Shown here piece by piece: positions 1 to 64,000 of a stretch of 64,000 bases of DNA. Below the pieces are notes generated by a model, which was not told where the DNA came from, did not search any database, and was given only the letters and a program-made list of their open reading frames with translations. This DNA is from Fibrobacter sp. UBA4223 (GTDB lineage Bacteria > Fibrobacterota > Fibrobacteria > Fibrobacterales > Fibrobacteraceae), in the NCBI GenBank assembly GCA_002382975.1, contig DFTB01000006.1, positions 62,001-126,000 on the forward strand, given 5' to 3'. The stretch's first letter is position 1. Each line of letters opens with the position of its first letter. The position numbers and the translations under genes were made by a program.

Positions 1-181
1 TTGCCGGTTCCTTGAGTTCGGTACCCAAGTCAAGACCAAGAGCGATTTCGTACATGGAGGGTTCCGCAATGACCTGCTCGGTGCAAGACACACTTGCTAA
101 AGGCATCAGCAAGCCCAAAATGGCCAAAAGGTAAGGCAGGCCAACCAGCCTCTGGAAAAGCCGAAAGAACTTGTTGGGCAT
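1..181 (-). CDS. truncated secreted or lipoprotein-like protein (N-terminus only)
   Basis: Only the first 60 codons are in the window; the gene continues beyond base 1. The start codon overlaps the stop of the upstream SUMF1-like gene by one base (TAATG), which implies translational coupling and a shared operon. The N-terminus has basic residues, a hydrophobic segment at about residues 14-32 and a Cys at about residue 34 in the context Ala-Ser-Val-Ser-Cys, a weak lipobox because position -3 is Ser. After it comes EPSMYEIALGLDLGTELKEP. I do not recognise a family. It could be a lipoprotein or a protein with a cleaved signal peptide. Confidence 0.6.
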   Translation of the reverse strand, partial: MPNKFFRLFQRLVGLPYLLAILGLLMPLASVSCTEQVIAEPSMYEIALGLDLGTELKEPA

Positions 182-2565
182 TACTTACCTATGACATCCA
201 GCGGATACACGCAACGGAACCCGAGGGCTTCGGACCAATACCTGGGATCTTCGTCATCCCGAACAGACATATTCAGCAGCTTTTCCTTGTCTTTCCAGGA
301 ACCGCCCTTGTAAACCCTAGAGGAGCCGAACAGTGCGCCTGTCGGGTTAGAAGATTCCACCCAGAAAGACAGCATAAAGTACTTGTCACGAGTCCATTCG
401 GCAACGTTTCCGGACATGTCGTAAATGCCCCAGGCATTGGGCTTCTTGGTAGCCACCTGCTGTGGTCCGTAGGCTTCATCTTCTTTACGCTTGTTGTAGG
501 AATTTTCCCTGTAAATGGCGTAAACAGATGGATCCGGAACAGAATCCAGCACCCAGGGTGATCCTTCGATACTCCCTGCACGGCCAGCAAATTCCCACTG
601 GGCTTCAGTCGGCAAGTCGCCACCGTTCACCTGGCACACCTTGCGGGCATTTTCCCAGTTGATGTTGTGGACCGGCTTTTGCGGGTGGAAGAAAGTAGAT
701 TTGTCCTTGACCCTCTGGACGGAATCTACACGGAGCATAATCTTTTCCATGAGTTCCTGAGTCATTTCAGTCACCATGATAGCGAAGGGCGACATTTCCA
801 CCACATTGCCGTAGTAGCGGAACGATCCAGAATCCAAAAGCACCAGCTTGCCACGGAGGGGGTCATTCACGATCTTTTTCAGCGAAGGTTCCGCTACGCT
901 CGAAGAAGACACAACCACTTCTGAAGAAGACGAGCTCACCTGGGGCAAAGACGACGATGAACTTTCTACTGGTGCCGGCGGAGGCGGATTCAACCAATCC
1001 TGAACTTCCTGCTGTTCAAAAATGTACTGGGGCAGCATAAAGCTACCCTGAGCTTCAATAATCTGGTCGCCAACTTGGACTTCCAGTTTCACATAGCGGT
1101 AATGATGCCTCGTGATGCCGTTGGCACCATAGATCCACACGGGCTTGTTATTCTGCAGGGATACGATGATTCTGGCGCCACCTTCTGGGGAGGCAAGCAT
1201 TGCCGCCAAGGAATCGGAAGCATAGCCCGGAACATGTCCTTTCCAGATCACGTCATAACGGTTCACCGGCTGACTAAACTTGAGAATCAGGAAATCTGCC
1301 TGAGCCTTAGCCACAACGGGTGTTGCAGAAGCACTAGAAGCAGGAACGCCTGCAACTGGAGCTGTCGCAGAATCAGCTTTAACCGTAGAGTCCGCAGCTG
1401 CCACAGAAGCAGTGGGAGCCGTAGAGGCTGCGGGAGAGGCAGGAGGTGCCGGATAAACAAGAACCGCACCAGCAGGCTCTGGCAAAGTGGTAACCGTATC
1501 ATAGAAGATGGAATCGGGAACCAGGTAGAACCGAGCCGGCAAGGCATGAAGGCTATCGAATTTTTGTTTAAATGCCAGGTCTACGGCAGAAACGCCAGAC
1601 ATCTTCGACTTACGCCACAAGTCCAGGGCCTCCGCATGCACGACATCGTAGCGGGTCGAGTAAGCCTGATATGTCGGGTCGTTCATCTCCAAACCAACAG
1701 AAACAGCCTGTTTCTTGGCCGGGTAAACCTTGGCAAAATCATTTGTGTCCACGGAATTGAGCACGGTGATGAGTTCCCCCACATATTTGTCGTAGAGAAC
1801 TTCCGTATATTCGAGATTCGGGGTGGCGGCAACCTGTTCCACCGTCACGGACACCGGGCTTGCCGCAGGAGCCGTTGTCCGAAGCTGAACAAGATTGGGC
1901 TTGAAAAGCAGTGTCTTTCCACTCTGGACCATACCGATATCGGTAAAAGGCATATAGCCGTCAGCCGAGAACACAAAGGCGTAAGGGCCCGGGACTACCG
2001 GGGATATCGTCTTGGCCACATTGCGGAGCTTGGCATCAAGGGAAGAAATCTTTATTGACTTGATGGAGCTTTCCACCTTGATAACACCCGGGAGCGGGTC
2101 TTCGTTCAGCACCTGCCATCGCCCATTTTTCATGAAAAGCAACTTGGGCACTCTGGGAGAATAGATGTAGTCCTTGTCAAAGTAGATGTACTTTTCATCC
2201 TGGAAGGCCTTGGAATTCTTGGTCGGATAAAAGCGCATTCGGAGGACATCAAAAACGGTGAGCTGGTTCTTTTCCAGACTAAAGGCATGAAGATTGCCAT
2301 AAACTGCGGGATTCACCTTGCCCTGAACCCAGTAGTATTCCTTAGGCGACTTCTTGTAGCGCAAAAAAAGGGCGTTGTCCTTCAGGGGTAGAGCGGGGGC
2401 GGTTGTGGTCACAGAACCAGGAATCCTGATGGCCATCTCCGGGAAGGGCTCAAAAAGTTCTCCCTCCTTATACTGGTCCATGGACACCCTAAACATCTTG
2501 TCGCTATCGGCAAGAGCCAACGCCGGCAACAAAAGCAAAACGGGCAGAATGCGCAACAAATGCAT
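181..2565 (-). CDS. secreted protein with C-terminal SUMF1/formylglycine-generating-enzyme-like domain
   Basis: 794 residues from the ATG at 2565, chosen because AGGAGCG lies just upstream and the protein then starts with a clean signal peptide (LLRILPVLLLLPALALA). The middle has no recognisable domain. Two low-complexity linkers follow: an Ala/Pro/Ser/Thr-rich one and a poly-Ser one at about residues 540-565, typical of Fibrobacter secreted proteins. The last ~220 residues carry the SUMF1 fold signature: GGDLPTEAQWEFAGRAG, NAWGIYDMSGNVAEW and a C-terminal GGSW...GFRC. This fold is used by sulfatase-activating enzymes and by non-catalytic structural proteins such as GldJ/GldK of type IX secretion. 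No sulfatase is nearby, so a structural or binding role is more likely; that is inference. The downstream gene is coupled through TAATG. Confidence 0.8.
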   Translation of the reverse strand: MHLLRILPVLLLLPALALADSDKMFRVSMDQYKEGELFEPFPEMAIRIPGSVTTTAPALPLKDNALFLRYKKSPKEYYWVQGKVNPAVYGNLHAFSLEKNQLTVFDVLRMRFYPTKNSKAFQDEKYIYFDKDYIYSPRVPKLLFMKNGRWQVLNEDPLPGVIKVESSIKSIKISSLDAKLRNVAKTISPVVPGPYAFVFSADGYMPFTDIGMVQSGKTLLFKPNLVQLRTTAPAASPVSVTVEQVAATPNLEYTEVLYDKYVGELITVLNSVDTNDFAKVYPAKKQAVSVGLEMNDPTYQAYSTRYDVVHAEALDLWRKSKMSGVSAVDLAFKQKFDSLHALPARFYLVPDSIFYDTVTTLPEPAGAVLVYPAPPASPAASTAPTASVAAADSTVKADSATAPVAGVPASSASATPVVAKAQADFLILKFSQPVNRYDVIWKGHVPGYASDSLAAMLASPEGGARIIVSLQNNKPVWIYGANGITRHHYRYVKLEVQVGDQIIEAQGSFMLPQYIFEQQEVQDWLNPPPPAPVESSSSSLPQVSSSSSEVVVSSSSVAEPSLKKIVNDPLRGKLVLLDSGSFRYYGNVVEMSPFAIMVTEMTQELMEKIMLRVDSVQRVKDKSTFFHPQKPVHNINWENARKVCQVNGGDLPTEAQWEFAGRAGSIEGSPWVLDSVPDPSVYAIYRENSYNKRKEDEAYGPQQVATKKPNAWGIYDMSGNVAEWTRDKYFMLSFWVESSNPTGALFGSSRVYKGGSWKDKEKLLNMSVRDDEDPRYWSEALGFRCVYPLDVIGK

Positions 2566-2675
2566 AATCGCTCCTATAAATTCTCCTAAACACCGCCTCC
2601 CGGCGGTTATTTTCAAAAAAGATAATTACTTGGGACGATTTACGTCCTCAAAAAGCCGTTCCAATAGCCGAAAAA

Positions 2676-5600
2676 TCAGTTATTTACGCCCATTTTCAGC
2701 AAATAACCGCCCTGGCTACCGCCGGTGGGGCCCAATTCCACCTTCCAGTCCGCCATGCGGATAATGTCGGGGTGGTGCTCGATGACAATCAGGGTATCGC
2801 CACGGGCAGACAGGCGACGCAGCAGGTTCCAGAGAATCTGGATATCCTTCAGGTGGAGACCCGTGGTGGGTTCGTCCAGAAGGTATACCATCTCCCCCGC
2901 CGATTTCCGGGAAAGTTCTGCCGCAAGTTTTAACCGCTGGGACTCGCCACCCGAAAGGGTGGTGACCGGCTGACCCAGCCTCAGGTAGCCGAGGCCCACG
3001 TCCCGCAGGCATTCCAGCTTGGGCAAGATTTTCGGTTGGTCCTTGAAGAACTCGCAGGCTTCGTCGATACGCAGGTCCAAAACGTCGGCAATGTTTTTGC
3101 CCTTAAAAGTAACCGTAAGGGTTTCCTGGTTGTAACGCTTACCGCCGCAGACTTCGCAGGTTTCCCAGATGTCCGAAAGGAAATGCATCTCCACCGAGAT
3201 GGCGCCGCGACCTTCGCAGGCCTCGCAGCGGCCACGGGCCAAGTTGTAACTGAAACGGCCGTAGTCAAAACCCTTCACCTTGGCCTGTGGCAGTTTGGCG
3301 AATAGCTTGCGTATGTCGTCAAACACGCCCGTGTAGCTCGCGGGCGTGCTGCGAGGCGTTCCGGAGATTGGGCTCTGGTCCACCAGCAACACCTCGCCGC
3401 TTTGCTTCTTGCGACCACGGGCCTGGAACTTCTTTTTGAGAGCCGGGAAAATTTCGTCTACCACCATGGAGCTCTTGCCCGAGCCGGACACGCCACAGAC
3501 CACGCTGATGGCGCCCTTCGGAAACTTGACGGAAAGGTTCTTCAGGTTGTTTTTCTTGAGCCCCTTGAACTCGTAGAACTCAGAATCTTCGGTGACGGGG
3601 CGAACCGCCATCTGGTTTGTCACGGGGATAGAGCCCGTAAGGTACTTGACAGTCTCGCTCCGGGGGAACTGTTGCAAAGCGTAAGGCTTGGAAAGCTGCT
3701 TTGGAGAGCCTTCCGCCACCACCTCACCGCCAAATTCACCGGCCGCAGGACCCATATCGATAATGTGGTCCGCCGCCTGCATCATCTTCATGTCGTGTTC
3801 CACCACCACCAGGGTGTTTCCCAAGTCCCGCAAACGGTACAGAGAATCCAGCAGCTTGGCGGTATCGCTTTCGTGGAGGCCTACTGTGGGTTCGTCCAAA
3901 ACGTAGAGCACTCCTTCGAGACCGCTACCGATCTGGCTTGCCAGGCGGATACGCTGGGACTCGCCACCGCTGAGGGTGTCGCCTGCACGGTCGAGCCCGA
4001 TGTAGCCAAGTCCCACGCTGATGAGGAACTCCAGACGGCCGATGATTTCACGGAACAGGGGCTCCGCTACCGTCTTCTTGCTTTCGCCGTTCTTTTCGCC
4101 CTTGAAATTTACATGGGTGAACCAGTCCAGGGCCTCGGAAATACTCATGTGGTGGACATCCATGATATTCTTGCCCGCGATACGCACGGCAAGGTATTCG
4201 GGCTTGAGCCTTTCCCCGTGGCAATCGGGGCAGACTTCGCCATCCTTGAAATGTCCGAGACCAAGGCAGGTATCACAGGCGCCCCAGTGGGTATTAAAAC
4301 TGAAATGCTTGGGATTGAGGGCAGAATCCATGTACCAGCCGCAATCGGGGCAACCCGGCTTTTCGGAACAGGCGAGGCGTCCGCCCTTTTCGTCTTCTAC
4401 GTACAGGATTCCATTTCCGTCGCGATAACCCCGTTCAAAGGCCTCCACCAAGCGGGCACGGTTGGATTCCTTGACCACCACGCAGTCCACCACGGCCAAA
4501 AGCTGGCGCTCCCGGGTAGGGATTTTCGGCAGAGGAAGCTCCACCAGTTTCTTGCCTAGGTAAGCCTTGCGGTATCCCTTTTCCGTCAAAATTTTAGACA
4601 ACTTAATCACATCGTTGATTTCGAAAGGAGCAAGCACCGTCACCATCTTGTTCAGGTCACGGTCAAAGGCATACTGCATCAGGTCACCCGCGGAGTACGA
4701 ATCCACAGGCTTCCCGCAATGCAAGCAATGCGGCGTGCCGACCCTCGCCCACAAAATGCGGAAATAGTCGTAAATCTCGGTGAGGGTCGCCACCGTACTC
4801 CGCGGACTCTTGCTGGCACTTTTCTGGTCGATGGCGATAGCCGGGGCAAGTCCCGTGATGGAATCGATACTCCCGTGGTCAGGACGGCCAAGGAATCGCC
4901 GGGCGTAAGTACTGAGGGTTTCTACAAAGCGACGCTGGCCTTCGCTAAAGAGGGTATGGAAAGCGAGGCTGGACTTGCCCGAACCCGAAACTCCGGTGAT
5001 TACCGTAAGCTTGTGCCGGGGAATAGTGACATCGATGTTTTTCAGGTTGTGCTTGCGGGCGCCGTGCACCTCCATATCCAGGGAGTAAGCCTCCCCCGCC
5101 TTGAGAGACCTGTCGAACTGCTTGTTCTCCCCATGCTTTTTCGAAAGCACAGGCGCCAGATATTTGCCGGTCTGGCTTTTCTTGTTCTTTGCAATCTGCT
5201 CCGGAGTGCCTACGGCCACGATGCGTCCGCCGCCTACACCCGCTTCGGGCCCGAGGTCGATAATCCAGTCGGCGCACTTGATCACATCCAGATTGTGCTC
5301 GATGACCACCACGCTGTTCCCGAGACTCCGCAAGCGGTTCAGGCATTCCAAAAGCCTGCGGATATCTTCAAAGTGCAGACCCGTAGTGGGTTCGTCCAGC
5401 AGGTAAAGGGTCTTGCCCGTGCCCGGACGACGTAGTTCCGAGGCAATCTTGATGCGCTGGGCCTCGCCGCCGCTGAGGGTGGTAGAAGGCTGACCAAGCG
5501 TCAGGTAGCCCAGTCCAACTTCCACTAGCAGGTTCAAGGGTTCTGCAATCTTCGGCAGGTCCTTGAAAAATTCCGCCGCATCGGCAATGCTCATTTCCAG

Positions 5601-7949
5601 AATCTCGGAAATGTTCTTGCCCTTGAAATAGATTTCGCGGGTGGCATCGTTAAAACGCTTGCCGTCGCACACATCGCAGGTCACCTGGACGCTGGGCAAA
5701 ATGTGCATGTCCACCACTTTTACGCCCGCCCCTTCGCAAGCGTCACAGCGGCCGCCCTTCACGTTGAAGCTGAAACGGCTCTTGGTGTAGCCACGGACCT
5801 TGCTTTCGGGCAGGCTACCGAACAGGTCGCGGATATCGTCCCAAATTTTCGTGTAGGTCGCCGGATTGCTCCGGGGCGTGCGACCGATAGGCGTTTGGTC
5901 GATTTCTATCACCTTGTCAATGTTCTCGAGACCTTCCAGATGGTCAAACTTGCCCACCGGTTCTTCGGAATTGTAGAACACCCGGGCCAGTTCCCGACGG
6001 AGAATCTGGTTGATGAGCGTGCTCTTGCCGGAGCCGGACACACCAGTGACTACGGTAAAGGCACCGTCCAGCGGGATTTCCACGTCGATGTTCTTCAGGT
6101 TGTTTTCGGACGCACCACAGATTTTCAGCTTGGGGGTATTCTTGTCAATCTTCTTGCGGTTTGCCGGAATCTCGATGGCCTTGCGACCGCTTAGGTAGGC
6201 GCCCGTAAGCGAAGACTTGTTCTTTTCCAGTTCTTCCACCGTGCCCGCCGCCAAAATCCGGCCACCTTCTACGCCAGCGCCGGGCCCTACGTCTATGACG
6301 CAGTCAGCGTGACGCATGGTGTCTTCGTCGTGCTCCACGATGACCAGGCTGTTGCCCTGGGCACGCAGGTGCTCCAGCATTTCCAGGAGCTTGTCGTTAT
6401 CCCGCGGGTGGAGTCCGATACTGGGTTCGTCCAGAATGTAAAGCACCCCCTGGAGCCCAGCCCCTACGGCACTGGCCAGGCGGATTCGCTGGGCCTCGCC
6501 GCCACTCAGGGTAGAAGCCTTGCGGCTGATGTTCAGGTAGCCAAGGCCAACCGTCTTCAAGAAATTCAGGCGACCCCGGATTTCGCGGAAGATTTCCTTG
6601 CCTATTCGCAGTTCCTTTTCGGAAAGTTTCAAGCCATTGAAAAAATCGGCCGACTTATCGACGGACCAATCCGTCAGTTCCGTGATATTGTGGCCATGAA
6701 ACTCCACCGCATTCGCCATGCGGTTGATACGGGTACCCCCGCACTCGGGACAGACTCCGATTTTCATGAACTTGCGGAAATGGAAAATATGCCACATGTC
6801 CCACAGTTCCTGCATCACGGCGACCACACCGCTTTCGTTGCCGCTGGGAGGGCCGTACAAGAAGGCGTGGCGCTGCTTTTCGGTCAGTTTTTTCCAGGGT
6901 GTATCCAGGGAGCAATGCATCTCGTTGGCGATGGTCCGCAAGTTCCGCCAGCCAAAATCAGAAAAGATAATCGTGCCCGTGTCCTTCTTTTGGCAAGCAA
7001 AACAGCCCTGCTTGATAGAAAGGTTCGGGTCGGGCACTACCAAATTCAGGTCAAACTCGCAACTTTCCCCCATGCCCTTGCAGGCGGGGCAACGGCCCTT
7101 GGGGTCATTAAAGCTGAAGAACCGGGGTTCCAGTTCCGGAATAGAAATTCCGCACTTGGGGCAAGCCAACTCCGTACCCTGCAGGCGATATTCCTCCTTC
7201 GCATTTCCCGCTCCATCCTTGCCCTCGCTCGACGACAGCAAAAAACTCACCAGCTTGCCGTCAGTCAGCTTGAGAGCCCCTTCCAGGGCCTCACGCAGGC
7301 GGCTCATATTCTTGCGTTCCAGCGTCAGGCGGTCTATGACAGCCTCAATGGTATGCTTCTCGTAGCGCACCAGTGCCGGAACATCTTCAAGTCTGTAGAT
7401 CACGCCATCCACACGGGCACGGACAAAACCATCTTCCTTAAGTTCCTGGAGTTCCTTGCGGTATTCACCCTTGCGTTCCTGCACAATGGGGGCCATCACC
7501 GTAATCTGCTTGCCCTCGTCGCCTACGTACAAATTATCTACAATCTGGTCCACCGTCTGGGCCTTGATAACCCGGCCGCACTTGGGGCAGTGGGGCACGC
7601 CCAGTCGGGCAAAAAGCAGGCGGTAATGGTCCAGAATCTCCACCACCGTACCCACGGTACTGCGGGGGTTGCGGTTCACCGTTTTCTGGTCGATGGAAAT
7701 CGTGGGCGAAATGCCGCGAACGCTCTCCACCTCGGGGTGTTTCATGCGGCCGATGAACTGACGGGCGTAGGCAGACAGGGATTCTACGAAGCGGCGCTGG
7801 CCCTCCTGAAACACCGTATCAAAAGCGAGGCTGGACTTGCCCGAACCCGAAACGCCGGTCACCACCACGATGGAATCGCGGGGAATCTTCAAATTCACAT
7901 GTTGCAGGTTGTGTTCATGGGCGTCGCGAATATCAATAAACTTGGTCAT
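2676..7949 (-). CDS. uvrA: excinuclease ABC subunit A, double-length tandem fusion
   Basis: 1757 residues, about twice the usual ~940. UvrA is the damage-sensing ATPase of nucleotide excision repair and normally works as a homodimer. Four Walker A motifs (all GVSGSGKS) lie at about residues 35, 636, 988 and 1488, and four ABC signatures (LSGGEAQR twice, LSGGESQR twice) are present, with zinc-binding CxxC pairs and CEACEG/CDACEG modules in both halves. The protein is therefore two complete UvrA units in one chain, as known in Chlamydiae. Both halves keep their ATPase motifs. The ATG at 7949 is preferred over the upstream in-frame codons because the conserved [15 protein letters not shown] start follows directly. 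There is no clear Shine-Dalgarno sequence; a TATATTTG box lies 5 bases upstream and a LexA-like palindrome at 7993-8006. Confidence 0.95.
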
Positions 7950-7953
7950 AACG

Positions 7954-7961
7954 CAAATATA
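7954..7961 (-). promoter_or_regulatory. TATATTTG -10-type box before uvrA
   Basis: On the minus strand TATATTTG ends 4 bases before the uvrA ATG. The same TATATT(T/G) core recurs upstream of fic, guaB, coaD, pcrA, tRNA-Ala and the UreE-like gene. Before the tRNA it sits 17 bases after TTGACG, which supports a -10 role. If used here the mRNA leader would be nearly absent. Confidence 0.5.
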
Positions 7962-7992
7962 GGAAACAGCTGCCAAACCGTCTCAAAATTAG

Positions 7993-8006
7993 TGAACAAA
8001 TGTTCA
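7993..8006. promoter_or_regulatory. LexA-like palindrome upstream of uvrA
   Basis: TGAACAAATGTTCA is a perfect palindrome lying 44 bases upstream of the uvrA start in the divergent uvrA-fic intergenic region. It contains GAAC-N4-GTTC, the Gram-positive LexA core, and fits the looser form TGNNC-N4-GNNCA. A near-identical sequence (12 of 14 bases) lies in front of the UvrD-like helicase at 47743-47756. Position before two typical SOS genes makes a LexA operator the best guess. Confidence 0.6.
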
Positions 8007-8050
8007 AAAAAAAACACTTGCCTGTTAAACTAAGTACGAAAGAAAAGAGC

Positions 8051-8068
8051 GTAAAAAACATTTTTTAC
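8051..8068. repeat. perfect AT-rich palindrome upstream of fic
   Basis: GTAAAAAA-CA-TTTTTTAC is an 8+8 inverted repeat directly before the fic promoter box (TATATTTG at about 8082-8089). It could be an operator for the Fic gene or a small bidirectional hairpin; the sequence alone does not decide. Confidence 0.4.
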
Positions 8069-8097
8069 AAACATTTTATTGTATATTTGTTTCCAAG

Positions 8098-9180
8098 ATG
8101 ATGAATCCATACAATGCTGAAAACATTGAAGCCGCTTTTGAGCATATCAACAAAGCGCTCTTTATAGACGAATTAGTCGATTCTGTTTCGCGTCTCAAAG
8201 TTTATTCGGCGGTACTCAAAAGGTCTATTGCGCGAGAATCCTGCTTGACCTCGATGTACATGAAGGAGAGTCTGCACTCTAGTCGCATGGAAACAACCAG
8301 AACATCGTTACAAAATTCCCTGGAAAAGACTGTTCTTGAAGACAACTCCGACAAGGATGTTAACGAAGTCAGGAATTATTCCGCCGCAACTCGATACGGA
8401 CGAGAATACCTGATGCGCACCGGGATTTTTACAGAAGAAATGCTTCTTGAAATGCACAGGATTCTTTTGAGCGGAAATGTCCATAGGACCACAAATTCCA
8501 TTGGTTGCTACCGCACTGAACAGAATTTTATTCAAAACGAGAAATCAAAAGAAATTACTTTTGTTCCACCAGCGGTAAAATACGTAAAACCCTTGATGGA
8601 CAACCTGATCCGATTCATGAATAACCCGGAATCTGGAGAAAGAAACCTGATAAATGCAGCCGTTATACACGAACAATTCGAAACCATCCACCCCTTCGCC
8701 GATGGCAATGGACGATTGGGCCGTATGCTCATTCCGTTATTTCTGTTTAAAGAGCGAGAAATCGAGATGCCGTGGCTTTTCTTGAGCGAGGCTATCGAAA
8801 AAGAAAAATTCCGCTACTACAAAATGCTGAATGACGTGCGAACAGGTTGCATGTGGAACGAATGGATTAAATTTTTCCTTGGAATCGTGGATAGGCAATG
8901 TATCAAATATGAAGGAAACGTCCAAAAGATTGAAGAATTATATAGCACCAGCCTAAAAAAGGTGACCAACATTTCTTCATCACGATTGCTAAAACAGGTT
9001 TTCGTCTGTTTCTTCAAAAACCCGATTCAAAACAGTCGTTCCATAGAACGAGAAACGGGACTATCCAACACCACAGTCAACCGAATGTTGGACAAACTCA
9101 CGGCTGGCAATATCGTTTTCGCAGATGAAAAAAAACGTGGCAACCTGTACTATTTCTATGATCTGATTGAATTACTATAA
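8098..9180 (+). CDS. Fic family protein (AMPylation-type) with C-terminal winged helix
   Basis: 360 residues. The catalytic Fic motif HPFADGNGRLGR at residues 198-209 matches HxFx(D/E)GNGRxxR fully, so NMP transfer to a target hydroxyl is expected. An N-terminal Fic_N-type region carries SSRMET at 61-66, close to the (S/T)xxxE(G/N) inhibitory helix motif but with Thr in the last place. The C-terminal ~70 residues (SRSIERETGLSNTTVNRMLDKL) look like a winged helix-turn-helix, common in this subfamily, and may bind DNA. Two adjacent ATGs (8098, 8101) are possible starts. It is divergent from uvrA and convergent with the restriction-like operon, with only 10 bases between stops. A role in defence or toxin-antitoxin control is inferred from location only. 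Confidence 0.9.
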   Translation: MMNPYNAENIEAAFEHINKALFIDELVDSVSRLKVYSAVLKRSIARESCLTSMYMKESLHSSRMETTRTSLQNSLEKTVLEDNSDKDVNEVRNYSAATRYGREYLMRTGIFTEEMLLEMHRILLSGNVHRTTNSIGCYRTEQNFIQNEKSKEITFVPPAVKYVKPLMDNLIRFMNNPESGERNLINAAVIHEQFETIHPFADGNGRLGRMLIPLFLFKEREIEMPWLFLSEAIEKEKFRYYKMLNDVRTGCMWNEWIKFFLGIVDRQCIKYEGNVQKIEELYSTSLKKVTNISSSRLLKQVFVCFFKNPIQNSRSIERETGLSNTTVNRMLDKLTAGNIVFADEKKRGNLYYFYDLIELL

Positions 9181-9190
9181 TTAGTAGGCC

Positions 9191-12100
9191 CTACTTATAC
9201 GCCTTCTCGACCCATTCTGCTAGTTTTCCGTTTTTAGCGAGTTCGGCGGTATCCTTCATCTTGAAATTCGGATAAAGCGCTTGAATTTGCGATGCTGTTT
9301 TGCCTTCGATTTCGTTGTTGAAGCCGAGAATGTAGTGCATAGCAATCATGTAGATGATTTCGGTAGGAGCAGCACCACAGACTTGATTCTTGACGATATG
9401 CTCCAGCCTCTTTGCATCGTCGGGGAAGATTTTCTTCATCTTCTTTGAACGATAAAGGCGCTTGATAATTTCGGTGATATAGAGTCCCGATTTCATGTAC
9501 AGGTCAGCGAAAGTATGCTCCGGGTCATCAAAACAGCCCGGAGTTTCCTTTTCAAGCATATCCACCATGTCCTTTACGACTTTTTTCGGTGTAAAGATTT
9601 GGTTCGTCTTCTGCGGCGGGATGTAGTCGAATATATCGCCCTTTACATCTTCCATGAAGTAGTCCGCCAGTTCCGAGCGTTTGCGCATAAATTCCTTCAC
9701 GGAGTCGTTGAATACGACCGAATCAAAGAGATGACCGTCATAGTGCTTTTTCTTTCCGTCATTTTCGTCGGTGTAATCACCACCATCGCGAAGGAATTTG
9801 AATTCGTCAACAGTAATACTCGTTACTTCGAGGAATACGTTGCCCGGAATGTCGCGTTCAAATGTTTCGAGAGTCGTATTGTCATTTCCGTAGGCCATCA
9901 AGAAAGAGGGAATCGTGCGGGCAAATCCACGCAGGTGGTCGCGAACCTTTTCTTCAATATCATTTTTCTTCTTTTCAATCTTGCTTTCTTCTACAGCCTT
10001 GACGGTTTCCTCTGTCGCCTTTTTCCAAATGTCCGATGTATCAGAAACAGTCTCCTGGAATTTTTTCTTGGCCGTTTCCATTTCTTTTTTGAATTCAGAA
10101 TTAATTTGTTTTTCTTCAGCCTTGGAATTGCAGTTTTTCAACGCCTCGTCGCGCTTATGTTCCGCTGTACCGGCTTCTATCTTGAAATCGGCGGCGGCAG
10201 AACTGATTTTCTTTTGTCCGTAATTTTGCAGCTTGCGTTCAAATTCCTTGGACTGAGATTTGGTCATGTCTTGGCCAAACCTGACTTTGGCTTCTTCGGC
10301 TACTTTCTTTACAGATACATCGTAAACAGTGGTCAATTCCTTAACGATATTTTCAATTTTCGACGGCTCGTGATCTCGCAGTAACCTATTCACGTCTTTT
10401 TCGTAATCATTAGATTGCTGGGCAAAAACCGGATCACCGAACTTATCGGCGGCGGTCCCGACCACCTGTTCCGAGGGAACATCGACATTTCCATTTCCAT
10501 CAAGAGGAAGTTCATTTGCCTGTTCCGGGGTAACAATATTCTTGTCCGCTTCTGCCTTGGTGACAGGATTTACCTTTTTGAGGATGTCGTTTACAATCGA
10601 AGGTGCTGCGAATATGCCGCTAATGTTCTGGAAAAGGAAATTACTCATGAATCCGTGATTCACGACTTCCTTGGCGTGGATATGCCTCGGGATGGACAAC
10701 ACCTTTTCGGCATCCAGTTCAATCATTTCGCCATTGTCGTCTTCGCCAACCACAGGGAAGAAGTTCAAGAGTTCCAGAACATGCTTTTTGCGCTTTTCGC
10801 TATCGCCTGCACCACCAGCAGTATCCTTGTACTGGTCGTTCGCGATAGTTTCAACGATAGTCAGCGTGCGTGCCGGATCAAAATCGAACACATACGCATT
10901 ATCTTTGCGATATGTTTTGCCATCCTTATCCAAAAAAAAGCACGGATTTTGAGCACGGAATGCGGCCTGCATATACAGCGCCGGAGAGCGCATGGAGCAA
11001 AGCATCAGAACAGCAGTCCATTCGGGAATGGTGACGCCCGTCGTAAGCTGCCCCACCGAAAGGGTAATAGTCTTTTCGTTGTTCTTGATAGCTTCGCGGA
11101 CAGCGGTAATCGCCTTCTGGTTTTCCAGTTCCTCGTCGCCATTACCTACAGCAAGGACAACCGTATATTCCTTGAATACAGGGTGCTGTGTCAAAAGCTT
11201 TTTCAAGGCGATGGCTGAATCAACGCGATTCAACAACCAGAACGTATGCTTGAGCTGGTTCCTAAGTTCTTCCGTAGAGAATGGATACTTTTTCTGCTCC
11301 GTGAGAGCGTCCAGGAACTTCTTTACATCTTCGAGATGTTCAAAATACCCCGAAGCATTCGTCTTGAAGAACTCATTCAAGTCAAAGTAGTATTGCGTTT
11401 CTTCGTCATCAATGAGAGTTCCGGCATCGGCCTTCGCACCCATCATATCTGACATCTGGTAGGTGAACAGATTGAGCTTCGGCAAGTCTTCGTAAGGATT
11501 CTCTACACCCTTTTCGGCAAATTCCTTTTTACGCTCCTGTTCGTCAGCGTATGTCCAGTTGAATATCGCTTCTTCGGGGAACTTGTCGGAAGCAAGCATC
11601 TTGAACGGGGTGCCCGAAAGGTTCAGCGTAAAACGGCGTTTGATGCGCTCCAGGGCCACATCCGTTTTATCAGTTTCTACGCCCTCGTGTGCCTCGTCAA
11701 GAATCAGCACATCCCAATCAAGTTCAGAAACTTCGCGGAGTTTTTCGTAATCGCCACCAAAAGCCTTTGCACCTTTAAGGTCTTGCAAGGAGATAAATTC
11801 AATGCAGCCAAGCCTGTTCTTGCTAACAGCACGAGTGAATTCATCCCTTGTCAAAACATGCTTGTATTTTTGCGGATTCTTTTTGAAAACATCCACCTGG
11901 CTTACAAAATAGTAGCCACCTTCCGTCCCGACGAAACGCGCATAATCATTGTACCAGCTATCGGCAATGGCGGGGCGGTTGGTCAAGATAAGCACATTCT
12001 TTGCACCAACGCGCTTGCAAAAATCGTATGCCGTAAGGGTCTTGCCAAAGCGGGGTTTTGCATTCCACAGGAATTCGGGAGCCTTGTCCTTTTTCAGAAT

Positions 12101-12577
12101 TTTCACCAGCTTGTGGTTATCGAAATAATCGGCGGTCTTTCTGGCGGCTTCTTCCTGTTCATCACGGAGTTCGTAGATTTCGACGCCTTCCATTTCGGTA
12201 AGGATTCCGTGATTTTCCTTAAAATCATTGAAATGATTTTTAGATGTCTTTGCATCAGTCTTGAACCACTCCGTTTTCGGTTTCCTTTCGATATCCACCT
12301 TGTTTGTCAGGTATTTATGAAAATCGTAATCACGGAAAGGCGTCAAGTCATCTTCAAAAACAGCCCTACCGCTCCACGCAATAGGGGCATCGGTATCGGA
12401 GGTGTGGGTTTGCTGATGGACGCGATCCTTAACAGCGTCTTTCAAGTTTTCGCCAAAATTGACTTCGGTATCACCGATTTTTATCCACCCGTCATGGGTG
12501 CGGTCATTTGGAGTGGTGTATGCGTATATGGCGCGATTCACGGGCCGCATCGTCTTGATTTGGGTAATGTTCGACAT
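9191..12577 (-). CDS. GIY-YIG-like nuclease / SF2 helicase protein of a restriction-modification-like operon
   Basis: 1128 residues. The first ~100 look like a T5orf172/GIY-YIG-type nuclease (IYAYTTPN...GWIKIGDTE, then RVHQQ and a FHKYL segment). A superfamily 2 helicase core follows: Walker A AKPRFGKT at about residue 175, DEAH box at 293-296, motif III NLSGTPF, and motif VI-like QAAFRAQNP at about 538. A Lys/Glu-rich helical stretch spans about 730-880. The C-terminus (IFTPKKVVKDMVDML near 995, then FADLYMKSGLY) resembles the N-terminal motifs of adenine methyltransferases, but the SAM loop DPxxGxG is not intact. It is the last gene of three: the start overlaps the previous stop (TAATG) and AAGGAG precedes it. 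Likely role: ATP-dependent restriction. The GIY-YIG call is less certain than the helicase. Confidence 0.8.
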   Translation of the reverse strand: MSNITQIKTMRPVNRAIYAYTTPNDRTHDGWIKIGDTEVNFGENLKDAVKDRVHQQTHTSDTDAPIAWSGRAVFEDDLTPFRDYDFHKYLTNKVDIERKPKTEWFKTDAKTSKNHFNDFKENHGILTEMEGVEIYELRDEQEEAARKTADYFDNHKLVKILKKDKAPEFLWNAKPRFGKTLTAYDFCKRVGAKNVLILTNRPAIADSWYNDYARFVGTEGGYYFVSQVDVFKKNPQKYKHVLTRDEFTRAVSKNRLGCIEFISLQDLKGAKAFGGDYEKLREVSELDWDVLILDEAHEGVETDKTDVALERIKRRFTLNLSGTPFKMLASDKFPEEAIFNWTYADEQERKKEFAEKGVENPYEDLPKLNLFTYQMSDMMGAKADAGTLIDDEETQYYFDLNEFFKTNASGYFEHLEDVKKFLDALTEQKKYPFSTEELRNQLKHTFWLLNRVDSAIALKKLLTQHPVFKEYTVVLAVGNGDEELENQKAITAVREAIKNNEKTITLSVGQLTTGVTIPEWTAVLMLCSMRSPALYMQAAFRAQNPCFFLDKDGKTYRKDNAYVFDFDPARTLTIVETIANDQYKDTAGGAGDSEKRKKHVLELLNFFPVVGEDDNGEMIELDAEKVLSIPRHIHAKEVVNHGFMSNFLFQNISGIFAAPSIVNDILKKVNPVTKAEADKNIVTPEQANELPLDGNGNVDVPSEQVVGTAADKFGDPVFAQQSNDYEKDVNRLLRDHEPSKIENIVKELTTVYDVSVKKVAEEAKVRFGQDMTKSQSKEFERKLQNYGQKKISSAAADFKIEAGTAEHKRDEALKNCNSKAEEKQINSEFKKEMETAKKKFQETVSDTSDIWKKATEETVKAVEESKIEKKKNDIEEKVRDHLRGFARTIPSFLMAYGNDNTTLETFERDIPGNVFLEVTSITVDEFKFLRDGGDYTDENDGKKKHYDGHLFDSVVFNDSVKEFMRKRSELADYFMEDVKGDIFDYIPPQKTNQIFTPKKVVKDMVDMLEKETPGCFDDPEHTFADLYMKSGLYITEIIKRLYRSKKMKKIFPDDAKRLEHIVKNQVCGAAPTEIIYMIAMHYILGFNNEIEGKTASQIQALYPNFKMKDTAELAKNGKLAEWVEKAYK

Positions 12578-13599
12578 TAGACCATCTCCTTGACGTGAGT
12601 TTCAATGAAGTCCTTTTCTTCTTTGGAGAGGCCATATTTCTTGTAGAGTTGCAAATCTATTTCGTGAACAGATTTGGTCCAGTCAATATCGGATTTAGAG
12701 GAAAAATCTTGGAGGGGAACGTATTTCCATGTTGGCTTGGCATTGTTTTGGGTAACTTTCAAAACACCAAGCATAGTCCTTACAAATTTCGTTTTCACAT
12801 ATTTTAATGTGGCTTCAGCTTCAGACTTTGAATCAGTTTCACCTATTGATATAAATGTTTCCGTAAAACCGCACATAGGCGCACCACACAACGGGGTACT
12901 TAACATTTCTCCAAAAGAGCCACTACCATTAGCCTTAGGAATCATAACTTTATACTTATGCAAATTGGGCACATCATTCACAAAATCTTTCCTAAACCAT
13001 TTATAACAACGTTCACCATCTGCCAATCCCAAAATTTTCACATACTGATATTCATCTTTTGGTTTTACATCCGTAAACAATGAAGGCATTCTTTCAAAAG
13101 CACTTGGAGCAATACGTGCATCTGCCGTTTTGGCTAATTCCTTCGGACACTTTTTATATGCCAATTGAGAATATCTATAGATACCTCTATTTGTAATCAC
13201 ATCACTAAGACTTCGTTCTTTATATGAAATAACTTTTCTTTTAATGGAATTAAGTTCAGAAAACGCTGTGAAAGCACCTATTGCCTCATATTTTTTTGAA
13301 GAATCATGATAGGTAATTACAACACCACCCTTTATATCAGTATTTGCAAAAATCTTATCACTTTTGGGTTCATAAGACAACACCTTAAAATGTTCATCAT
13401 TAAGCATTTTTTCATTCCAATCTTTCGGTGTTGCCCCTGCGTTGAAAAGAAACCTTGCAGGACTTATTAGCACATACTTATCTGCAACCTGATTTGCAGC
13501 CTCATAAAAATAATGATACAAAGGAGTATCACTTTCATTTGCTCCAATAGAATTTTCTTGATACGGCGGGTTTCCGATTACGGCAAAGAATTTTTTCAT
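12577..13599 (-). CDS. Eco57I-like adenine methyltransferase subunit with NPPY motif
   Basis: 340 residues. It starts at once with the catalytic motif IV of N6-adenine methyltransferases (FFAVIGNPPYQ, residues 4-14) and has no SAM-binding motif I upstream of it. The middle (KYVLISPARFLFNAG, then SDKIFANTDIKGGVVITYH) is typical of Eco57I/TaqI-type enzymes, and the C-terminal half could hold target recognition. The SAM-binding part must come from a partner, presumably the preceding gene (313 residues) or the C-terminus of the helicase. The start overlaps the previous stop by 4 bases (ATGA) and has AAAGGAG at good spacing. The coding sequence is visibly more AT-rich than the flanking housekeeping genes, which suggests transfer. 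Confidence 0.85.
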   Translation of the reverse strand: MKKFFAVIGNPPYQENSIGANESDTPLYHYFYEAANQVADKYVLISPARFLFNAGATPKDWNEKMLNDEHFKVLSYEPKSDKIFANTDIKGGVVITYHDSSKKYEAIGAFTAFSELNSIKRKVISYKERSLSDVITNRGIYRYSQLAYKKCPKELAKTADARIAPSAFERMPSLFTDVKPKDEYQYVKILGLADGERCYKWFRKDFVNDVPNLHKYKVMIPKANGSGSFGEMLSTPLCGAPMCGFTETFISIGETDSKSEAEATLKYVKTKFVRTMLGVLKVTQNNAKPTWKYVPLQDFSSKSDIDWTKSVHEIDLQLYKKYGLSKEEKDFIETHVKEMV

Positions 13600-14537
13600 T
13601 TTCCATTCTCCTTTGATTTTAAAGAGTTGTAGGTCCGGCTGAAGCGTCTTCGCCAGTCAAAAATCAGGCATTCCTCGGTGGCATCGGAGTCGCCGGTTTC
13701 GTTTTCCACTTCGAATCCGGGAAGCGTCATTTGTCCGCATTCCTTTTCCTTGATTTGCGGAGTCCTGCCCGTAAGGCCATCCATCTGCCAAAAGTTCCAC
13801 GCAATCACGTTGGCAGCACTCCGCGCCGTCGTTCTGTCCGGTTTTTCGCCTAATTTCTTTTCCCAATGTTCCGTCCAAGACAAGAACACGTTGATGCGGG
13901 CAATCAAGAGGTTGTCCCCCTGGAACTCGTACCCATAACAACTTTCCAAAGAACGCATGGACCATTTCTTGTATTCATCTCCGTCCGCATTCTCTTCGAC
14001 CACGCGAAGCTTACGGTCCAAGAAACCAATGCGATCCTTGACCTCGATAAAAATTCCATCTGTGGGGTTGTAACGGCTCGTCACGAAGGGCGCTTCGCCG
14101 CAGGTGATTTCGAGCCTTGTCTGGTCAACGTATTCTTGCCAGGTTTTTCCATCGTTAAACTGGATTTTTTTACGATTCCTAGTCCAAGCCTTATCGCCTT
14201 CGGTATTGAATGCTCCTGTATAGCCCAGGTAGTCATCGTCCAGGGCGTTGTTCATTTGGTTGCAAATCCACGACGGCGTAAAGACTTCGGCACGCTTCTT
14301 GGTGCGATCCCTTTGGGCGTCAAGGGTCTTGGCGATTCGCGGACGCACAAGCATCAGGCTCCCGCCGGTGATGTCTTTGAAATCTATTTCGCTTTTCGGG
14401 GAAATGGCGTCGTATTCGTCCGTGGCCCACAGGATGTTCTTGCCCGTGGTCTTGTCCTTTAACAATATGGGGAGTACGGCGCCTCGATACACGTCAAAGA
14501 TTTGCCGGACAGGTGTGTCAGCCGCAATGTTTTTCAT
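13596..14537 (-). CDS. DNA methyltransferase-associated subunit (restriction-modification M component)
   Basis: 313 residues. KKRAEVFTPSWICNQMNN at about residues 78-95 is the usual motif X-like entry of N6-adenine methyltransferases. It is followed by LEITCGEAPFVTSRY, RIGFLDRKLRVV and SCYGYEFQGDNLLIARINV, blocks I recall from proteins annotated as restriction endonuclease subunit M in gut anaerobes. No NPPY is seen here; that motif is in the next gene, so the two may jointly form one methyltransferase. It is the first gene of the operon; GGGAGAATGG lies before the ATG at 14537. An inverted repeat (14547-14553 with 14581-14587) partly covers this ribosome-binding site. Confidence 0.75.
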   Translation of the reverse strand: MKNIAADTPVRQIFDVYRGAVLPILLKDKTTGKNILWATDEYDAISPKSEIDFKDITGGSLMLVRPRIAKTLDAQRDRTKKRAEVFTPSWICNQMNNALDDDYLGYTGAFNTEGDKAWTRNRKKIQFNDGKTWQEYVDQTRLEITCGEAPFVTSRYNPTDGIFIEVKDRIGFLDRKLRVVEENADGDEYKKWSMRSLESCYGYEFQGDNLLIARINVFLSWTEHWEKKLGEKPDRTTARSAANVIAWNFWQMDGLTGRTPQIKEKECGQMTLPGFEVENETGDSDATEECLIFDWRRRFSRTYNSLKSKENGK

Positions 14538-14546
14538 TCCATTCTC

Positions 14547-14587
14547 CCGAACTTCAAGCGCAACGTTCTGTTTCGCTCCCGTTCGGG
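14547..14587 (-). promoter_or_regulatory. inverted repeat over the leader of the restriction-like operon
   Basis: CCCGAAC at 14547-14553 pairs with GTTCGGG at 14581-14587. On the transcribed minus strand the downstream arm runs into the GGGAG ribosome-binding site of the first methyltransferase gene, so the hairpin could limit translation. The stem is only 7 bp and the loop 27 bases. Confidence 0.35.
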
Positions 14588-14692
14588 GACTGGATTACGG
14601 CGATTTCACAAAAAGAGAATACACGACGCCCTAGGCATACAATACGCCCACGCCAAAACGGGGCGCGCATGCGTCCGGATTTCTGAGTACCC

Positions 14693-14742
14693 TCTTATTC
14701 TTCTGTTTTGAAATTGTCGAGATTCCATGCCAAGAACAAGAG
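14693..14742 (-). repeat. 50-bp repeat, copy 2
   Basis: This copy is identical to 14961-15010 at 45 of 50 positions. Its outer arms (TCTTATTCT and AGAACAAGAG) are less complementary than in the other copy, and it has an additional inverted repeat with its flank (ACAAGAG 14736-14742 with CTCTTGT 14760-14766). On the minus strand it is followed by a short GGACGC-containing stretch also seen after copy 1, suggesting a decayed second copy of a longer unit. Confidence 0.85.
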
Positions 14743-14785
14743 CCGACTCATGGGAATTTCTCTTGTCCTAGCATTTTTACCGCAC

Positions 14786-14866
14786 AAAAAAAAGGCGTGA
14801 GGTTGAATGTCCTTACGACATGAGGCTCTCGACAGCCCAAACAGGTAAGGACAAACAACCCACGCC
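14786..14866 (-). terminator. large hairpin with U-tract
   Basis: 19 bp in three stacked stems between 14794-14816 and 14845-14866, plus an inner 4-bp stem, followed on the minus strand by T8 at 14786-14793. It is far larger than an ordinary intrinsic terminator, so it may be the 3' domain of a small RNA as well as its terminator. Confidence 0.65.
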
Positions 14867-14960
14867 CCATAAAGGCCGATACGCACAAACGGACCGCACA
14901 AGGGCGGCCTGCATAGCGAACCGTTGCCGGCACTTGCATGCCGACAGACGTGAGCGTCCG

Positions 14961-15010
14961 TCTTATTCTCCTGTTTTGAAATTGTCGAGATTTCATGTCG
15001 AGAATAAGAG
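14961..15010 (-). repeat. 50-bp repeat, copy 1
   Basis: The outer arms form a perfect 9-bp inverted repeat (CTTATTCTC with GAGAATAAG) around an inner GAAAT/ATTTC pair. It shares 45 of 50 bases with 14693-14742, 268 bp away in the same orientation. Two copies with a 218-base interval do not fit a CRISPR array. Confidence 0.85.
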
Positions 15011-15209
15011 AAACTCTCTATTTTTCAAGTTGAATATAGATTATTATTGTTGAGGGTATACTTGCATTGAAATTTTTTTCAATATCTAACTCTTTGGCAG
15101 ACAACAAATAAGAAACATTTTTGTTTTGTTTTGTTTATTAAACAACAAAAACCACTTGTTTTTAGTCAAAATTTAGAGTATATTTATGTTATGGAACAGA
15201 ATGTCCGGC

Positions 15210-15267
15210 CCCAAAAAGGAAGGACCTCCATTTGCAGTCAGAGGTCCTTCGGCGAAGAGTTTTTGGG
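15210..15267 (+). promoter_or_regulatory. long hairpin in the leader of the next gene
   Basis: CCCAAAAA (15210-15217) pairs with TTTTTGGG (15260-15267), and inside it AAGGACCTC (15220-15228) pairs perfectly with GAGGTCCTT (15241-15249). The structure lies between a TATATTTA box (about 15178) and the likely start at 15302. A regulatory leader or a terminator of a short upstream transcript are both possible. Confidence 0.5.
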
Positions 15268-15301
15268 TTCGCAACCGCCCCTCCGGGGCAAAGGAAAACT
15301 C

Positions 15302-16108
15302 ATGACAGAACCGTACATCCCGTACACAAACTCGACCAGTTCTTCTACCGGACTTCTTGCAAGTCTTTTTGTACCACAGCAAACCGCACCCGCAAGCAGC
15401 ACGCGAGTAGTGCAGCCTTCTGCATACGAACGATTGCTCAGGCAGCCAAAGCAAGAAACAAAAATCGACTCCCTCTTACAGTCCATCCAAAATATGGATA
15501 ACTTGAGCCTTGTTCCCAAATGGCGTGCAGATTGGAAAATAAAAAGAGCGTTGGAGGTTTCTCAAGTCTTGAGGGATTATGGGGAATATAACGGTTTAGT
15601 ATGGGACGCAACTTCAGGTGTTGCCAATCCATATATGAAATTCATGACCCAATGGAAGTACCCAAGCTACCAAAACAGTTTCTCCCCTAGCGGTCAGTTC
15701 AAATCCCTTGAATTTTCAGATTCCAGCATAGTCGTCGACCTACCCCATTTCAACGCCTCTCTTAGCCGGTATCTGGATTGCTATAGTGACGATTGTGCCC
15801 TGCCTACAGAATGGGCCAGTTGGGCCGGAGACATGTTCACTTACGCGGCACATCTTGACTCTTTACGAACAAAGAACAGCTTGAGTTACGCTGCAGTTCT
15901 CGATTCAGCAAAAAAACACATTGGAGGCAACGATTCGCAATACAGTAAATTCTTTGGTACAGGAGATTTTTACGCAGACATCGACGCCCGCAATATAGCC
16001 TCGTTAATAAACAACCGGAACTTGTCCCTTTACGATGCAATTGACCGCTATTACAAGCAGAAAGAATTTAGCAGGTTCATAACATTTGTAAATTCTTATG
16101 GAGGTTGA
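15302..16108 (+). CDS. hypothetical protein
   Basis: 268 residues from the ATG at 15302, chosen because AAAGGA lies 7 bases upstream; the upstream in-frame ATG at 15191 would translate through the 15210-15267 hairpin and adds a sequence without protein character. I recognise no family. The first ~55 residues are Ser/Thr/Pro/Gln-rich and probably disordered; the rest looks like a soluble, mostly helical domain (KWRADWKIKRALEVSQVLRDY...). There is no signal peptide and no membrane segment. It lies in the AT-rich accessory block. Codon use and a strong ribosome-binding site support expression. Function unknown. Confidence 0.6.
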   Translation: MTEPYIPYTNSTSSSTGLLASLFVPQQTAPASSTRVVQPSAYERLLRQPKQETKIDSLLQSIQNMDNLSLVPKWRADWKIKRALEVSQVLRDYGEYNGLVWDATSGVANPYMKFMTQWKYPSYQNSFSPSGQFKSLEFSDSSIVVDLPHFNASLSRYLDCYSDDCALPTEWASWAGDMFTYAAHLDSLRTKNSLSYAAVLDSAKKHIGGNDSQYSKFFGTGDFYADIDARNIASLINNRNLSLYDAIDRYYKQKEFSRFITFVNSYGG

Positions 16109-16150
16109 AAAAAATTTGCCGAAAAAGTAAACAAGCATTATTTTTTCCCG

Positions 16151-16194
16151 TTGACAGTAAAATTGAATCCTTATCTTTTGGAAATTTCCAAAAG
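16151..16194 (+). promoter_or_regulatory. promoter-like -35 and 20-bp palindrome before the next gene
   Basis: TTGACA at 16151-16156 is followed by TATCTT after 15 bases. Overlapping the -10 region and start site is a perfect 20-bp palindrome, CTTTTGGAAATTTCCAAAAG, at 16175-16194. It is well placed as a repressor operator for the gene at 16230. No regulator gene for it is evident nearby. Confidence 0.45.
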
Positions 16195-16229
16195 AGCGTT
16201 CATGAACAAGGTGCTTAAAGGACTTTTGA

Positions 16230-16988
16230 ATGAAATCGGTTTGGATTAAAATGTTATTCGTGGTTGTCGCCGTTGCTGTGGCAACCATCCTTTTTTTCGC
16301 CATTGGGCATCTTGTAAAGGGAAATATATTCACAAAATTTCTTTTTTCAGACCACGTAAAAACGGTCGTTATTGGTAACGTGGAATTTGCGGAATTCATT
16401 GACAAACCTGGCCAAAGATTTCTCCAATATGACGACAATTACGAGATTCGAATATGGTACAGATTCCTTGATGAATCTGATTACAGAATTTTGCATGATT
16501 CTTACTACTACAATCGCTATGTCAGCCCTAGTCCAGACGAAGTTTCATGCATGGAAACCTTTGAACGAAATGGATTTTCCTATATAGCGGCAACACCCAA
16601 TATCGCAATCCTTATCGACTCTACCAAAAAAAGTCCTCCGCCGACAACAGCCGTCTATGTAGTAAACCCCAAAGAAAAACGTTTCCCACTACGTATAGAG
16701 GTGGGTTACGACATTTATGGAGATATCACGGAAAGTTACTATGCCAATTGCAATCTACCACGAATAGATAAGCAAATTCATTCAAACTGCAAAATATCGA
16801 CAAATTTTTCTTATTGGCCTCGTAAAAAAAAGGAGGCAAAAAAATTCGAGGAAGACTTCAACGCCTACAAAAAACAAATGATGACCAATTCCACCTTTAT
16901 TTCAGGTCTTTACGAGGCATACAAGTCCTTTAATTTGAATACAGACTGCATCGATTCTCTTGTGGAGCATTACGTCAAAACCAAATAA
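16230..16988 (+). CDS. hypothetical membrane-anchored protein
   Basis: 252 residues. One N-terminal hydrophobic helix (about residues 9-29, LFVVVAVAVATILFFAIGHL) anchors a soluble domain that is probably extracytoplasmic. That domain is rich in Tyr, Asn, Asp and Lys and has paired Cys (Cys at about 108, 172, 188, 242). Start chosen by AAAGGA seven bases upstream of ATG 16230. I do not recognise a family. It is the last gene before tRNA-Ala and lies in the same AT-rich block as the restriction-like operon. Function unknown. Confidence 0.65.
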   Translation: MKSVWIKMLFVVVAVAVATILFFAIGHLVKGNIFTKFLFSDHVKTVVIGNVEFAEFIDKPGQRFLQYDDNYEIRIWYRFLDESDYRILHDSYYYNRYVSPSPDEVSCMETFERNGFSYIAATPNIAILIDSTKKSPPPTTAVYVVNPKEKRFPLRIEVGYDIYGDITESYYANCNLPRIDKQIHSNCKISTNFSYWPRKKKEAKKFEEDFNAYKKQMMTNSTFISGLYEAYKSFNLNTDCIDSLVEHYVKTK

Positions 16989-17007
16989 AGTTTTTTCCAA
17001 CCATTGC

Positions 17008-17036
17008 TTGACGAAAAGCTTTAGAATAGATATATT
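17008..17036 (+). promoter_or_regulatory. promoter of tRNA-Ala(CGC)
   Basis: TTGACG (17008-17013), a 17-base spacer and TATATT (17031-17036) give a good sigma-70-type promoter about 14 bases before the mature tRNA. This supports reading the TATATT(T) boxes elsewhere in the window as -10 elements. Confidence 0.75.
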
Positions 17037-17049
17037 TGGCACACCTAAC

Positions 17050-17122
17050 GGGGATATAGCTCAGTTGGTAGAGCGACAGGTTCGCAATCTGTAGGTCATG
17101 GGTTCGACTCCCACTATCTCCA
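17050..17122 (+). tRNA. tRNA-Ala(CGC)
   Basis: A 73-nt cloverleaf: acceptor GGGGATA/TATCTCC with the G3-U70 pair that identifies alanine tRNA, standard D-arm, anticodon loop TTCGCAA (anticodon CGC, codon GCG), T-loop TTCGACT. CCA is not encoded. The 49-65 pair of the T-stem is A-C. The 5' end could be off by one base. A strong terminator follows immediately. Confidence 0.93.
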
Positions 17123-17125
17123 CTC

Positions 17126-17158
17126 AAAAGAGGCAGACAAAAGTCTGCCTCTTTTTTT
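17126..17158 (+). terminator. intrinsic terminator after tRNA-Ala(CGC)
   Basis: AAAAGAGGCAGAC (17126-17138), loop AAAA, then GTCTGCCTC and a run of seven T to 17158: a perfect stem with U-tract. Confidence 0.9.
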
Positions 17159-17316
17159 ACATAACAAGACCGTTCGCGCTAAATTTCGGTGCAAATTCTC
17201 CGGCCTGCGCTCACTCTCGCAACCACGCCTCGTTAATACGAGGCGTTTGTTGCTCACGATTGGTCGGCATTTGCCAGCCTTTTGTTTTTGAGCTTTGCCC
17301 GATAATCAATCCCTGC

Positions 17317-18264
17317 CTAGGCAAAATAGACGAAACTGGTCTTTTTCAGTTCCTTCAGGGACGTCAGCACCGCATGGTCCGGGCCGTTCAGGGCCGACAC
17401 CGCAGAACAGATGCTTTGCTCCAATTCGGCTTCACTTTGCCCGTGGAACATGGCATAGACATTGTAAGGGAAACCTTCGAAAGGGGCTCGTTCGTAACAG
17501 TGGGAAACATGGGGATCTTCGGCCAGCAACATTCCCGCCCGTTCCGTGTCCGCGACGGCAAGGCACACCATGGCATTTGCGTCAAAACCCGCCTGCTGGT
17601 GCCTGAGAACAGCCCCGAACCTGCGCATGATTTTTTGATCCAAATCACCGCGGATTTCGGCGACGTCTATTCCCAAATCAGAAAACGGCGTTTTGGTGTG
17701 GGGAATATCCTGGCACAGGAGGTTGATCCGGCGACGGTCCTTTGCCTCAGGGACAAAGGGTTCGGCACCTTTCGAATCCAACTTATCAACAACCTTACTT
17801 TCCGTGGCCTGGCCCGACGCCGCCTTCATCACCGTATTGATCTTGAACATCTTGCTGGCCGAGAGCACATGGGCATCGTGTAGGGCCGTTTCCGCCTCCA
17901 GGCCCCGGACCGTTTCCTGAATTTCGGACTCCGACCGGGCGATGACGGTGAACCACACGTTGTAGGCGTGACTGCGGACATAGTTGTGTGTGATGGCAGG
18001 AATCTTATCCACCGCCGCAGCAAAGCTTTCCAGTTCATTTACGCCCACCACTCCCGCACAGAGCCTGGAAATGTAACCCAACCTGCGGGAGTCATAGACG
18101 CCACCCAGACGACGGATGACACCGGACTTGCGAAGGCCTTCCACGCTATCGAAAGCCTCTTCTTCTGAAACGCCAAGAAGCCGCCCCAGCGCGGCGTAGG
18201 GGCGTTCCTCCAGCGGGAAACCGTCCTGGACAATTTCCAGAATTTTCCGGTCTAGAGCTTCCAC
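17317..18264 (-). CDS. ahbAB: siroheme decarboxylase, AhbA/AhbB-like fusion (NirDL-type)
   Basis: 315 residues holding two Lrp/AsnC-like repeats. Each begins with a helix-turn-helix-like segment (first: LDRKILEIVQDGFPLEERPY; second: RRINLLCQDIPHTKTPFSDL) and has a conserved core with RRLGGVYDSRRLGY and RRFGAVLRHQQAGFDANAM, followed by HNYVR and HCYER. This is the arrangement of AhbA plus AhbB, which convert siroheme to 12,18-didecarboxysiroheme in the siroheme-dependent heme route, or of NirDL in heme d1 synthesis. The siroheme-making genes lie 6 kb away on the same strand (24835-27392), which fits. The stop-proximal region overlaps nothing; the start overlaps the nucleotidyltransferase gene by 13 bases, so the two are coupled. 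No AhbC/AhbD is visible, so the end product is unknown. Confidence 0.85.
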   Translation of the reverse strand: MEALDRKILEIVQDGFPLEERPYAALGRLLGVSEEEAFDSVEGLRKSGVIRRLGGVYDSRRLGYISRLCAGVVGVNELESFAAAVDKIPAITHNYVRSHAYNVWFTVIARSESEIQETVRGLEAETALHDAHVLSASKMFKINTVMKAASGQATESKVVDKLDSKGAEPFVPEAKDRRRINLLCQDIPHTKTPFSDLGIDVAEIRGDLDQKIMRRFGAVLRHQQAGFDANAMVCLAVADTERAGMLLAEDPHVSHCYERAPFEGFPYNVYAMFHGQSEAELEQSICSAVSALNGPDHAVLTSLKELKKTSFVYFA

Positions 18265-19214
18265 GAGAATCCCCTGCCCCGGATTTCGTCCTTCACGGTT
18301 TCGCCCGCCTGGACGGCAGCTCCCGCAAACAAGATGGAATTCTCAACACGAGCACCTTCGGGCAATTCCACTCCATTTTGGACAACTGAACAGCCGACCT
18401 TCGAAACGCAGTCCCGCCGTCTGGAATCAAGACCGTCGCCGACCCAGCTGTTCAGCCCCAGTTCCTGCAGGCGGGCGTCGCAGGCGGCCTTCAGGCCCGC
18501 AGGGCTTCCCATGTCAATCCAGGTGGCGTCCATCTGGCTACAGTCCACATAAATCGGGTGACCCGCCGCAAGTTCCTGTTTCCAGAATTCCCGGATGTCG
18601 AATTCGCCGTCCTTGATGCGGGCAAGGGCCGCATCGCTGTACCAGGACACTCCCGAGAAGGTGGCGGGCTTGCCCTGTTCTGAACCGAAACGGCCAGCAA
18701 CTCCTGCCAAGTGTCCGTTCCCGTCGACGCGGAAGGTATTTACCTGAGAGAACTCCACCGCCAAGAGCGCCACGTCGCAGCGGTCGCGGCGGGCGTTCTC
18801 CATAAATTTATTCAAGTCGAAACGGCAGTAGGCGTCGCCGTTCATCACCAGGAGCCCGCCGCGGTAACCTTCGTTGTATATGCGTTTCAGGGGGCCTGCG
18901 GTCCCGAGGATTTCCGGCTCTTCCCAGACCTTCTCGAACCCGAGACGCGCACCTTCGGCTATCACCTGTTCTGCAAGATAATGGGCGTTGGCGTGGAGAC
19001 GCACAGGCCCAAGCTCCCTGGCACGAATCGCCTGGATTTCCAGGATGCTCTTGTCCACCACAGGCACCAACGGCTTGGGCATGTCTTCGGTCAAGGGCCG
19101 AAGCCTCGTGCCGAGGCCAGCCGCAAGAATCAAGACGTTGAGTTTTTCCCTTTCCAAATTCTTCTCTTTCGTTTCGTTATAATAAGGGCCAAGTAAAAAA
19201 CGCCCACAGGTCAT
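18252..19214 (-). CDS. sugar-1-phosphate nucleotidyltransferase (NTP_transferase family)
   Basis: 320 residues, Rossmann-type nucleotidyltransferase with the signature LNVLILAAGLGTRLRPLTED then MPKPLVPVVDKSILE, and a LVMNGDAYC metal-binding Asp motif. These enzymes make NDP-sugars from NTP and sugar-1-phosphate. Similarity of the opening to MurU (N-acetylmuramate-1-phosphate uridylyltransferase) and to GDP-mannose pyrophosphorylase is equal to my eye, so substrate is left open. The C-terminus has a short left-handed-helix-like tail (SVVQNGVELPEGARVENSILFAGAAV). The start is uncertain: the first 24 residues before LNVLILAAG are not family-like, and a closer TTG preceded by AAAGGG is possible. 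The gene overlaps the decarboxylase gene by 13 bases. Confidence 0.85.
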   Translation of the reverse strand: MTCGRFLLGPYYNETKEKNLEREKLNVLILAAGLGTRLRPLTEDMPKPLVPVVDKSILEIQAIRARELGPVRLHANAHYLAEQVIAEGARLGFEKVWEEPEILGTAGPLKRIYNEGYRGGLLVMNGDAYCRFDLNKFMENARRDRCDVALLAVEFSQVNTFRVDGNGHLAGVAGRFGSEQGKPATFSGVSWYSDAALARIKDGEFDIREFWKQELAAGHPIYVDCSQMDATWIDMGSPAGLKAACDARLQELGLNSWVGDGLDSRRRDCVSKVGCSVVQNGVELPEGARVENSILFAGAAVQAGETVKDEIRGRGFSWKL

Positions 19215-19251
19215 ACCCGAGGACGTTAAAAATAATCAAACTATCACGGGA

Positions 19252-20776
<1,525 letters not shown>

Positions 20777-20793
20777 AAAAGCGTAAAAAAAGC

Positions 20794-21744
20794 CTACAGC
20801 GAAAAGACCCGCTTGATGTCGTCCACCCGTTCCGTTACCGTGAGGGCGAGCTTCAACAACACCGCCGCCTTCTGGGGCGCAAGTCTCCCTGCGCAAATAC
20901 AGCCGGGGGCAAGAGTTTCGTTCAACGTCACCAGCCCGTGATGGGTGCGGCTCGCTATGACCACAGGAATGTCGATACGTTCCAGGACCTTGGCCCAGGC
21001 CTGGCTGAACTCGCCCGAGCCCGCCCCCGCAATCACAAGACCGTCCGAAACGCAGGAGGCATATTCCAGCACCTTCGGGTTTGCATCTACCGTAAAATAG
21101 ACCACGTTCACCCGAGGCAGTTCCTGGAGTTTCGACACGTCAAAAAAATTCTGCTCCTTGAGGGCATTCCAGTTGGAGCCTTCGCCGGGAGCATCCACCC
21201 CCATGGCGTTTATGGCCGAGGCGCTGCATTTTTGCACGCCGCGGGCATCAAAGAGTTCCCCTGCAAAAAACACCCACACCAGGTTTGCCGGAGAGTCGTC
21301 GTCGATGGCAAAACCTACCGCTGCACGGACTGCACCCAAGAGGTTCGCCGGACCGTCGGGGTCCTTCGCCGTAGCGGGCTTCATGGAACCTGTCAACACC
21401 ACGGCTTTTTCGCATTTGACCGTAAGGCTTATAAAATAGGCCGTCTCGTCCATGGTGTCGGTGCCGTGGGTCACCACAATTCCGTCGACGGTTTCGTCTT
21501 CTTGCAGTTCCCTGATGCGGTTCGAAAGCTTAATCCATAATTTGTCCGTAATGTCGTCGGAATTCACGTTGCAGATTTGCTCCGCCGTGACTTCGGCGTA
21601 TTCCGAAAGTTCGGGCACTGACTTTACTAGGTCTTCGGCAGAAATCTGACCCGAAACATAGCCCGTGCTCTTGCCGGGCTCGCCTACGCCGGCAATGGTT
21701 CCGCCGGTGGCCAAAATTACAATTCGCTTCTTTCCGTTTGCCAT
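20794..21744 (-). CDS. ansA: L-asparaginase
   Basis: 316 residues, the usual size for the asparaginase/glutaminase family. It hydrolyses asparagine to aspartate and ammonia. The nucleophile motif ATGGTIAG is at residues 12-19, the second catalytic motif THGTDTMDETAYF at about 92-104, and the third region TGSMKPA follows. There is no signal peptide, so a cytoplasmic enzyme is expected. It is the third gene of a probable co-directional set with pth and the DUF4416 gene, only 8 bases after the latter. The C-terminus is rather divergent but complete. Confidence 0.93.
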   Translation of the reverse strand: MANGKKRIVILATGGTIAGVGEPGKSTGYVSGQISAEDLVKSVPELSEYAEVTAEQICNVNSDDITDKLWIKLSNRIRELQEDETVDGIVVTHGTDTMDETAYFISLTVKCEKAVVLTGSMKPATAKDPDGPANLLGAVRAAVGFAIDDDSPANLVWVFFAGELFDARGVQKCSASAINAMGVDAPGEGSNWNALKEQNFFDVSKLQELPRVNVVYFTVDANPKVLEYASCVSDGLVIAGAGSGEFSQAWAKVLERIDIPVVIASRTHHGLVTLNETLAPGCICAGRLAPQKAAVLLKLALTVTERVDDIKRVFSL

Positions 21745-21752
21745 CTCTCCCC

Positions 21753-22343
21753 CTACAAGTCCCGCGACGGAGCATTACCCGAGTTAGACTTCTCGTCACC
21801 TAATTCGTGCTTTCCGCCACCCATCTTCTTGAACTTTTCGCGGATGAGCTGCAAGTCGTGCTGGTAAGGATTCCGTTTGAAATCTTCAAAGGCCCAGGCC
21901 GTAGGGTGGAACTGCCCCTTGGCATAAGTCAAGAGCATGTCCAGCCACACGCCTCCGCCCGCATAAAGCTTGAAGGGTCCCCGCTTGTAACTGGGAAGCA
22001 CCACCTTGTCCAGGTCCATGTAGCCGATGTCGATATTCACCCGGCGGGCATCGGGGTGTGCCGCCTGCGCCATGGTCAGCTCCAGGGCGTTGCTCCGCTC
22101 CTTCTCCAAGGCGATGGTCTCCGGCGGGATTTCCTTTTCAAATGATACAACTCCGCGATACAGACCTTCCCCCATTTCGGGCGTGTAATAGGGAGTCTGG
22201 TCGAAGGGAAACAACTTTCCCTTGTGGCGGATACTCCCCCAGGTGCGTTCCAGGGCGTCAATCACCTCCGGAAGCCACTCGGGCCCCGGCTGCAGCACAA
22301 AGGCCAGCAGTTGCGCATTCTCCGAAAATTGCGATGCTTTCAC
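21753..22343 (-). CDS. DUF4416 family protein
   Basis: 196 residues. The sequence matches what I recall of DUF4416: a region around LERTWGSIRHKGKLFPFDQTPYYTPEMG and a later NIDIGYMDLDKVVLPSYKRG followed by GPFKLYAGGGVWLD and YPDW-like FHPTAWAFEDFK. The function of the family is not known. It lies between pth (10 bases upstream) and the asparaginase gene (8 bases downstream) on the same strand, so the three are probably one transcript. There is no signal peptide or membrane segment. Confidence 0.8.
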   Translation of the reverse strand: MKASQFSENAQLLAFVLQPGPEWLPEVIDALERTWGSIRHKGKLFPFDQTPYYTPEMGEGLYRGVVSFEKEIPPETIALEKERSNALELTMAQAAHPDARRVNIDIGYMDLDKVVLPSYKRGPFKLYAGGGVWLDMLLTYAKGQFHPTAWAFEDFKRNPYQHDLQLIREKFKKMGGGKHELGDEKSNSGNAPSRDL

Positions 22344-22353
22344 CTTGCCCCCA

Positions 22354-22908
22354 CTACTTGCCGTTGTAGCGTTCCATGCACTTTTCCATGCCGAGCTTGA
22401 AATAGCATTCCACCAGGGCGGGAACTTTCGCGATGGCCTCTTCGAAAACGGGCCGGTCCTCGGGCGAAAACTTCGCCAGCACCCAGTTACTCAGGTCGAA
22501 CTTGGGCGGACACTTGCCCACGCCAAAACGGATTCGCGGGAACTTGTCCCCCACATGCTCGATGATGTTCCGAAGCCCGTTCTGCCCACCGTGACTGCCG
22601 TCCTTGCGGCAGCGGATACGTCCCACGTCCAGGTTGACATCGTCGCTGAACACCAGCAGATGATCCACCTTCACCTTGTACCAGGTCATCAGGGCCTGCA
22701 CCGCCTCGCCAGACAAGTTCATGTAGGTCTGGGGCTTTACCAGCAGGCATTCCTCCCCCGCGATGTTCACCTTCATGGTAAGCGCCTTGTGCTCGCTTTT
22801 CCAATCCTTGTTCGGGTCGGCCAATTTCTCGACGGCCATAAAGCCCGCGTTGTGGTGGGTGTTGCTATACTGGATTCCAGGGTTTCCGAGTCCGACGATG
22901 AGATACAT
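22354..22908 (-). CDS. pth: peptidyl-tRNA hydrolase
   Basis: 184 residues, normal length. Pth releases tRNA from peptidyl-tRNA that has dropped off ribosomes. The signature YLIVGLGNPGIQYSNTHHNAGF holds the catalytic His and Asn, and DDVNLDVGRIRCRKDGSHGGQNGLRNI carries the second active-site block with the conserved Asp and Asn. The start ATG at 22908 is directly preceded by a purine-rich tandem repeat (22911-23010), so no ordinary promoter can be seen close by. It is first in a probable three-gene unit with DUF4416 and asparaginase. Confidence 0.95.
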   Translation of the reverse strand: MYLIVGLGNPGIQYSNTHHNAGFMAVEKLADPNKDWKSEHKALTMKVNIAGEECLLVKPQTYMNLSGEAVQALMTWYKVKVDHLLVFSDDVNLDVGRIRCRKDGSHGGQNGLRNIIEHVGDKFPRIRFGVGKCPPKFDLSNWVLAKFSPEDRPVFEEAIAKVPALVECYFKLGMEKCMERYNGK

Positions 22909-22910
22909 AC

Positions 22911-23010
22911 TAGTGATGAGTGATGAGTGATGAGTGATGAGTGGTGAGTGATGAGTGGTGAGTGATGAGTGATGAGTGGTGAGTAGTGAGTGGTGAGTGG
23001 TTGATGGTTA
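22911..23010. repeat. degenerate tandem repeat, unit TGATGAG/TGGTGAG
   Basis: About 100 bp made of 7- to 8-base units (GTGATGA, GTGGTGA, GTAGTGA) in front of pth. A second array of the same style (GAGTTATGAGTTGTGA) lies at 44935-45064. Both are strongly strand-biased (G/A/T on the + strand). Confidence 0.85.
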
Positions 23011-23126
23011 GGGCTGAAGGCTCGGAGCACGAGGCTAGAGGTGAGAAATGTTTGGTACTGGAAATTTAATTTTTTGTGAATGGGTGGGGGAAGTCTCCCC
23101 CTGGTTGCAGCCCCGCCCAGCGTTTG

Positions 23127-23160
23127 TCATTGCGAGGAGTGAAACGACGAAGCAATCTCA
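23127..23160. repeat. palindromic CATTGCGAGG...GCAATCTC element
   Basis: CATTGC pairs with GCAATC-like ends around GAGGAGTGAAACGACGAA. Repeats of this wording occur in many bacterial genomes as short interspersed palindromes; here there is a single copy in the window. Confidence 0.6.
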
Positions 23161-23345
23161 TTCCCGATTCTTTGCCGGGGCTTCCACCACCCCCTCCATC
23201 GTGGAGAGCTTGTCGAACCATAGCGGGAACATTCCGTGAACACTTTATCACCGTTGTAAGAAAATCGTAACAAAAAAAACAAGGAACAACTGCATTCTTG
23301 ACTTATATTTAGGACAAACTTTTAACATTGAAAAAAGGAGCAAAA

Positions 23346-24014
23346 ATGCTTTCCAAAAAAATCTTCCTCTCTGCCGCTTTCGTATCCATGGCCGGTCTTG
23401 TGGCCTGCGGCGACGACAGTTCCTCCAACTCCGGTTCCGGCGAACTCCCCAAGAGCGTTCCCACCTTCTTTGACCTGGCCGATGTGGAATGTAACGCCGA
23501 CCGCAAGTGCGAAACGATTATCGTGGAAGAAGGTCCCGACACCTACGAATGCGATGGCGTCAGCCAGTGGAACATGCTAATTAACAGCATGCCCTCCAAG
23601 GTCTGCCCCGCCAAGGAAGAAGAAAAGGGCACCGAAGGTGACGAAGAAGGCAAGACCGAAGGTGACGACAACAAGACTCCTGAATCCTCCGCAAGCGAAG
23701 CCGATTCCGCTGACAGCGGTGCTGCCTCTACCGACAGCGGCGCAACCTCTACCGACAGCGGTGCTACTTCTACTGACAGCGGTGCAGCCTCTACCGACAG
23801 CGGTGCTACTTCTACTGACAGCGGTGCAGCCTCCACCGACAGTGGCGCTGGCGAAATGGTGTCTTGCAATGGTATCGAAGGCATTCCAGGAACTCCCAGC
23901 TGCCTAGAGGTCCCCGTTTCCGATACAGAAAAAGCAAACGCCATGAAAGAACAGTGCGCAAGCGTGCTTGGCGGCACTCTCGGTACCGGCTGTCCCGCAG
24001 ATGCTATAAACTAA
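23346..24014 (+). CDS. lipoprotein with STDSGA repeats
   Basis: 222 residues from the ATG at 23346, preceded by AAAAGGAG. The signal peptide ends in a lipobox (AGLVAC, Cys at about 19) followed by GDDSSSNSGSGE, the acidic/Ser tether typical of these lipoproteins. The middle holds six 7-residue units of the type STDSGA(A/T), encoded by a 21-bp tandem repeat that may vary in copy number. The C-terminus has four Cys and ends in LGGTLGTGCPADAIN, shared with the next gene (HGGTLGTGCPAKE), so the two are paralogues. Probably exported and anchored at the outer membrane; function unknown. Confidence 0.85.
   Translation: MLSKKIFLSAAFVSMAGLVACGDDSSSNSGSGELPKSVPTFFDLADVECNADRKCETIIVEEGPDTYECDGVSQWNMLINSMPSKVCPAKEEEKGTEGDEEGKTEGDDNKTPESSASEADSADSGAASTDSGATSTDSGATSTDSGAASTDSGATSTDSGAASTDSGAGEMVSCNGIEGIPGTPSCLEVPVSDTEKANAMKEQCASVLGGTLGTGCPADAIN
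23716..23862 (+). repeat. 21-bp coding tandem repeat (STDSGA units)
   Basis: Six to seven copies of a 21-bp unit around TCTACCGACAGCGGTGC, with alternating A/T variants at the last codon. Unit length is a multiple of three, so copy-number change keeps the frame. Confidence 0.85.
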
Positions 24015-24035
24015 CCCTCTTTCCCCTTAAGGATA

Positions 24036-24066
24036 AAAGGTTTCCACTTTTGTGGGAGCCTTTTTT
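24036..24066 (+). terminator. intrinsic terminator after the first lipoprotein gene
   Basis: AAAAGGTTTCCAC, loop TTTT, GTGGGAGCC then six T; stem with two G-U pairs. Confidence 0.75.
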
Positions 24067-24103
24067 CCTTTCTCGATAACTATAAAACAAATCAGGAAAC
24101 AAC

Positions 24104-24832
24104 ATGCTCAATAAAATCACTCTTTCCCTATCCGTCATCTTCTTGGCAAATCTTATGGCCTGCGGTGACGACAGCAGTTCAAATGCCACCGACTCTTCCG
24201 ACAGCAAAGACAGCACTATCACCAGCAGCAACTCCGAAGAAACGGATTCCAGCGAGAGTAATAGCGAAGAATATAACACTGAAGAATCTTCCGAAAGCAA
24301 CGAAGACTCCGGCAAATCTTCGAGCAGCAACACCCCCTCTGCCGACAGCGGCGAAAAATCCTCTGGCAGTGCCCCCGTCGCTATGATTTCCTGCGACAAT
24401 CTTCCCGAAGAAGGCCAAAAAGCCTTTGGCACCATGGGCGAAAAATGTACAGAATTTGAAAAAGGATCCATGGCCGCCTCCGCTCTGGAACTGCGTTGCG
24501 AAGACCACGGTGGCACCCTGGGCACAGGATGCCCCGCCAAAGAAAACAAGGGCAACGACAACTGCATTGACAAGAGCCAGTGCGACGCCATCGTCAGGGG
24601 AGATTTCTCCACTTGGCATTTTGTCCGTGCCGATGCCTTCGGTGAACCTACAACCTACACGTATTCCGTTGACGGTTCAAAGCTAATTCTGGACATCAAT
24701 GGTCACAAGGACGAAAATACCTATAGTTTTTACGACATGACCAAAGAAGCCAGCCAAGAAATGGCCTTTAGCGCCGTCAAATCCACCTGCAAAAGCGGCA
24801 TGGAAGTCGAAGGCGCCAACTACTGCGACTAA
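24104..24832 (+). CDS. lipoprotein, paralogue of the preceding one
   Basis: 242 residues. Signal peptide with lipobox ANLMAC (Cys at about 19) then GDDSSSNATDSSD. A Ser/Glu/Asp/Asn-rich tether runs to about residue 88. A Cys-containing segment with GGTLGTGCPAKE follows, shared with the upstream lipoprotein. The last ~70 residues (TWHFVRADAFGEPTTYTYSVDG...YSFYDMTKEASQEMAF) look like a small beta-rich domain. Surface-anchored and of unknown function. It is 89 bases downstream of its paralogue, separated by a terminator, which points to a local duplication with separate transcription. Confidence 0.85.
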   Translation: MLNKITLSLSVIFLANLMACGDDSSSNATDSSDSKDSTITSSNSEETDSSESNSEEYNTEESSESNEDSGKSSSSNTPSADSGEKSSGSAPVAMISCDNLPEEGQKAFGTMGEKCTEFEKGSMAASALELRCEDHGGTLGTGCPAKENKGNDNCIDKSQCDAIVRGDFSTWHFVRADAFGEPTTYTYSVDGSKLILDINGHKDENTYSFYDMTKEASQEMAFSAVKSTCKSGMEVEGANYCD

Positions 24833-24834
24833 AC

Positions 24835-25743
24835 CTATTTCGCAGAAAATTCCCGCTCTATCCGAGCAAGATCCTCGCCCCATTCGGCGAGGATTTTTTG
24901 TTTCAGTTTCTTGGCCAAAGAGGGAGCGCGCCCTTGGGTAGAGACGGTTACCGCTATATTTTCGCCAAAGTCCATACGGGCCGGTACAATAAAATCCCCG
25001 TCCAAGTAGTCGCAGGCATTGTTCACCAGAATGCGACGGGCACGGGCGTCATTACTCACCTGGGCGTTTACCGCCGGTTGGTCAGTACAGATAAACACCA
25101 TAAAGACACCACGAAGGTCCAATGGTTCGTAGGGGCGATTTTTTATAGCTATGAGGTTTGAGGTATGAGGTCGGGCTTCGCCCTTTGAAGTAAGTTTTTC
25201 GAATTCCGGGTCAAACTGCGGAGCAACCACAGTAATACGTGCTCCCGTAGGCAAAAGAGTCTTGACCTTGCGGAAAGCGATTCGTCCACCGCCAACCACA
25301 AGAACGTTACGGCCCTCTAGGTTCAGTTCGATGGAAAGAAGGGACCTATTCGGAGTTCGGATTTCAGAATTCGGGGTTATCGAGTGGGCATTATTCTCTA
25401 CGGCACGCAATCCAGAAACTACCATGTCGCCAAATTCCTTCCAGTCGCCAAGGCAAGGCAAAAGGGTTATGGGAATCTGCGGAAATTCGGCCTGCAAACG
25501 GGCCACCACACGGGGCACGTCATTTTTGGCGTGCTGCCCGTTCAAAAGCAAAAACGGCAAGAGCGTCACCGATTCCACATCTTCCCGAAGCAAGGTCCGC
25601 AAGTCATTTTCCAGGTCCAAAAGGCTGGTACTCGCCACACGGGTACCGGGCAAGTCATGGTGCAACTTGTCCAGGATTTCCTCAAAGCCCTTATAGGCTC
25701 CCGGTAAAATGCAATGATGGGCGATAATCAGGATAGCTTTCAC
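24835..25743 (-). CDS. sirohydrochlorin chelatase (CbiX/CbiK-like) fused to precorrin-2 dehydrogenase (SirC/CysG-N)
   Basis: 302 residues. The N-terminal ~115 residues are a class II chelatase half (MKAILIIAHHCILPG with the metal-ligand His region and LLPFLLLNGQHAKNDVPRVV), which would insert Fe (or Co) into sirohydrochlorin. From about residue 135 the Rossmann fold of precorrin-2 dehydrogenase begins (LNLEGRNVLVVGGGRIAFRK), with NNACDYLDGDFIVPA and VTVSTQGRAPSLAKKL. With CobA-HemD upstream (4-base ATGA overlap) this completes siroheme synthesis from hydroxymethylbilane. The domain junction carries SITPNSEIRTPN, which reads from a repeat (25345-25383), and PHTSNLIAIKN (about residues 185-195) reads from another (25152-25191). 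Both look like in-frame insertions. Confidence 0.9.
   Translation of the reverse strand: MKAILIIAHHCILPGAYKGFEEILDKLHHDLPGTRVASTSLLDLENDLRTLLREDVESVTLLPFLLLNGQHAKNDVPRVVARLQAEFPQIPITLLPCLGDWKEFGDMVVSGLRAVENNAHSITPNSEIRTPNRSLLSIELNLEGRNVLVVGGGRIAFRKVKTLLPTGARITVVAPQFDPEFEKLTSKGEARPHTSNLIAIKNRPYEPLDLRGVFMVFICTDQPAVNAQVSNDARARRILVNNACDYLDGDFIVPARMDFGENIAVTVSTQGRAPSLAKKLKQKILAEWGEDLARIEREFSAK
24871..24899 (+). terminator. intrinsic terminator inside the opposing gene
   Basis: ATCCTCGCC (24871-24879) and GGCGAGGAT (24886-24894) form a 9-bp stem followed by a T-run on the + strand. It would terminate the lipoprotein gene while lying in the 3' coding end of the convergent chelatase-SirC gene. Confidence 0.7.
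25152..25191. repeat. palindromic repeat inside the chelatase-SirC gene (family TGAGGTC-hairpin-TTTGAGGTA)
   Basis: ATGAGGTTTGAGG, then TATGAGGTC, a GGGC-TTC-GCCC hairpin and TTTGAAGTA. The same plan occurs at 26114-26161, 57588-57626 and 57749-57778. Here it is translated on the minus strand as part of the Rossmann domain, outside its core motifs. Confidence 0.7.
25345..25383. repeat. TTCGGAGTTCGGA-type repeat at the chelatase/SirC junction
   Basis: Short repeated words (TTCGGAGTTCGGATTTC, AGAATTCGGGG) translate to a Thr-Pro-Asn-Ser-Glu-Ile-Arg linker. Closely related words, arranged as a palindrome, occupy the intergenic site 37431-37484. Confidence 0.65.
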
Positions 25744-27392
25744 GAGTAATATTCCACAATTTTTTTCACGAGGGAGTCCATGGTGGTCTCGTCAGAGGTG
25801 ATAGTTTCAAAGCCATGCTTACGGGCGGTAGCTTCGGTCAGACGGCCGATGCAGAAAGAGGTTCGAGGATTGAGATTCGAGGCACGAGGTTCGGGGTACG
25901 AGTCCGAACCTTCAACGCTTTGTGGCATGACTTTAACAAAATTTTCCACGGCGCTGGAACTTGCAAAGACCACAGCATCAGCGGATTCAACGGCTTCACG
26001 CTTCCATTCGGGGAGTTCAGAAACAGGAAGAGTCTCGTAAACCACCCAGCGGGTCGCCTGCGGCAAGTGTCTCAAAAGTGTATCGTCAGCAAGATTACCC
26101 TGCAAGAGGAGGATTTGAGGTATGGGGTTTGAGGTCGCACCTTCGGTGCTTTGAGGTACGAGCGTTGCCAACAGTTTTCCCAGTCCCTCGCCGGTATGGT
26201 CCTCGGGCACATAATCGCAGCGGATACCGTATTCCAGCAATTTCTTTTCGGTAATTTTCCCGACACTGGCGATTTTCTTGCCGGCAAGGATGCGCACATC
26301 ATAACCGGCGTCAAACAGCTGCTTGAAGAAACTTTCGACGCCGTTCACGCTGGTAAAAGCAAGAAGGTCAAAGTCTGCGAGGGTGTCAAAAATGGCAGAG
26401 GAGATCCCCGCCTTGGTTCGACTTCGCTCACCACAGGTCGCGGGGATGACAGAAGAAGGGACGGGGATGACAGAAGGGCATTCCAGCGTGCGAGTTTCTA
26501 TCATCGGGGTCTCGATGACTTCGGCGCCGAGAGCCGTAAGCCTTGCAGTAATCCCGCTTGCTTGCTTTGCCGCGCGGGTTACTACAAGTCGTTTACCCGA
26601 AAGAGGCAGGTTCTTTTTCCAGGCGAGACTCTTTCCAAGCTCGACGACGCCCCCCATGATGGTGATGGCAGGGGCCGTCACCTTTTCGCGAACGATGGTC
26701 TCCCCCGCCGTCGCTAATGTAGCCATTACCGTCCGCTGGTACGGAGTCGTTCCTTTCTCGATAAAGGCAACCGGCGTTTTCGGGTCCTTACCGCATTCCA
26801 CAAGGCGCTGTGCGATAAAGTCCATGTTGGCAATGCCCATCAAAAAGATGAGGGTGCCGGGGCAATGCGCGAGGGCTTCGAAATCAAGAGAGATCCCCGC
26901 CTGCGCGGGGATGACACCGGAAACGGGAGCCGCAATGACATCTCTCTCATGCCCCGTTATGATATGGAAGCTGGTGGCAATTCCGCGATGGCTTACGGGA
27001 ATTCCTGCATAGGCCGGCACAGAAATGGCAGAGGTGATGCCCGGAACAATCTCGAATTCCACGCCGGCATTCACAAGCTCCAGGGCTTCTTCGCCGCCAC
27101 GACCAAACACGAAGGGGTCGCCGCCCTTAAGGCGGGCAATGGTCGCACTCGGCATTTCGCAGGCGAACTGCACCAGCAGCTTATTGATTTCGGATTGCTT
27201 GACCTTATGGTGCTGCGGCATCTTGCCTACATCCACCATCTTTGCCTTCGGATTGCACATCCCGAGTATAGCAAGGGACACCAGACGGTCGTAAACCACC
27301 ACATCTGCCTTTTCGAGAATCTCCTTGCCGCGCAAAGTCAAGAGTCCCGGATCGCCGGGACCAGCACCAATCAGATAAACCTTTCCAGACAT
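25740..27392 (-). CDS. cobA-hemD: uroporphyrinogen-III C-methyltransferase fused to uroporphyrinogen-III synthase (CobA-HemD)
   Basis: 550 residues. The N-terminal half is a SUMT methyltransferase (KVYLIGAGPGDPGLLTLRG at residues 4-22; GDPFVFGRGGEEA; the product is precorrin-2). From about residue 265 a HemD fold follows (LSGKRLVVTRAAKQ), which closes hydroxymethylbilane to uroporphyrinogen III. Such fusions are known in clostridia and relatives. Four stretches look like in-frame repeat insertions: SGVIPAQAGIS (about 160-168), VIPVPSSVIPATCGERSR and the residues after it (about 305-330), one near 412-426 and one near 490-510. All lie outside conserved motifs, so the enzyme can still be active. 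It precedes the chelatase-SirC gene with a 4-base overlap; a GAGCGC hairpin with U-run lies upstream at 27406-27444. Confidence 0.92.
   Translation of the reverse strand: MSGKVYLIGAGPGDPGLLTLRGKEILEKADVVVYDRLVSLAILGMCNPKAKMVDVGKMPQHHKVKQSEINKLLVQFACEMPSATIARLKGGDPFVFGRGGEEALELVNAGVEFEIVPGITSAISVPAYAGIPVSHRGIATSFHIITGHERDVIAAPVSGVIPAQAGISLDFEALAHCPGTLIFLMGIANMDFIAQRLVECGKDPKTPVAFIEKGTTPYQRTVMATLATAGETIVREKVTAPAITIMGGVVELGKSLAWKKNLPLSGKRLVVTRAAKQASGITARLTALGAEVIETPMIETRTLECPSVIPVPSSVIPATCGERSRTKAGISSAIFDTLADFDLLAFTSVNGVESFFKQLFDAGYDVRILAGKKIASVGKITEKKLLEYGIRCDYVPEDHTGEGLGKLLATLVPQSTEGATSNPIPQILLLQGNLADDTLLRHLPQATRWVVYETLPVSELPEWKREAVESADAVVFASSSAVENFVKVMPQSVEGSDSYPEPRASNLNPRTSFCIGRLTEATARKHGFETITSDETTMDSLVKKIVEYYS
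25858..25928. repeat. repeat-derived segment inside hemD domain
   Basis: GAGGTTCGAGG, GAGATTCGAGG, ACGAGGTTCGGGG and TACGAGTC...TTTGTGGCAT: a degenerate member of the GAGGTNTGAGG family, translated as Tyr-Pro-Glu-Pro-Arg-Ala-Ser-Asn-Leu-Asn near the C-terminus. Confidence 0.6.
26114..26161. repeat. palindromic repeat inside hemD domain (family TGAGGTC-hairpin-TTTGAGGTA)
   Basis: TTTGAGGTATGGGG, TTTGAGGTC, GCACC-TTC-GGTGC hairpin, TTTGAGGTACGAG. Best copy of the family within a coding region. Confidence 0.7.
26401..26478. repeat. GATCCCCGCC...GGGGATGAC palindrome inside hemD domain
   Basis: GATCCCCGCC at 26403-26412 pairs with CGGGGATGAC at 26441-26450, and a second GGGGATGAC follows at about 26463. 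The inner text TTCGACTTCGCTCACCACAGG recurs in the intergenic copy at 45139-45186 with nearly identical bases. Confidence 0.75.
26892..26915. repeat. short ATCCCCGC/GCGGGGAT palindrome inside cobA domain
   Basis: ATCCCCGC-CTGC-GCGGGGAT (26893-26912) followed by GAC. Minus-strand translation gives VIPAQAGIS, a peptide I recall from repeat-derived insertions in several bacterial genomes. It sits in a surface-loop position between the GHE motif and the LDFEALA helix. Confidence 0.75.
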
Positions 27393-27405
27393 CTAGTGTA
27401 AAAAT

Positions 27406-27444
27406 AAAAAAAGAGCGCATGTCCGCAGACCCGAACACGCGCTC
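27406..27444 (-). terminator. hairpin with U-run between the EAL gene and cobA-hemD
   Basis: On the minus strand GAGCGC (27444-27439) and GCGCTC (27418-27413) bracket a 20-base loop, followed by seven T. It can stop transcripts from the upstream EAL gene, or attenuate cobA-hemD if the promoter lies further upstream. Confidence 0.55.
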
Positions 27445-27462
27445 AAGAAGGTCTTTCCCTAA

Positions 27463-27645
27463 CCCCTAAATCCTAGATCCTAACCCCTAAAACCTCCAGC
27501 GGATCCCCGACCAGAGCCTGCCCTGAGCTTGTCGAATGGGTCGGGGATGACATACCTCATGTCCCGAGCCTTGAACCTCACACTTCACATCCCACATTTC
27601 CCTAAAACCTAGCCCCTAGATCCTAAACCCTAGCCCCTACATCAT
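27463..27645. repeat. composite intergenic repeat block
   Basis: Two CCCTAAATCCTAG-type stretches (27463-27491, 27601-27645, the latter running into the 3' end of the EAL gene) flank a GATCCCCGACC...GGTCGGGGATGAC palindrome (27502-27551) whose inner part is AGAGCCTGCCCTGAGCTTGT, and a degraded TACCTCATG...CCTTGAACCTCA element. Four of the window's repeat families meet here. No gene is visible between 27393 and 27622. Confidence 0.7.
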
Positions 27646-29593
27646 AATGCTCACGCATGTAGGCCAAAGCCTTTTCGGGAGCCAGAGGCTTGCTGAAATA
27701 GTAGCCCTGGATGTAGCGACAGCCTTCCCGTTTCAAGAACTGAAGCTGTTCTTCCGTCTCTACCCCTTCGGCAATAAGGTCCAGGTTCAAGGTGTTTGCA
27801 ATGCTAATCACCATCCGAGCAAAGGTGGCATCCTCTTCGTCGTCAGCGATGTGGTCAATAAAGGACTTGTCCATCTTGAGGGTATGCACCGGATAGCGCT
27901 TGAGGTAAGAAAGGGAACTGTAGCCCGTACCGAAATCATCGATAGAAATCTGGAGTCCCATGTTGGAAAGGGCCCGCATAATGTCTATGGCCTTTTCCAC
28001 TTCGCACATGGCAGTGTATTCCGTAATTTCCAGCTTCAAGTTCTTGGGGTTCAGGTGGGTTTCAGCAAGCACCCGTTTCACATCGTCCACCATGTTGTCC
28101 AGGGTGAACTGCTTTGCAGAGAAATTTACGGCAACACGGATATCAGTAAAGCCCATATCTACCCATTTCTTGGTCTGCTCGCAAGCCATCCGCAGAATCT
28201 GAGCACCCATAGGCACAATCAGGCCAGTCTCTTCGGCCAGAGGGATAAATTCTGCAGGGGAAACTACTCCGTGCTCAGAATTATTCCAGCGGACAAGTGC
28301 CTCGAAACCGGACACCCTGTTCCCACGTTCAATATCTACAATAGGCTGGTACACCAGCACGAACTCCTGGGCCTGTATGGCCCTCCGGATTTCGTACTCC
28401 AGCTTGTACAGCTTCATGGCCTTTTCGCGAATGCCACCGGCAAAGAACTGGATTCCGCCGTGGTTGCCACCCTTCTTCAAGTCCCTGAGTACCGCCGTGG
28501 CGTTAGACAGCAAGTCTTCGACGCAGTCCACGTCTTTGTTCACCACGACCGCCATGGACACGCTGATATAGAGCTCACGACCGTCCAACTGGATAGGGGT
28601 TTTCACCTTGTTGTGGAGGCGCTTTACCGTGGGCATCAGCTCGTCGTCGGAGCCCTTGCCTTCAATATCGTGAATCACTACGGCAAACACATCGGGACCA
28701 ATGCGGGCCACGCAGTCATTGTTCCTACAAGTGGAACGAATGCGGTCGGAAACAATCTTCAGAACGTTGTCGCCAAAATTCATGGAATAGGATTCGTTGA
28801 TGGCACCAAAGCTATCAATGTCCAAAAGAACTACCGCGAATGTGTAATCCGGCTTCTGGGCGGCCATATCCACGTCTACCTTCAGTTTTTCCAAGAAGAA
28901 CTTTCGGTTATACACGCCCGTAAGGGCATCGCGATAAGCGTAGAACTGACGATTGCTTTCTTCTTGTTCGTGTGCGCCTGTAATAGAGCCGATTACACGG
29001 ATTGGTCTTCCCTCTTCGTTACATTGCGACCGGCCCGAAACAATAATTTCAGAGTTTCCGTCTTTCGGCACATTCAAAAGCCGAAGCTTCGCCGAAAAGG
29101 GCGCATTATCCTCTAGGGATTGGGTGAATTTCTCCTTAAACGTGGTCCAGTCGCTTTCTAGAACCGAATTCTTGAGGGTGTCAAAGGAATCCACGATGCT
29201 CGTTAGCGGAATATTCAAGAACTTTGCTACCCTATTGGACCAATAGACCTTTCCCGTGGGCACGTCAAAGGTCCAGAATCCGTCGGAGGACACGTCCACC
29301 AGCATCTGGAACAATTCATCCTTTTCGGAAAGATCCTTCTGGTAATCGCGGGCGGGAACCTGTTCCACCTTCTCGGGAATCACCACATCGTTACGAATCT
29401 TTTTTCTGTTGCCCTGAACAGGAAATTTGTAAAAGAGGGCCACGTACGCAAGGAAGAAAATTGCAAAGAAGTAGGGAATAAACCCCATGGGTTTTTCAGA
29501 TAAATGAATAATATCTGGAATAAATGCGGTAAATAAGAAACACGCAAATAAAAGCGCAAAACGCAAAACCGAATGTTCGTCAAACAATCTCAT
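27623..29593 (-). CDS. membrane-bound PAS-GGDEF-EAL protein, probable cyclic-di-GMP phosphodiesterase
   Basis: 656 residues from the ATG at 29593, preferred to the upstream in-frame codon because TAGGGA precedes it and the membrane segments follow. Two transmembrane helices lie at about 10-30 and 38-56. A PAS domain (DVSSDGFWTFDVPTGKVYWS) begins near 92. The GGDEF domain (DALTGVYNRKFFLEKL) has GPDVF in place of GG(D/E)EF, so cyclase activity is unlikely. The EAL domain is intact: FEALVRW, NFSAKQF, LEITE, DDFGTGYSSLSYLKR, AEGVETEEQL, YIQGYYFSKPL. The expected activity is hydrolysis of cyclic di-GMP, possibly tuned by the degenerate GGDEF. The last codons come from repeat-like DNA (GARV end). 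A PilZ receptor lies at 53813-54814. Confidence 0.92.
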   Translation of the reverse strand: MRLFDEHSVLRFALLFACFLFTAFIPDIIHLSEKPMGFIPYFFAIFFLAYVALFYKFPVQGNRKKIRNDVVIPEKVEQVPARDYQKDLSEKDELFQMLVDVSSDGFWTFDVPTGKVYWSNRVAKFLNIPLTSIVDSFDTLKNSVLESDWTTFKEKFTQSLEDNAPFSAKLRLLNVPKDGNSEIIVSGRSQCNEEGRPIRVIGSITGAHEQEESNRQFYAYRDALTGVYNRKFFLEKLKVDVDMAAQKPDYTFAVVLLDIDSFGAINESYSMNFGDNVLKIVSDRIRSTCRNNDCVARIGPDVFAVVIHDIEGKGSDDELMPTVKRLHNKVKTPIQLDGRELYISVSMAVVVNKDVDCVEDLLSNATAVLRDLKKGGNHGGIQFFAGGIREKAMKLYKLEYEIRRAIQAQEFVLVYQPIVDIERGNRVSGFEALVRWNNSEHGVVSPAEFIPLAEETGLIVPMGAQILRMACEQTKKWVDMGFTDIRVAVNFSAKQFTLDNMVDDVKRVLAETHLNPKNLKLEITEYTAMCEVEKAIDIMRALSNMGLQISIDDFGTGYSSLSYLKRYPVHTLKMDKSFIDHIADDEEDATFARMVISIANTLNLDLIAEGVETEEQLQFLKREGCRYIQGYYFSKPLAPEKALAYMREHYDVGARV

Positions 29594-29688
29594 AGCATCC
29601 CTAATGAGGTGAATATAACTTAAAACAACAGTTCTTTGGGAGCTCTCTGCAGTCCAATTCAAACTATTCCAAATTGGAATAACTGACG

Positions 29689-30018
29689 CTATTTCTGTTC
29701 TTCTAGCCTAGAATAAAGGCTATAGAGCTTTTGGACCCCATTTTCAAGCCCGTAGTAGTGCCTGATGTAAGGAATAAGTAAGCCCAAAAACAGAATATCC
29801 AGAACCAGAACTAGGATTTCCGGCATAGCCACGAAAAAAAGAAACCCGCCTACCGTGAGCAAGGCAAAAAGGATCATGACCAGCTCGTGGACCAGTCTTT
29901 CGTGCTGGAAAAAACCAATGTGAACCCTGACCGAGAGCAATTCCTCGGACGAAAGAGCCGCTCCTTGAGCAACACGATGTTCCAGATAGTTGGTGTAATC
30001 CTCTAGTTTCTTCAACAT
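29689..30018 (-). CDS. small two-helix membrane protein
   Basis: 109 residues from the ATG at 30018 (MLKKLEDYTNYLEHR), chosen because GGGA lies just upstream and the preceding in-frame codons fall in the TATATA promoter-like zone. An N-terminal amphipathic region is followed by two hydrophobic helices (about 43-63 and 66-86) and a charged tail (YSLYSRLEEQK). I recognise no family. It lies between the EAL gene and the divergent acyl-CoA ligase gene. Confidence 0.6.
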   Translation of the reverse strand: MLKKLEDYTNYLEHRVAQGAALSSEELLSVRVHIGFFQHERLVHELVMILFALLTVGGFLFFVAMPEILVLVLDILFLGLLIPYIRHYYGLENGVQKLYSLYSRLEEQK

Positions 30019-30087
30019 GATTCCCAATATATAGTTTTTTTTCAAAAAAAATGAACTTTTCGCCCATAAGAATGTTATTTTCAGTGT

Positions 30088-31869
30088 ATGGAGTCCCTAA
30101 TATTCAATTCGCTCCCCGAACTATTCTTTGCCACCTGCCATCGAGAGGATTTTGGCGGCTGGTACCAACGGCAAAACGGGGACTGGACTCACTTTTCAAA
30201 GGAAAACCTGGAACGAGATACCCAGGCCTTGGCCCTTGCACTCCATAACCGCGGGGTTAAAGAAAGAGAAAGCATCGGAATCATCGCCGGGAGTTCCCCC
30301 TACTGGATCATGGCAGATATCGCCACCCAGATCAACCATGCCCGTGTGGTTCCTCTTTTCCCGAACATTTCTTCGGAAAATTTTGCATTTCAATGCGAAG
30401 ATGCCGTCGTACACATCTTGGTCATAAACAACATGAATGACTTGGATGCACCACTAAAAGAAAATCTTTCGGGATTTTCCACCATCATCTGCATTGACTC
30501 CGCCTCCCCTCTCCCAGAAAACGGAACATACTGGGACGACCTATTGACCGAAGGCTACGGATTGATGCAAGACCCAGAAAATACAAGCTGGCTACACCAA
30601 CAAATTGAGTCTATACAGCCCGACGACCTTTTCAGCATCATCTACACCAGCGGTTCTACCGGCAGGCCCAAGGGGGCAGAACTCTCCCACCGGAACATGC
30701 TTTCCCAAATTCAGAGCATCTTGGACCTTTATACCGTGGATCCTGAAAAAGACCGGTGCCTTACCATGCTGCCCGTGGCCCATGTTTTTGAGCGAATGGC
30801 TGTGTATTTCTACATCTTGAATGGCGCCACCATCTATTTTGCCGATTCCCCAAAGAATGCTGCCAAAATCATGACAGAAGTTAAACCCTCCGTGATGATT
30901 GTGGTTCCGAGGATTCTCGAACGACTTTACGAGAGCATGACCGCAGCGGCAGACAAGGCCAGAGGGCCTAAACGGCTTCTTATCAAGAACGCCATCAAGC
31001 TGGCCAAGCTGAACGACCCCACCAAAAAGCGCAGCCACGCCATGCGGTTTTACGACAAGCTGGTTTACTCCAAGATGCGTAGCGCCATCGGCGGAAACTT
31101 CAGGCTTATTATCTCCGGCAGCAATGCGCTAAACAAGAGTATTCTCAGGTTCCTGCTGAACATCGGACTGCCCGTCTACGAAGGTTACGGCCTCACGGAA
31201 TGCTCCCCTGTAGTCAGCGCCAACTGCGACCATGCGATCGCTCTAGGCAGCGTGGGCAAGCCTCTAAAGCATTTACAGGTAAAAATTGGCGAAAACAACG
31301 AAGTCATGGTGAAAGGCGACAGCGTGTTTAGAGGCTACCACAACATGCCGGAACTCAACGCCGAAATCTTTACCGAAGACGGATTCTTCAAAACCGGCGA
31401 CCAAGGAAGCATAGACGAAAACGGTTTTCTTTCCCTTACGGGCCGCATCAAGGAGCTCTTGAAGACCAGCACCGGCAAGTATGTAAGCCCGAACCCCATC
31501 GAGCTAGAGATCAGCCGACACCCCCTAGTAGAGCAAGCCCTGGTCATCGCCAATGACCGGAAATTCGCCTCGGCGCTTATATGGATCAACCCAGAAGGAG
31601 CCCGTCGTCTGCTCCGGATTTCCAAAGAGGATTTTCGCATGGATTTGGCATTGAAGTCCCTCCGTGTAAGAGAATCCGTATTCCGTCACATTACACGCAT
31701 CAACCGCAAGTTGAACCACTGGGAAAAGATATGCCGATGGGTCCTGATCGGAGACGAACTCACCATAGAGTCCGGATTGTTGACCCCTACCCTAAAAATC
31801 CGCCGAAAAGTGGCCGAAGAGCGCTATGCCGACAAGATTGAAGGGATGTATACAACCACGAACCCCTGA
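30088..31869 (+). CDS. fadD: long-chain acyl-CoA synthetase (AMP-binding enzyme)
   Basis: 593 residues. It adenylates a fatty acid and transfers it to CoA. The ATP/AMP signature IIYTSGSTGRPKGAELSHRN is at about 186-205, the acid-binding A5 motif YEGYGLTECSP at about 364-374, and the A7/A8 region FKTGDQGSIDENGFLSLTGR near 430-450. The length and the LTECSP motif fit FAA1/FadD-type long-chain ligases. No transmembrane segment is obvious. Monocistronic, followed by a small lipoprotein gene 63 bases on. Role in recycling or activating exogenous fatty acids for membrane lipids is inferred. Confidence 0.92.
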   Translation: MESLIFNSLPELFFATCHREDFGGWYQRQNGDWTHFSKENLERDTQALALALHNRGVKERESIGIIAGSSPYWIMADIATQINHARVVPLFPNISSENFAFQCEDAVVHILVINNMNDLDAPLKENLSGFSTIICIDSASPLPENGTYWDDLLTEGYGLMQDPENTSWLHQQIESIQPDDLFSIIYTSGSTGRPKGAELSHRNMLSQIQSILDLYTVDPEKDRCLTMLPVAHVFERMAVYFYILNGATIYFADSPKNAAKIMTEVKPSVMIVVPRILERLYESMTAAADKARGPKRLLIKNAIKLAKLNDPTKKRSHAMRFYDKLVYSKMRSAIGGNFRLIISGSNALNKSILRFLLNIGLPVYEGYGLTECSPVVSANCDHAIALGSVGKPLKHLQVKIGENNEVMVKGDSVFRGYHNMPELNAEIFTEDGFFKTGDQGSIDENGFLSLTGRIKELLKTSTGKYVSPNPIELEISRHPLVEQALVIANDRKFASALIWINPEGARRLLRISKEDFRMDLALKSLRVRESVFRHITRINRKLNHWEKICRWVLIGDELTIESGLLTPTLKIRRKVAEERYADKIEGMYTTTNP

Positions 31870-31932
31870 ATTCTTGTTCATAGTCCCCATTTTTATTTAT
31901 ATTAAAGACATTCAAACACAAGAGGGAATATT

Positions 31933-32430
31933 ATGAAAACAAAAATTTTTACGCTCCTAGCGGTCTCCACCCTAGCCTTCTTCACGGCCTGTAGTGATGA
32001 CAGCGGGAACAGCAAGACCATTGCCGAAATTTGCGCTGACGGTTTGTCCGAAGACTGCCTTATCGGCACGTGGACACTGAAGTCTATTAGTCAGACTGGC
32101 AACAAGGAAGTCATTACCGACTTTTCCTCCTCACAGGGCGGTATAATGGAGTTCCGCGAAGATGGAATCTATCACTACACGAGATCCTCCTATGGTGATT
32201 GCCCTGATCCTGACGAAGGTCACTGGGTTATCGAAGATAAGACTCTCACCTTCAAGGAAGACCGAAAAGGGGACTGCATTGAATTTGGTAAAAAATACAC
32301 TGTAACGCCAAGCATTATAGTGGCTGGCGAAACCGTCTTCCTTTACTTAAACAAGGTCATTTTCCAGCAAAACGAAAGCGACGGTATGTTCGCCGGCAAC
32401 GACACCGAAGTGTTCGTGCGCACGGAATAA
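31933..32430 (+). CDS. lipocalin-like lipoprotein
   Basis: 165 residues. AGAGGGA precedes the ATG. Signal peptide with lipobox AFFTAC (Cys at 20) then SDDSGNSK. Positions 40-160 have the look of small lipocalin-like domains (LIGTWTLKSISQ...GGIMEFREDGIYHY...GHWVIEDKTLTFKED...). Four further Cys may form disulfides. Probably anchored at the outer membrane. A U-rich terminator follows at once. Specific ligand unknown. Confidence 0.8.
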   Translation: MKTKIFTLLAVSTLAFFTACSDDSGNSKTIAEICADGLSEDCLIGTWTLKSISQTGNKEVITDFSSSQGGIMEFREDGIYHYTRSSYGDCPDPDEGHWVIEDKTLTFKEDRKGDCIEFGKKYTVTPSIIVAGETVFLYLNKVIFQQNESDGMFAGNDTEVFVRTE

Positions 32431-32453
32431 GCAATCTATTTTATGGATACAAG

Positions 32454-32481
32454 AGTCTCGCAGCCCTGCGGGACTTTTTTT
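32454..32481 (+). terminator. intrinsic terminator after the lipocalin-like gene
   Basis: AGTCTCGCA (32454-32462), loop GCCC, TGCGGGACT (32467-32475) and a T-run; one G-U pair. Confidence 0.85.
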
Positions 32482-32483
32482 GT

Positions 32484-34412
32484 TTACCGCCAGCGATACT
32501 TTTCGTATTCGCGGAGTGCCTTGACTGCACTCAAGGCATCCCCCGCGTCCGACACCTGCGATTCGATACGGACAAGGAACGCACCAACAGTTTCCCCAGG
32601 CCCGCGGACAAATCCCTGCCGCCTCAAGTTTTTTTCTGCTCGGTCAAGGGAGCGGACCCATTTTTGCGTGCGCAAGTCTGGTTTTATCAATACCTTTCCT
32701 TTTCGCCGTTTGAGCAGAACGCGAGCAAGTATTGCAAACAAAAGCAAAAAGGGAATTCCGTAAACCAAAGGATTGTCCAAAAGCCCTTGGGTAGTAGCTT
32801 GCCAGTCATCCACCATGCGGCGCCACTCCCCTTCTTTTAACAAATGGAAAATGCGGGCAAAGCGTCCACGCAGACCCTCCCACCAGGACTGCCAGCCGGG
32901 AGTTCTTGCAAATAGCCCCGGCCTCATGGGAGGCGTGGGGTCAAAGGAATACCAACGGCCATTCCAAAGAACTTCTACCCAAGCGTGACTATGGTGCCTG
33001 CGAAACACCACATAGTCCCGACCCTCGACCCTTTCCGGATGGGCAAAGCCCGTCACGTAGCGGGCTTGAATTCCCTGGTGCCGCAAGAGCAGCACCGAAA
33101 GGGTGGCGTAGTATTCGCAAAAGCCTTCCTTGGCATTCCAGAAAGCCCGAAGCGGCTCTCTCCTGTTCTCTCGTGCACCTGGAACAACCAGAGAGTACTT
33201 GAAATTCTGGACAAAATAATCCCGTATGTTCGTCAGAACCGCTCTTTCATAAGAGCCATCTGACAAGGAATCCAGCAGAGAATCTCTTCGGGGCAAGTCC
33301 ATTGCCTTGGCGACAGAATCTACAAAGGCGACATGGGACTTGCCCATTTGCAAGTAAACAGAATCGCCCTCGTCAAAAGCAGTTTGTCGAGAAGTCCCAT
33401 CATCGGAATCGCTTACAAAATAATACCAGTCCCCATGAGTTCCGTTAGCGCCAGCAAAAATTCCCGTTCTGTAGAAATCCAGGGAATCCGCATTCTTGGC
33501 GGCAACACCCAACGCATTAAAGGGAGCGAAAAGAAAACCGAAGTTGTCCAGGGCGGACTGGACCCAAACGGTGCGCACAGTTTCTCGCCTGGTGGCAGAA
33601 TCTACAAGTTCAAAGACCGGATAGTCGATACGGTAATAGGCGGGATAGAGTTTCTGTTCAGGCTTTGCAGGGAGTTTCCAGATGTTGCCCAGGTATTTTT
33701 CATAGACGGCAGCCCGCAGGTATTCGGGAGCATCCCTGTCCCACACCCGCAAAATCACCTGACGGTTATACTTGGAACTATAATTGTTGGAGAAAGAACC
33801 CAAGGATACCACAGGGTCAAAGCCCATGACCCGATTCCGCTCCATATAATCCCTGGCCCAGCGACCGTCGTAACTCCGGTGGCTTTTCCAGTATTGCCAA
33901 CCACCAAAAGAGGTAAATCCGAAGAAGGCAATCAGCAGCAGGAACAGCCCGTACTTGTACCAAGCCGTCTTTGTGCGCCTGTAGGCAAGGATCGCAAGCA
34001 GTATGCCCACCGCTCCCAAGATTCCTCCGGCACGCCCCGCCTGGAACATTCCCAAGAGCAAAGCCGCCACGCCATCAAAAATGACAAAGGCTTCGAAACC
34101 GCCCCGCCCAAGACTCCGTTTCTGGAGCCACGCCAAAGTCAACAAGTACCAGGCCGGAATAAACACCACGTAAGGGGAAATCCCGTTTTCCACCTCGGGA
34201 GTCACCACCCACCACAGGGCAAATGGAACGATAGCCCCATAGGCAAAGCGCTTCTTGTACAGGGGCGTAGGCTTTTCCAGCCTCCAGTGAAGGTACAAGA
34301 AGCCCAAGGCGAAAACGACTCCAAGCGGGAGCATCTCGCTGGAGATTCCCAGATTCACGGACGCAAGCACCAGGAACAGCGTCTTGAATATTTCCCTCAT
34401 GGATTTTCTCAT
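32484..34412 (-). CDS. TgpA-like membrane transglutaminase
   Basis: 642 residues. About six hydrophobic helices occupy the first ~180 residues. A periplasmic region ends in a transglutaminase core with the full Cys-His-Asp triad: EGFCEYYATLSVLLLR, HHSHAWVEVLWNGRWYSFDP. One more helix (PLVYGIPFLLLFAILARVLL) precedes a cytoplasmic tail of ~70 residues. This is the DUF3488/TgpA plan. It overlaps the DUF58 gene by 4 bases (ATGA) and is the third gene of MoxR-DUF58-TgpA, a conserved set. Substrates are not known; an envelope function is likely. Confidence 0.9.
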   Translation of the reverse strand: MRKSMREIFKTLFLVLASVNLGISSEMLPLGVVFALGFLYLHWRLEKPTPLYKKRFAYGAIVPFALWWVVTPEVENGISPYVVFIPAWYLLTLAWLQKRSLGRGGFEAFVIFDGVAALLLGMFQAGRAGGILGAVGILLAILAYRRTKTAWYKYGLFLLLIAFFGFTSFGGWQYWKSHRSYDGRWARDYMERNRVMGFDPVVSLGSFSNNYSSKYNRQVILRVWDRDAPEYLRAAVYEKYLGNIWKLPAKPEQKLYPAYYRIDYPVFELVDSATRRETVRTVWVQSALDNFGFLFAPFNALGVAAKNADSLDFYRTGIFAGANGTHGDWYYFVSDSDDGTSRQTAFDEGDSVYLQMGKSHVAFVDSVAKAMDLPRRDSLLDSLSDGSYERAVLTNIRDYFVQNFKYSLVVPGARENRREPLRAFWNAKEGFCEYYATLSVLLLRHQGIQARYVTGFAHPERVEGRDYVVFRRHHSHAWVEVLWNGRWYSFDPTPPMRPGLFARTPGWQSWWEGLRGRFARIFHLLKEGEWRRMVDDWQATTQGLLDNPLVYGIPFLLLFAILARVLLKRRKGKVLIKPDLRTQKWVRSLDRAEKNLRRQGFVRGPGETVGAFLVRIESQVSDAGDALSAVKALREYEKYRWR

Positions 34413-35641
34413 GGGAGCAAATCCTCCTGCCTAGTCAGGGAAATTTTATCCTTCAAGAGGGAACTGTGGACCATCAGGGTGTCGTCACCCGCTGCCGTCG
34501 GGACTTTTCCGCCACAGACAAGGACCTGCTTGTGGACCAGCGGGTTTTCTTCACGATGGAGCCCAAGACGCAGCACCGGTCCCATGGGCCTTGCCGCCGG
34601 AGACCAGGGGCCCTCTGTTGCAGGCCCGCTCTTTTTGAAGGGACTTGCCGCCGGAATCCGGGCGAGGGCGGCAAAAAGGCTGTCGCCACCGTCGCCTGCG
34701 TTTAGGGATATTTCTTCGTCGTTTATGAAGAAGCGTCCGAGAATTCCACGTTCCATGAACCAGGCGCCCACTCCTGCCGCAAGGCGTATAAGATTCTCTT
34801 GCAGGGATCGTTCCTGCAGGGTGTTTCCTCGCACATCCAGCACCATCACGATTCCGGCCCCACGTTCCGCCTCAAATTCCTTGGTAAAGGGCCTTCCGTA
34901 ACGGGCAAAGGCCTTGTGGTGCAAGTCCCGCAGGGCATCCCCTTCCTGGTATTCCCGCACTCCCGAAAAATCCAGCCCGCGGGCAAAGCCGCTGGTCAGC
35001 AGAGGCGCAAAGACCATGCCGCTGCTACCCCAGGTCAAAAAGTCGAAGGCCGAAATTTTTACGGGTTTCGGGTAAACCAGAAGTTCCGCAGATCCCGCCT
35101 TGGCACTATACCGCAACATGCCCATGATTTCGGGAATCAAGAGAGACACCTTCCCTACCGTATAGGCTCCACGCTTCTTGGTTCTGACCTTGCACTGGAG
35201 CATTACCGATTCGCCCTGATTCACAAGCACATAGGGCGATTCTTCGCTTGCAAGACTGGCATCCATGCGGAAACAGGAAAGGGATACCGCGTCTATCCGG
35301 TTTTTTGCAGTCACCTGCACCTGGACCGTTGCCGTTTCGCCTTCCACAACAGGAGAAACTTCTATAGCCCCCGCTTCAAAGCGGTTCTTTCGACAGGTCA
35401 TAAAGAGGGAGGGGAACAGCGCCAGGAACAACAGAAAATCCAAGCCGCAGAAAATCCAGGCGGCCCAGAAGCCGGGCACGAGTCCCGCCACCATAGAGAA
35501 AAACATCAGCGCAAAGGCACTGTGACCGGCAGGCATAAAGTACTCCTGCCAGATAAAGTAAAGCCGCATGAGAAGCCCCGTCCTCTTGGGAGTCCGGGGG
35601 TACGCCTCCAGCAGCCACTTTATGGAAGGAACCTTCGACAT
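34409..35641 (-). CDS. DUF58 domain protein
   Basis: 410 residues. Two N-terminal hydrophobic helices (about 35-55 and 58-78), then a beta-rich region and the DUF58 core: GLDFSGVREYQEGDALRDLHHKAFARYGRPFTKEFEAERG, followed by a vWA-like IVMVLDVRG. The family acts with MoxR ATPases. It starts 11 bases after moxR and overlaps the transglutaminase gene by 4 bases. The C-terminus has a stretch (LVCGGKVPTAAGDDTLMVHS) that may belong to the vWA fold. Confidence 0.9.
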   Translation of the reverse strand: MSKVPSIKWLLEAYPRTPKRTGLLMRLYFIWQEYFMPAGHSAFALMFFSMVAGLVPGFWAAWIFCGLDFLLFLALFPSLFMTCRKNRFEAGAIEVSPVVEGETATVQVQVTAKNRIDAVSLSCFRMDASLASEESPYVLVNQGESVMLQCKVRTKKRGAYTVGKVSLLIPEIMGMLRYSAKAGSAELLVYPKPVKISAFDFLTWGSSGMVFAPLLTSGFARGLDFSGVREYQEGDALRDLHHKAFARYGRPFTKEFEAERGAGIVMVLDVRGNTLQERSLQENLIRLAAGVGAWFMERGILGRFFINDEEISLNAGDGGDSLFAALARIPAASPFKKSGPATEGPWSPAARPMGPVLRLGLHREENPLVHKQVLVCGGKVPTAAGDDTLMVHSSLLKDKISLTRQEDLLP

Positions 35642-35652
35642 GTTCCCCGCTT

Positions 35653-36567
35653 CTACTTAGGGATTTTCACCTGGGTGCGGATAGATTCCAGAATGTTTTT
35701 CACCGTAGAGGCATTTCCGTCTTTCGTAAAGACACGGTGTTCCATCACCGCAGAATACACCCGCTGAATGTCATCGGGATTCACAAAATCCCGGCCCTGG
35801 ATGTAGGCAGACGCCTGGGCCATCTTGATGAGGTTGATTCCTGCGCGGGGGCTTGCGGCCAGGCGTACGGCCGGGTTTTCGCGGGTGGCCTGGACCAGCG
35901 ACACCACGTATCTTTCCAGGGATTCGTCCACATGGACCTTGCGGACGGCATCCCTCGCCTTCAGGATTTCTTCGGGCGTGGTAACAGCGGTCAGTGTGTC
36001 CAGGGGTTTACCTTCCCGGTGGCTCCGCAAAATCTGCAGTTCCGTTTCCGTAGAGGGGTAGCCCAGCGAAAGCCGGATCAGGAACCGGTCCATCTGGGCC
36101 TCGGGCAGGGGGAACACCCCGTGGAATTCCACCGGGTTTTCCGTAGCCAGCACCATGAACAGTTTAGGCAGTGCGTGCCGTTCCCCTTCCAGGGAAACCT
36201 GACGCTCTTCCATGGCCTCCAGCAGGGAACTCTGGGTGCGGGGCGAAGCGCGGTTAATTTCGTCGGCCAAAAGAATCTGGGTAAACACAGGACCTTTCCG
36301 GATTTCAAAGTCCCCCGTGTTCATGCGAAACACCGCCCCGCCGGTCACATCGGCAGGCAACAGGTCCGGCGTAAACTGGATGCGGGCAAAGTCCGCCCCG
36401 ATAGCTACCGCCAGGGCCTTCGCCAAAGTGGTCTTTCCGGTACCGGGGACATCTTCTACCAGCACATGACCGTCGGCCAGCAGGGCCATGACCAGCATTT
36501 CTACGGACTCCCGCTTGCCAAGCAACACGGAGTCCAGGGCGTTCAAAAGTTTTTCAATCATGTTCAC
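35653..36567 (-). CDS. MoxR family AAA+ ATPase
   Basis: 304 residues, normal length. Walker A EDVPGTGKTTLAKALA at about 37-52, Walker B ILLADEINRASPRTQSSLLE, sensor region VLATENPVEFHGVFPLPEAQMDRFL. MoxR proteins act as chaperone-like ATPases, often with vWA/DUF58 partners, here encoded directly downstream. Start at 36567 (MNMIEKLLNALDSVLLGKRE). A TATATTG box lies on the minus strand just ahead of the ATG. Confidence 0.93.
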   Translation of the reverse strand: MNMIEKLLNALDSVLLGKRESVEMLVMALLADGHVLVEDVPGTGKTTLAKALAVAIGADFARIQFTPDLLPADVTGGAVFRMNTGDFEIRKGPVFTQILLADEINRASPRTQSSLLEAMEERQVSLEGERHALPKLFMVLATENPVEFHGVFPLPEAQMDRFLIRLSLGYPSTETELQILRSHREGKPLDTLTAVTTPEEILKARDAVRKVHVDESLERYVVSLVQATRENPAVRLAASPRAGINLIKMAQASAYIQGRDFVNPDDIQRVYSAVMEHRVFTKDGNASTVKNILESIRTQVKIPK

Positions 36568-36588
36568 AATATAACAAGGTTTTGGATG

Positions 36589-37416
36589 CTAGCGACCCGA
36601 TGCCCACCTTAATTTCGGATTCGGGCAATGGTCCTCGTGACCATCGGGCCAGACCCATACCTCGTCGGCAAAAGGGCACTCCGGAGATTTCCCGTCACAA
36701 TCCTTACCAGACACAGCACAAGAACCGCCTCGGACTTCGAAATACAGACTTCCTTCGCAACGAACCCTGTCGGAGTGCAGATCCTTCCGTAACCGATCTA
36801 CGGCACCTTCGGGCAAGGCAAACCTTTCCCGCAATTCTCGTGACGCACGGCCCAAAAACACCACCGGGTTCCACTTGATCCGGTTAATACCGACTCGTTC
36901 CGCCCATCGCAAAAGTTCCGACGCAGAACCCGCATTTTCGCGGTGAAGCGTCACCTGCAGTGAAACAGCGGCCACAGCCTGCGAACTATCGCCCTCCAGC
37001 AACAACCTACGAACATCCAGCAGTTTTTCCACATTGGCTTTCCACTCGTCTTCGGGCAATCCACCCGTCTCGTAAGAAAGGGTACTCACCTTGATGTCGC
37101 TGCAGGCAAGCAGCAGGCTTTTCAGTCCTTCGTCACTTCCCCACTTTTTAGGAAAACTCCCGTTGGTAGTCAGGTTCAAAGGAGTCCCGCGACTCATGCA
37201 CAATTCCAGCAGTTCGTCAAAATGGGAATAAAGTAAAGGCTCTCCCATGGTGGAGGGAATCACCTCCCGCACACCTGCATATTTTTCAATGGAACGCCGA
37301 GCCACTTCTATGGGCATCTCGCCAAGACCGGTCGGCACTCCCCGCTGGTTCAAAAAGCACAGCGGGCAGCCTAAATTACAAGTGTCCGGATTGGTCAGTA
37401 AAGTCAGACGGCGCAT
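36589..37416 (-). CDS. radical SAM protein
   Basis: 275 residues. The Fe-S motif is CNLGCPLC (Cys 13, 17, 20; CxxxCxxC). PSTMGEPLLYSHF is the GGE-like SAM-binding segment and NLTTNGSFPKKWG the strand with TNG. The C-terminus has a Cys cluster (CAVSGKDCDGKSPECPFADE...CPNPKLRW), suggesting an auxiliary cluster as in SPASM-like enzymes. Substrate unknown; I see no precursor peptide beside it. It lies between moxR and a thioredoxin-reductase-like gene; a repeat palindrome separates it from the latter. Confidence 0.85.
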   Translation of the reverse strand: MRRLTLLTNPDTCNLGCPLCFLNQRGVPTGLGEMPIEVARRSIEKYAGVREVIPSTMGEPLLYSHFDELLELCMSRGTPLNLTTNGSFPKKWGSDEGLKSLLLACSDIKVSTLSYETGGLPEDEWKANVEKLLDVRRLLLEGDSSQAVAAVSLQVTLHRENAGSASELLRWAERVGINRIKWNPVVFLGRASRELRERFALPEGAVDRLRKDLHSDRVRCEGSLYFEVRGGSCAVSGKDCDGKSPECPFADEVWVWPDGHEDHCPNPKLRWASGR

Positions 37417-37430
37417 GGGATAATTCTGAT

Positions 37431-37484
37431 TTCTGACTCCAGATTTCGGAGTTATAATTCCGAACTCCGAAATCCAAATTCTGA
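37431..37484. repeat. intergenic palindrome of the TTCGGAGTT family
   Basis: GATTTCGGAGTT and AACTCCGAAATC form a perfect 12-bp inverted repeat, flanked by AATTCTGA and TTCTGAATT. The words match the insertion at 25345-25383. It could also act as a transcription terminator between the two genes. Confidence 0.75.
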
Positions 37485-37485
37485 A

Positions 37486-38361
37486 TTATTTGTTCTCTCT
37501 CAAGTACTTAATCGCCGCAAGAGCCGCCCTGGCGCCTTCGCCTACGGCTACAGACACCTGCAAGATACCGCCGGTGCAGTCCCCCGCCGCATAGAGACCC
37601 GGAAGAGTGGTCTGCAAATCGCCGTCCAGCACAAGCTTTCCCTGGTCAAAGGCGGCACCCGCCTTCAATGCCAAATCCGTAGCGTTGGCGCTGCCGAGGG
37701 CCACAAACAAGCCGTCGAAATTTTCTTCAGTACCGTCTTCGTAGTGCACACCCCGGAAGGCTCCCTCGCCTACCAGCCCCTGCAAATGACGTTTTTCGAT
37801 GCGGACCTTGTCAGGGAATTTCGCAGAAAGCTCCGCCCCGTTGGTCAAAAGCGTTGCGGAACCCACCACCTGCAAAAGTTCTTCGGTTTCGTGAAGGGCA
37901 TATTCGCCGTTACCAAGCACGGCCACGTTCTTGCCCTTGTAAAAGAAGGAATCACAGACAGCGCAGTAGCTGACCCCGTGACCTTCCATCTCGGCCATTC
38001 CCGGCAGCGGGTGCTTTTTGCGAGCAGCGCCGGTAGCCATGATGCAAACCTTACCATGATAAGATGCCGTAAGCCCCTTGGCCACAAACTGCGAACCGTC
38101 GAACATCAGGTCCATCACTTCGTCATCTACAATCTGCGCGCCAAGATCCAGAGCCTGTTTCTTGCCCACCTGCAAAAGTTCTTCGCCGGTCAGAGGTTTT
38201 TCTAGGCCGTAATAGTTCTGTATAGCATGGGCTTTAGAAAGCGCTCCGCCATCCTTGCCCACCAACAGCACATCGAGCCCAGCACGGAGCCCGTACAGCG
38301 CTGCAGAAACACCAGCAGGGCCATATCCCAGAATCAAGATATCCGCTTCAAAGTTATCCAT
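37486..38361 (-). CDS. thioredoxin reductase-like flavoprotein
   Basis: 291 residues, slightly short for TrxB. FAD-binding GYGPAGVSAALYG at residues 13-25, redox CAVC at 133-136 in SYCAVCDSFFYKG, and the C-terminal FAD motif GLYAAGDCTGGILQVSVAVGEG. The NADPH-binding loop reads GNGEYALHE rather than the usual GGGNSAxEE, so the electron donor may differ (ferredoxin-linked enzymes of this fold lack NADPH motifs). The gene stands 17 bases after the PfkB kinase gene. A standard thioredoxin reductase is possible, but the altered loop argues for caution. Confidence 0.85.
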   Translation of the reverse strand: MDNFEADILILGYGPAGVSAALYGLRAGLDVLLVGKDGGALSKAHAIQNYYGLEKPLTGEELLQVGKKQALDLGAQIVDDEVMDLMFDGSQFVAKGLTASYHGKVCIMATGAARKKHPLPGMAEMEGHGVSYCAVCDSFFYKGKNVAVLGNGEYALHETEELLQVVGSATLLTNGAELSAKFPDKVRIEKRHLQGLVGEGAFRGVHYEDGTEENFDGLFVALGSANATDLALKAGAAFDQGKLVLDGDLQTTLPGLYAAGDCTGGILQVSVAVGEGARAALAAIKYLRENK

Positions 38362-38378
38362 CTCAGCCTCCTAAAAGA

Positions 38379-39341
38379 CTAGGCCATCGTTTCCTTGATG
38401 CGGGCCCAACCGTCTTCGGGGATCTGGGCGCCCATCACCTGAACCACTTCATTAGAGACAACACTCCCCAGGTTGCCGGAGCGTTCCATATCCCAGCCGT
38501 TCATGTAGCCGTACAAAAATCCCGATGCCCACAGGTCGCCTGCACCGGTGGTATCAATGGCCTTTGCAGAACCGGCCTGCACGCGGGTCACCACTCCATC
38601 TTTGGCAATCAAAGCGCCACGCTTTCCGATTTTCACCACAGCCACTTTCGCCTTCTTGGCAAGCACGTCCAGTGCCGCCTCTTCCTTGACTCCGGCGTAG
38701 GCAAAGGCCTCGTCTTCGTTGGCGATAATGATGTCGATCATCTTTTCTTCGAAAAGTTCGTCAAACAGTTTGCGGCAGGCATCCACCACACCGAAACTGC
38801 TAAAATCCAGAGCCGTTTCCACGCCCAGACTGCGGGCAAGGGTAAAGGCCTTCTTGAAACATTCCCCATTGAAAGCGCGGTAACCTTCGGCGTAAAGCAG
38901 GCCCACGTCGTCATAGAGGGCGGGCACAAAGTCATCGCTCCCTAAAAAGTCAGAAGCCCCAAGGTAAGTCCACATGGAACGCTGGGCATCGGGAGTCACC
39001 GCCGAAAACACACAGCCCGTAGCCGCACCGGAAAGTCCCAGCTTGGATTCCACGCCGTTTCGTTCCAGGTGTTTCTGGAAAATTTTTCCCAAGTCGTCGT
39101 CACCGATTTTAGAAATAAAGGCGGCCCTGCCCCCCAGGCGCGAAAGCCCCACCATGGTATTGCAGGTAGAGCCACCAGGCACACGCACGGGATTTTTCAG
39201 CGACAGCAGGAACTTTTCCATCTGGGGCCAGTCCACCATGTTCATGCCGCCCTTCTGCACTCCCTGGGATTCAATCCAGGAGTCATCCACATTGGCCAAG
39301 ATATCCACCAGGGCAGCGCCCATTCCCAAAACCTTTTTCAT
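38379..39341 (-). CDS. PfkB family carbohydrate/nucleoside kinase (adenosine kinase-like)
   Basis: 320 residues. The N-terminal motif GMGAALVDILANVDD and GGMNMVDW resemble adenosine kinase-type PfkB proteins; VPGGSTCNTMVGLSRLGG is the substrate loop, and DTTGAGDLWASGFLYG is the catalytic Asp and anion-hole motif. The start overlaps the rhomboid stop (TGATG). The exact sugar or nucleoside cannot be told from sequence. Confidence 0.88.
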   Translation of the reverse strand: MKKVLGMGAALVDILANVDDSWIESQGVQKGGMNMVDWPQMEKFLLSLKNPVRVPGGSTCNTMVGLSRLGGRAAFISKIGDDDLGKIFQKHLERNGVESKLGLSGAATGCVFSAVTPDAQRSMWTYLGASDFLGSDDFVPALYDDVGLLYAEGYRAFNGECFKKAFTLARSLGVETALDFSSFGVVDACRKLFDELFEEKMIDIIIANEDEAFAYAGVKEEAALDVLAKKAKVAVVKIGKRGALIAKDGVVTRVQAGSAKAIDTTGAGDLWASGFLYGYMNGWDMERSGNLGSVVSNEVVQVMGAQIPEDGWARIKETMA

Positions 39342-40273
39342 CAGTAACCTCTCCTACGGCGCAGCCTTTCGCTGGCCTTCAACAAAAACTGTCGTTCAGA
39401 TTCCGTCAACGACTGGATTCCCTCTGCATTGACTTTTTTCAGGATTTCATCCATCCGCTTCTGTTCGTCCATGTAAAAGACTTCGCCTTCCAGAACTTCG
39501 GGTTCTTCGACACGAGCTTCTGTCCTTTGCCCATCCCGATTTTCGGTATCAAAGGGATTGTTCCATTTTTTATAGCGGCCGGGGTGCCTGGAGAACAAAC
39601 GGAAAAAACCGGACAAGGGCGAATTGTAAAGAATACTGGAGCTCTTGGTAAAAATATTCTGGTACAAGGCCATATAGATAAAGCCCGCCACAACACCACC
39701 CAGGTGGGCGAAGTGGGCTATGGCATCGCCAGTATTTGCAAACATCACATCAAAGGCAACCATCACCCACATGGCATGCTTGATTTTCATGGGGATAATA
39801 AAAAACATCAAGATGCGCCTTTCCGGAAAAAACTTGTAGTATGCCACAAACACGCCCATCAAGGCACCAGAGGCTCCGATAATGGGATTATGGGTGAGTC
39901 CCAGAATACTCATGGCAACACTGAAGATAGCCGCAAATATTCCACAGAAGAAATACATGAAGGCAAAATGCTTGGTACCCATCCATTCCCCGACCTCTGC
40001 ACCGAACATCCAGAGCATCAGCATATTAAAGAAGAAATGCATAAAATCTACATGGATAAACATGTAGGTTACGTAGCGCCAAGCCTCAAAGGGTGCGGTC
40101 GGCAAAAAGGCTCCAAAGTAGAGGATATACTCCTGAAGCGAACCATAACCAACACCGGGCAGGTTCAAATGCAGCCCCAGCATACCGCCCACGATAGCCG
40201 CAATCGCAAACACCACAGCGTTTGAAATCAGCAGGACTCGAATAACCTTGGGTAAGAATCGAAAGGGCGTCAT
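39341..40273 (-). CDS. rhomboid family intramembrane serine protease
   Basis: 310 residues. Catalytic Ser136 in IIGASGALMG and His190 in HFAHLGG, plus the HFFFN motif of helix 2 (His79, Asn83). Six hydrophobic helices cover residues 14-205. A ~100-residue cytoplasmic tail rich in Glu/Arg follows and ends in ASERLRRRRGY. Rhomboids cleave transmembrane substrates within the membrane. The gene is 3 bases from coaD and coupled to the kinase gene by TGATG. Confidence 0.93.
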   Translation of the reverse strand: MTPFRFLPKVIRVLLISNAVVFAIAAIVGGMLGLHLNLPGVGYGSLQEYILYFGAFLPTAPFEAWRYVTYMFIHVDFMHFFFNMLMLWMFGAEVGEWMGTKHFAFMYFFCGIFAAIFSVAMSILGLTHNPIIGASGALMGVFVAYYKFFPERRILMFFIIPMKIKHAMWVMVAFDVMFANTGDAIAHFAHLGGVVAGFIYMALYQNIFTKSSSILYNSPLSGFFRLFSRHPGRYKKWNNPFDTENRDGQRTEARVEEPEVLEGEVFYMDEQKRMDEILKKVNAEGIQSLTESERQFLLKASERLRRRRGY

Positions 40274-40275
40274 AC

Positions 40276-40779
40276 TTAACGGCTATTTTTCAACAACAAG
40301 GGAATGACTTCGACATGGACATAGTTCGAGAGTAATTCTCGACCATCCACCGTATCCGAAACGCCAGCCTTCAAGAGTTCGCGAACCACGGAACTGCTTA
40401 ACGACAAGTGTTCCGAAGCGCTGGAGAAAATAACCGTTTCGCATTCGGGATAAAGAGTCCGATTGTTCCAGGCGATGGACTGTTCATATTCAACATCCAT
40501 AGCACCACGCACGCCACGGACCAAAAACTTTGAACCGACGCTTTTCATAAAATCTACAGTCAGTCCATCATAAGACGTCACTTTCACGTTCGGGATTCCG
40601 GCTACGGACTTGTTTATGAAGGTCAGACGGTCCGATTCCGAAAACATATTCTTCTTGGAAGCATTTACGGCAAGCACAACCCACAACTCATCAAAAAGGG
40701 CTGCAGCCCTTTTGACAATGTCCAGGTGTCCCAAGGTAAACGGATCAAAGGATCCTGCAAACACAGCAATTCTTTCCAT
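40276..40779 (-). CDS. coaD: phosphopantetheine adenylyltransferase
   Basis: 167 residues, normal length. Joins ATP and 4'-phosphopantetheine to dephospho-CoA. Motif FAGSFDPFTLGHLDIV at residues 7-22 with the TxGH nucleotide site, and the conserved SSSVVRELLKAG near the C-terminus. A TATATTTA box lies about 5 bases before ATG 40779 on the minus strand, with TTGAC just ahead of it. First gene of a likely unit with the rhomboid and the kinase. Confidence 0.96.
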   Translation of the reverse strand: MERIAVFAGSFDPFTLGHLDIVKRAAALFDELWVVLAVNASKKNMFSESDRLTFINKSVAGIPNVKVTSYDGLTVDFMKSVGSKFLVRGVRGAMDVEYEQSIAWNNRTLYPECETVIFSSASEHLSLSSSVVRELLKAGVSDTVDGRELLSNYVHVEVIPLLLKNSR

Positions 40780-40838
40780 GCTGTAAATATAGTCAATAGG
40801 GGTTAGGTTTTAGGGGGGGCGTTGTGAGGATGACGTTC

Positions 40839-41387
40839 CTACGACTTATAAATCACCAACGAGGATTCCCCATAGCGTCGGACCTGTACCGTTCCCGCAT
40901 CGGAGGCCTCTTTGACCCATGCAGGCAAATTTCGACTGGGTGCCTCGAACACGGCCACACCACCAGGATTCAGCCACTGCCAGAAAGAGCGCAAGTCAGG
41001 ATAATCCATATCCTTGAAGGGCGGATCTGCATATATCAAATCAAACCCTCCCTCGGCACACAGTTCCTCTTTTTCCAGGGTCAAGGCATTCTTTTCGTAC
41101 AAAGTAAGTTTCTTTTCCAAGGACAAAGCCTTGTACCCCTGCAGCAAAAGATGCGCTTGGGAATGAACCATTTCCACAGCCACTACATGGGCCGCCCCGC
41201 GACTCAAGGCTTCGATTCCCATAATGCCGGAACCGGCAAACAGGTCCAGCATGCGGAAACCATCTACGCTTTGCAAAATGTTAAAAAGAGCCTCCCGGGT
41301 CCTCGAACTCGTAGGCCTGGTTTTCATGCTTGGAGGAGAAGGGACCATCCGTCCACGAAGGTCCCCACCCGTAATGCGAATGGGCAT
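40839..41387 (-). CDS. rsmD: 16S rRNA (guanine966-N2)-methyltransferase
   Basis: 182 residues. Opens with the typical RITGGDLRGRMVPSP and TRPTSSRTREALFNIL. SAM motif MLDLFAGSGIMGIEALSRGA at about 48-67 and catalytic motif LIYADPPF. It directly follows the PilN-like gene without a gap (stop and start adjacent at 41388/41387), although their functions are unrelated. Confidence 0.95.
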   Translation of the reverse strand: MPIRITGGDLRGRMVPSPPSMKTRPTSSRTREALFNILQSVDGFRMLDLFAGSGIMGIEALSRGAAHVVAVEMVHSQAHLLLQGYKALSLEKKLTLYEKNALTLEKEELCAEGGFDLIYADPPFKDMDYPDLRSFWQWLNPGGVAVFEAPSRNLPAWVKEASDAGTVQVRRYGESSLVIYKS

Positions 41388-42398
41388 TTAAGGAACCACG
41401 AACATCACGAGTTGCATTGCACTCTGGATATCACGCTTGGCAAAAGTCATTTCCAACTTCGTTACGCCCATGCGAATAGGAGAATCCAGCAGTTCCGATG
41501 TAAACTTCTGCAACTCCGGGAAATCCGAATTGGCGGATACCGTATAAGAGTAACGCTTATACACGCCAAAATCTTCAACAGCAGGCTTTTCAAGACCTTT
41601 TAAATTAAGCTTGGCATTGGCAGCGATAGCTTTTAAGGCCTTGATTTCTTCAGCCACCTCGGCAGACTTCACAAAATTGGAAACTGCACCAAGGTTCGGG
41701 TTTGAAACATTAAACAAACCGAATGCCGTAATGTCTGTAGCAGGAGCATTTTCAGGAATAGGCGGAGTCCTGAAATCCGAACTTACCGCTTTCACTCGTT
41801 CAAGGAAGCTACGCTGAGATGTAGGCTTAGCGGCTACGCCGCGGACATAGTAGTAGTTGGGAGCCTGGAAAATGCAATCCGAGAAACCCACATCGTCTGG
41901 GGTCGCCGTTGTGAGGAATGTGAGGAACTGGGCACTCGCGGCTTTCTGGTAAGAAATCTTTTCTAGAGGCAAGTAGCTGTCGTAGTTCACCCTACTGTTG
42001 TTGTACAACGCTTTCGGGTTAATTTCGGCTACAACCTGCTTCACAGTCATGCCTTCTCGCATTTTGAGTACGGCTCGTTCGGCAGCAGCTTCCGCTTCCA
42101 AGACACCACCGGCAGTGGTGGTCTGTCCGGCCCCCAAGGTCAAAGCCTGGCTCGGATCTTCAGCCCCAATCAGCGACAGGTAGGCCTCGGGCAAAGCTCC
42201 CTGCAGAGGTGCCGGAACGCCAAACACACTCAAGAAGCAACTGAACGCCACCACCACAAAGGCTGCGGCAAGTCCGATTGTCAGCAATTTAGACTTAGAA
42301 GACTTTCTTGCCGCACGAACATCGGTAACATGCACCGGATTAACGTTTTCCATCAAAGAGGAACGTTCGGCAGCCTCAATAAGGTTCAAGTGAATCAT
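41388..42398 (-). CDS. PilN-like single-pass membrane protein
   Basis: 336 residues. A short cytoplasmic N-terminus starts IHLNLIEAAERS, reminiscent of the INLLP peptide by which PilN binds PilM. One transmembrane helix (about 38-58, LLTIGLAAAFVVVAFSCFL) and a long periplasmic region without detectable family motifs follow. The upstream gene is PilM-like and overlaps it by 4 bases (ATGA), so the two form a PilM/PilN-like pair separate from the main pil operon at 47831-53704. A role in a second pilus-like or secretion platform is inferred from this pairing only. Confidence 0.55.
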   Translation of the reverse strand: MIHLNLIEAAERSSLMENVNPVHVTDVRAARKSSKSKLLTIGLAAAFVVVAFSCFLSVFGVPAPLQGALPEAYLSLIGAEDPSQALTLGAGQTTTAGGVLEAEAAAERAVLKMREGMTVKQVVAEINPKALYNNSRVNYDSYLPLEKISYQKAASAQFLTFLTTATPDDVGFSDCIFQAPNYYYVRGVAAKPTSQRSFLERVKAVSSDFRTPPIPENAPATDITAFGLFNVSNPNLGAVSNFVKSAEVAEEIKALKAIAANAKLNLKGLEKPAVEDFGVYKRYSYTVSANSDFPELQKFTSELLDSPIRMGVTKLEMTFAKRDIQSAMQLVMFVVP

Positions 42399-43309
42399 AC
42401 TTCCTCCATGAGGTTCAGGGCAGCACCAATTGCACCGGCACAGCTAAGAACAGCAGCAGAATCCGCTTCTTCCACCGGAAGTCTTAAATTAGAGAAGGAA
42501 TCCATCAGAATTATCTGGAATTCCGGGAGAGCCCCTTGTAAATTTTTCATAAACAGAGGGTCTGTCGCAAGTTCGCCGCACAAATGAATCTGCTTGACAT
42601 CAAAGGAGACATCGTCTTCCTTGGCAAAATCAATCTGTTCACGAATGCCATTGGCCAAGAATCCATAAGCCTCTTCAGCAGATTTATCCACTAGGGAAAG
42701 GGTCGATACACAACGCAAATCCTGAAGTCTGTCCTTAGAGATCCACATCATGGTTACACCCGCAAAATCCGCTTTGATTACGCATTCCAGTCCATCAATG
42801 TGGTCTGCAGCATCCATCAGGTTCAGCAACGAGAGCACATCCACTTCCATAGTCTTGGGCGCTAACGCCTTGTTACGGAAGCCCTTACGAACACCATCTA
42901 CCCATTCACGACGAACCGCTATCAGGAGAACCGTTTCTCCGACGGTGGCATCACCGCACAGGACCTGGTAGTCCATAATGTAAGAGCCCTTTTCGGCATT
43001 GGTAATAAGCCCTAGGTACCATTCCAGGTATTCTTCACGGTTGGCGCAAGCCTCTGCAGGTACATACACCTGCCTTATAACTGAGCGGAATGCCGGAATA
43101 GAAAGAGACACTGCCTCTACGGATTCCTGCTGAACGGACTCCAACCAAGCCTGGAGGACCGTTTCAAAAGTGTAAACGTCATCCAAGGGACTGGTGCCAG
43201 TCTGGAGAATTGCCGTGCGCAAAACCCGCTTTTCGGCGGAGTCCAACAGGGCCACTTTTAGGGAAGCATCCCCAACCTCAATACCTAGATAAATCTTCGT
43301 ATCACTCAT
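42395..43309 (-). CDS. PilM-like actin-fold ATPase
   Basis: 304 residues. IYLGIEVGDASLKVALLD at residues 5-22 is an ASKHA phosphate-1 loop comparable to the VGIDVGHYSIKYVKV of the PilM at 52556. Later blocks (LSIPAFRSVIRQVYVPA, then EVDVLSLLNLMDAAD, and LSCAGAIGAALNLME at the C-terminus) fit the same fold, though conservation is weak. It overlaps the PilN-like gene by 4 bases. It lies 35 bases after the ComEA-like gene. Likely the cytoplasmic member of a second assembly complex. Confidence 0.65.
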   Translation of the reverse strand: MSDTKIYLGIEVGDASLKVALLDSAEKRVLRTAILQTGTSPLDDVYTFETVLQAWLESVQQESVEAVSLSIPAFRSVIRQVYVPAEACANREEYLEWYLGLITNAEKGSYIMDYQVLCGDATVGETVLLIAVRREWVDGVRKGFRNKALAPKTMEVDVLSLLNLMDAADHIDGLECVIKADFAGVTMMWISKDRLQDLRCVSTLSLVDKSAEEAYGFLANGIREQIDFAKEDDVSFDVKQIHLCGELATDPLFMKNLQGALPEFQIILMDSFSNLRLPVEEADSAAVLSCAGAIGAALNLMEEV

Positions 43310-43344
43310 ATACTCAACGACTTATGAAAATGTACACCCTAAAA

Positions 43345-43815
43345 CTAATCAAAAATTACCCCCTGTAGGAGGCCCTCAAGTTTTTTCTTGCCAATTCCGG
43401 GTACTTTTTCCAGATCCCCAGGCCCCGAAAATGGCCCGTTTTGGGTACGAAATGCCAAAATTTTCTCGGCAAGCTTGGGTCCAACCCCTTTCAGGGCGCA
43501 CAATTCCTCTACCCCGGCAGAATTGACATGTATGGGTAATTTTGGCTTTTTTAGCTTATTTTTAACACTTTTTTGTTTTTTCCCCTTGTATTCAGACGAA
43601 TTGGTGTTTGTTACTTTGTTTGTGATTGTATCAAAATCAGGACCGGACTTTTTCGAGATATAATCCCTTTCAGCGACATATTCCAAATTGGAGTATTCTT
43701 CCACCTGCCCGATGGCGGGTACACCCCAGGGTAGATAGCGGAAAACTAGCCCAAGTACCAAAAAGACCAGGGCCATACGGAGGATTTGTTTTTCGGGAGC
43801 GTTCATCAAGAGCAC
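43345..43815 (-). CDS. ComEA-like helix-hairpin-helix protein
   Basis: 156 residues (the start could be the second ATG at 43806). One N-terminal hydrophobic helix (about 11-27) anchors the protein; a basic Lys-rich spacer precedes a double helix-hairpin-helix DNA-binding domain: VNSAGVEELCALKGVGPKLA and FSGPGDLEKVPGIGKKKLEG at the C-terminus. This is the plan of ComEA, the periplasmic DNA receptor of natural transformation. Placement beside PilM/PilN-like genes supports a DNA-uptake context, but no ComEC is in the window. Confidence 0.85.
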   Translation of the reverse strand: MLLMNAPEKQILRMALVFLVLGLVFRYLPWGVPAIGQVEEYSNLEYVAERDYISKKSGPDFDTITNKVTNTNSSEYKGKKQKSVKNKLKKPKLPIHVNSAGVEELCALKGVGPKLAEKILAFRTQNGPFSGPGDLEKVPGIGKKKLEGLLQGVIFD

Positions 43816-44568
43816 CTACGGACTACGCAGGGGCTCCTTAAATCGTCCGTCCGGCAGCCCCTGCTTTTTTTGTTCATGTAGCAAGGCTTCGACGGCATTC
43901 GCGTCAGAAGGCACATCCACAGAGATGCTTTCATAGGGGCTCTGGACCATACGGATAGGGCGAATACCCATAATCCGCATCTGCTCCAAGGAGCGCTCCA
44001 GTTCAAGCTTACTCTGGGACAAAGAAGTAAATTCATCGCGGGACTTGCGGGAATAGGCATAGATTCCCTGGTGCTGGAACCACCGGCCAGCTTCGTCTGC
44101 AGGGATTTCCCGGCGAAAATCAACGGCAAAACAGTCCTTGACCAAGACCTTCACCACAGTCTTCAGGGGAACGTCTTCTGGCTTAAGCGGGCAGGCCACC
44201 GTCACCCAGCAGTCCGGGTTTTCGGCAAGAGTCCGGGCGACATCCCACAAGACCGAAGGCTCTACCAAGGGTTCGTCCCCCTGCAGGTTCACCACCAGGT
44301 CAAGGTCCAGGGCGCGGGCGGCCTCCGCCACCCGGTCAGAACCGGTAGCCGCCTCTCCCGTCAACAAGAATTCGAAACCGGCACGGGAAACCACCTCGGC
44401 AATCTCGTCGCTATCGGTTGCGCAGATAATTCTGTCAAAGCATTCTGCAAGGGCCGCTCGCTCCAGGGTGCGAACAATCATCTCCTTACCGCACAACTTG
44501 AAAAGCGGCTTCCCGGGAAACCGGGAAGACCCCATGCGGGCAGGAACAATGCAGGAGACAGGAGACAT
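43816..44568 (-). CDS. kdsB: 3-deoxy-manno-octulosonate cytidylyltransferase
   Basis: 250 residues, normal length. Activates KDO with CTP for lipopolysaccharide inner core. Signature CIVPARMGSSRFPGKPLF at residues 6-23, NLQGDEPLVEPSV with the metal-binding Asp, and FQHQGIYAYSRKS. It is direct evidence for LPS and hence an outer membrane. It ends one base before the ComEA-like start and lies 20 bases after gatC. Confidence 0.95.
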   Translation of the reverse strand: MSPVSCIVPARMGSSRFPGKPLFKLCGKEMIVRTLERAALAECFDRIICATDSDEIAEVVSRAGFEFLLTGEAATGSDRVAEAARALDLDLVVNLQGDEPLVEPSVLWDVARTLAENPDCWVTVACPLKPEDVPLKTVVKVLVKDCFAVDFRREIPADEAGRWFQHQGIYAYSRKSRDEFTSLSQSKLELERSLEQMRIMGIRPIRMVQSPYESISVDVPSDANAVEALLHEQKKQGLPDGRFKEPLRSP

Positions 44569-44588
44569 AGTCCAGGCAAAGGAGGCTT

Positions 44589-44876
44589 CTAGCCGCCAAT
44601 GACCTTGGGAATGGCGAAGTGGTCGTTTTCCACCGCCGGCGCATTTGCAAAAGCCTGCTCCAGGGTGAATCCCTGTACAGGTACATCTTCGCGAAGAACC
44701 GTCTCGCCGGTTTCGACGGCGGTCATGGGTTCTACATTGGAAAGGTCCAGAGCCTTCAAAGCTTCCAGATGATTGAGCATCTTGTCCAGGTGGCCCTTGA
44801 CGGCAGGAATTTCCTCTTCGGAAATGCTCAGGCGGGACAACTTGGCCAATTTCAGGACTTCATCGTTTTCAAGCAT
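44589..44876 (-). CDS. gatC: Asp/Glu-tRNA amidotransferase subunit C
   Basis: 95 residues from the ATG at 44876, chosen because GGAGAG lies 6 bases upstream; an in-frame TTG upstream is less likely. GatC stabilises GatA in the GatCAB complex that makes Gln-tRNA or Asn-tRNA. LAKLSRLSISEEEIPAVKGHLDKML and the C-terminal LREDVPVQGFTLEQAFANAP are family blocks. gatA and gatB are not in the window. Confidence 0.95.
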   Translation of the reverse strand: MLENDEVLKLAKLSRLSISEEEIPAVKGHLDKMLNHLEALKALDLSNVEPMTAVETGETVLREDVPVQGFTLEQAFANAPAVENDHFAIPKVIGG

Positions 44877-44934
44877 AGGACTCTCCAATCTTTACGAGGG
44901 GTAATATAGAAAAATTTGGAATGAAAGGCAAATG

Positions 44935-45064
44935 AGTTGTGAGTGGTGAGTTATGAGTTATGAGTTATGAGTTGTGAGTTGTGAGTTGTGAGTTATGGGT
45001 TGTGAGGTGTGAGTTATGGGTTATGGGTTGTGGGTTGTGGGTTGTGAGGTTTGAGGTGTGTGGT
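44935..45064. repeat. degenerate tandem array of GAGTTGT/GAGTTAT units
   Basis: About 130 bp of 7-base units (GTGAGTT, ATGAGTT, GTGGGTT, ATGGGTT), strand-biased like the array at 22911-23010. Confidence 0.85.
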
Positions 45065-45071
45065 ATGAGTC

Positions 45072-45186
45072 GTCATCCTCACCCGTTCGACAGGCTCAGG
45101 GCAGGCTCTGGTGAGGATCCGCTTACTGCAATCTAGCAGATCCTCGCCTTGATTCGACTTCGCTCACCACAGGTCGCGAGGATGAC
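45072..45186. repeat. two adjacent GATCC(C/T)CG-type palindromes
   Basis: First: GTCATCCTCACC...GGTGAGGATCC (45072-45120) with TTCGACAGGCTCAGGGCAGG inside. Second: GATCCTCGCC...CGCGAGGATGAC (45139-45186) with TTCGACTTCGCTCACCACAGG inside, the same core as the copy within hemD at 26401-26450. Confidence 0.8.
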
Positions 45187-45255
45187 ACCTCTCGAGACCG
45201 GCTATCCTAACCACTAATCACTAACCCCTAGCCCCTAGATCCTAACCCCTATCCA

Positions 45256-47730
45256 CTACCCCACCACCTGCAGGGCGGCATATTTCAAGATGATGGTACG
45301 CAGATTCCCGTCGCCAAAACGAACATCTACGCGGGCGTTGTCCCCTTCGCCGTAACAGCGGGTAACAGTCCCGACTCCGTACTTGATGTGCCGCACCTTT
45401 GCTCCCGGATGGAAAGGATTCTCGCTATACTCATCATAGACAATGCGAGGGCCCGACGTATCCACAGACTGAGTGGTCTGCGCCACCTTTATGGGATTGC
45501 GATAAACGATACGCCGGTCGTTCTTGCGTACCGAATCCGGAACGGAACTCCTGGAGCTGCCGAACCGAGACCCGCCCGAAAACCCCGACGAACTCGAGCC
45601 CGAAGCTCCGGAGCCAAAGCTCCTGTTGCGGACAAAAGACGGCGCGCTGTTGTAACGGGGCTTTTCGGGAGCATCAGGTGTCCAGCCCGAAAAGGCGGGC
45701 CGTTCATCTATGCAGGGCGTAAATTCCACGACAGAAGGGTCAAGTTCCTTCAAGAAACGGGACGGTGCAAAAGGCCGGATAGTCCCCTGGAAAAAGCGAC
45801 GTTCCGCATGGTACAGGTAAAGCTTCTTTTCGGCACGGGTACAGCCCACGTAGAACAGGCGACGTTCCTCTTCAAGCTGGTCGTTGGCCTCCTTGACGCT
45901 CAGCATAGAGCTTTCCCGAATCAACGGGAAAATACCGTCGTCACAGCCGGCTATGTGCACCGTATTGAATTCTAGACCCTTCGCCATGTGAATGGTCATA
46001 AGAGTTACATGACCCTTGGAATCGTCCACCTTCTTGTCGGCGTCGGTCAAGAGGGAAATGTCCTGCAAGAAGGCGTCTAACGTGGCCCCCGGATGTTCCT
46101 CGTCGAATTCGCGGATGGCGTTGATCATTTCATCTACGTTGCCTATCCGTTCGTCTGCAGAAAGCTCGTCGTCTTTCCGCAAGAATTCCTTGTAGGCGAC
46201 ATCGTTTACGATTCGTTCTGCCAAAAGCGGAAGCGGAGTCTCTCCGGCGACCACCAGTTCTTTCCAAGACTGGACCAAGTCCACAAAGCCTTTCAGCTTG
46301 GGTGCGGAACGGGACACACCGCTAGCCTCGGCCACAAGCATCTGCCAGAAGGTCCCTTCGCCGTTTCGAACGCGGGCAAGGACATTTTCTACCGAAGTCT
46401 TGCCGATGGCGCGGGGCGGCGTGTTGATGACCCGCAGGTGGGCGGCATCATCCTTTTCATTTGAAAGAAGACGCAAATACGAAAGGATATCCCGGACTTC
46501 CTTGCGATCCCAGAACCGCGTGCCGCCAAAAATCACTGATGGAATGCGGTTGTCATTCAGGGCCTTTTCTATCACGCGGGACTGGGCATTGGTGCGGTAA
46601 AACACCGCCGTCTTGGAGTAATTCGCCTCGCCCGCCACGGCAATCAAATCCGCTATCTGCTGGGCTTCGCTACGGTCGTCCATCGTGTGCCGTACCCGAA
46701 TGGGGTCACCGGCTTCTTCCTTGGAATACACCACCTTCTGCATTTCCAGGGGGCGCACGTTGTGGGCTATTACGGAGCCCGCCCCCTTCACGATATTCGA
46801 CGTAGAGCGGTAGTTCCGTTCCAATTTCACAATAGTCACCGGGGCAAAATCCCTATGAAAATTGCGGATAATCTTGATGTTCGCCCCACGCCAACCATAA
46901 ATGCTCTGGTCGTCATCGCCCACCACCGTCACGTTCTTTTGCTCGTTAATGAGCAACTTCAAAAGCTCATACTGCACGTCGTTGGTATCTTGATATTCAT
47001 CTACAACCACGTACTTGTATCGCTCCGCCAGCTGGTCTGCCAAGTGGGGTACTTTCTGGAGCATGAGCACCGTATTGAACAGCAGGTCATCAAAGTCCAT
47101 GGCGTTGGATTCCTTGAGGCGCTTCTGGTATTCCCCATAAAGTCTAGCCATTCTCTCCTGGTCGGCAAATTCCGCGCGCATCATGGCAATTTCGGGAGTC
47201 TGCAAAACAGCTTCGCCGTTGGTATATAGAATGGTGTTCTTGTATCGAGAAATGGCTCCGTGAAGTTTTTTTACTTCGGACGCATCGTAATTTTCGCCCA
47301 GTTCTTCCTTGAGGATTTCTTTCAGAATCCGCTTCTGGTCATCGTCGTCATAGATGGAGAAATTGTTGTCGTACCAGGAGCCGCCCATGGCGTGAATCAC
47401 AAAATCTTTGGTCAGACAAAGCCTCAAAAGTTTCAGGCACACGGAATGGAACGTGCCCATCCAGTTGAAAGCCAAACGAACCTGCAAAAGTTTCTGGATA
47501 CGCTCCTTCATTTCGCGGGCGGCCTTGTTGGTAAACGTCACCGCCAAAATCCGGTCCGCCTCCACCTGATGGAACGACACCAGATGGGCAATCTTGTAGG
47601 TGATGGCACGCGTCTTGCCTGAACCCGCCCCGGCCAAAATCAGCATAGGGCCGTCAATCTTCTTGGCAGCCGCCGCCTGCTCCGGGTTCAGTTCACGATT
47701 CAAGACCACATCATCAACCACGTTAGCCAT
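45256..47730 (-). CDS. pcrA: UvrD/PcrA-type ATP-dependent DNA helicase
   Basis: 824 residues from the ATG at 47730 (AAGGAG upstream); the upstream in-frame codons would overlap the LexA-like box. SF1A helicase: Q-motif LNPEQAAAA, Walker A LAGAGSGKTRAI at about 34-45, DEYQDTN, DDQSIYGWRGA, LERNYRST, and motif VI RRLFYVGCTRAEKKL. A Gly/Ser/Arg-rich spacer (SFGSGASGSSSSGFSGGS) leads to a C-terminal Tudor-like module (GAKVRHIKYGVGTV) as in PcrA that binds RNA polymerase. Works in nucleotide excision repair and replication-conflict clearance. The candidate LexA box at 47743-47756 lies between its TATATT box and the ribosome-binding site. Confidence 0.95.
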   Translation of the reverse strand: MANVVDDVVLNRELNPEQAAAAKKIDGPMLILAGAGSGKTRAITYKIAHLVSFHQVEADRILAVTFTNKAAREMKERIQKLLQVRLAFNWMGTFHSVCLKLLRLCLTKDFVIHAMGGSWYDNNFSIYDDDDQKRILKEILKEELGENYDASEVKKLHGAISRYKNTILYTNGEAVLQTPEIAMMRAEFADQERMARLYGEYQKRLKESNAMDFDDLLFNTVLMLQKVPHLADQLAERYKYVVVDEYQDTNDVQYELLKLLINEQKNVTVVGDDDQSIYGWRGANIKIIRNFHRDFAPVTIVKLERNYRSTSNIVKGAGSVIAHNVRPLEMQKVVYSKEEAGDPIRVRHTMDDRSEAQQIADLIAVAGEANYSKTAVFYRTNAQSRVIEKALNDNRIPSVIFGGTRFWDRKEVRDILSYLRLLSNEKDDAAHLRVINTPPRAIGKTSVENVLARVRNGEGTFWQMLVAEASGVSRSAPKLKGFVDLVQSWKELVVAGETPLPLLAERIVNDVAYKEFLRKDDELSADERIGNVDEMINAIREFDEEHPGATLDAFLQDISLLTDADKKVDDSKGHVTLMTIHMAKGLEFNTVHIAGCDDGIFPLIRESSMLSVKEANDQLEEERRLFYVGCTRAEKKLYLYHAERRFFQGTIRPFAPSRFLKELDPSVVEFTPCIDERPAFSGWTPDAPEKPRYNSAPSFVRNRSFGSGASGSSSSGFSGGSRFGSSRSSVPDSVRKNDRRIVYRNPIKVAQTTQSVDTSGPRIVYDEYSENPFHPGAKVRHIKYGVGTVTRCYGEGDNARVDVRFGDGNLRTIILKYAALQVVG

Positions 47731-47742
47731 CAAATAACTCCT

Positions 47743-47756
47743 TGCACAAATGTACA
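47743..47756. promoter_or_regulatory. LexA-like palindrome upstream of pcrA/uvrD
   Basis: TGCACAAATGTACA lies 13 bases before the ATG and directly after a TATATT box on the minus strand, an ideal repressor position. It differs from the uvrA site (TGAACAAATGTTCA) only at positions 3 and 12. From memory, the LexA motif reported for Fibrobacter succinogenes is TGCNC-N4-GTGCA; this site fits at all but one fixed position. Confidence 0.6.
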
Positions 47757-47782
47757 ATATAGAAAACTTTTAAACCATACAG

Positions 47783-47807
47783 AAAAAGCCAGGACAAAGT
47801 CCTGGCT
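47783..47807 (-). terminator. intrinsic terminator of the pil operon
   Basis: AGCCAGGAC (47787-47795) with GTCCTGGCT (47799-47807), loop of three, followed on the minus strand by TTTTTC. Confidence 0.85.
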
Positions 47808-47830
47808 TCAGCAAGTTCATCCTAAACCAG

Positions 47831-49363
47831 CTATTCCCAGTCGCTATCGCCCTTTGCAGGAGCGGGAGCAGCCGGAGCCTTCGAAGCTTCTGGCTTTTGC
47901 GACGGCTGGGCTGCAGTCTGCTGCTTTGCAGGAGCGGCAGCGGGTTTGGCCTGTGCAGCGGGTTTCTGCTCCACCTTCTTGGCTTCGGGAGCTGCGGCAG
48001 GAGCGGCAGCCTTTTCTGCAGAAACCTCGGAAATATCCACATTACCGATATAATTGCGAATAATGCGGGGAGTCACAAAAATAACCAGGTCTTTTTTGAC
48101 CACAGATTTACGAGAATACTTGAACAGGTTGCCAAACAGCGGAATATCCTTCAAGAAAGGAATACCGCTTTCGGATTCCTGAGTCTCGTTACGGGTCAGA
48201 CCACCGATAACCACGGTTTCACCGTCGGCCACCACAACCTTTGTCTTGGCTTCCTGGGTACTAATGACAATTTCACCCTTGGAGTCATAGTCGTAGGAGT
48301 TGTTTTCGGGGTGCAGATCCAGCAAGATGCGGTTGTCGCCAGAGACATGGGGCGTTACAGTAAGCTTAATACCCGTTTCCACCAGCTGGGTAGAAGACTC
48401 ACCGCTATCGTCAATCACGCGGATAGAAACCTTGTCACCCATGAACACCTGGGCTTCTGTGTTATCCAAGGTAGAAACCTGAGGACTGGCAAGCACCTCG
48501 GTAGAAGCATCACCCATCAGGTTAGAAATAGCCAACTGCAGATGGTTATCCAGCACACTAGTTGTAATGGCCGTAGAGGCTCCACTCACAGCAGGAGACA
48601 CACCGTTGTTGGGGAAAGAACGGATGGCCGCACTGGTACGGGTATCGCCGGCACCACTTCCGTTAGGCGTTCCGGCAGTACCGGGAGTAAGGGCTGTGCT
48701 TCCCATAGTAGCAGTCCAGTCCACTCCCAGCTCACGAGCAAGTTCGCTGTTCACCACCACAAGCTTAGCCGTAATCATGATCTGGAGGGTTTCAACATCA
48801 AGTTCACTCAAGGCATTGTCCATTTGCTCAATGCGAGAGTCGGTATCATAAACGATGATAGAGTTTGTACGTTCCACCACAGTAATGCGACCACGATTGG
48901 ACTTCATGCTTTCCAGCACCTTCACAAGCTCATCAGCCTTGGCATGGTGCACCTGGAAATTCTTACGAACCAGAGGTGCATTCTGCTCTGCCTGAGCTTC
49001 CTCATCGGCAAGCTTTTTCTGTTTGGCCTGGTAAGTACTGGAACGCTGGATTACAATGTACTTGTCCTGGATAAGCCAAGTCAAGTCATTAATCTCGCAT
49101 ATAATGTCCAAAGTCTCTTGCCAAGTCTTCTTGGTAATCTTGAGGCTCATCTTGCCCTTTACATCGGGAGCAAGAAGAATATCCACACCCGCGGTCACAG
49201 AGAGAGACCGGAATACGGCATCGAAGTCCATATCCACAAAGGTGAAGTTATACAACTTCTTGTTGGGCTCCGAAGGGCCGTTCTCTGCAGGCTGCTGGGC
49301 AAATGATGCCGCAAAGCCTACAGCAAGAAGCAGAATGAGAACGATCTTAGCTACTTTTTTCAC
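47831..49363 (-). CDS. pilQ: type IV pilus secretin
   Basis: 510 residues. Signal peptide ending near AASFAQQ, then a secretin N0/STN-type domain (NFTFVDMDFDAVFRSLSV...GKMSLKITKKTW), an N1 domain (KNFQVHHAKADELVKVLESM), and the secretin core with VVNSELARELGVDW and the signature VVIGGLTRNETQ...PLFGNLFKYSRKS...LVIFVTPRII. The C-terminal ~90 residues are Ala/Pro/Lys/Glu-rich and end in GDSDWE. It forms the outer-membrane pore of the pilus. The usual N-terminal AMIN domains are missing here; an AMIN-like domain is instead in the neighbouring PilP fusion, which overlaps this gene by 4 bases. Confidence 0.95.
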   Translation of the reverse strand: MKKVAKIVLILLLAVGFAASFAQQPAENGPSEPNKKLYNFTFVDMDFDAVFRSLSVTAGVDILLAPDVKGKMSLKITKKTWQETLDIICEINDLTWLIQDKYIVIQRSSTYQAKQKKLADEEAQAEQNAPLVRKNFQVHHAKADELVKVLESMKSNRGRITVVERTNSIIVYDTDSRIEQMDNALSELDVETLQIMITAKLVVVNSELARELGVDWTATMGSTALTPGTAGTPNGSGAGDTRTSAAIRSFPNNGVSPAVSGASTAITTSVLDNHLQLAISNLMGDASTEVLASPQVSTLDNTEAQVFMGDKVSIRVIDDSGESSTQLVETGIKLTVTPHVSGDNRILLDLHPENNSYDYDSKGEIVISTQEAKTKVVVADGETVVIGGLTRNETQESESGIPFLKDIPLFGNLFKYSRKSVVKKDLVIFVTPRIIRNYIGNVDISEVSAEKAAAPAAAPEAKKVEQKPAAQAKPAAAPAKQQTAAQPSQKPEASKAPAAPAPAKGDSDWE

Positions 49364-51321
49364 TTTTTACCCCCATACTTATCGGGAAGACCCATGGAGT
49401 AGCGACGGCTCACACCGAATTCTTGTATCAGGAAGAGCACATCTGTTTCTGTAATTTTCAATACCTTGCCGTTCAAGATCTTATCCCCTTCCTTGAGGGT
49501 ATAAGAGATGGACGGATTTTTAGCTTCAACCAAAATGGCCATAGGCACATCGGATTCCCAAATAATGCCTACCAGTTCCACCTGGTCAATGTTAATGCCT
49601 TCTTCAACCAGACCCTTAACCTCTACAAAGGGGTCTCGACGTCCAAAAGAGCTATAGGTAACACGGTCCTCATACATACCATCCAACTGGCTCGCAATGG
49701 TGACCGAACCTTCGCTGAGTTCACCTCTTTCCTTATCGACCTGCTTGAGGCGTTCTTGCTGGACTGCAGAAAGTTCGTCTTTATAGCTCACAGAACGACG
49801 ATTTACAAAGCCAACTCGAGCTCCACTCTGGACCTTATAATAAAGGCCAACCAAATCCATATTCACAAGGCGATCACCGAAGGTGAGACGATTAATCACT
49901 TGAGAATTGTCGTTAGGACCAGCATACATATCAATTTCGTCTTCTACCACGATAAGTTCGCGAACTACAGGCTTCAGGTGGAATACCTGTGCACCGGACA
50001 CGATTTTTTTGCTGTCCTTATCATATTTATTCACGAAAGAATCAAAGTTTTGACTTGCATCGGCAGCCTTCATCCAATCACGCACAAAAATGCCATCTGG
50101 ACGAGCCGACCAGAAAATGAAACCATCTTTCTTGATGGCACTCTCCGTAGTCTGAAGCACCAAAGCACCATCTTGCACCAAGACTACAGGGCGAAGACCC
50201 ACTGGCAGCTGAAGTTTCAACCCGTTAGCACCCCAAGTCGCAGACTTTACAAGCGATCCGGCACCAATCTTGAATACGGGAGACTTCTGCGGACCAGCTA
50301 CGCCAACCGTAATGATAGATGCCTTATCAGGGCCAGACACATACTTGATATCGATAGCATCATCAGTAACCAAACGGAACTGTTCCATGCCAGATCCCAT
50401 AAGCACAGTAAATTCCTTTACACCGGGGAGCAAGGCGGATATTGCCCCTCCCTCCTTAATAGCCTTATCCAAGTTCTTCTGTTCCTCGGCCAAACGCTTG
50501 GCTTCTTCGGCAGCAGCCTTCTTGGCAGCCTTTTCTTCTTCTGCCAACCGTTTCTTTTCTTCGAGAGCCGCCTTTTCAGCGGCCTTCTTTTCTTCAGCCA
50601 AGCGCTTCTTTTCTTCGGCAGCGGCCTTGGCGGCGGCCTTTTTGTCTTCGAGGGCCTGCTTTTCAGCAGCTTTCTTTTCTTCGGCCAAGCGCTTCTTTTC
50701 TTCGGCGGCAGCCTTGGCTGCAGCTTTTTTATCTTCGATAGCCTGCTTTTCTGCAGCTTTTTTCTCTTCCGCTAGGCGCTTCTTTTCTTCGAGAGCGGCC
50801 TTTTCGGCAGCCTTCTTGTCTTCAGCAGCTTGTTTTTCAGCGGCTTTTTTCTCTTCAAGAGCACGCTTGTCAGCTTCTTTTTTCTTTTGTGCAAAAATTT
50901 TAGAAAGAGTCCAAGCCTTACCCTTGTTTCCTTTGAGTTTCAAAAGGAAATTAGCGCCATCCAATGAAATTTCATTTTTATCGCTACTCAGAGAAGGTCC
51001 CACAGACATTTCGATCTTCAAGAACTGCATACCGCGGTAATTATCCTTGAAAACCCTCATGGATTTCACCCATTCGGAGGCGGCGTCTATATCGTAGGAT
51101 CCTTCGCCTAGAGCAAATTCCGTATTGGAAAAGCCTACCGTAAGTTTCTTCGCAGAGGCGTCATATTTCTGGAAGAACGTAGGCAAATCGTCTTCTGATG
51201 CGAACTGGAATCCCATCTCGCATTTCTTAGCGTCACAGATAAATTTCACATCCTTAATCTGAGCCGCATTCACGACAACAGCAAAAGTAAGGAACAAAAG
51301 GACAAATAAATTTTTCATCAT
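49360..51321 (-). CDS. pilP: AMIN-like / coiled-coil / SH3 / PilP fusion lipoprotein-linker
   Basis: 653 residues, far longer than PilP (~170). Order: signal peptide (FVLLFLTFAVVVNAAQ); AMIN-like beta domain at about 20-135; Lys/Glu/Ala-rich helix at about 145-290 made of repeats such as AEEKKRLAEEKKAAEKQ; a second region near 300-440; an SH3-like domain at about 465-520 (DMYAGPNDNSQVINRLTFGDR, GFVNRRSV); and a C-terminal PilP domain at about 565-645 (FGRRDPFVEVKGL...VELVGIIWESDVPMAILV...LKEGDKILNGKV). PilP links PilN/PilO to PilQ. The added modules may bind peptidoglycan and span the periplasm. ATGA overlap with pilQ; 4 bases after pilO. Despite the call there is no lipobox. Confidence 0.85.
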   Translation of the reverse strand: MMKNLFVLLFLTFAVVVNAAQIKDVKFICDAKKCEMGFQFASEDDLPTFFQKYDASAKKLTVGFSNTEFALGEGSYDIDAASEWVKSMRVFKDNYRGMQFLKIEMSVGPSLSSDKNEISLDGANFLLKLKGNKGKAWTLSKIFAQKKKEADKRALEEKKAAEKQAAEDKKAAEKAALEEKKRLAEEKKAAEKQAIEDKKAAAKAAAEEKKRLAEEKKAAEKQALEDKKAAAKAAAEEKKRLAEEKKAAEKAALEEKKRLAEEEKAAKKAAAEEAKRLAEEQKNLDKAIKEGGAISALLPGVKEFTVLMGSGMEQFRLVTDDAIDIKYVSGPDKASIITVGVAGPQKSPVFKIGAGSLVKSATWGANGLKLQLPVGLRPVVLVQDGALVLQTTESAIKKDGFIFWSARPDGIFVRDWMKAADASQNFDSFVNKYDKDSKKIVSGAQVFHLKPVVRELIVVEDEIDMYAGPNDNSQVINRLTFGDRLVNMDLVGLYYKVQSGARVGFVNRRSVSYKDELSAVQQERLKQVDKERGELSEGSVTIASQLDGMYEDRVTYSSFGRRDPFVEVKGLVEEGINIDQVELVGIIWESDVPMAILVEAKNPSISYTLKEGDKILNGKVLKITETDVLFLIQEFGVSRRYSMGLPDKYGGKK

Positions 51322-51325
51322 CTTG

Positions 51326-51922
51326 CTACCTCACCTTCTTGGATGTATAAGTGGTCAGGTTAAAGGTAACCGACATGGTAATGGGGGTCCAGCCATGGGT
51401 TTCAGCTTTTTGTAATTCCGCCGCGATACCAGAGTAACGGTTAAGACGCAAATTGGAAATCGATGTCGGATAATTGAAGTTCGCAATTTCTGCAAACAGG
51501 TAACCCAACATGTGGTAACCGGAATTTACCGCTATAGAATAACGGTTTTCTACGTAATGTTCCTTCTCACTGCCACCTTCAGGATTAAACCGCTGGATTT
51601 GCACACCAGAACTACGAAGTACAGAGTATAGGTCTTGCAAGCGCAGAGGAACCTTTTCCTCTTCGGGGAACATTTCTTTCAGTTTTTCAAAATCCTTTTC
51701 CGCTTGGACCAACTGCATTTCCAATTCGGCAATACGCTTCTTTTGAGCGTTAATCTTGTCCAGTTCAGCCTGGGCCGATTGCAATTGATTTTCAAGGCTG
51801 GTTCGCTCTTGAACAAAGGGATCCCACATATAGGTATATACACAGTAGGCAGCTGCCAAAATCAAGACGATAATGGAGAGGGCGTATATATTCTTTTTGT
51901 CTTTCCAATCAATATTACCCAT
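51326..51922 (-). CDS. pilO: type IV pilus assembly protein PilO
   Basis: 198 residues. Short cytoplasmic N-terminus, one transmembrane helix (about 12-32, IYALSIIVLILAAAYCVYTYM), a coiled coil at about 38-85, and a PilO ferredoxin-like periplasmic domain (LQDLYSVLRSSGVQIQRFNP...YHMLGYLFAEIANFNYPTSISNLRL). It dimerises with PilN in the inner-membrane platform. One base separates it from pilN. Confidence 0.93.
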   Translation of the reverse strand: MGNIDWKDKKNIYALSIIVLILAAAYCVYTYMWDPFVQERTSLENQLQSAQAELDKINAQKKRIAELEMQLVQAEKDFEKLKEMFPEEEKVPLRLQDLYSVLRSSGVQIQRFNPEGGSEKEHYVENRYSIAVNSGYHMLGYLFAEIANFNYPTSISNLRLNRYSGIAAELQKAETHGWTPITMSVTFNLTTYTSKKVR

Positions 51923-51923
51923 A

Positions 51924-52556
51924 CTACCCCTCCATTCCCAGATCCTGTTTCAGGAGCACCTTGATAGTGAAAGTATAAGCTTCTTCCCCATCAACCTTCG
52001 AAGTAGAAATGTTCACCAGCGAAACCTTTTCGACGCTAACCTGCTTCTCAAGTTTCACCATGTACTCGGCCACCTCGGAAAAATCAAAGGTGGTTCCACG
52101 CATTTCCAAATCGTTGTCGCTTATCTGATTCAAGCTGGTAAGCCACATATTAGGCGGCAACACCGACGACACGTTTTCGAACAAAATAACCCAACGTTTC
52201 TTGCTTACCTGAATAGACTTAAGAGCATTAATCTTTGTATTGATGACCCCCTGCTTCTGTTCCAAGTCGCTAATCTTGGTAAGGAGCGGGCGTTCACGTT
52301 CCACTTCTGCCTTTACTCGATCCAACTCTTGATTCAAGCCCGAAATTGTTTCTTCAATAAAGGAGAACAACATCACGACGCTAATCACTGCCGCAATAAG
52401 GGCAAGGGTCGGCCACACCACACGGCGGTCCGTAATCCAGGAAAAATCCTTGACTGGCTTACGGTATTCCCTGGGAAGCAGGTTAATGGAAATGCAAAGA
52501 GATTTCCTTGTAGCCACGGCGGATTTTTCTTGTTCCTTTTTCTTTTTCGTAGCCAT
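51924..52556 (-). CDS. pilN: type IV pilus assembly protein PilN
   Basis: 210 residues. The PilM-binding peptide INLLPREYRKP is at about 20-30, preceded by a basic tail (KKKKEQEKSAVATRK). One transmembrane helix (about 48-70), a coiled coil and the periplasmic fold (WVILFENVSSVLPPNMWLTSL) follow. Its start overlaps the pilM stop by one base. Confidence 0.94.
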   Translation of the reverse strand: MATKKKKEQEKSAVATRKSLCISINLLPREYRKPVKDFSWITDRRVVWPTLALIAAVISVVMLFSFIEETISGLNQELDRVKAEVERERPLLTKISDLEQKQGVINTKINALKSIQVSKKRWVILFENVSSVLPPNMWLTSLNQISDNDLEMRGTTFDFSEVAEYMVKLEKQVSVEKVSLVNISTSKVDGEEAYTFTIKVLLKQDLGMEG

Positions 52557-53704
52557 TAGAACTTCCTCATCGCAAGGCCCAACGCAGGGGCATAGATATT
52601 AGAAAGACCTAGAGAAATGCCATTTGCGCCAAACACCTTGGCGTCGCATTCCACATAGCGGAACGGGTTCACCGTATCGGTTTCAAGTCCGGTACGTTCT
52701 GCAATATAGGCCCTCATTCCGGGGATAGAGGCGCCACCACCACCCAAGAAAATTTTCCCGAGGGTTTTTGAATCTTCCGAAGACTCAAAGTAGCGTATAC
52801 CGAACTCGATCTGGGCCATCAGGTCTTCAAAGGCAAGCTTCATGGCTTCTTCTACTTCGGCTTCGGAGAATCCATCCACCACCCCTAGATCGCCCTTCTC
52901 AAAAATTTCGTGACACTTGGCAGCATCAATACCCAAATGAGTTCCCAGCTTGGAAATCACCAAATCCAAGGAACCGCCAGTCATGGCACGCATGGAGTGG
53001 AAGGCTCCGTCTTGCACAAAGGCAATACTCATCTTCTTTTCGCCAATGTTCACAATAGCGCAGGTCGTATTCAGGTCCTCGTCGCTGGCAGTCGCCATGT
53101 AAGCATTGAGAAGACCGAAGATATCCACATCGATTGCAGATAGCTTGAGGCCCTTTACCGTAAAGAACTGGGCCCATGAGTCCAGCAAGGCGTTCTTTGC
53201 CGCCACCACATTCACTTTTACTTCATCGTTTTCGCGGGAAGCCACTTCGTAGTCAATGACGTTATCCTGGTCATCGAAGGGCGGACGGGACTGGGCGGTC
53301 TGGAGAATAATGGCAGCCTCATCTCCATTTTTAGGGAGTTTCACGCTCAACCGGTCTACCAGGACGCCGCCAGCTCCAGCGCCGCAGTTCACAGAAGCCA
53401 CCAAGTCCGTAGATTCATCCAGAGGATGACGTAGCATAAGCTTGGTCATAGCTTCGCTCAAGAGCTCATAGCCGTCTTTTTCCTTTTTGGCGTTCGGATC
53501 TTGGGGTTCGTCACCGCCTTCGCGACGTTGGATTTCGCCGTTGACAATGGCACCCTCGGGTACCGGTTCAAGGTCGGCATCGACCACCACCTTACCACCG
53601 CGGCTATTATGATAGACTTTAACATACTTGATGCTGTAATGCCCAACATCAATGCCTACGGTCACGCGTTCACCGCGAATCTTAGCTAGCAGACTTAAAG
53701 CCAA
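52556..53704 (-). CDS. pilM: type IV pilus assembly protein PilM
   Basis: 382 residues from a TTG at 53704, chosen because GGAG lies 6 bases upstream; another TTG at 53716 is in frame but overlaps that ribosome-binding site. Actin-like ATPase fold: VTVGIDVGHYSIKYVKV near the N-terminus, IVNIGEKKMSIAFV, and GKIFLGGGGASIPGMRAYIAERTG. A conserved insertion (PQDPNAKKEKDGYE) is acidic/basic and likely flexible. Works on the cytoplasmic face through PilN. First gene of pilMNO-(pilP fusion)-pilQ, with a canonical promoter at 53737-53765. Confidence 0.93.
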   Translation of the reverse strand: MALSLLAKIRGERVTVGIDVGHYSIKYVKVYHNSRGGKVVVDADLEPVPEGAIVNGEIQRREGGDEPQDPNAKKEKDGYELLSEAMTKLMLRHPLDESTDLVASVNCGAGAGGVLVDRLSVKLPKNGDEAAIILQTAQSRPPFDDQDNVIDYEVASRENDEVKVNVVAAKNALLDSWAQFFTVKGLKLSAIDVDIFGLLNAYMATASDEDLNTTCAIVNIGEKKMSIAFVQDGAFHSMRAMTGGSLDLVISKLGTHLGIDAAKCHEIFEKGDLGVVDGFSEAEVEEAMKLAFEDLMAQIEFGIRYFESSEDSKTLGKIFLGGGGASIPGMRAYIAERTGLETDTVNPFRYVECDAKVFGANGISLGLSNIYAPALGLAMRKF

Positions 53705-53736
53705 AATAAACTCCAATCGGAAACTATACTACCCTA

Positions 53737-53765
53737 ATTCTACCTTTATAAAAGCCAAATGTCAA
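53737..53765 (-). promoter_or_regulatory. sigma-70-type promoter of the pil operon
   Basis: On the minus strand TTGACA (53765-53760), exactly 17 bases, TAGAAT (53742-53737). The predicted transcript start is about 26 bases before the TTG start of pilM. Confidence 0.75.
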
Positions 53766-53812
53766 GCAAAAAATTCATCTAAGTCATTGAAAATGAACTA
53801 CTTAGGACTTTT

Positions 53813-54814
53813 TTAGACCTCTTCGGGGGCCTTTTTTTGCTTGTGGACCTCGAAAATGTACTGCAGGACCCTCTCCTGGGTCCACCCGAAGGCCCCGAAA
53901 AAGGAGGCTGTCAAGAAATAGTAATCCGGAAATTTTGGATTTTTTTGCCCCAAATTGCGCAAAATCTCAATTTCCACATCTTCTTCGCCAAAACTGGGCA
54001 ATTCGAACTTGATTTTCAAGTGCTGCCCCGAAGAGCAGTCCACCGGAAGCCCAAGAAGGATACCACCCGCAGATAGGTCCAGGAGCACCCCATTGCTGGT
54101 AGAACCATCTTCAAAGGTCGCCACCACCGGGAAATCCACCGGTTCGCGAACCCAACGACGCAATTGCTTCTTTTCGAGGGTTGTCGCATGAGATAGCGTA
54201 AGGCGGCCCGAATTGAAGGATTTGACAGCAACCTTGGCCGTGTATACGGCATCTTCTGGCCGGGTCCAGCGTAGTCGGACATTCCTGCCCACCAGGGAGC
54301 GCCCCGAACCTACGGATTCGTCGTATCCGACCACAAGCCCCAGTTCATCCGTTCCAAGAATCGTCGAATGGAATATTCGGGTTCCGCCGTCCAAAAGAAC
54401 ATCTACGCGGTTCGTCTCGTTGTACTGTCTTGTAGAGGTTACTGTAGCGAGATGATTTGCTGCCGTAAAATTCAATTTTCTACGGAGCCTCGCAATAACC
54501 TCAAGCACATCTTTTTTGACATTTTCTTCGCCCTTGAAATCGTAGTAGTTGGACACCGCCGATTCAAAGAGGGTTGCCGTATTCAAGATGGCGTCTTTGT
54601 TTTCGTACTTCGAAGAACGGACTAGCTTTTCAAGGACCCTGATTTCATCAGGAAGAAGTCCCAACTCCTTAATCTGAGCATCAAAGAGGGGCGTCCCGAA
54701 CATGACCTCATGTTCCCTGCGATAGTAACTGCGCTGAATTTCCCACAGGGCCACCAGTGTAAGCACCAGGACCACAATGCCAAAAATCCAGAACAACTGC
54801 AGGGGTTCAATCAT
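53813..54814 (-). CDS. PilZ-domain cyclic-di-GMP receptor with N-terminal membrane helix
   Basis: 333 residues. One N-terminal transmembrane helix (about 8-26), a helical region, a YcgR-like beta domain at about 125-215 (TRQYNETNRVDVLLDGGTRIFHS), and a PilZ domain with RRWVRE (RxxxR) and DLSAGGILLGLP (DxSxxG), both cyclic-di-GMP contact motifs intact. The C-terminus (GAFGWTQERVLQYIFEVHKQ) is helical. It lies 5 bases after the dihydroorotase-like gene and upstream of pilM. A link between the second messenger and pilus activity is plausible from location. Confidence 0.9.
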   Translation of the reverse strand: MIEPLQLFWIFGIVVLVLTLVALWEIQRSYYRREHEVMFGTPLFDAQIKELGLLPDEIRVLEKLVRSSKYENKDAILNTATLFESAVSNYYDFKGEENVKKDVLEVIARLRRKLNFTAANHLATVTSTRQYNETNRVDVLLDGGTRIFHSTILGTDELGLVVGYDESVGSGRSLVGRNVRLRWTRPEDAVYTAKVAVKSFNSGRLTLSHATTLEKKQLRRWVREPVDFPVVATFEDGSTSNGVLLDLSAGGILLGLPVDCSSGQHLKIKFELPSFGEEDVEIEILRNLGQKNPKFPDYYFLTASFFGAFGWTQERVLQYIFEVHKQKKAPEEV

Positions 54815-54819
54815 TTAGC

Positions 54820-56067
54820 CTAGACCTCGGTCCAAAGACCGCCCAAATAGGAACCCTTGATTTTGCCAGAAAGTGTTTGACCCAGAAGCGGGCAATTACG
54901 GACCTGACCGGCAAACAAGGACGGAGCTACCACCGTTTCTTCCTTGTCATTGAACAGCACAAGATTCGCCTTGGAACCTAAAGACAAGTCGGAACTTTCT
55001 GCATGGGCTATCTTTGCCGGAGCAAAGGACAACAACTCCAGAGCACGAGCATCGCCCAACTTTTCTACCAGAGGCTTCCACAAAGCAGGGAGCGCTATTT
55101 CCAGGGAGATTGCGCCTGGTACAGCGTCTTCAAAGTTCACTTCTTTATCTTGACGGAGCACCGGATCGTGGTTCACGCTAATAGCGTTCACCGTCCCGGA
55201 CTTGAGTCCCTGCCACAGAGCCTCCTTGTCGCTTGCCGAGCGGAATGGCATCACCACGTTGCAGTGGGAATCCAGATTGAACAGACAGCTATCGTCTAGC
55301 AACAGGTGATAGATGTCCACATCGCAGGTAACGTCCACGCCCTGTTCCCGAGCGTTTTCGATTAGCTTCAAGGTTTCGCCGCAACTGACCTGCTTGAAAT
55401 GCACAGGAACTTTTAAGAACCGAGCCATTTCAAGAATGCGGAAAGCAGCGATGGTTTCTGCCACACGAGGAATTCCCTTCATGCCAAGTGTATCGGCGTA
55501 ATGGCCCTCGTGGACAAGTCCGTGATGGCGGAGGGATTCGTCCAAAGGCATAAAGAAGAAACGCTTGCCCGTCATGGAACCGTATTCCATGGCAAGACGC
55601 AAGAACCTGGTCCGGGTGGCGTCCTGGTTACCGTCGCCAAAACCGACAGCCCCCTCTTCGGCAAGCTCGATCATCTCCGTCAGTTCCTTGCACTTGTAGC
55701 CCACGCTGAAAGCGCCCAAGAAGCTGAAAGCAAACCCGGCAAAGCTGCTAATCTGCTTGATGGCCGAAAGCTTGCGGGAGTCGTCGATGGCATTGTCAGA
55801 ACTTTCGTAAAGACCACCGTAGAATCCACCACGACGCATGGCATCTACGCCATCCTTGAAGTCGTAGATGTCGTCACGAAGAGGTTCCTTAAAGTCCAGT
55901 CCAAGGCCGAAAAGGGCCGGGAGCGCAAGAGCCCCACCGGCATCAAAGACGGTCGCGTCGGTCAAATCTTCCTTGACCCACTTGCCGTCGGCAAGGTTCA
56001 TGGTGGTAGGAGATTCAAACTTCCCGTTTACAAAAGGGCGAACATTCTTGAGAACAATCTTATTCAT
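54820..56067 (-). CDS. pyrX: catalytically inactive dihydroorotase-like protein (PyrC'/PyrX type)
   Basis: 415 residues from the ATG at 56067 (GGAGG upstream). The amidohydrolase fold is clear (ALPALFGLGLDFKEPLRD; DVTCDVDIYHLLLDDSCLF; ISLEIALPALWKPLV), but the zinc ligands are lost: the usual DxHxHxR is GLGLDFKEP, and the catalytic Asp of DHAPH is replaced (NHDPVL). Inactive dihydroorotases of this type serve as scaffolds for aspartate transcarbamoylase in Pseudomonas-like ATCases. Here the gene overlaps pyrB by 8 bases, the same arrangement. An active dihydroorotase must be encoded elsewhere. Confidence 0.85.
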   Translation of the reverse strand: MNKIVLKNVRPFVNGKFESPTTMNLADGKWVKEDLTDATVFDAGGALALPALFGLGLDFKEPLRDDIYDFKDGVDAMRRGGFYGGLYESSDNAIDDSRKLSAIKQISSFAGFAFSFLGAFSVGYKCKELTEMIELAEEGAVGFGDGNQDATRTRFLRLAMEYGSMTGKRFFFMPLDESLRHHGLVHEGHYADTLGMKGIPRVAETIAAFRILEMARFLKVPVHFKQVSCGETLKLIENAREQGVDVTCDVDIYHLLLDDSCLFNLDSHCNVVMPFRSASDKEALWQGLKSGTVNAISVNHDPVLRQDKEVNFEDAVPGAISLEIALPALWKPLVEKLGDARALELLSFAPAKIAHAESSDLSLGSKANLVLFNDKEETVVAPSLFAGQVRNCPLLGQTLSGKIKGSYLGGLWTEV

Positions 56068-56995
56068 GGGCACGGCCTCCGGCCAAAAGGTAAAGCACCG
56101 CCATGCGGACGGCAACGCCGTTTGTCACCTGGTTCAAGATGACAGAATTTTCACCATCAGCGATTTCGCTATCCAGCTCTACGCCGCGATTGATAGGGCC
56201 CGGGTGCATAATCAGCACCTTGTCCTTGGCGCATTCCAAAAGTTCGTGGGTGATACCAAAGGTGTTGCGGTATTCACGCATGCTAGGGAGCAGGGCGTCG
56301 TCCATGCGTTCCTTTTGCAGGCGAAGTGCGATAATGGCGTCGGCATTCTTTACCGCCTTTTTCACATCGCTTTCCCAGGTGACACTAGACATGAGTTCCG
56401 TGTTGCGGGGAACCAGGGTGCTAGGTCCGCAAAGCGTCACATGGGCACCCATGGTGGTCATGCCCCAGAGGTTACTGCGGGCGACCCTGCTGTGGCGGAT
56501 GTCGCCTACGATGGTCACGTTCTTACCTTCGAGAGTCCCAAGCTTTTCTTCTACGGTAAGCATATCCAGAAGCGCCTGGGTCGGATGCTCGTGGGCGCCA
56601 TCTCCGGCATTCACGATGATGGCCTTACTGTTGTCGGCCAAAAACTTCGGAACACCCGTCCCCTTGTGGCGGACCACCACGATATCGATTTTCATGGCCT
56701 CGATGTTGCGGAGGGTATCGACCAGAGTTTCTCCCTTCTTGACGCTGGAGTTACTGCTGGTAAAGTTCACCGTATCGGCCGAAAGCCTTTTCTCAGCGAG
56801 TTCAAAGCTGGTGCGGGTGCGGGTACTGTTTTCAAAGAACAGGTTCACCACCGTCATGCCACGAAGGCTCGGCACCTTTTTCACGGGGCGTTCAAGGACT
56901 TCTCTAAACTGTTTTGCGTGGTCAAGAATCAGGCGAATATCTTGTTTCGATACGCCGCGCAGTCCAAACAGGTGCTTAATTTCAAGTGCGCTCAA
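56060..56995 (-). CDS. pyrB: aspartate carbamoyltransferase catalytic subunit
   Basis: 311 residues, normal length. Carbamoyl-phosphate motif FFENSTRTRTSFELAEKRL at about 54-72, domain-II motif HPTQALLDMLT, and HPGPINRGVELDSE near the C-terminus. It makes N-carbamoyl-aspartate in pyrimidine synthesis. It starts 1 base after the pyrR stop and overlaps the inactive dihydroorotase gene by 8 bases, so pyrR-pyrB-pyrX is one operon. No PyrI regulatory subunit is visible. Confidence 0.96.
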   Translation of the reverse strand: MSALEIKHLFGLRGVSKQDIRLILDHAKQFREVLERPVKKVPSLRGMTVVNLFFENSTRTRTSFELAEKRLSADTVNFTSSNSSVKKGETLVDTLRNIEAMKIDIVVVRHKGTGVPKFLADNSKAIIVNAGDGAHEHPTQALLDMLTVEEKLGTLEGKNVTIVGDIRHSRVARSNLWGMTTMGAHVTLCGPSTLVPRNTELMSSVTWESDVKKAVKNADAIIALRLQKERMDDALLPSMREYRNTFGITHELLECAKDKVLIMHPGPINRGVELDSEIADGENSVILNQVTNGVAVRMAVLYLLAGGRAHE

Positions 56996-56996
56996 G

Positions 56997-57557
56997 CTAA
57001 GCCTCCACTTCTACGAGATAGACGGAATTTTCATTGTCAATGGGTTCGATGTTCACCCGGACTTCCTGGTTCTGTGCGGTTTCAACGGTGAGTCCCACGC
57101 AGTCGGGTGCGATGGGCAGTTCCCTATGGCCCCGGTCCACCAAGACGCAAAGCCGAACCACCGATGGGCGTCCAAAGTCCAAAATGGCCTGCAATGCCGC
57201 CCGAACGGAGCGACCTGTGTACAGGACGTCATCTACCAGAATCACCACCTTGCCTTCTACGCTGGCGGGCATCTCGGTAAAACGCATTTCCGTAGAGCCC
57301 AGTTTTTTGCGGTAGTGGAAATCATCACGGTAGAACGTGGCGTCCAGGCTGCCGGTCTCGATGGGTTTCCCGAACTTTTCGCTCAAGCGCTTGCTGAGCT
57401 TTTGTGCCAGGGGAATCCCGCGGCTTGCCATGCCGAGGACAATCATGTTGTCGGCACTTGGGTGCATCTTTGCAATCTTTGCGGCCATCTCGTCCAGGGC
57501 GAATTCCATAGCCTGGGCCGAGAGGAGTTCTTGAAGTCTTTTGCAGTTGTCTTTCAT
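56997..57557 (-). CDS. pyrR: bifunctional pyrimidine regulatory protein / uracil phosphoribosyltransferase
   Basis: 186 residues, normal length. The PRPP motif VVILVDDVLYTGRSVRAAL is at about 103-121, and the hood/uracil region PSVVRLCVLVDRGHRELPI follows. PyrR binds pyr mRNA in a UMP-dependent way and can have UPRTase activity. First gene of the pyr operon. I could not find a convincing PyrR-binding loop or antiterminator in its leader, part of which is repeat DNA (57588-57626). No clear Shine-Dalgarno sequence before ATG 57557. Confidence 0.93.
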   Translation of the reverse strand: MKDNCKRLQELLSAQAMEFALDEMAAKIAKMHPSADNMIVLGMASRGIPLAQKLSKRLSEKFGKPIETGSLDATFYRDDFHYRKKLGSTEMRFTEMPASVEGKVVILVDDVLYTGRSVRAALQAILDFGRPSVVRLCVLVDRGHRELPIAPDCVGLTVETAQNQEVRVNIEPIDNENSVYLVEVEA

Positions 57558-57587
57558 ATAGGCGTCAGCGCGGTCGCAAGCGCCCTC

Positions 57588-57626
57588 TGAGGTGTGAGGT
57601 CATTCGCTCCGCTCATTTTGAGGTAT
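57588..57626. repeat. TGAGGTC-hairpin-TTTGAGGTA repeat upstream of pyrR
   Basis: TGAGGTGTGAGGTC, ATTCGCTCCGCTCAT, TTTGAGGTATTTT. Same plan as the copies inside hemD and sirC. Confidence 0.7.
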
Positions 57627-57748
57627 TTTCTTGCTAGAAGTTAGATTTTTTCAAGGACTTTTTTCTTTTGCGCTCTATAAAATACGCCTTGTTTTTATAT
57701 ATATAAGCAGGACTTTGCGTTACGCCGGAATGCAGCAAAAAATTGCCC

Positions 57749-57778
57749 ATACCTCAAAGCGCAGCGACCTCATACCCC
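57749..57778. repeat. inverted copy of the TGAGGTC repeat upstream of ppi
   Basis: On the minus strand: GGGGTATGAGGTC, GCTGCGC, TTTGAGGTAT. It lies in opposite orientation to the copy 120 bases away, ending 18 bases before the cyclophilin start. Confidence 0.7.
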
Positions 57779-57796
57779 ATTCCTAAAGGAGTTCCC

Positions 57797-58342
57797 ATGT
57801 TCAACCAGCTCGACAAACCCCAGGCAGGCGAAACTATCGCCATCATGAAAACCAATCACGGCACCATGAAGCTCCGCCTCTTCGAAGAACGGGTGGGCGA
57901 ATGCGCCACCAACTTCATCGAACTTGCCAAGCAGGGCAAGTACGACGGCGCTCCCTTCCACCGCATCATCAAGAACTTCATGATCCAGGGCGGCGACTTC
58001 ACCAACAGGAACGGCACCGGCGGACACTCCGCCAAGGGCCCGGGCACCACCATCGGCGACAAGTACGACCCCTGCCTTTCCCACATGCGGGGCGCCCTCA
58101 GCTGGGCAAAGACCGCCATGCCCAACTCCATCGGCAGCCAGTTCTTCATTGTCCACGGCGATGACGTGCATTTCTTGGACCACGACCAGGTGGGCCCCGG
58201 CCCTGCCGACGGCTACTCCGTGTTCGGCCAGCTCTACGAGGGCTTCGAGGTCCTGGACGAAATCGCCGGAGTCAAGACGGACCGTAGCGACCGTCCCTTC
58301 GACGACGTGATTATCGAAAGCGTGACCATCGAAAAGGCTTAG
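57797..58342 (+). CDS. ppiB: cyclophilin-type peptidyl-prolyl cis-trans isomerase
   Basis: 181 residues from the ATG at 57797, preceded by AAAGGAG. Active-site block FHRIIKNFMIQGGD at about 54-67 (Arg, Phe, Met, Gln) and SIGSQFFIVHGDD. There is no signal peptide, so it is cytoplasmic. Typical bacterial PpiB length. A repeat element lies in its upstream region, and no clear promoter is visible between that repeat and the start. Confidence 0.95.
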   Translation: MFNQLDKPQAGETIAIMKTNHGTMKLRLFEERVGECATNFIELAKQGKYDGAPFHRIIKNFMIQGGDFTNRNGTGGHSAKGPGTTIGDKYDPCLSHMRGALSWAKTAMPNSIGSQFFIVHGDDVHFLDHDQVGPGPADGYSVFGQLYEGFEVLDEIAGVKTDRSDRPFDDVIIESVTIEKA

Positions 58343-58356
58343 AAGAGGGAACAGGA

Positions 58357-58433
58357 TCTAGAGACTAGGATCTAGGGGGCGGCTCTGCCGCGATTATCTA
58401 CTCTAGCCCCTAACCCCTAGCCTCTAGCCCCTT
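58357..58433. repeat. CTAGGATCTAGGGG / CTAGCCCCTAACCCC repeat
   Basis: Two arms of CTAG-rich text in opposite sense around GCGGCTCTGCCGC, giving a loose palindrome between ppiB and tRNA-Ala(GGC). Confidence 0.65.
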
Positions 58434-58469
58434 AATTGAAAAATTTTCATTTTTTCGAAAATCTCCCCT

Positions 58470-58504
58470 TGACAAGAGCCAAATAAATTTCTCTATTTGG
58501 CTCA
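58470..58504 (+). promoter_or_regulatory. promoter of tRNA-Ala(GGC) with overlapping inverted repeat
   Basis: TTGACA (58470-58475), 17-base spacer, TCTATT (58493-58498). GAGCCAAATA (58477-58486) and TATTTGGCTC (58495-58504) are a perfect 10-bp inverted repeat spanning spacer and -10. Confidence 0.75.
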
Positions 58505-58510
58505 CCTTTC

Positions 58511-58583
58511 GGGGTTATAGCTCAGTTGGTAGAGCGCCTGCATGGCATGCAGGAGGTCAGGAGTTCGACTCTCCTTAGCTCCA
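58511..58583 (+). tRNA. tRNA-Ala(GGC)
   Basis: 73 nt: acceptor GGGGTTA/TAGCTCC with G3-U70, anticodon stem CCTGC/GCAGG, loop ATGGCAT (anticodon GGC, codon GCC), T-loop TTCGACT. CCA not encoded. A terminator follows. Confidence 0.95.
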
Positions 58584-58586
58584 CTC

Positions 58587-58616
58587 AAAAGACCTGCCTA
58601 TTTGGCGGGTCTTTTT
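58587..58616 (+). terminator. intrinsic terminator after tRNA-Ala(GGC)
   Basis: GACCTGCC (58591-58598), loop TATTT, GGCGGGTC (58604-58611), then five T. Confidence 0.88.
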
Positions 58617-58636
58617 GTTTTTCCCAATATTGTCTT

Positions 58637-61111
58637 TTACTTGCTGGACTTGTCTTGCTTTGTATCCGTGCTGCCCGCATTCAGCTTGATATCGGGCAGG
58701 TCACGCACATAGATGGCAAAGCTCCAGCCGGCGGCAGGACCTGTGGGCGTCCAGGTGAAGTCCAACTGCCAGCAGTGGAGCGTCCGGTTGAAGGTAAACC
58801 GGTGGGTCACAAACTTGCCTTCGTTGTAGTCGTACTGGGTGCTGTAGCTCATCTCCCAGTTCACCGTAGGCTGGAAGGTAGCGGTAATGCTTGTAGAGTG
58901 AGAAATCTGGTCCTGGAACAAGTCCTTGGCCACCCGGGTACTGGAGAAGGTATAGCGGTAATCAAAACCGAAGGACCACTTGAGCATCTCGTACTTGCCC
59001 ATCTGGGACGGCAGTCCGCCGTTAAAGTTACCGCTCCAGCGGAAAGCACGGGACAGCTCGTAACCCCAATACGTCAGTTCCGGCACCTGGACCTTGTTGG
59101 GGTCATCGCTAAACTTATGGTAAACGCTATGACGGGTATTGACCGTAAACATGTAATCGGGCAGTATCTGCAAGCCAAAGCTAGAGGTAATGTCCGAGAA
59201 ATTCAGGGAGTCTGCTGCAAAGTTGTACGACACGTTATGCCGGGTCGTTAGCACACGACGGTTACCGTACTGGTCTTCTACCGCCCCCGAACCATCTTCC
59301 CTGGTCGTGTCTGCAGCGCGGCCCACCACCTTCAGGTACTTGATATCGAAGTCATTGTTCAAGCCGAAGCCCACGGTTTTCTGTTCAATCTGATAAGGGG
59401 TCTGTCCTAGCAAAGGGTGCGGGGCAAAGGTCTTGACCGTATCAATTTCGGGAGCATAGGTATAAGAAACACTTGGCGACAGCACATGTCTAAGCCCCGT
59501 AAAACGGCCTATTTCTGGAACCCAGATTCCATACAGTTTGGTATCCGCCGTAACGCTATAGTTATGGTTGTAAGCCGCTTCGCCATAGGTATCGTGTTCC
59601 GGATCCAGGCTCATGTAGCGCTTACGGTAGATCAGGGAATCTTCTGGATTGCGCCAGGAGGTTCCCGTCCAGAACCCCGTAAAATTCGCCCGTGGCGTCA
59701 GGTTTATTACCCGAAGGACCCGCAAGGAATAGTCCAGAGAATAAGTTCCCGTGTAACCCACATACTTGGCAGTAGTGTCCACCTCGTTGACGGTATCCTG
59801 CGCACGAACGGTATAGAAATTGAACCTGTTGTTGAAACTGTAGTTGAACTTTTCCAGGTAACTTGCGATGGAATGATCGTCGTAGGCTTCTTCATCTTCA
59901 TCTATGTCAAAATTGAACAGAGGGCCGCTCATGCGGTACTGGATATCGGGAATTTCCCTCTGCATCATGTCCGTCACCAGGTTATGGTCCTGACGAACCT
60001 TCACCGTCAAGCTCTTGTTGGTACCGAACTTGCCAGAATAGGTCATCTGGGCATTGGCCTGCTGGTTCAAGATGGTCTCTGCATCCAGGGCGTTGTCCTT
60101 ACGGACGCTCTGGCTAGAAACGAAAGAGCCCGAGCCGCTCAAGGTGTGTTTTCCATCGGGAGTCAAGTTCTGGTTATGAGAAAAACGGATGTCATAACCA
60201 CTGTTGGCCATATCAAATTCTTCTAAGTAGCTTGTGTAAGAAACGTTTCCTTCTAGCACATAGCGCAACTTGTACCGAACCTCCCCCGTCAAAGTGGAAC
60301 GTTCAAACCGGGCCTCCTCCCCTTCGATGATATCGCCCTTGACGGTAGCATCCCAGTAATCGTTCGGAGCGTAGTAGAAACCTAGGTTACTCATGTAATA
60401 GCCTTGTACCTGGTCACCACCGAACTTGGGCGTCAATATACCGGACCTACGTCCGCTCTTGAGAGGAGCCACAATCATGGGAAGTACCGCTACCGGCACA
60501 TCGGCAATGTTCAGAACTACCGGCCTTGCCGTAATGGTTTCCTTGGGCTTCACTACCATGCGGCGCCCGTAGAAATAGAAATGCTGATGCGTTGAATCAT
60601 TACAAGTACTAAAATCACCTCGGGCAATCTGGATTCGTTGGTCCGGGAGCCTACGAACTTCCATGCCGTTCAACTGCTGATTATCTTGGTAGGTGGTGGC
60701 ATAGTAGATTTCGCCAATACGGCTTTTCATGTTGTACTTGAGCCGCATTCCCGAGAGGGAGGGGTTCTTGGTCTCCCTGAGAATAGGATCGCCGCTAGCC
60801 GCAAGCACGCTGTTTTCCTGGTCGAACCAAATGGTGTCGGCATCCAAGGTGGCGGTACGGTATTTTAGCTGGGCACTGTTATTCAAGTTGAAAGTAGACT
60901 TGTCCACATCGTAAACCAGGTCCACTGCACGATACTCGATGGTATCTACCCCAGAAGTATCGTTCATCCAGTTTACTTCGGTGGTATCCTTCTCCTCTTC
61001 TTGAACCTGTTCCTCCAACTCAAACCGAGTCATCTCCTGGCCAAGGGCAGGGAGTGGCAAGACCGTCACGGCAAACACCAAAACGGCCCACAGAAGACTA
61101 TGGGTTCTCAT
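58637..61111 (-). CDS. lptD: LPS-assembly protein LptD (OstA/Imp family)
   Basis: 824 residues from the ATG at 61111 (an upstream in-frame GTG is possible). Signal peptide ending near LPALGQE. The N-terminal OstA-like domain (DLVYDVDKSTFNLNNSAQLK, IWFDQENSVLAASGDPIL, GDFSTCN...) is followed by a long region of alternating residues consistent with a large beta-barrel, containing PMIVAPLKSGRRSGILTP, the typical LptD junction. LptD inserts LPS in the outer leaflet of the outer membrane. Cys content is low, so the disulfide system of E. coli LptD is probably not used. Confidence 0.88.
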   Translation of the reverse strand: MRTHSLLWAVLVFAVTVLPLPALGQEMTRFELEEQVQEEEKDTTEVNWMNDTSGVDTIEYRAVDLVYDVDKSTFNLNNSAQLKYRTATLDADTIWFDQENSVLAASGDPILRETKNPSLSGMRLKYNMKSRIGEIYYATTYQDNQQLNGMEVRRLPDQRIQIARGDFSTCNDSTHQHFYFYGRRMVVKPKETITARPVVLNIADVPVAVLPMIVAPLKSGRRSGILTPKFGGDQVQGYYMSNLGFYYAPNDYWDATVKGDIIEGEEARFERSTLTGEVRYKLRYVLEGNVSYTSYLEEFDMANSGYDIRFSHNQNLTPDGKHTLSGSGSFVSSQSVRKDNALDAETILNQQANAQMTYSGKFGTNKSLTVKVRQDHNLVTDMMQREIPDIQYRMSGPLFNFDIDEDEEAYDDHSIASYLEKFNYSFNNRFNFYTVRAQDTVNEVDTTAKYVGYTGTYSLDYSLRVLRVINLTPRANFTGFWTGTSWRNPEDSLIYRKRYMSLDPEHDTYGEAAYNHNYSVTADTKLYGIWVPEIGRFTGLRHVLSPSVSYTYAPEIDTVKTFAPHPLLGQTPYQIEQKTVGFGLNNDFDIKYLKVVGRAADTTREDGSGAVEDQYGNRRVLTTRHNVSYNFAADSLNFSDITSSFGLQILPDYMFTVNTRHSVYHKFSDDPNKVQVPELTYWGYELSRAFRWSGNFNGGLPSQMGKYEMLKWSFGFDYRYTFSSTRVAKDLFQDQISHSTSITATFQPTVNWEMSYSTQYDYNEGKFVTHRFTFNRTLHCWQLDFTWTPTGPAAGWSFAIYVRDLPDIKLNAGSTDTKQDKSSK

Positions 61112-61189
61112 CAAAAACACGTTGCGCACAATTTAGAAAATAGGATACAACAAAAAGACTTTTGAAGAAGCGATAGCTATATTTTGCCC

Positions 61190-61459
61190 ATGATTTGCAA
61201 CCACATTCTCGGAACCACTCATCACGGCAGCTACAAGAAGGTTATTGACGTTCCCTTTGAAAAGCACGAGCTCAAAGAACATTCTATCCGGAGAATCGCC
61301 CGCGACGGAGTGGAATTAGAAATCGAAGTAACCGAGGATTTACAAGAAGGCGACATTCTCGTCGAAACCGAAAGCTACGTCTACGCCGTCAAAATCGTTG
61401 TTCCCAAGCCGCCCAAAGAAAACGCCGACCCGGAGATGCGGGTCAAGCATTATTTATAG
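61190..61459 (+). CDS. UreE N-terminal-domain-like small protein
   Basis: 89 residues from the ATG at 61190. ICNHILGTTHHG, a basic HSIRRIARDGVELEIEV and LQEGDILVETESYVYAVKIV follow the pattern of the urease accessory protein UreE N-terminal domain, but the metal-binding C-terminal domain and His tail are absent; the protein ends EMRVKHYL. A TATATTTTG box ends 4 bases before the ATG, so a leaderless transcript is likely. No urease genes are in the window. Alternative: an unrelated small beta-barrel of similar pattern. Confidence 0.6.
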   Translation: MICNHILGTTHHGSYKKVIDVPFEKHELKEHSIRRIARDGVELEIEVTEDLQEGDILVETESYVYAVKIVVPKPPKENADPEMRVKHYL

Positions 61460-61460
61460 G

Positions 61461-61497
61461 ATATAGGGGTTTGGTTGTAGGTATTAGGGGTCAGTAT
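61461..61497. repeat. TATAGGGGTTTGG...TTAGGGGTCAG repeat
   Basis: Short member of the (T)TAGGGGTT intergenic family directly after the UreE-like gene and before the shared terminator. Confidence 0.5.
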
Positions 61498-61500
61498 CAT

Positions 61501-61532
61501 AAAAAGTCCTGACGTTGAGTCAGGACTTTTTT
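61501..61532. terminator. bidirectional terminator
   Basis: AAAAAGTCCTGAC (61501-61513), loop GTTGA, GTCAGGACTTTTTT (61519-61532): a perfect 13-bp stem with U-runs on both strands between convergent genes. Confidence 0.9.
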
Positions 61533-61547
61533 CTTCTTAAAAAGTTT

Positions 61548-62354
61548 TTATTTCAGCACGGCGTTCTTGCCGCTAACCGAACCGTTGTGCTCGATAGACA
61601 CCATATAGCGACCGCTAGGAACCTTTTCGCCATTCCAGGAAACACTATTGAAACCAGGCTGGGCATTTTCGGCTACCACGGTGGCCACCACAGCGCCATC
61701 GGTATTCATCACCGTAACAGTTGCCGTTCCTGCAGATTTCAGGTTAAAGCTGATTGAATTGCGAGAGAAACCCTTCAGCTTAGCAGAACCGGGCTTGGCC
61801 ACATTGGGGTTTGTGGGTCTCGGGGCAAAACCTGCGGCCTTGTCCACATAAATGCCGTTCACATCTTGGGCACTAACGGTTCCCTCTTTCATCAAGGAAC
61901 CCCGCTTCAGAACTGCAACAAACTGCTTGTCGCCACTATTGGCGCTGGCATAATTTTCCAGTTCGGCAGCATCAAATTCCTTCTTGTTGTACCAGGATTC
62001 CACCTGAGCGCTTTCAAATTCCTTCACCGTAATCTGGGCACGGCGAAGCGTTGCCTTCAAAGTGTCTCCAGAATTAACGAAGGTGATTTCCACAGGCTTA
62101 TTGACCTGACCACGAAGCATGGACTTAGATTCTTCGATGTCCAGCCCCTTAAGACTGACTCCGTCTACGGCCACGATATCGTCGCCAGCCTGGATACCCG
62201 TCTCGGCGGCAGGTGTTCCCGGAATGACCTCTACCACATGGACTCCCTGAGGAATCTGGTAGATGGTAATACCCACACCGCCGAACTGTTCATCGGCCAA
62301 AACCGGAGCCGCAAGGAGCAATGCAGCAAGAGAAACCTTAATTAAACGATTCAT
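61548..62354 (-). CDS. secreted PDZ-domain protein with type IX-like C-terminal sorting tail
   Basis: 268 residues. Signal peptide LIKVSLAALLLAAPVLA. PDZ domain at about 22-100 (FGGVGITIYQIPQGVHVVEV, IPGTPAAETGIQAGDDIVAV). A linker with NVAKPGSAKLKGFSRNS is followed by a C-terminal Ig-like module (SAGTATVTVMNTDGAVVATV, SVSWNGEKVPSGRYMVSIEH) that ends in GKNAVLK. This pattern (vFNxxGxxV, WdGxxxxxGxY, K at the end) is the type A C-terminal domain used by type IX secretion. No protease domain. A candidate cell-surface adaptor protein. Confidence 0.8.
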   Translation of the reverse strand: MNRLIKVSLAALLLAAPVLADEQFGGVGITIYQIPQGVHVVEVIPGTPAAETGIQAGDDIVAVDGVSLKGLDIEESKSMLRGQVNKPVEITFVNSGDTLKATLRRAQITVKEFESAQVESWYNKKEFDAAELENYASANSGDKQFVAVLKRGSLMKEGTVSAQDVNGIYVDKAAGFAPRPTNPNVAKPGSAKLKGFSRNSISFNLKSAGTATVTVMNTDGAVVATVVAENAQPGFNSVSWNGEKVPSGRYMVSIEHNGSVSGKNAVLK

Positions 62355-62449
62355 GAAATTCTCCTTATATTATCCAAGTCTCAATATACAATATTTTTCC
62401 GTAATTTCAAAATGAGCAGAGCCCCAAAAAAGCATTTTATTCCCAAAAA

Positions 62450-63586
62450 TCAGTCAAACGGGCGAATTTCTTCGGATTCTGTGTCCGATTCCGCATCTTC
62501 CTCATCATCCTCTTCGTCCTCGTAGTCCTCCATAGTCTTATCACCAGGCACAATGACCAGACCAAGAGTTACAGGCTCCCCCTTCAGGTTCAAGTAAGCC
62601 TCCAAATACAAACTTGTAGACAGACGGAGCAGACGAAGGTCCAACATAGTCCCCCCCTTGTGGATACTCTTGGGGTTCAAGTTAAAAAACAGGAATTTCT
62701 TGTTGATGTACTCAAAACGGTCGCTATCATAGTTGATTTGCCATTCGGAATCCCCGTCGTTTTCTTGACGGTAGGTGCAGCGGTCATTGTCCAAATCGCA
62801 CTCGAAGCTTGCGCTTTCTTGATAGCGCTTGTTCCACTCGCGGCTAAAGGCACAGCTCTGCACGCGACCGGCACCATTACGGTTCTTGTTCAGTTGGTCA
62901 TTTATCACCACGTAGTCCATCTTCTGTTTTTTTACCTGGTTATAAACGTTCATCAAGATGATGTAAGCCTCGATATCCTTGGGACACTTGCCCGATAGTT
63001 CCACATCTTCGTGAGCCTTGAGCAAGGTTTGCTGCAGGTCTATGTCAATAGCGTCAGGAATTTCGCTTTTCTTGATTTTATCAAGGACTTCTTTGGGCGG
63101 TACCACCACCACCTTGTCGCCTTTCTTGATGGCGTAGCCCAGTTGGTCTCGAACATAGTCCAAGCACTGCTGCACGTGAATATGGACCGTATTGGACCCG
63201 CCCGATACAAAGTCCACACCGATGCGCACATTCCACTCGCCAGCGCTGTTTCCTGAATTCTTGTCTATTTCGCAGAAAGGCTCTTCACGGATACCGTCAA
63301 TAAAAATGATTTTTGCGTTGAGTTTAGTCACCAGAGAGGCTTTGTTATCCAAAGCCCCTCCCAAGCTCCAAAAATTGGGATTCTGACGCAACACCTCGGC
63401 AAAAGCCTTGTCGCCATCTAAAGCCGGCAACAAGGAATCGTTGCGGGCATTCTTCTCTTGCAGCAAGGCAGAATATTCCGTGGTCACAGTCATATTGTGA
63501 AAGCCATTACGGGTATCAGCGAAGGAAAGTGCAACCACAAAAAAAAGAACAAAGGAAACCAATAATTTCAGAGGCAAAACACGCAT
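62450..63586 (-). CDS. hypothetical secreted protein with acidic C-terminus
   Basis: 378 residues. Signal peptide LKLLVSFVLFFVVALSFA. The body has no family I recognise; IFIDGIREEPFCEIDKNSG and a KKGDKVVVVPPKEVLDKIKK segment are notable. The last ~25 residues are Asp/Glu-rich (EDYEDEEDDEEDAESDTESEE). Several Cys are spaced for disulfides. Predicted periplasmic or outer-membrane-associated. It lies 25 bases after the HAD gene stop on the same strand. Confidence 0.7.
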   Translation of the reverse strand: MRVLPLKLLVSFVLFFVVALSFADTRNGFHNMTVTTEYSALLQEKNARNDSLLPALDGDKAFAEVLRQNPNFWSLGGALDNKASLVTKLNAKIIFIDGIREEPFCEIDKNSGNSAGEWNVRIGVDFVSGGSNTVHIHVQQCLDYVRDQLGYAIKKGDKVVVVPPKEVLDKIKKSEIPDAIDIDLQQTLLKAHEDVELSGKCPKDIEAYIILMNVYNQVKKQKMDYVVINDQLNKNRNGAGRVQSCAFSREWNKRYQESASFECDLDNDRCTYRQENDGDSEWQINYDSDRFEYINKKFLFFNLNPKSIHKGGTMLDLRLLRLSTSLYLEAYLNLKGEPVTLGLVIVPGDKTMEDYEDEEDDEEDAESDTESEEIRPFD

Positions 63587-63611
63587 AGGTCAAAATTACA
63601 AAAAAAGATGC

Positions 63612-64000
63612 TTAATTTTCAAAGATTTCAAGGATGGTGGGCAGTTCTAGCAAGTGAGAAATATGATAATCTACCCAATCAGGAACATCTGATTCAGGGT
63701 TCACATAAACCGTAGTCCAACCACGCCTGTGGGCCGGTTCCAAGTTGCGAAGGGAGTCTTCTAGCAAGATAATATCATGGGAATCTTTAGGCATCGAACG
63801 GCCCATTGACGGAAGCTTTTCAGAAAGCCAATGTTCCATCTTTTGGTAGGCGCTGTCGTGGGGTTTGCCTACCCAGCCCAACTGCTTTAAGTCCAGCACG
63901 CCGTCTATAGCCGAGTCAATCCCCATGTGGGCCATGCCCGCCTCACTCCAGTCGTGACGACCGTTAGTAAAAACGAACCGCGGGCCCTCTAGACTTTGCA
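63612..64000 (-). CDS. HAD-superfamily hydrolase, pyrimidine 5'-nucleotidase-like (5' end outside window)
   Basis: The reading frame is open to the window edge, so the start lies beyond base 64000; 128 codons are seen. HAD motif II is FVFTNGRHDWSEAGM, motif III Lys in WVGKPHDSAYQ, motif IV in LLEDSLRNLEPAHRRGW. The motif I Asp region is missing because it lies outside. The pattern is that of SDT1/pyrimidine 5'-nucleotidase-type phosphatases. An internal Met at 63935 is unlikely to be the start because motif II lies before it. Confidence 0.82.
   Translation of the reverse strand, partial: QSLEGPRFVFTNGRHDWSEAGMAHMGIDSAIDGVLDLKQLGWVGKPHDSAYQKMEHWLSEKLPSMGRSMPKDSHDIILLEDSLRNLEPAHRRGWTTVYVNPESDVPDWVDYHISHLLELPTILEIFEN

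Follow-up and report, generated by a model that had tools for sequence, protein, structure and literature searches.

Transcription attenuators and riboswitches of the trp, T-box and SAM types are built on a terminator and an antiterminator that exclude one another by sharing a strand, and antisense RNA control is known for single restriction-modification (R-M) systems. R-M systems are also governed by DNA-binding proteins, and RptR, itself a DNA-binding protein, governs a defence island (PMC12255303). In attenuators of the pT181 type, a leader carries a terminator, and the decision is taken through a kissing hairpin, the sequence of which determines specificity (PMC3753616).

Here we describe a leader RNA of Fibrobacter which, judged by analogy, would work most like the pT181-type attenuators, membership of that family not being claimed. 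Both have a leader terminator and a specificity-setting kissing hairpin (PMC3753616); the antisense RNA there is a separate molecule, whereas both partners lie within one Fibrobacter leader. Its pairing sequence (the address) differs between the many copies that the chromosome carries ahead of R-M and surface genes. With classical attenuators and riboswitches it has in common a terminator and antiterminator on a shared strand, but its short class shows no visible aptamer core, it has no conserved leader peptide or common pathway, and it adds an apex-to-apex pairing of three helices. Like C proteins, RptR and antisense control, it would hold R-M expression in check; C proteins and RptR are DNA-binding proteins, however, whereas here an RNA leader family is common to several R-M types and to non-R-M genes. 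A genus-wide RNA leader common to several R-M types and surface proteins would amount to shared RNA-level control of defence genes.

The window analysed is a 64,000-nt stretch of a Fibrobacter contig, from a 2.15-Mb draft genome (G000) that is 65% complete. On its minus strand, the leader and the restriction operon behind it comprise the following parts:

15032..15038, minus strand: TATATTC, candidate −10 box of the leader promoter
14786..15013, minus strand: leader RNA (putative attenuator), U-tract included; matched by covariance model R1 at 15013–14789 with 192.6 bits, a training-set score since the window copy belonged to the R1 training set
15000..15008, minus strand: 5' strand of hairpin P1 (P1 pairing in 55 short-class copies)
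14971..14999, minus strand: 5' address in the P1 apex (a, 14999–14993; k, 14990–14983; b, 14976–14971)
14962..14970, minus strand: 3' strand of hairpin P1 (P1 pairing in the short class)
14948..14961, minus strand: constant segment C, putative antiterminator strand, pairing with S at 14868–14845 (the unguided choice of RNAalifold)
14869..14947, minus strand: variable middle domain, missing in the short class (alignment A1 compared with short-class alignment A3)
14845..14868, minus strand: shared strand S, both the 5' strand of hairpin P3 and the partner of C (P3, C–S and the triples described below)
14817..14844, minus strand: 3' address in the P3 apex (b', 14844–14839; k', 14834–14827; a', 14823–14817)
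14794..14816, minus strand: strand T, the 3' strand of P3, a predicted terminator (P3 pairing)
14786..14793, minus strand: U8 tract (read from the sequence)
14692..14742, minus strand: A', a second P1-like element with the leader's own address
13596..14537, minus strand: operon gene 1, type II methyltransferase-like, 313 aa (PADLOC MTase_II, 5.4e-84; product with no Pfam match)
12577..13599, minus strand: operon gene 2, with an Eco57I-type methylase domain (PF07669, 3.8e-15; PADLOC MTase_II, 2e-37)
9191..12577, minus strand: operon gene 3, restriction-type helicase, 1128 aa (PF04851 ResIII, 4.6e-14; type IIG model, 1.1e-13)

The original prediction for this locus had described two 50-bp direct repeats 268 bp apart, each followed by GGACGC, together with a large minus-strand hairpin, eight U and a TATATTC box, and all of these can be recovered. 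The repeat copies at 14690–14742 and 14958–15010 are 53 nt long, 89% identical and 268 bp apart, with GGACGC after both; the hairpin spans 14868–14794, followed by U8 at 14793–14786; and the box lies at 15032–15038. Elsewhere, the recurring unit corresponds to 15013–14786, plus the second element (14742–14692) in one subclass. The minus strand of 14690–15030 folds at −132.8 kcal/mol compared to −97.9 kcal/mol (s.d. 4.9) for shuffled sequences (z = −7.1), with none of 100 dinucleotide shuffles folding as low, while the plus strand reaches z = −4.0. A simple terminator scan omits the hairpin at 14868–14794 because its loop is longer than the scan permits, and a simple sigma-70 scan was not informative at the locus (2 promoter-like sites versus 1.0 expected). 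Across copies, TAT[AT]T occurs within 60 nt upstream of the leader in 131 of 178, the last such motif falling at −32 to −21 in 90 copies and at −60 to −54 in 37, and U runs of 5–8 follow P3 in 151 of 180. An 82-aa ORF over the RNA (14748–14996) was rejected as a leader peptide: its start is non-conserved because the ORF begins inside the variable address.

A DNA query with 15030–14785 gave matches in 23 of 41 genomes. All 23 belong to the window's genus, with up to 13 matches per genome and nine in the window's genome (some of them parts of one copy); matches to an RNA pattern fell mostly in records named Fibrobacter (F. succinogenes, F. intestinalis and metagenome-assembled genomes). R1, the covariance model built from alignment A1 (30 leader copies), matched 37 of 37 genomes of the genus compared to none of 23 others. 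A covariance-model search was among the checks named in the original prediction; run on 167 genomes of the phylum under strict filters, R1 matched 79 of the 80 that belong to the genus, plus 13 others. The matches beyond the genus were in g18 (6), g23 (3), g19 (1) and g16 (1, weak), all of the same family, and in two genomes of the distant family f9. A second model, R2, trained partly on R1 matches from outside the genus, matched 5 of 35 genomes with no R1 matches or only weak ones, and its matches in G053 (family f7) and G055 (f8) are to genomes absent from every training set. Divergent members of the leader occur in three other families of the phylum.

Some matches carry other taxonomic labels. 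A divergent copy (L103:127-299, 36 bits) lies on a Tannerellaceae metagenome-assembled contig, before an ORF reading like an acyltransferase by eye (gene names given 'by eye', here and below, come from reading translations, with no profile); if the binning is right, this copy is outside the phylum. Typical Fibrobacter leaders were also seen on contigs labelled Bacteroidales, Bacilli, Treponema or Lachnospiraceae (L063, L068, L110, L111, L129, L131 and L141), and such metagenome-assembled contigs of 3–18 kb with strong matches may be mis-binned Fibrobacter. The model scanned 80 of the 117 stretches with 23-mer matches, the results being taken from the matches listed; three Pseudomonas records (L071, L109 and L114) that each match a 23-mer exactly were set aside as chance, with no model match among those listed. 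Viral contigs gave no exact match to a 23-base pattern, and phages and plasmids gave no BLAST match at E ≤ 1e-5, searches that divergent copies would escape. In agreement with the earlier statement that no named RNA family fits, Rfam release 15 contained no family matching at the gathering score, and at E ≤ 1 there were only two matches, far under the cut-offs (E = 0.04 and 0.13) and neither credible. Full-text literature searching returned no description of the leader RNA among its top-ranked results, which included few subscription papers. As far as these searches reach, the leader RNA is undescribed as a family.

Downstream genes were surveyed for the leaders that the model scored above 49 bits across 14 near-complete genomes (96 of 115 rows), of which 91 were handled as loci, with ORFs called mechanically rather than by a gene finder. 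The strand count was repeated with no preset strand because the first listing had chosen the co-directional strand beforehand. The next downstream ORF of at least 100 aa was co-directional at 85 of the 91 loci, opposite at 3 and absent at 3, compared to 27 same-strand, 44 opposite-strand and 20 absent neighbours upstream. The original view that a structured RNA is transcribed toward the methyltransferase-helicase operon is supported. In the short class, which accounts for 52 of the 91 leader copies, the chosen start codon lay 44–118 nt past the leader in 39 of 52.

In the 14 genomes, 47 of the 96 leaders precede genes of three methyltransferase Pfam families. Counted from the genes, 44 of 113 have a co-directional leader at most 4 kb upstream, none has an opposite one and 69 have no leader; by family, a same-strand leader within this distance is found for N6_Mtase in 21 of 57, C5 in 9 of 30 and N6_N4_Mtase in 14 of 26, with none on the opposite strand. 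Among 88 first genes, the leading Pfam families were N6_Mtase (20), Eco57I (12), MmeI methyltransferase (10), N6_N4_Mtase (10), HsdM_N (8), C5 methylase (7), Fib_succ_major (7) and EcoRI methylase (6), in a tally whose members overlap and whose counts come from the best 25 of 49 families, the others being smaller. Many of the remaining first genes start like lipoproteins or secreted proteins (by eye). The three leaders of G055 precede, by eye, a type III methyltransferase-like protein in one case and secreted or lipoprotein-like proteins in the others. At L043:13721, L046, L048 and L052, the leader is followed by an EcoRI-type adenine methyltransferase-like gene and then by a gene reading like DUF262 (GmrSD-like), and opposite-strand upstream neighbours reading like RhuM, ORF6N or Rpn were seen at L050, L051, L056 and L061 (all by eye). 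In type III toxin-antitoxin RNAs, tandem antitoxin repeats are followed by one toxin-gene family; we rejected this identity for a single unit with at most one A', whose first downstream genes span 49 Pfam families.

Given no structure, RNAalifold chose a long-range fold for alignment A1 rather than the terminator hairpin. In this fold, C pairs with S, the apices of P1 and of the terminator hairpin pair with each other, and 18 of 33 pairs carry at least one compensated change. The individual helices were measured in A3, a short-class alignment (n = 55; 52 of the 91 loci plus three from the window's genome) that has no middle domain. P1 was paired in 85.3% of cells compared to at most 57.8% when slid, with both-side changes at 9 of 10 pairs; the corresponding values were 92.5%, at most 57.3% and 12 of 20 pairs for P3, and 95.4%, at most 56.5% and 4 of 15 pairs for C–S. 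The apex-to-apex pairing, a/k/b, was paired in 80.0% of cells versus at most 43.5% slid. For each of P1, P3, a/k/b and C–S, the percentage paired and the covariation score were above all 500 shuffles, a comparison to be read with caution since related sequences alone can surpass shuffles. For a/k/b, covariation was 0.610 versus 0.191 shuffled (0 of 500 shuffles as high); both-side changes affected 20 of 23 pairs, a count matched in 333 of 500 shuffles and hence no excess, and the number of pair types was no higher than in shuffles (244 of 500). The compensatory changes in homologous loci on which the original prediction was to stand or fall were found, in P1, P3, a/k/b and C–S.

P3 and C–S are mutually exclusive because both use strand S. 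Triples of C, S and T that share this strand co-change at three places, in two lineages, a modest number: columns 84/98/186 go from GCG to AUA in L244 and L249, and columns 81/100/184 go from AUA to GCG and columns 79/102/182 from UGC to UAU in L248 and L251. C–S is otherwise mostly invariant, and single changes at several triples break one helix. The exclusive helix pair is also written in other letters, by eye, in distant genomes: in L274 (C, GUGCGUCCC; S, GGGACGCGC; T, CGCGUCCC) and in L272 (C, GUAGUUCAC; S, GUGAACUAU; T, AUAGUUCAC).

Together, the leader shares three features with attenuators: a G+C-rich stem, P3, with covariation and a U-run ahead of a gene; an antiterminator that excludes the terminator via a shared strand, also in distant members; and a same-strand gene directly downstream (85 of 91). 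On this sequence evidence, the leader of the restriction operon is probably a 5' leader acting in cis as a transcription attenuator. The original prediction had instead favoured one or two stand-alone small RNAs, with P3 as an ordinary terminator, action in trans through the P1 and P3 apices and downstream genes served by their own promoter. A compact RNA with a promoter-like box and a terminator would suit this reading, as would kissing-type apices carrying copy-specific addresses. It is no longer the likeliest, and we consider it improbable, given the co-directional genes behind those 85 copies, the conserved C–S helix that competes with the terminator and the finding that a promoter-like box (TAT[AT]T) is no commoner in the 60 nt after the U-tract (35 of 180 copies) than in 60 nt inside the leader RNA (29 of 180).

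Two further readings were weighed. The leader position and the choice between terminator and antiterminator are equally those of a metabolite riboswitch, but P1, the address, C, a short loop and P3 are all that the short class contains, with no conserved unpaired ligand core by eye, and the regulated genes have no common pathway; a riboswitch is therefore very hard to credit. A DNA element, either an attachment or cassette site (integron attC-like) or a recombination site whose hairpins form as single-stranded DNA, would account for mobile-type cargo, several copies per genome and the copy-gene-copy-gene order at loci such as L042 and L045. Against this, G–U pairs are frequent in P1, P3 and C–S, the hairpins are followed, on one strand, by a U-tract and by a gene that has an SD-like sequence, and no integrase was noticed among the neighbours listed, so that we give this reading, too, very little weight.

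The pairing between the P1 and P3 apices is specific to each copy. Fixed anchors allowed 76 of the 91 copies to be cut. In these, pairing of the 5' apex with the 3' apex of its own copy averages −33.4 kcal/mol compared to −12.6 kcal/mol with other copies of the same genome, and the own 3' apex is the best partner within the genome in 74 of 76 copies (14 expected by chance). The duplex of the window copy reaches −33.6 kcal/mol. Addresses also change quickly. We compared 18 orthologous pairs that do not overlap and that share at least 90% identity over the 150 nt past the leader: the 5' apex is below 90% identity in 11 and at or above it in 7; mean identity in these pairs is 0.949 downstream, 0.915 between the apices and 0.825 and 0.794 in the two apices, values from crude cuts in which the apices contain conserved stem letters.

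The clearest view of such a change comes from the comparison of the window with G019. Here, the two agree at every position over ~125 nt, from the P1 3' strand through S, and differ at 3 places over ~190 nt beyond A', while the ~45 nt from the U-tract to A' differ at a dozen places; a and b have changed at the P1 apex, the P3 apex and A', with pairing retained, and k is the same. The address, as read from these sequences, can change on both sides while the intervening sequence stays. Whole-unit exchange with another copy was rejected as the source, as it leaves the kept middle unexplained. In quasi-palindrome template switching, one arm is copied from the other during replication; by analogy, copying of this kind may lie behind the rapid change of the address, as may positive selection. 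In the address, helices evolve more quickly than the sequence around them and yet remain paired. Its variants make up a natural set of dozens of copy-specific RNA–RNA interfaces built on a single scaffold, which could serve both to study why such contacts diversify and as components of RNA circuits.

In one subclass, the address is present a third time. A' starts ~56 nt past the leader in 34 of 180 copies, which include the window copy and belong without exception to the long class, at a local score of at least 24 (one further copy scores 23 and the next 12). Its pairing with the 3' apex of its own leader is about as strong as that of the first copy, at −30.6 kcal/mol versus −19.4 kcal/mol for others, and this apex is its best partner in 20 of 34. 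The 3' apex of A' transcripts can, on this pairing, join either of two elements. The earlier idea that the second repeat copy is merely decayed is not supported, with the address kept in 34 of 180 copies and co-changed with the other two sites in G019.

Copy-specific addresses raise the reading that the leader also acts in trans, with terminated leaders accumulating and their free apices binding nascent leaders that carry the same address; an operon would in this way count its own product, like plasmids whose copy number is controlled by RNA. If this is true, address changes define incompatibility groups. It is compatible with a cis attenuator, and the probabilities of the two overlap. The address pairing is far stronger within than between copies, identity of the 5' apex falls below 90% in 11 of the 18 orthologous pairs, the two apices and A' have co-changed between the window and G019, and purely cis pairing offers no obvious reason for such fast change. 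Same-genome addresses are nonetheless no more different than expected: insulation between copies of a genome is unsupported, with 31 of 318 pairs (9.7%) binding at −20 kcal/mol or below compared to 9.3% for shuffled labels, and 314 of 500 label shuffles as low as observed. Moreover, two genomes each have two copies of near-identical address, and the 5' apex is at least 90% identical in 7 of the 18 pairs. We regard action in trans as unlikely on balance. A fuller version, which we offer as a speculation of rather low probability, is a self-addressed circuit in which each restriction or surface operon of Fibrobacterota bears a private address (thrice in the A' subclass) and terminated leaders would recognise only their own locus and set it on or off. 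Addresses would then turn over like plasmid incompatibility groups, and newly entering operons, often with the methyltransferase first, would meet no matching leader RNA and be expressed at once.

For the cis attenuator, the sequences themselves display the helices, their mutual exclusion, the position before co-directional genes and the address code; from these we infer a promoter, termination, read-through and a sign of the address effect as follows. RNA polymerase would start near 15025 and make P1, then C, then S, and C and S would pair as the antiterminator. T, once made, may take S from C, in which case P3 and the U-tract would end transcription ahead of the genes; where C retained S, the operon would be read. 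Pairing between the P1 and P3 apices (a–a', k–k' and b–b') would be the decision element. Three copies without C have kept the address, P1 and P3, and for this reason we lean toward a role in which the apex pairing tethers P1 to P3 and promotes termination, the sign of the effect being close to evenly balanced.

A leader prefix ending before T takes the C–S fold in all 174 copies (a count with no shuffled control), so the antiterminator would be available ahead of the terminator. Folded in full with no pseudoknots, the leader prefers C–S in 75 of 76 copies of the short class; in the long class, 58 of 98 copies prefer C–S and only 40 the terminator. Because nested folds favour the antiterminator, termination would rest on kinetics or on a/k/b coexisting with P1 and P3. 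A rough sum for a/k/b with P1 and P3 in the short class puts the terminated fold ahead (−75.3 versus −66.2 kcal/mol), whereas the long-class sum of −75.9 kcal/mol is not comparable with the nested minimum free energy of −95.6 kcal/mol, as it omits the middle domain. Conserved apical stems would favour this coexistence, a point weakened by partial retention of the P1 apical stem (50, 55, 28 and 29 of 55 copies at its four pairs). If apex pairing is possible only in the C–S fold, the antiterminated fold wins.

Several natural variants bear on individual parts. In L044:4003-4162, L228:3501-3668 and L231:3501-3670, P1 is extended into C (by eye) and C–S is lost, with the address and P3 kept; these copies follow R-M-like genes, 248–412 nt ahead of the next ORF, and may be intergenic terminators. 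L135:1234-1382 is a natural antiterminator deletion, lacking 13 nt around C and otherwise identical to L077:3088-3249. L029 (G002:C52, ~1229-1298) has kept P1 and lost S and the 3' apex, with an ORF close behind, making it a natural terminator-less copy.

In the window itself, two weak terminator-like inverted repeats lie past A' (14500–14690), and the sequence after A' contains a weak covariance-model match (14610–14745, 22 bits), which suggests that the sequence beyond A' is possibly the remnant of a decayed second leader. At the far end of the restriction operon, a Fic/DOC protein gene (8098–9180) adjoins the operon and is convergent with it.
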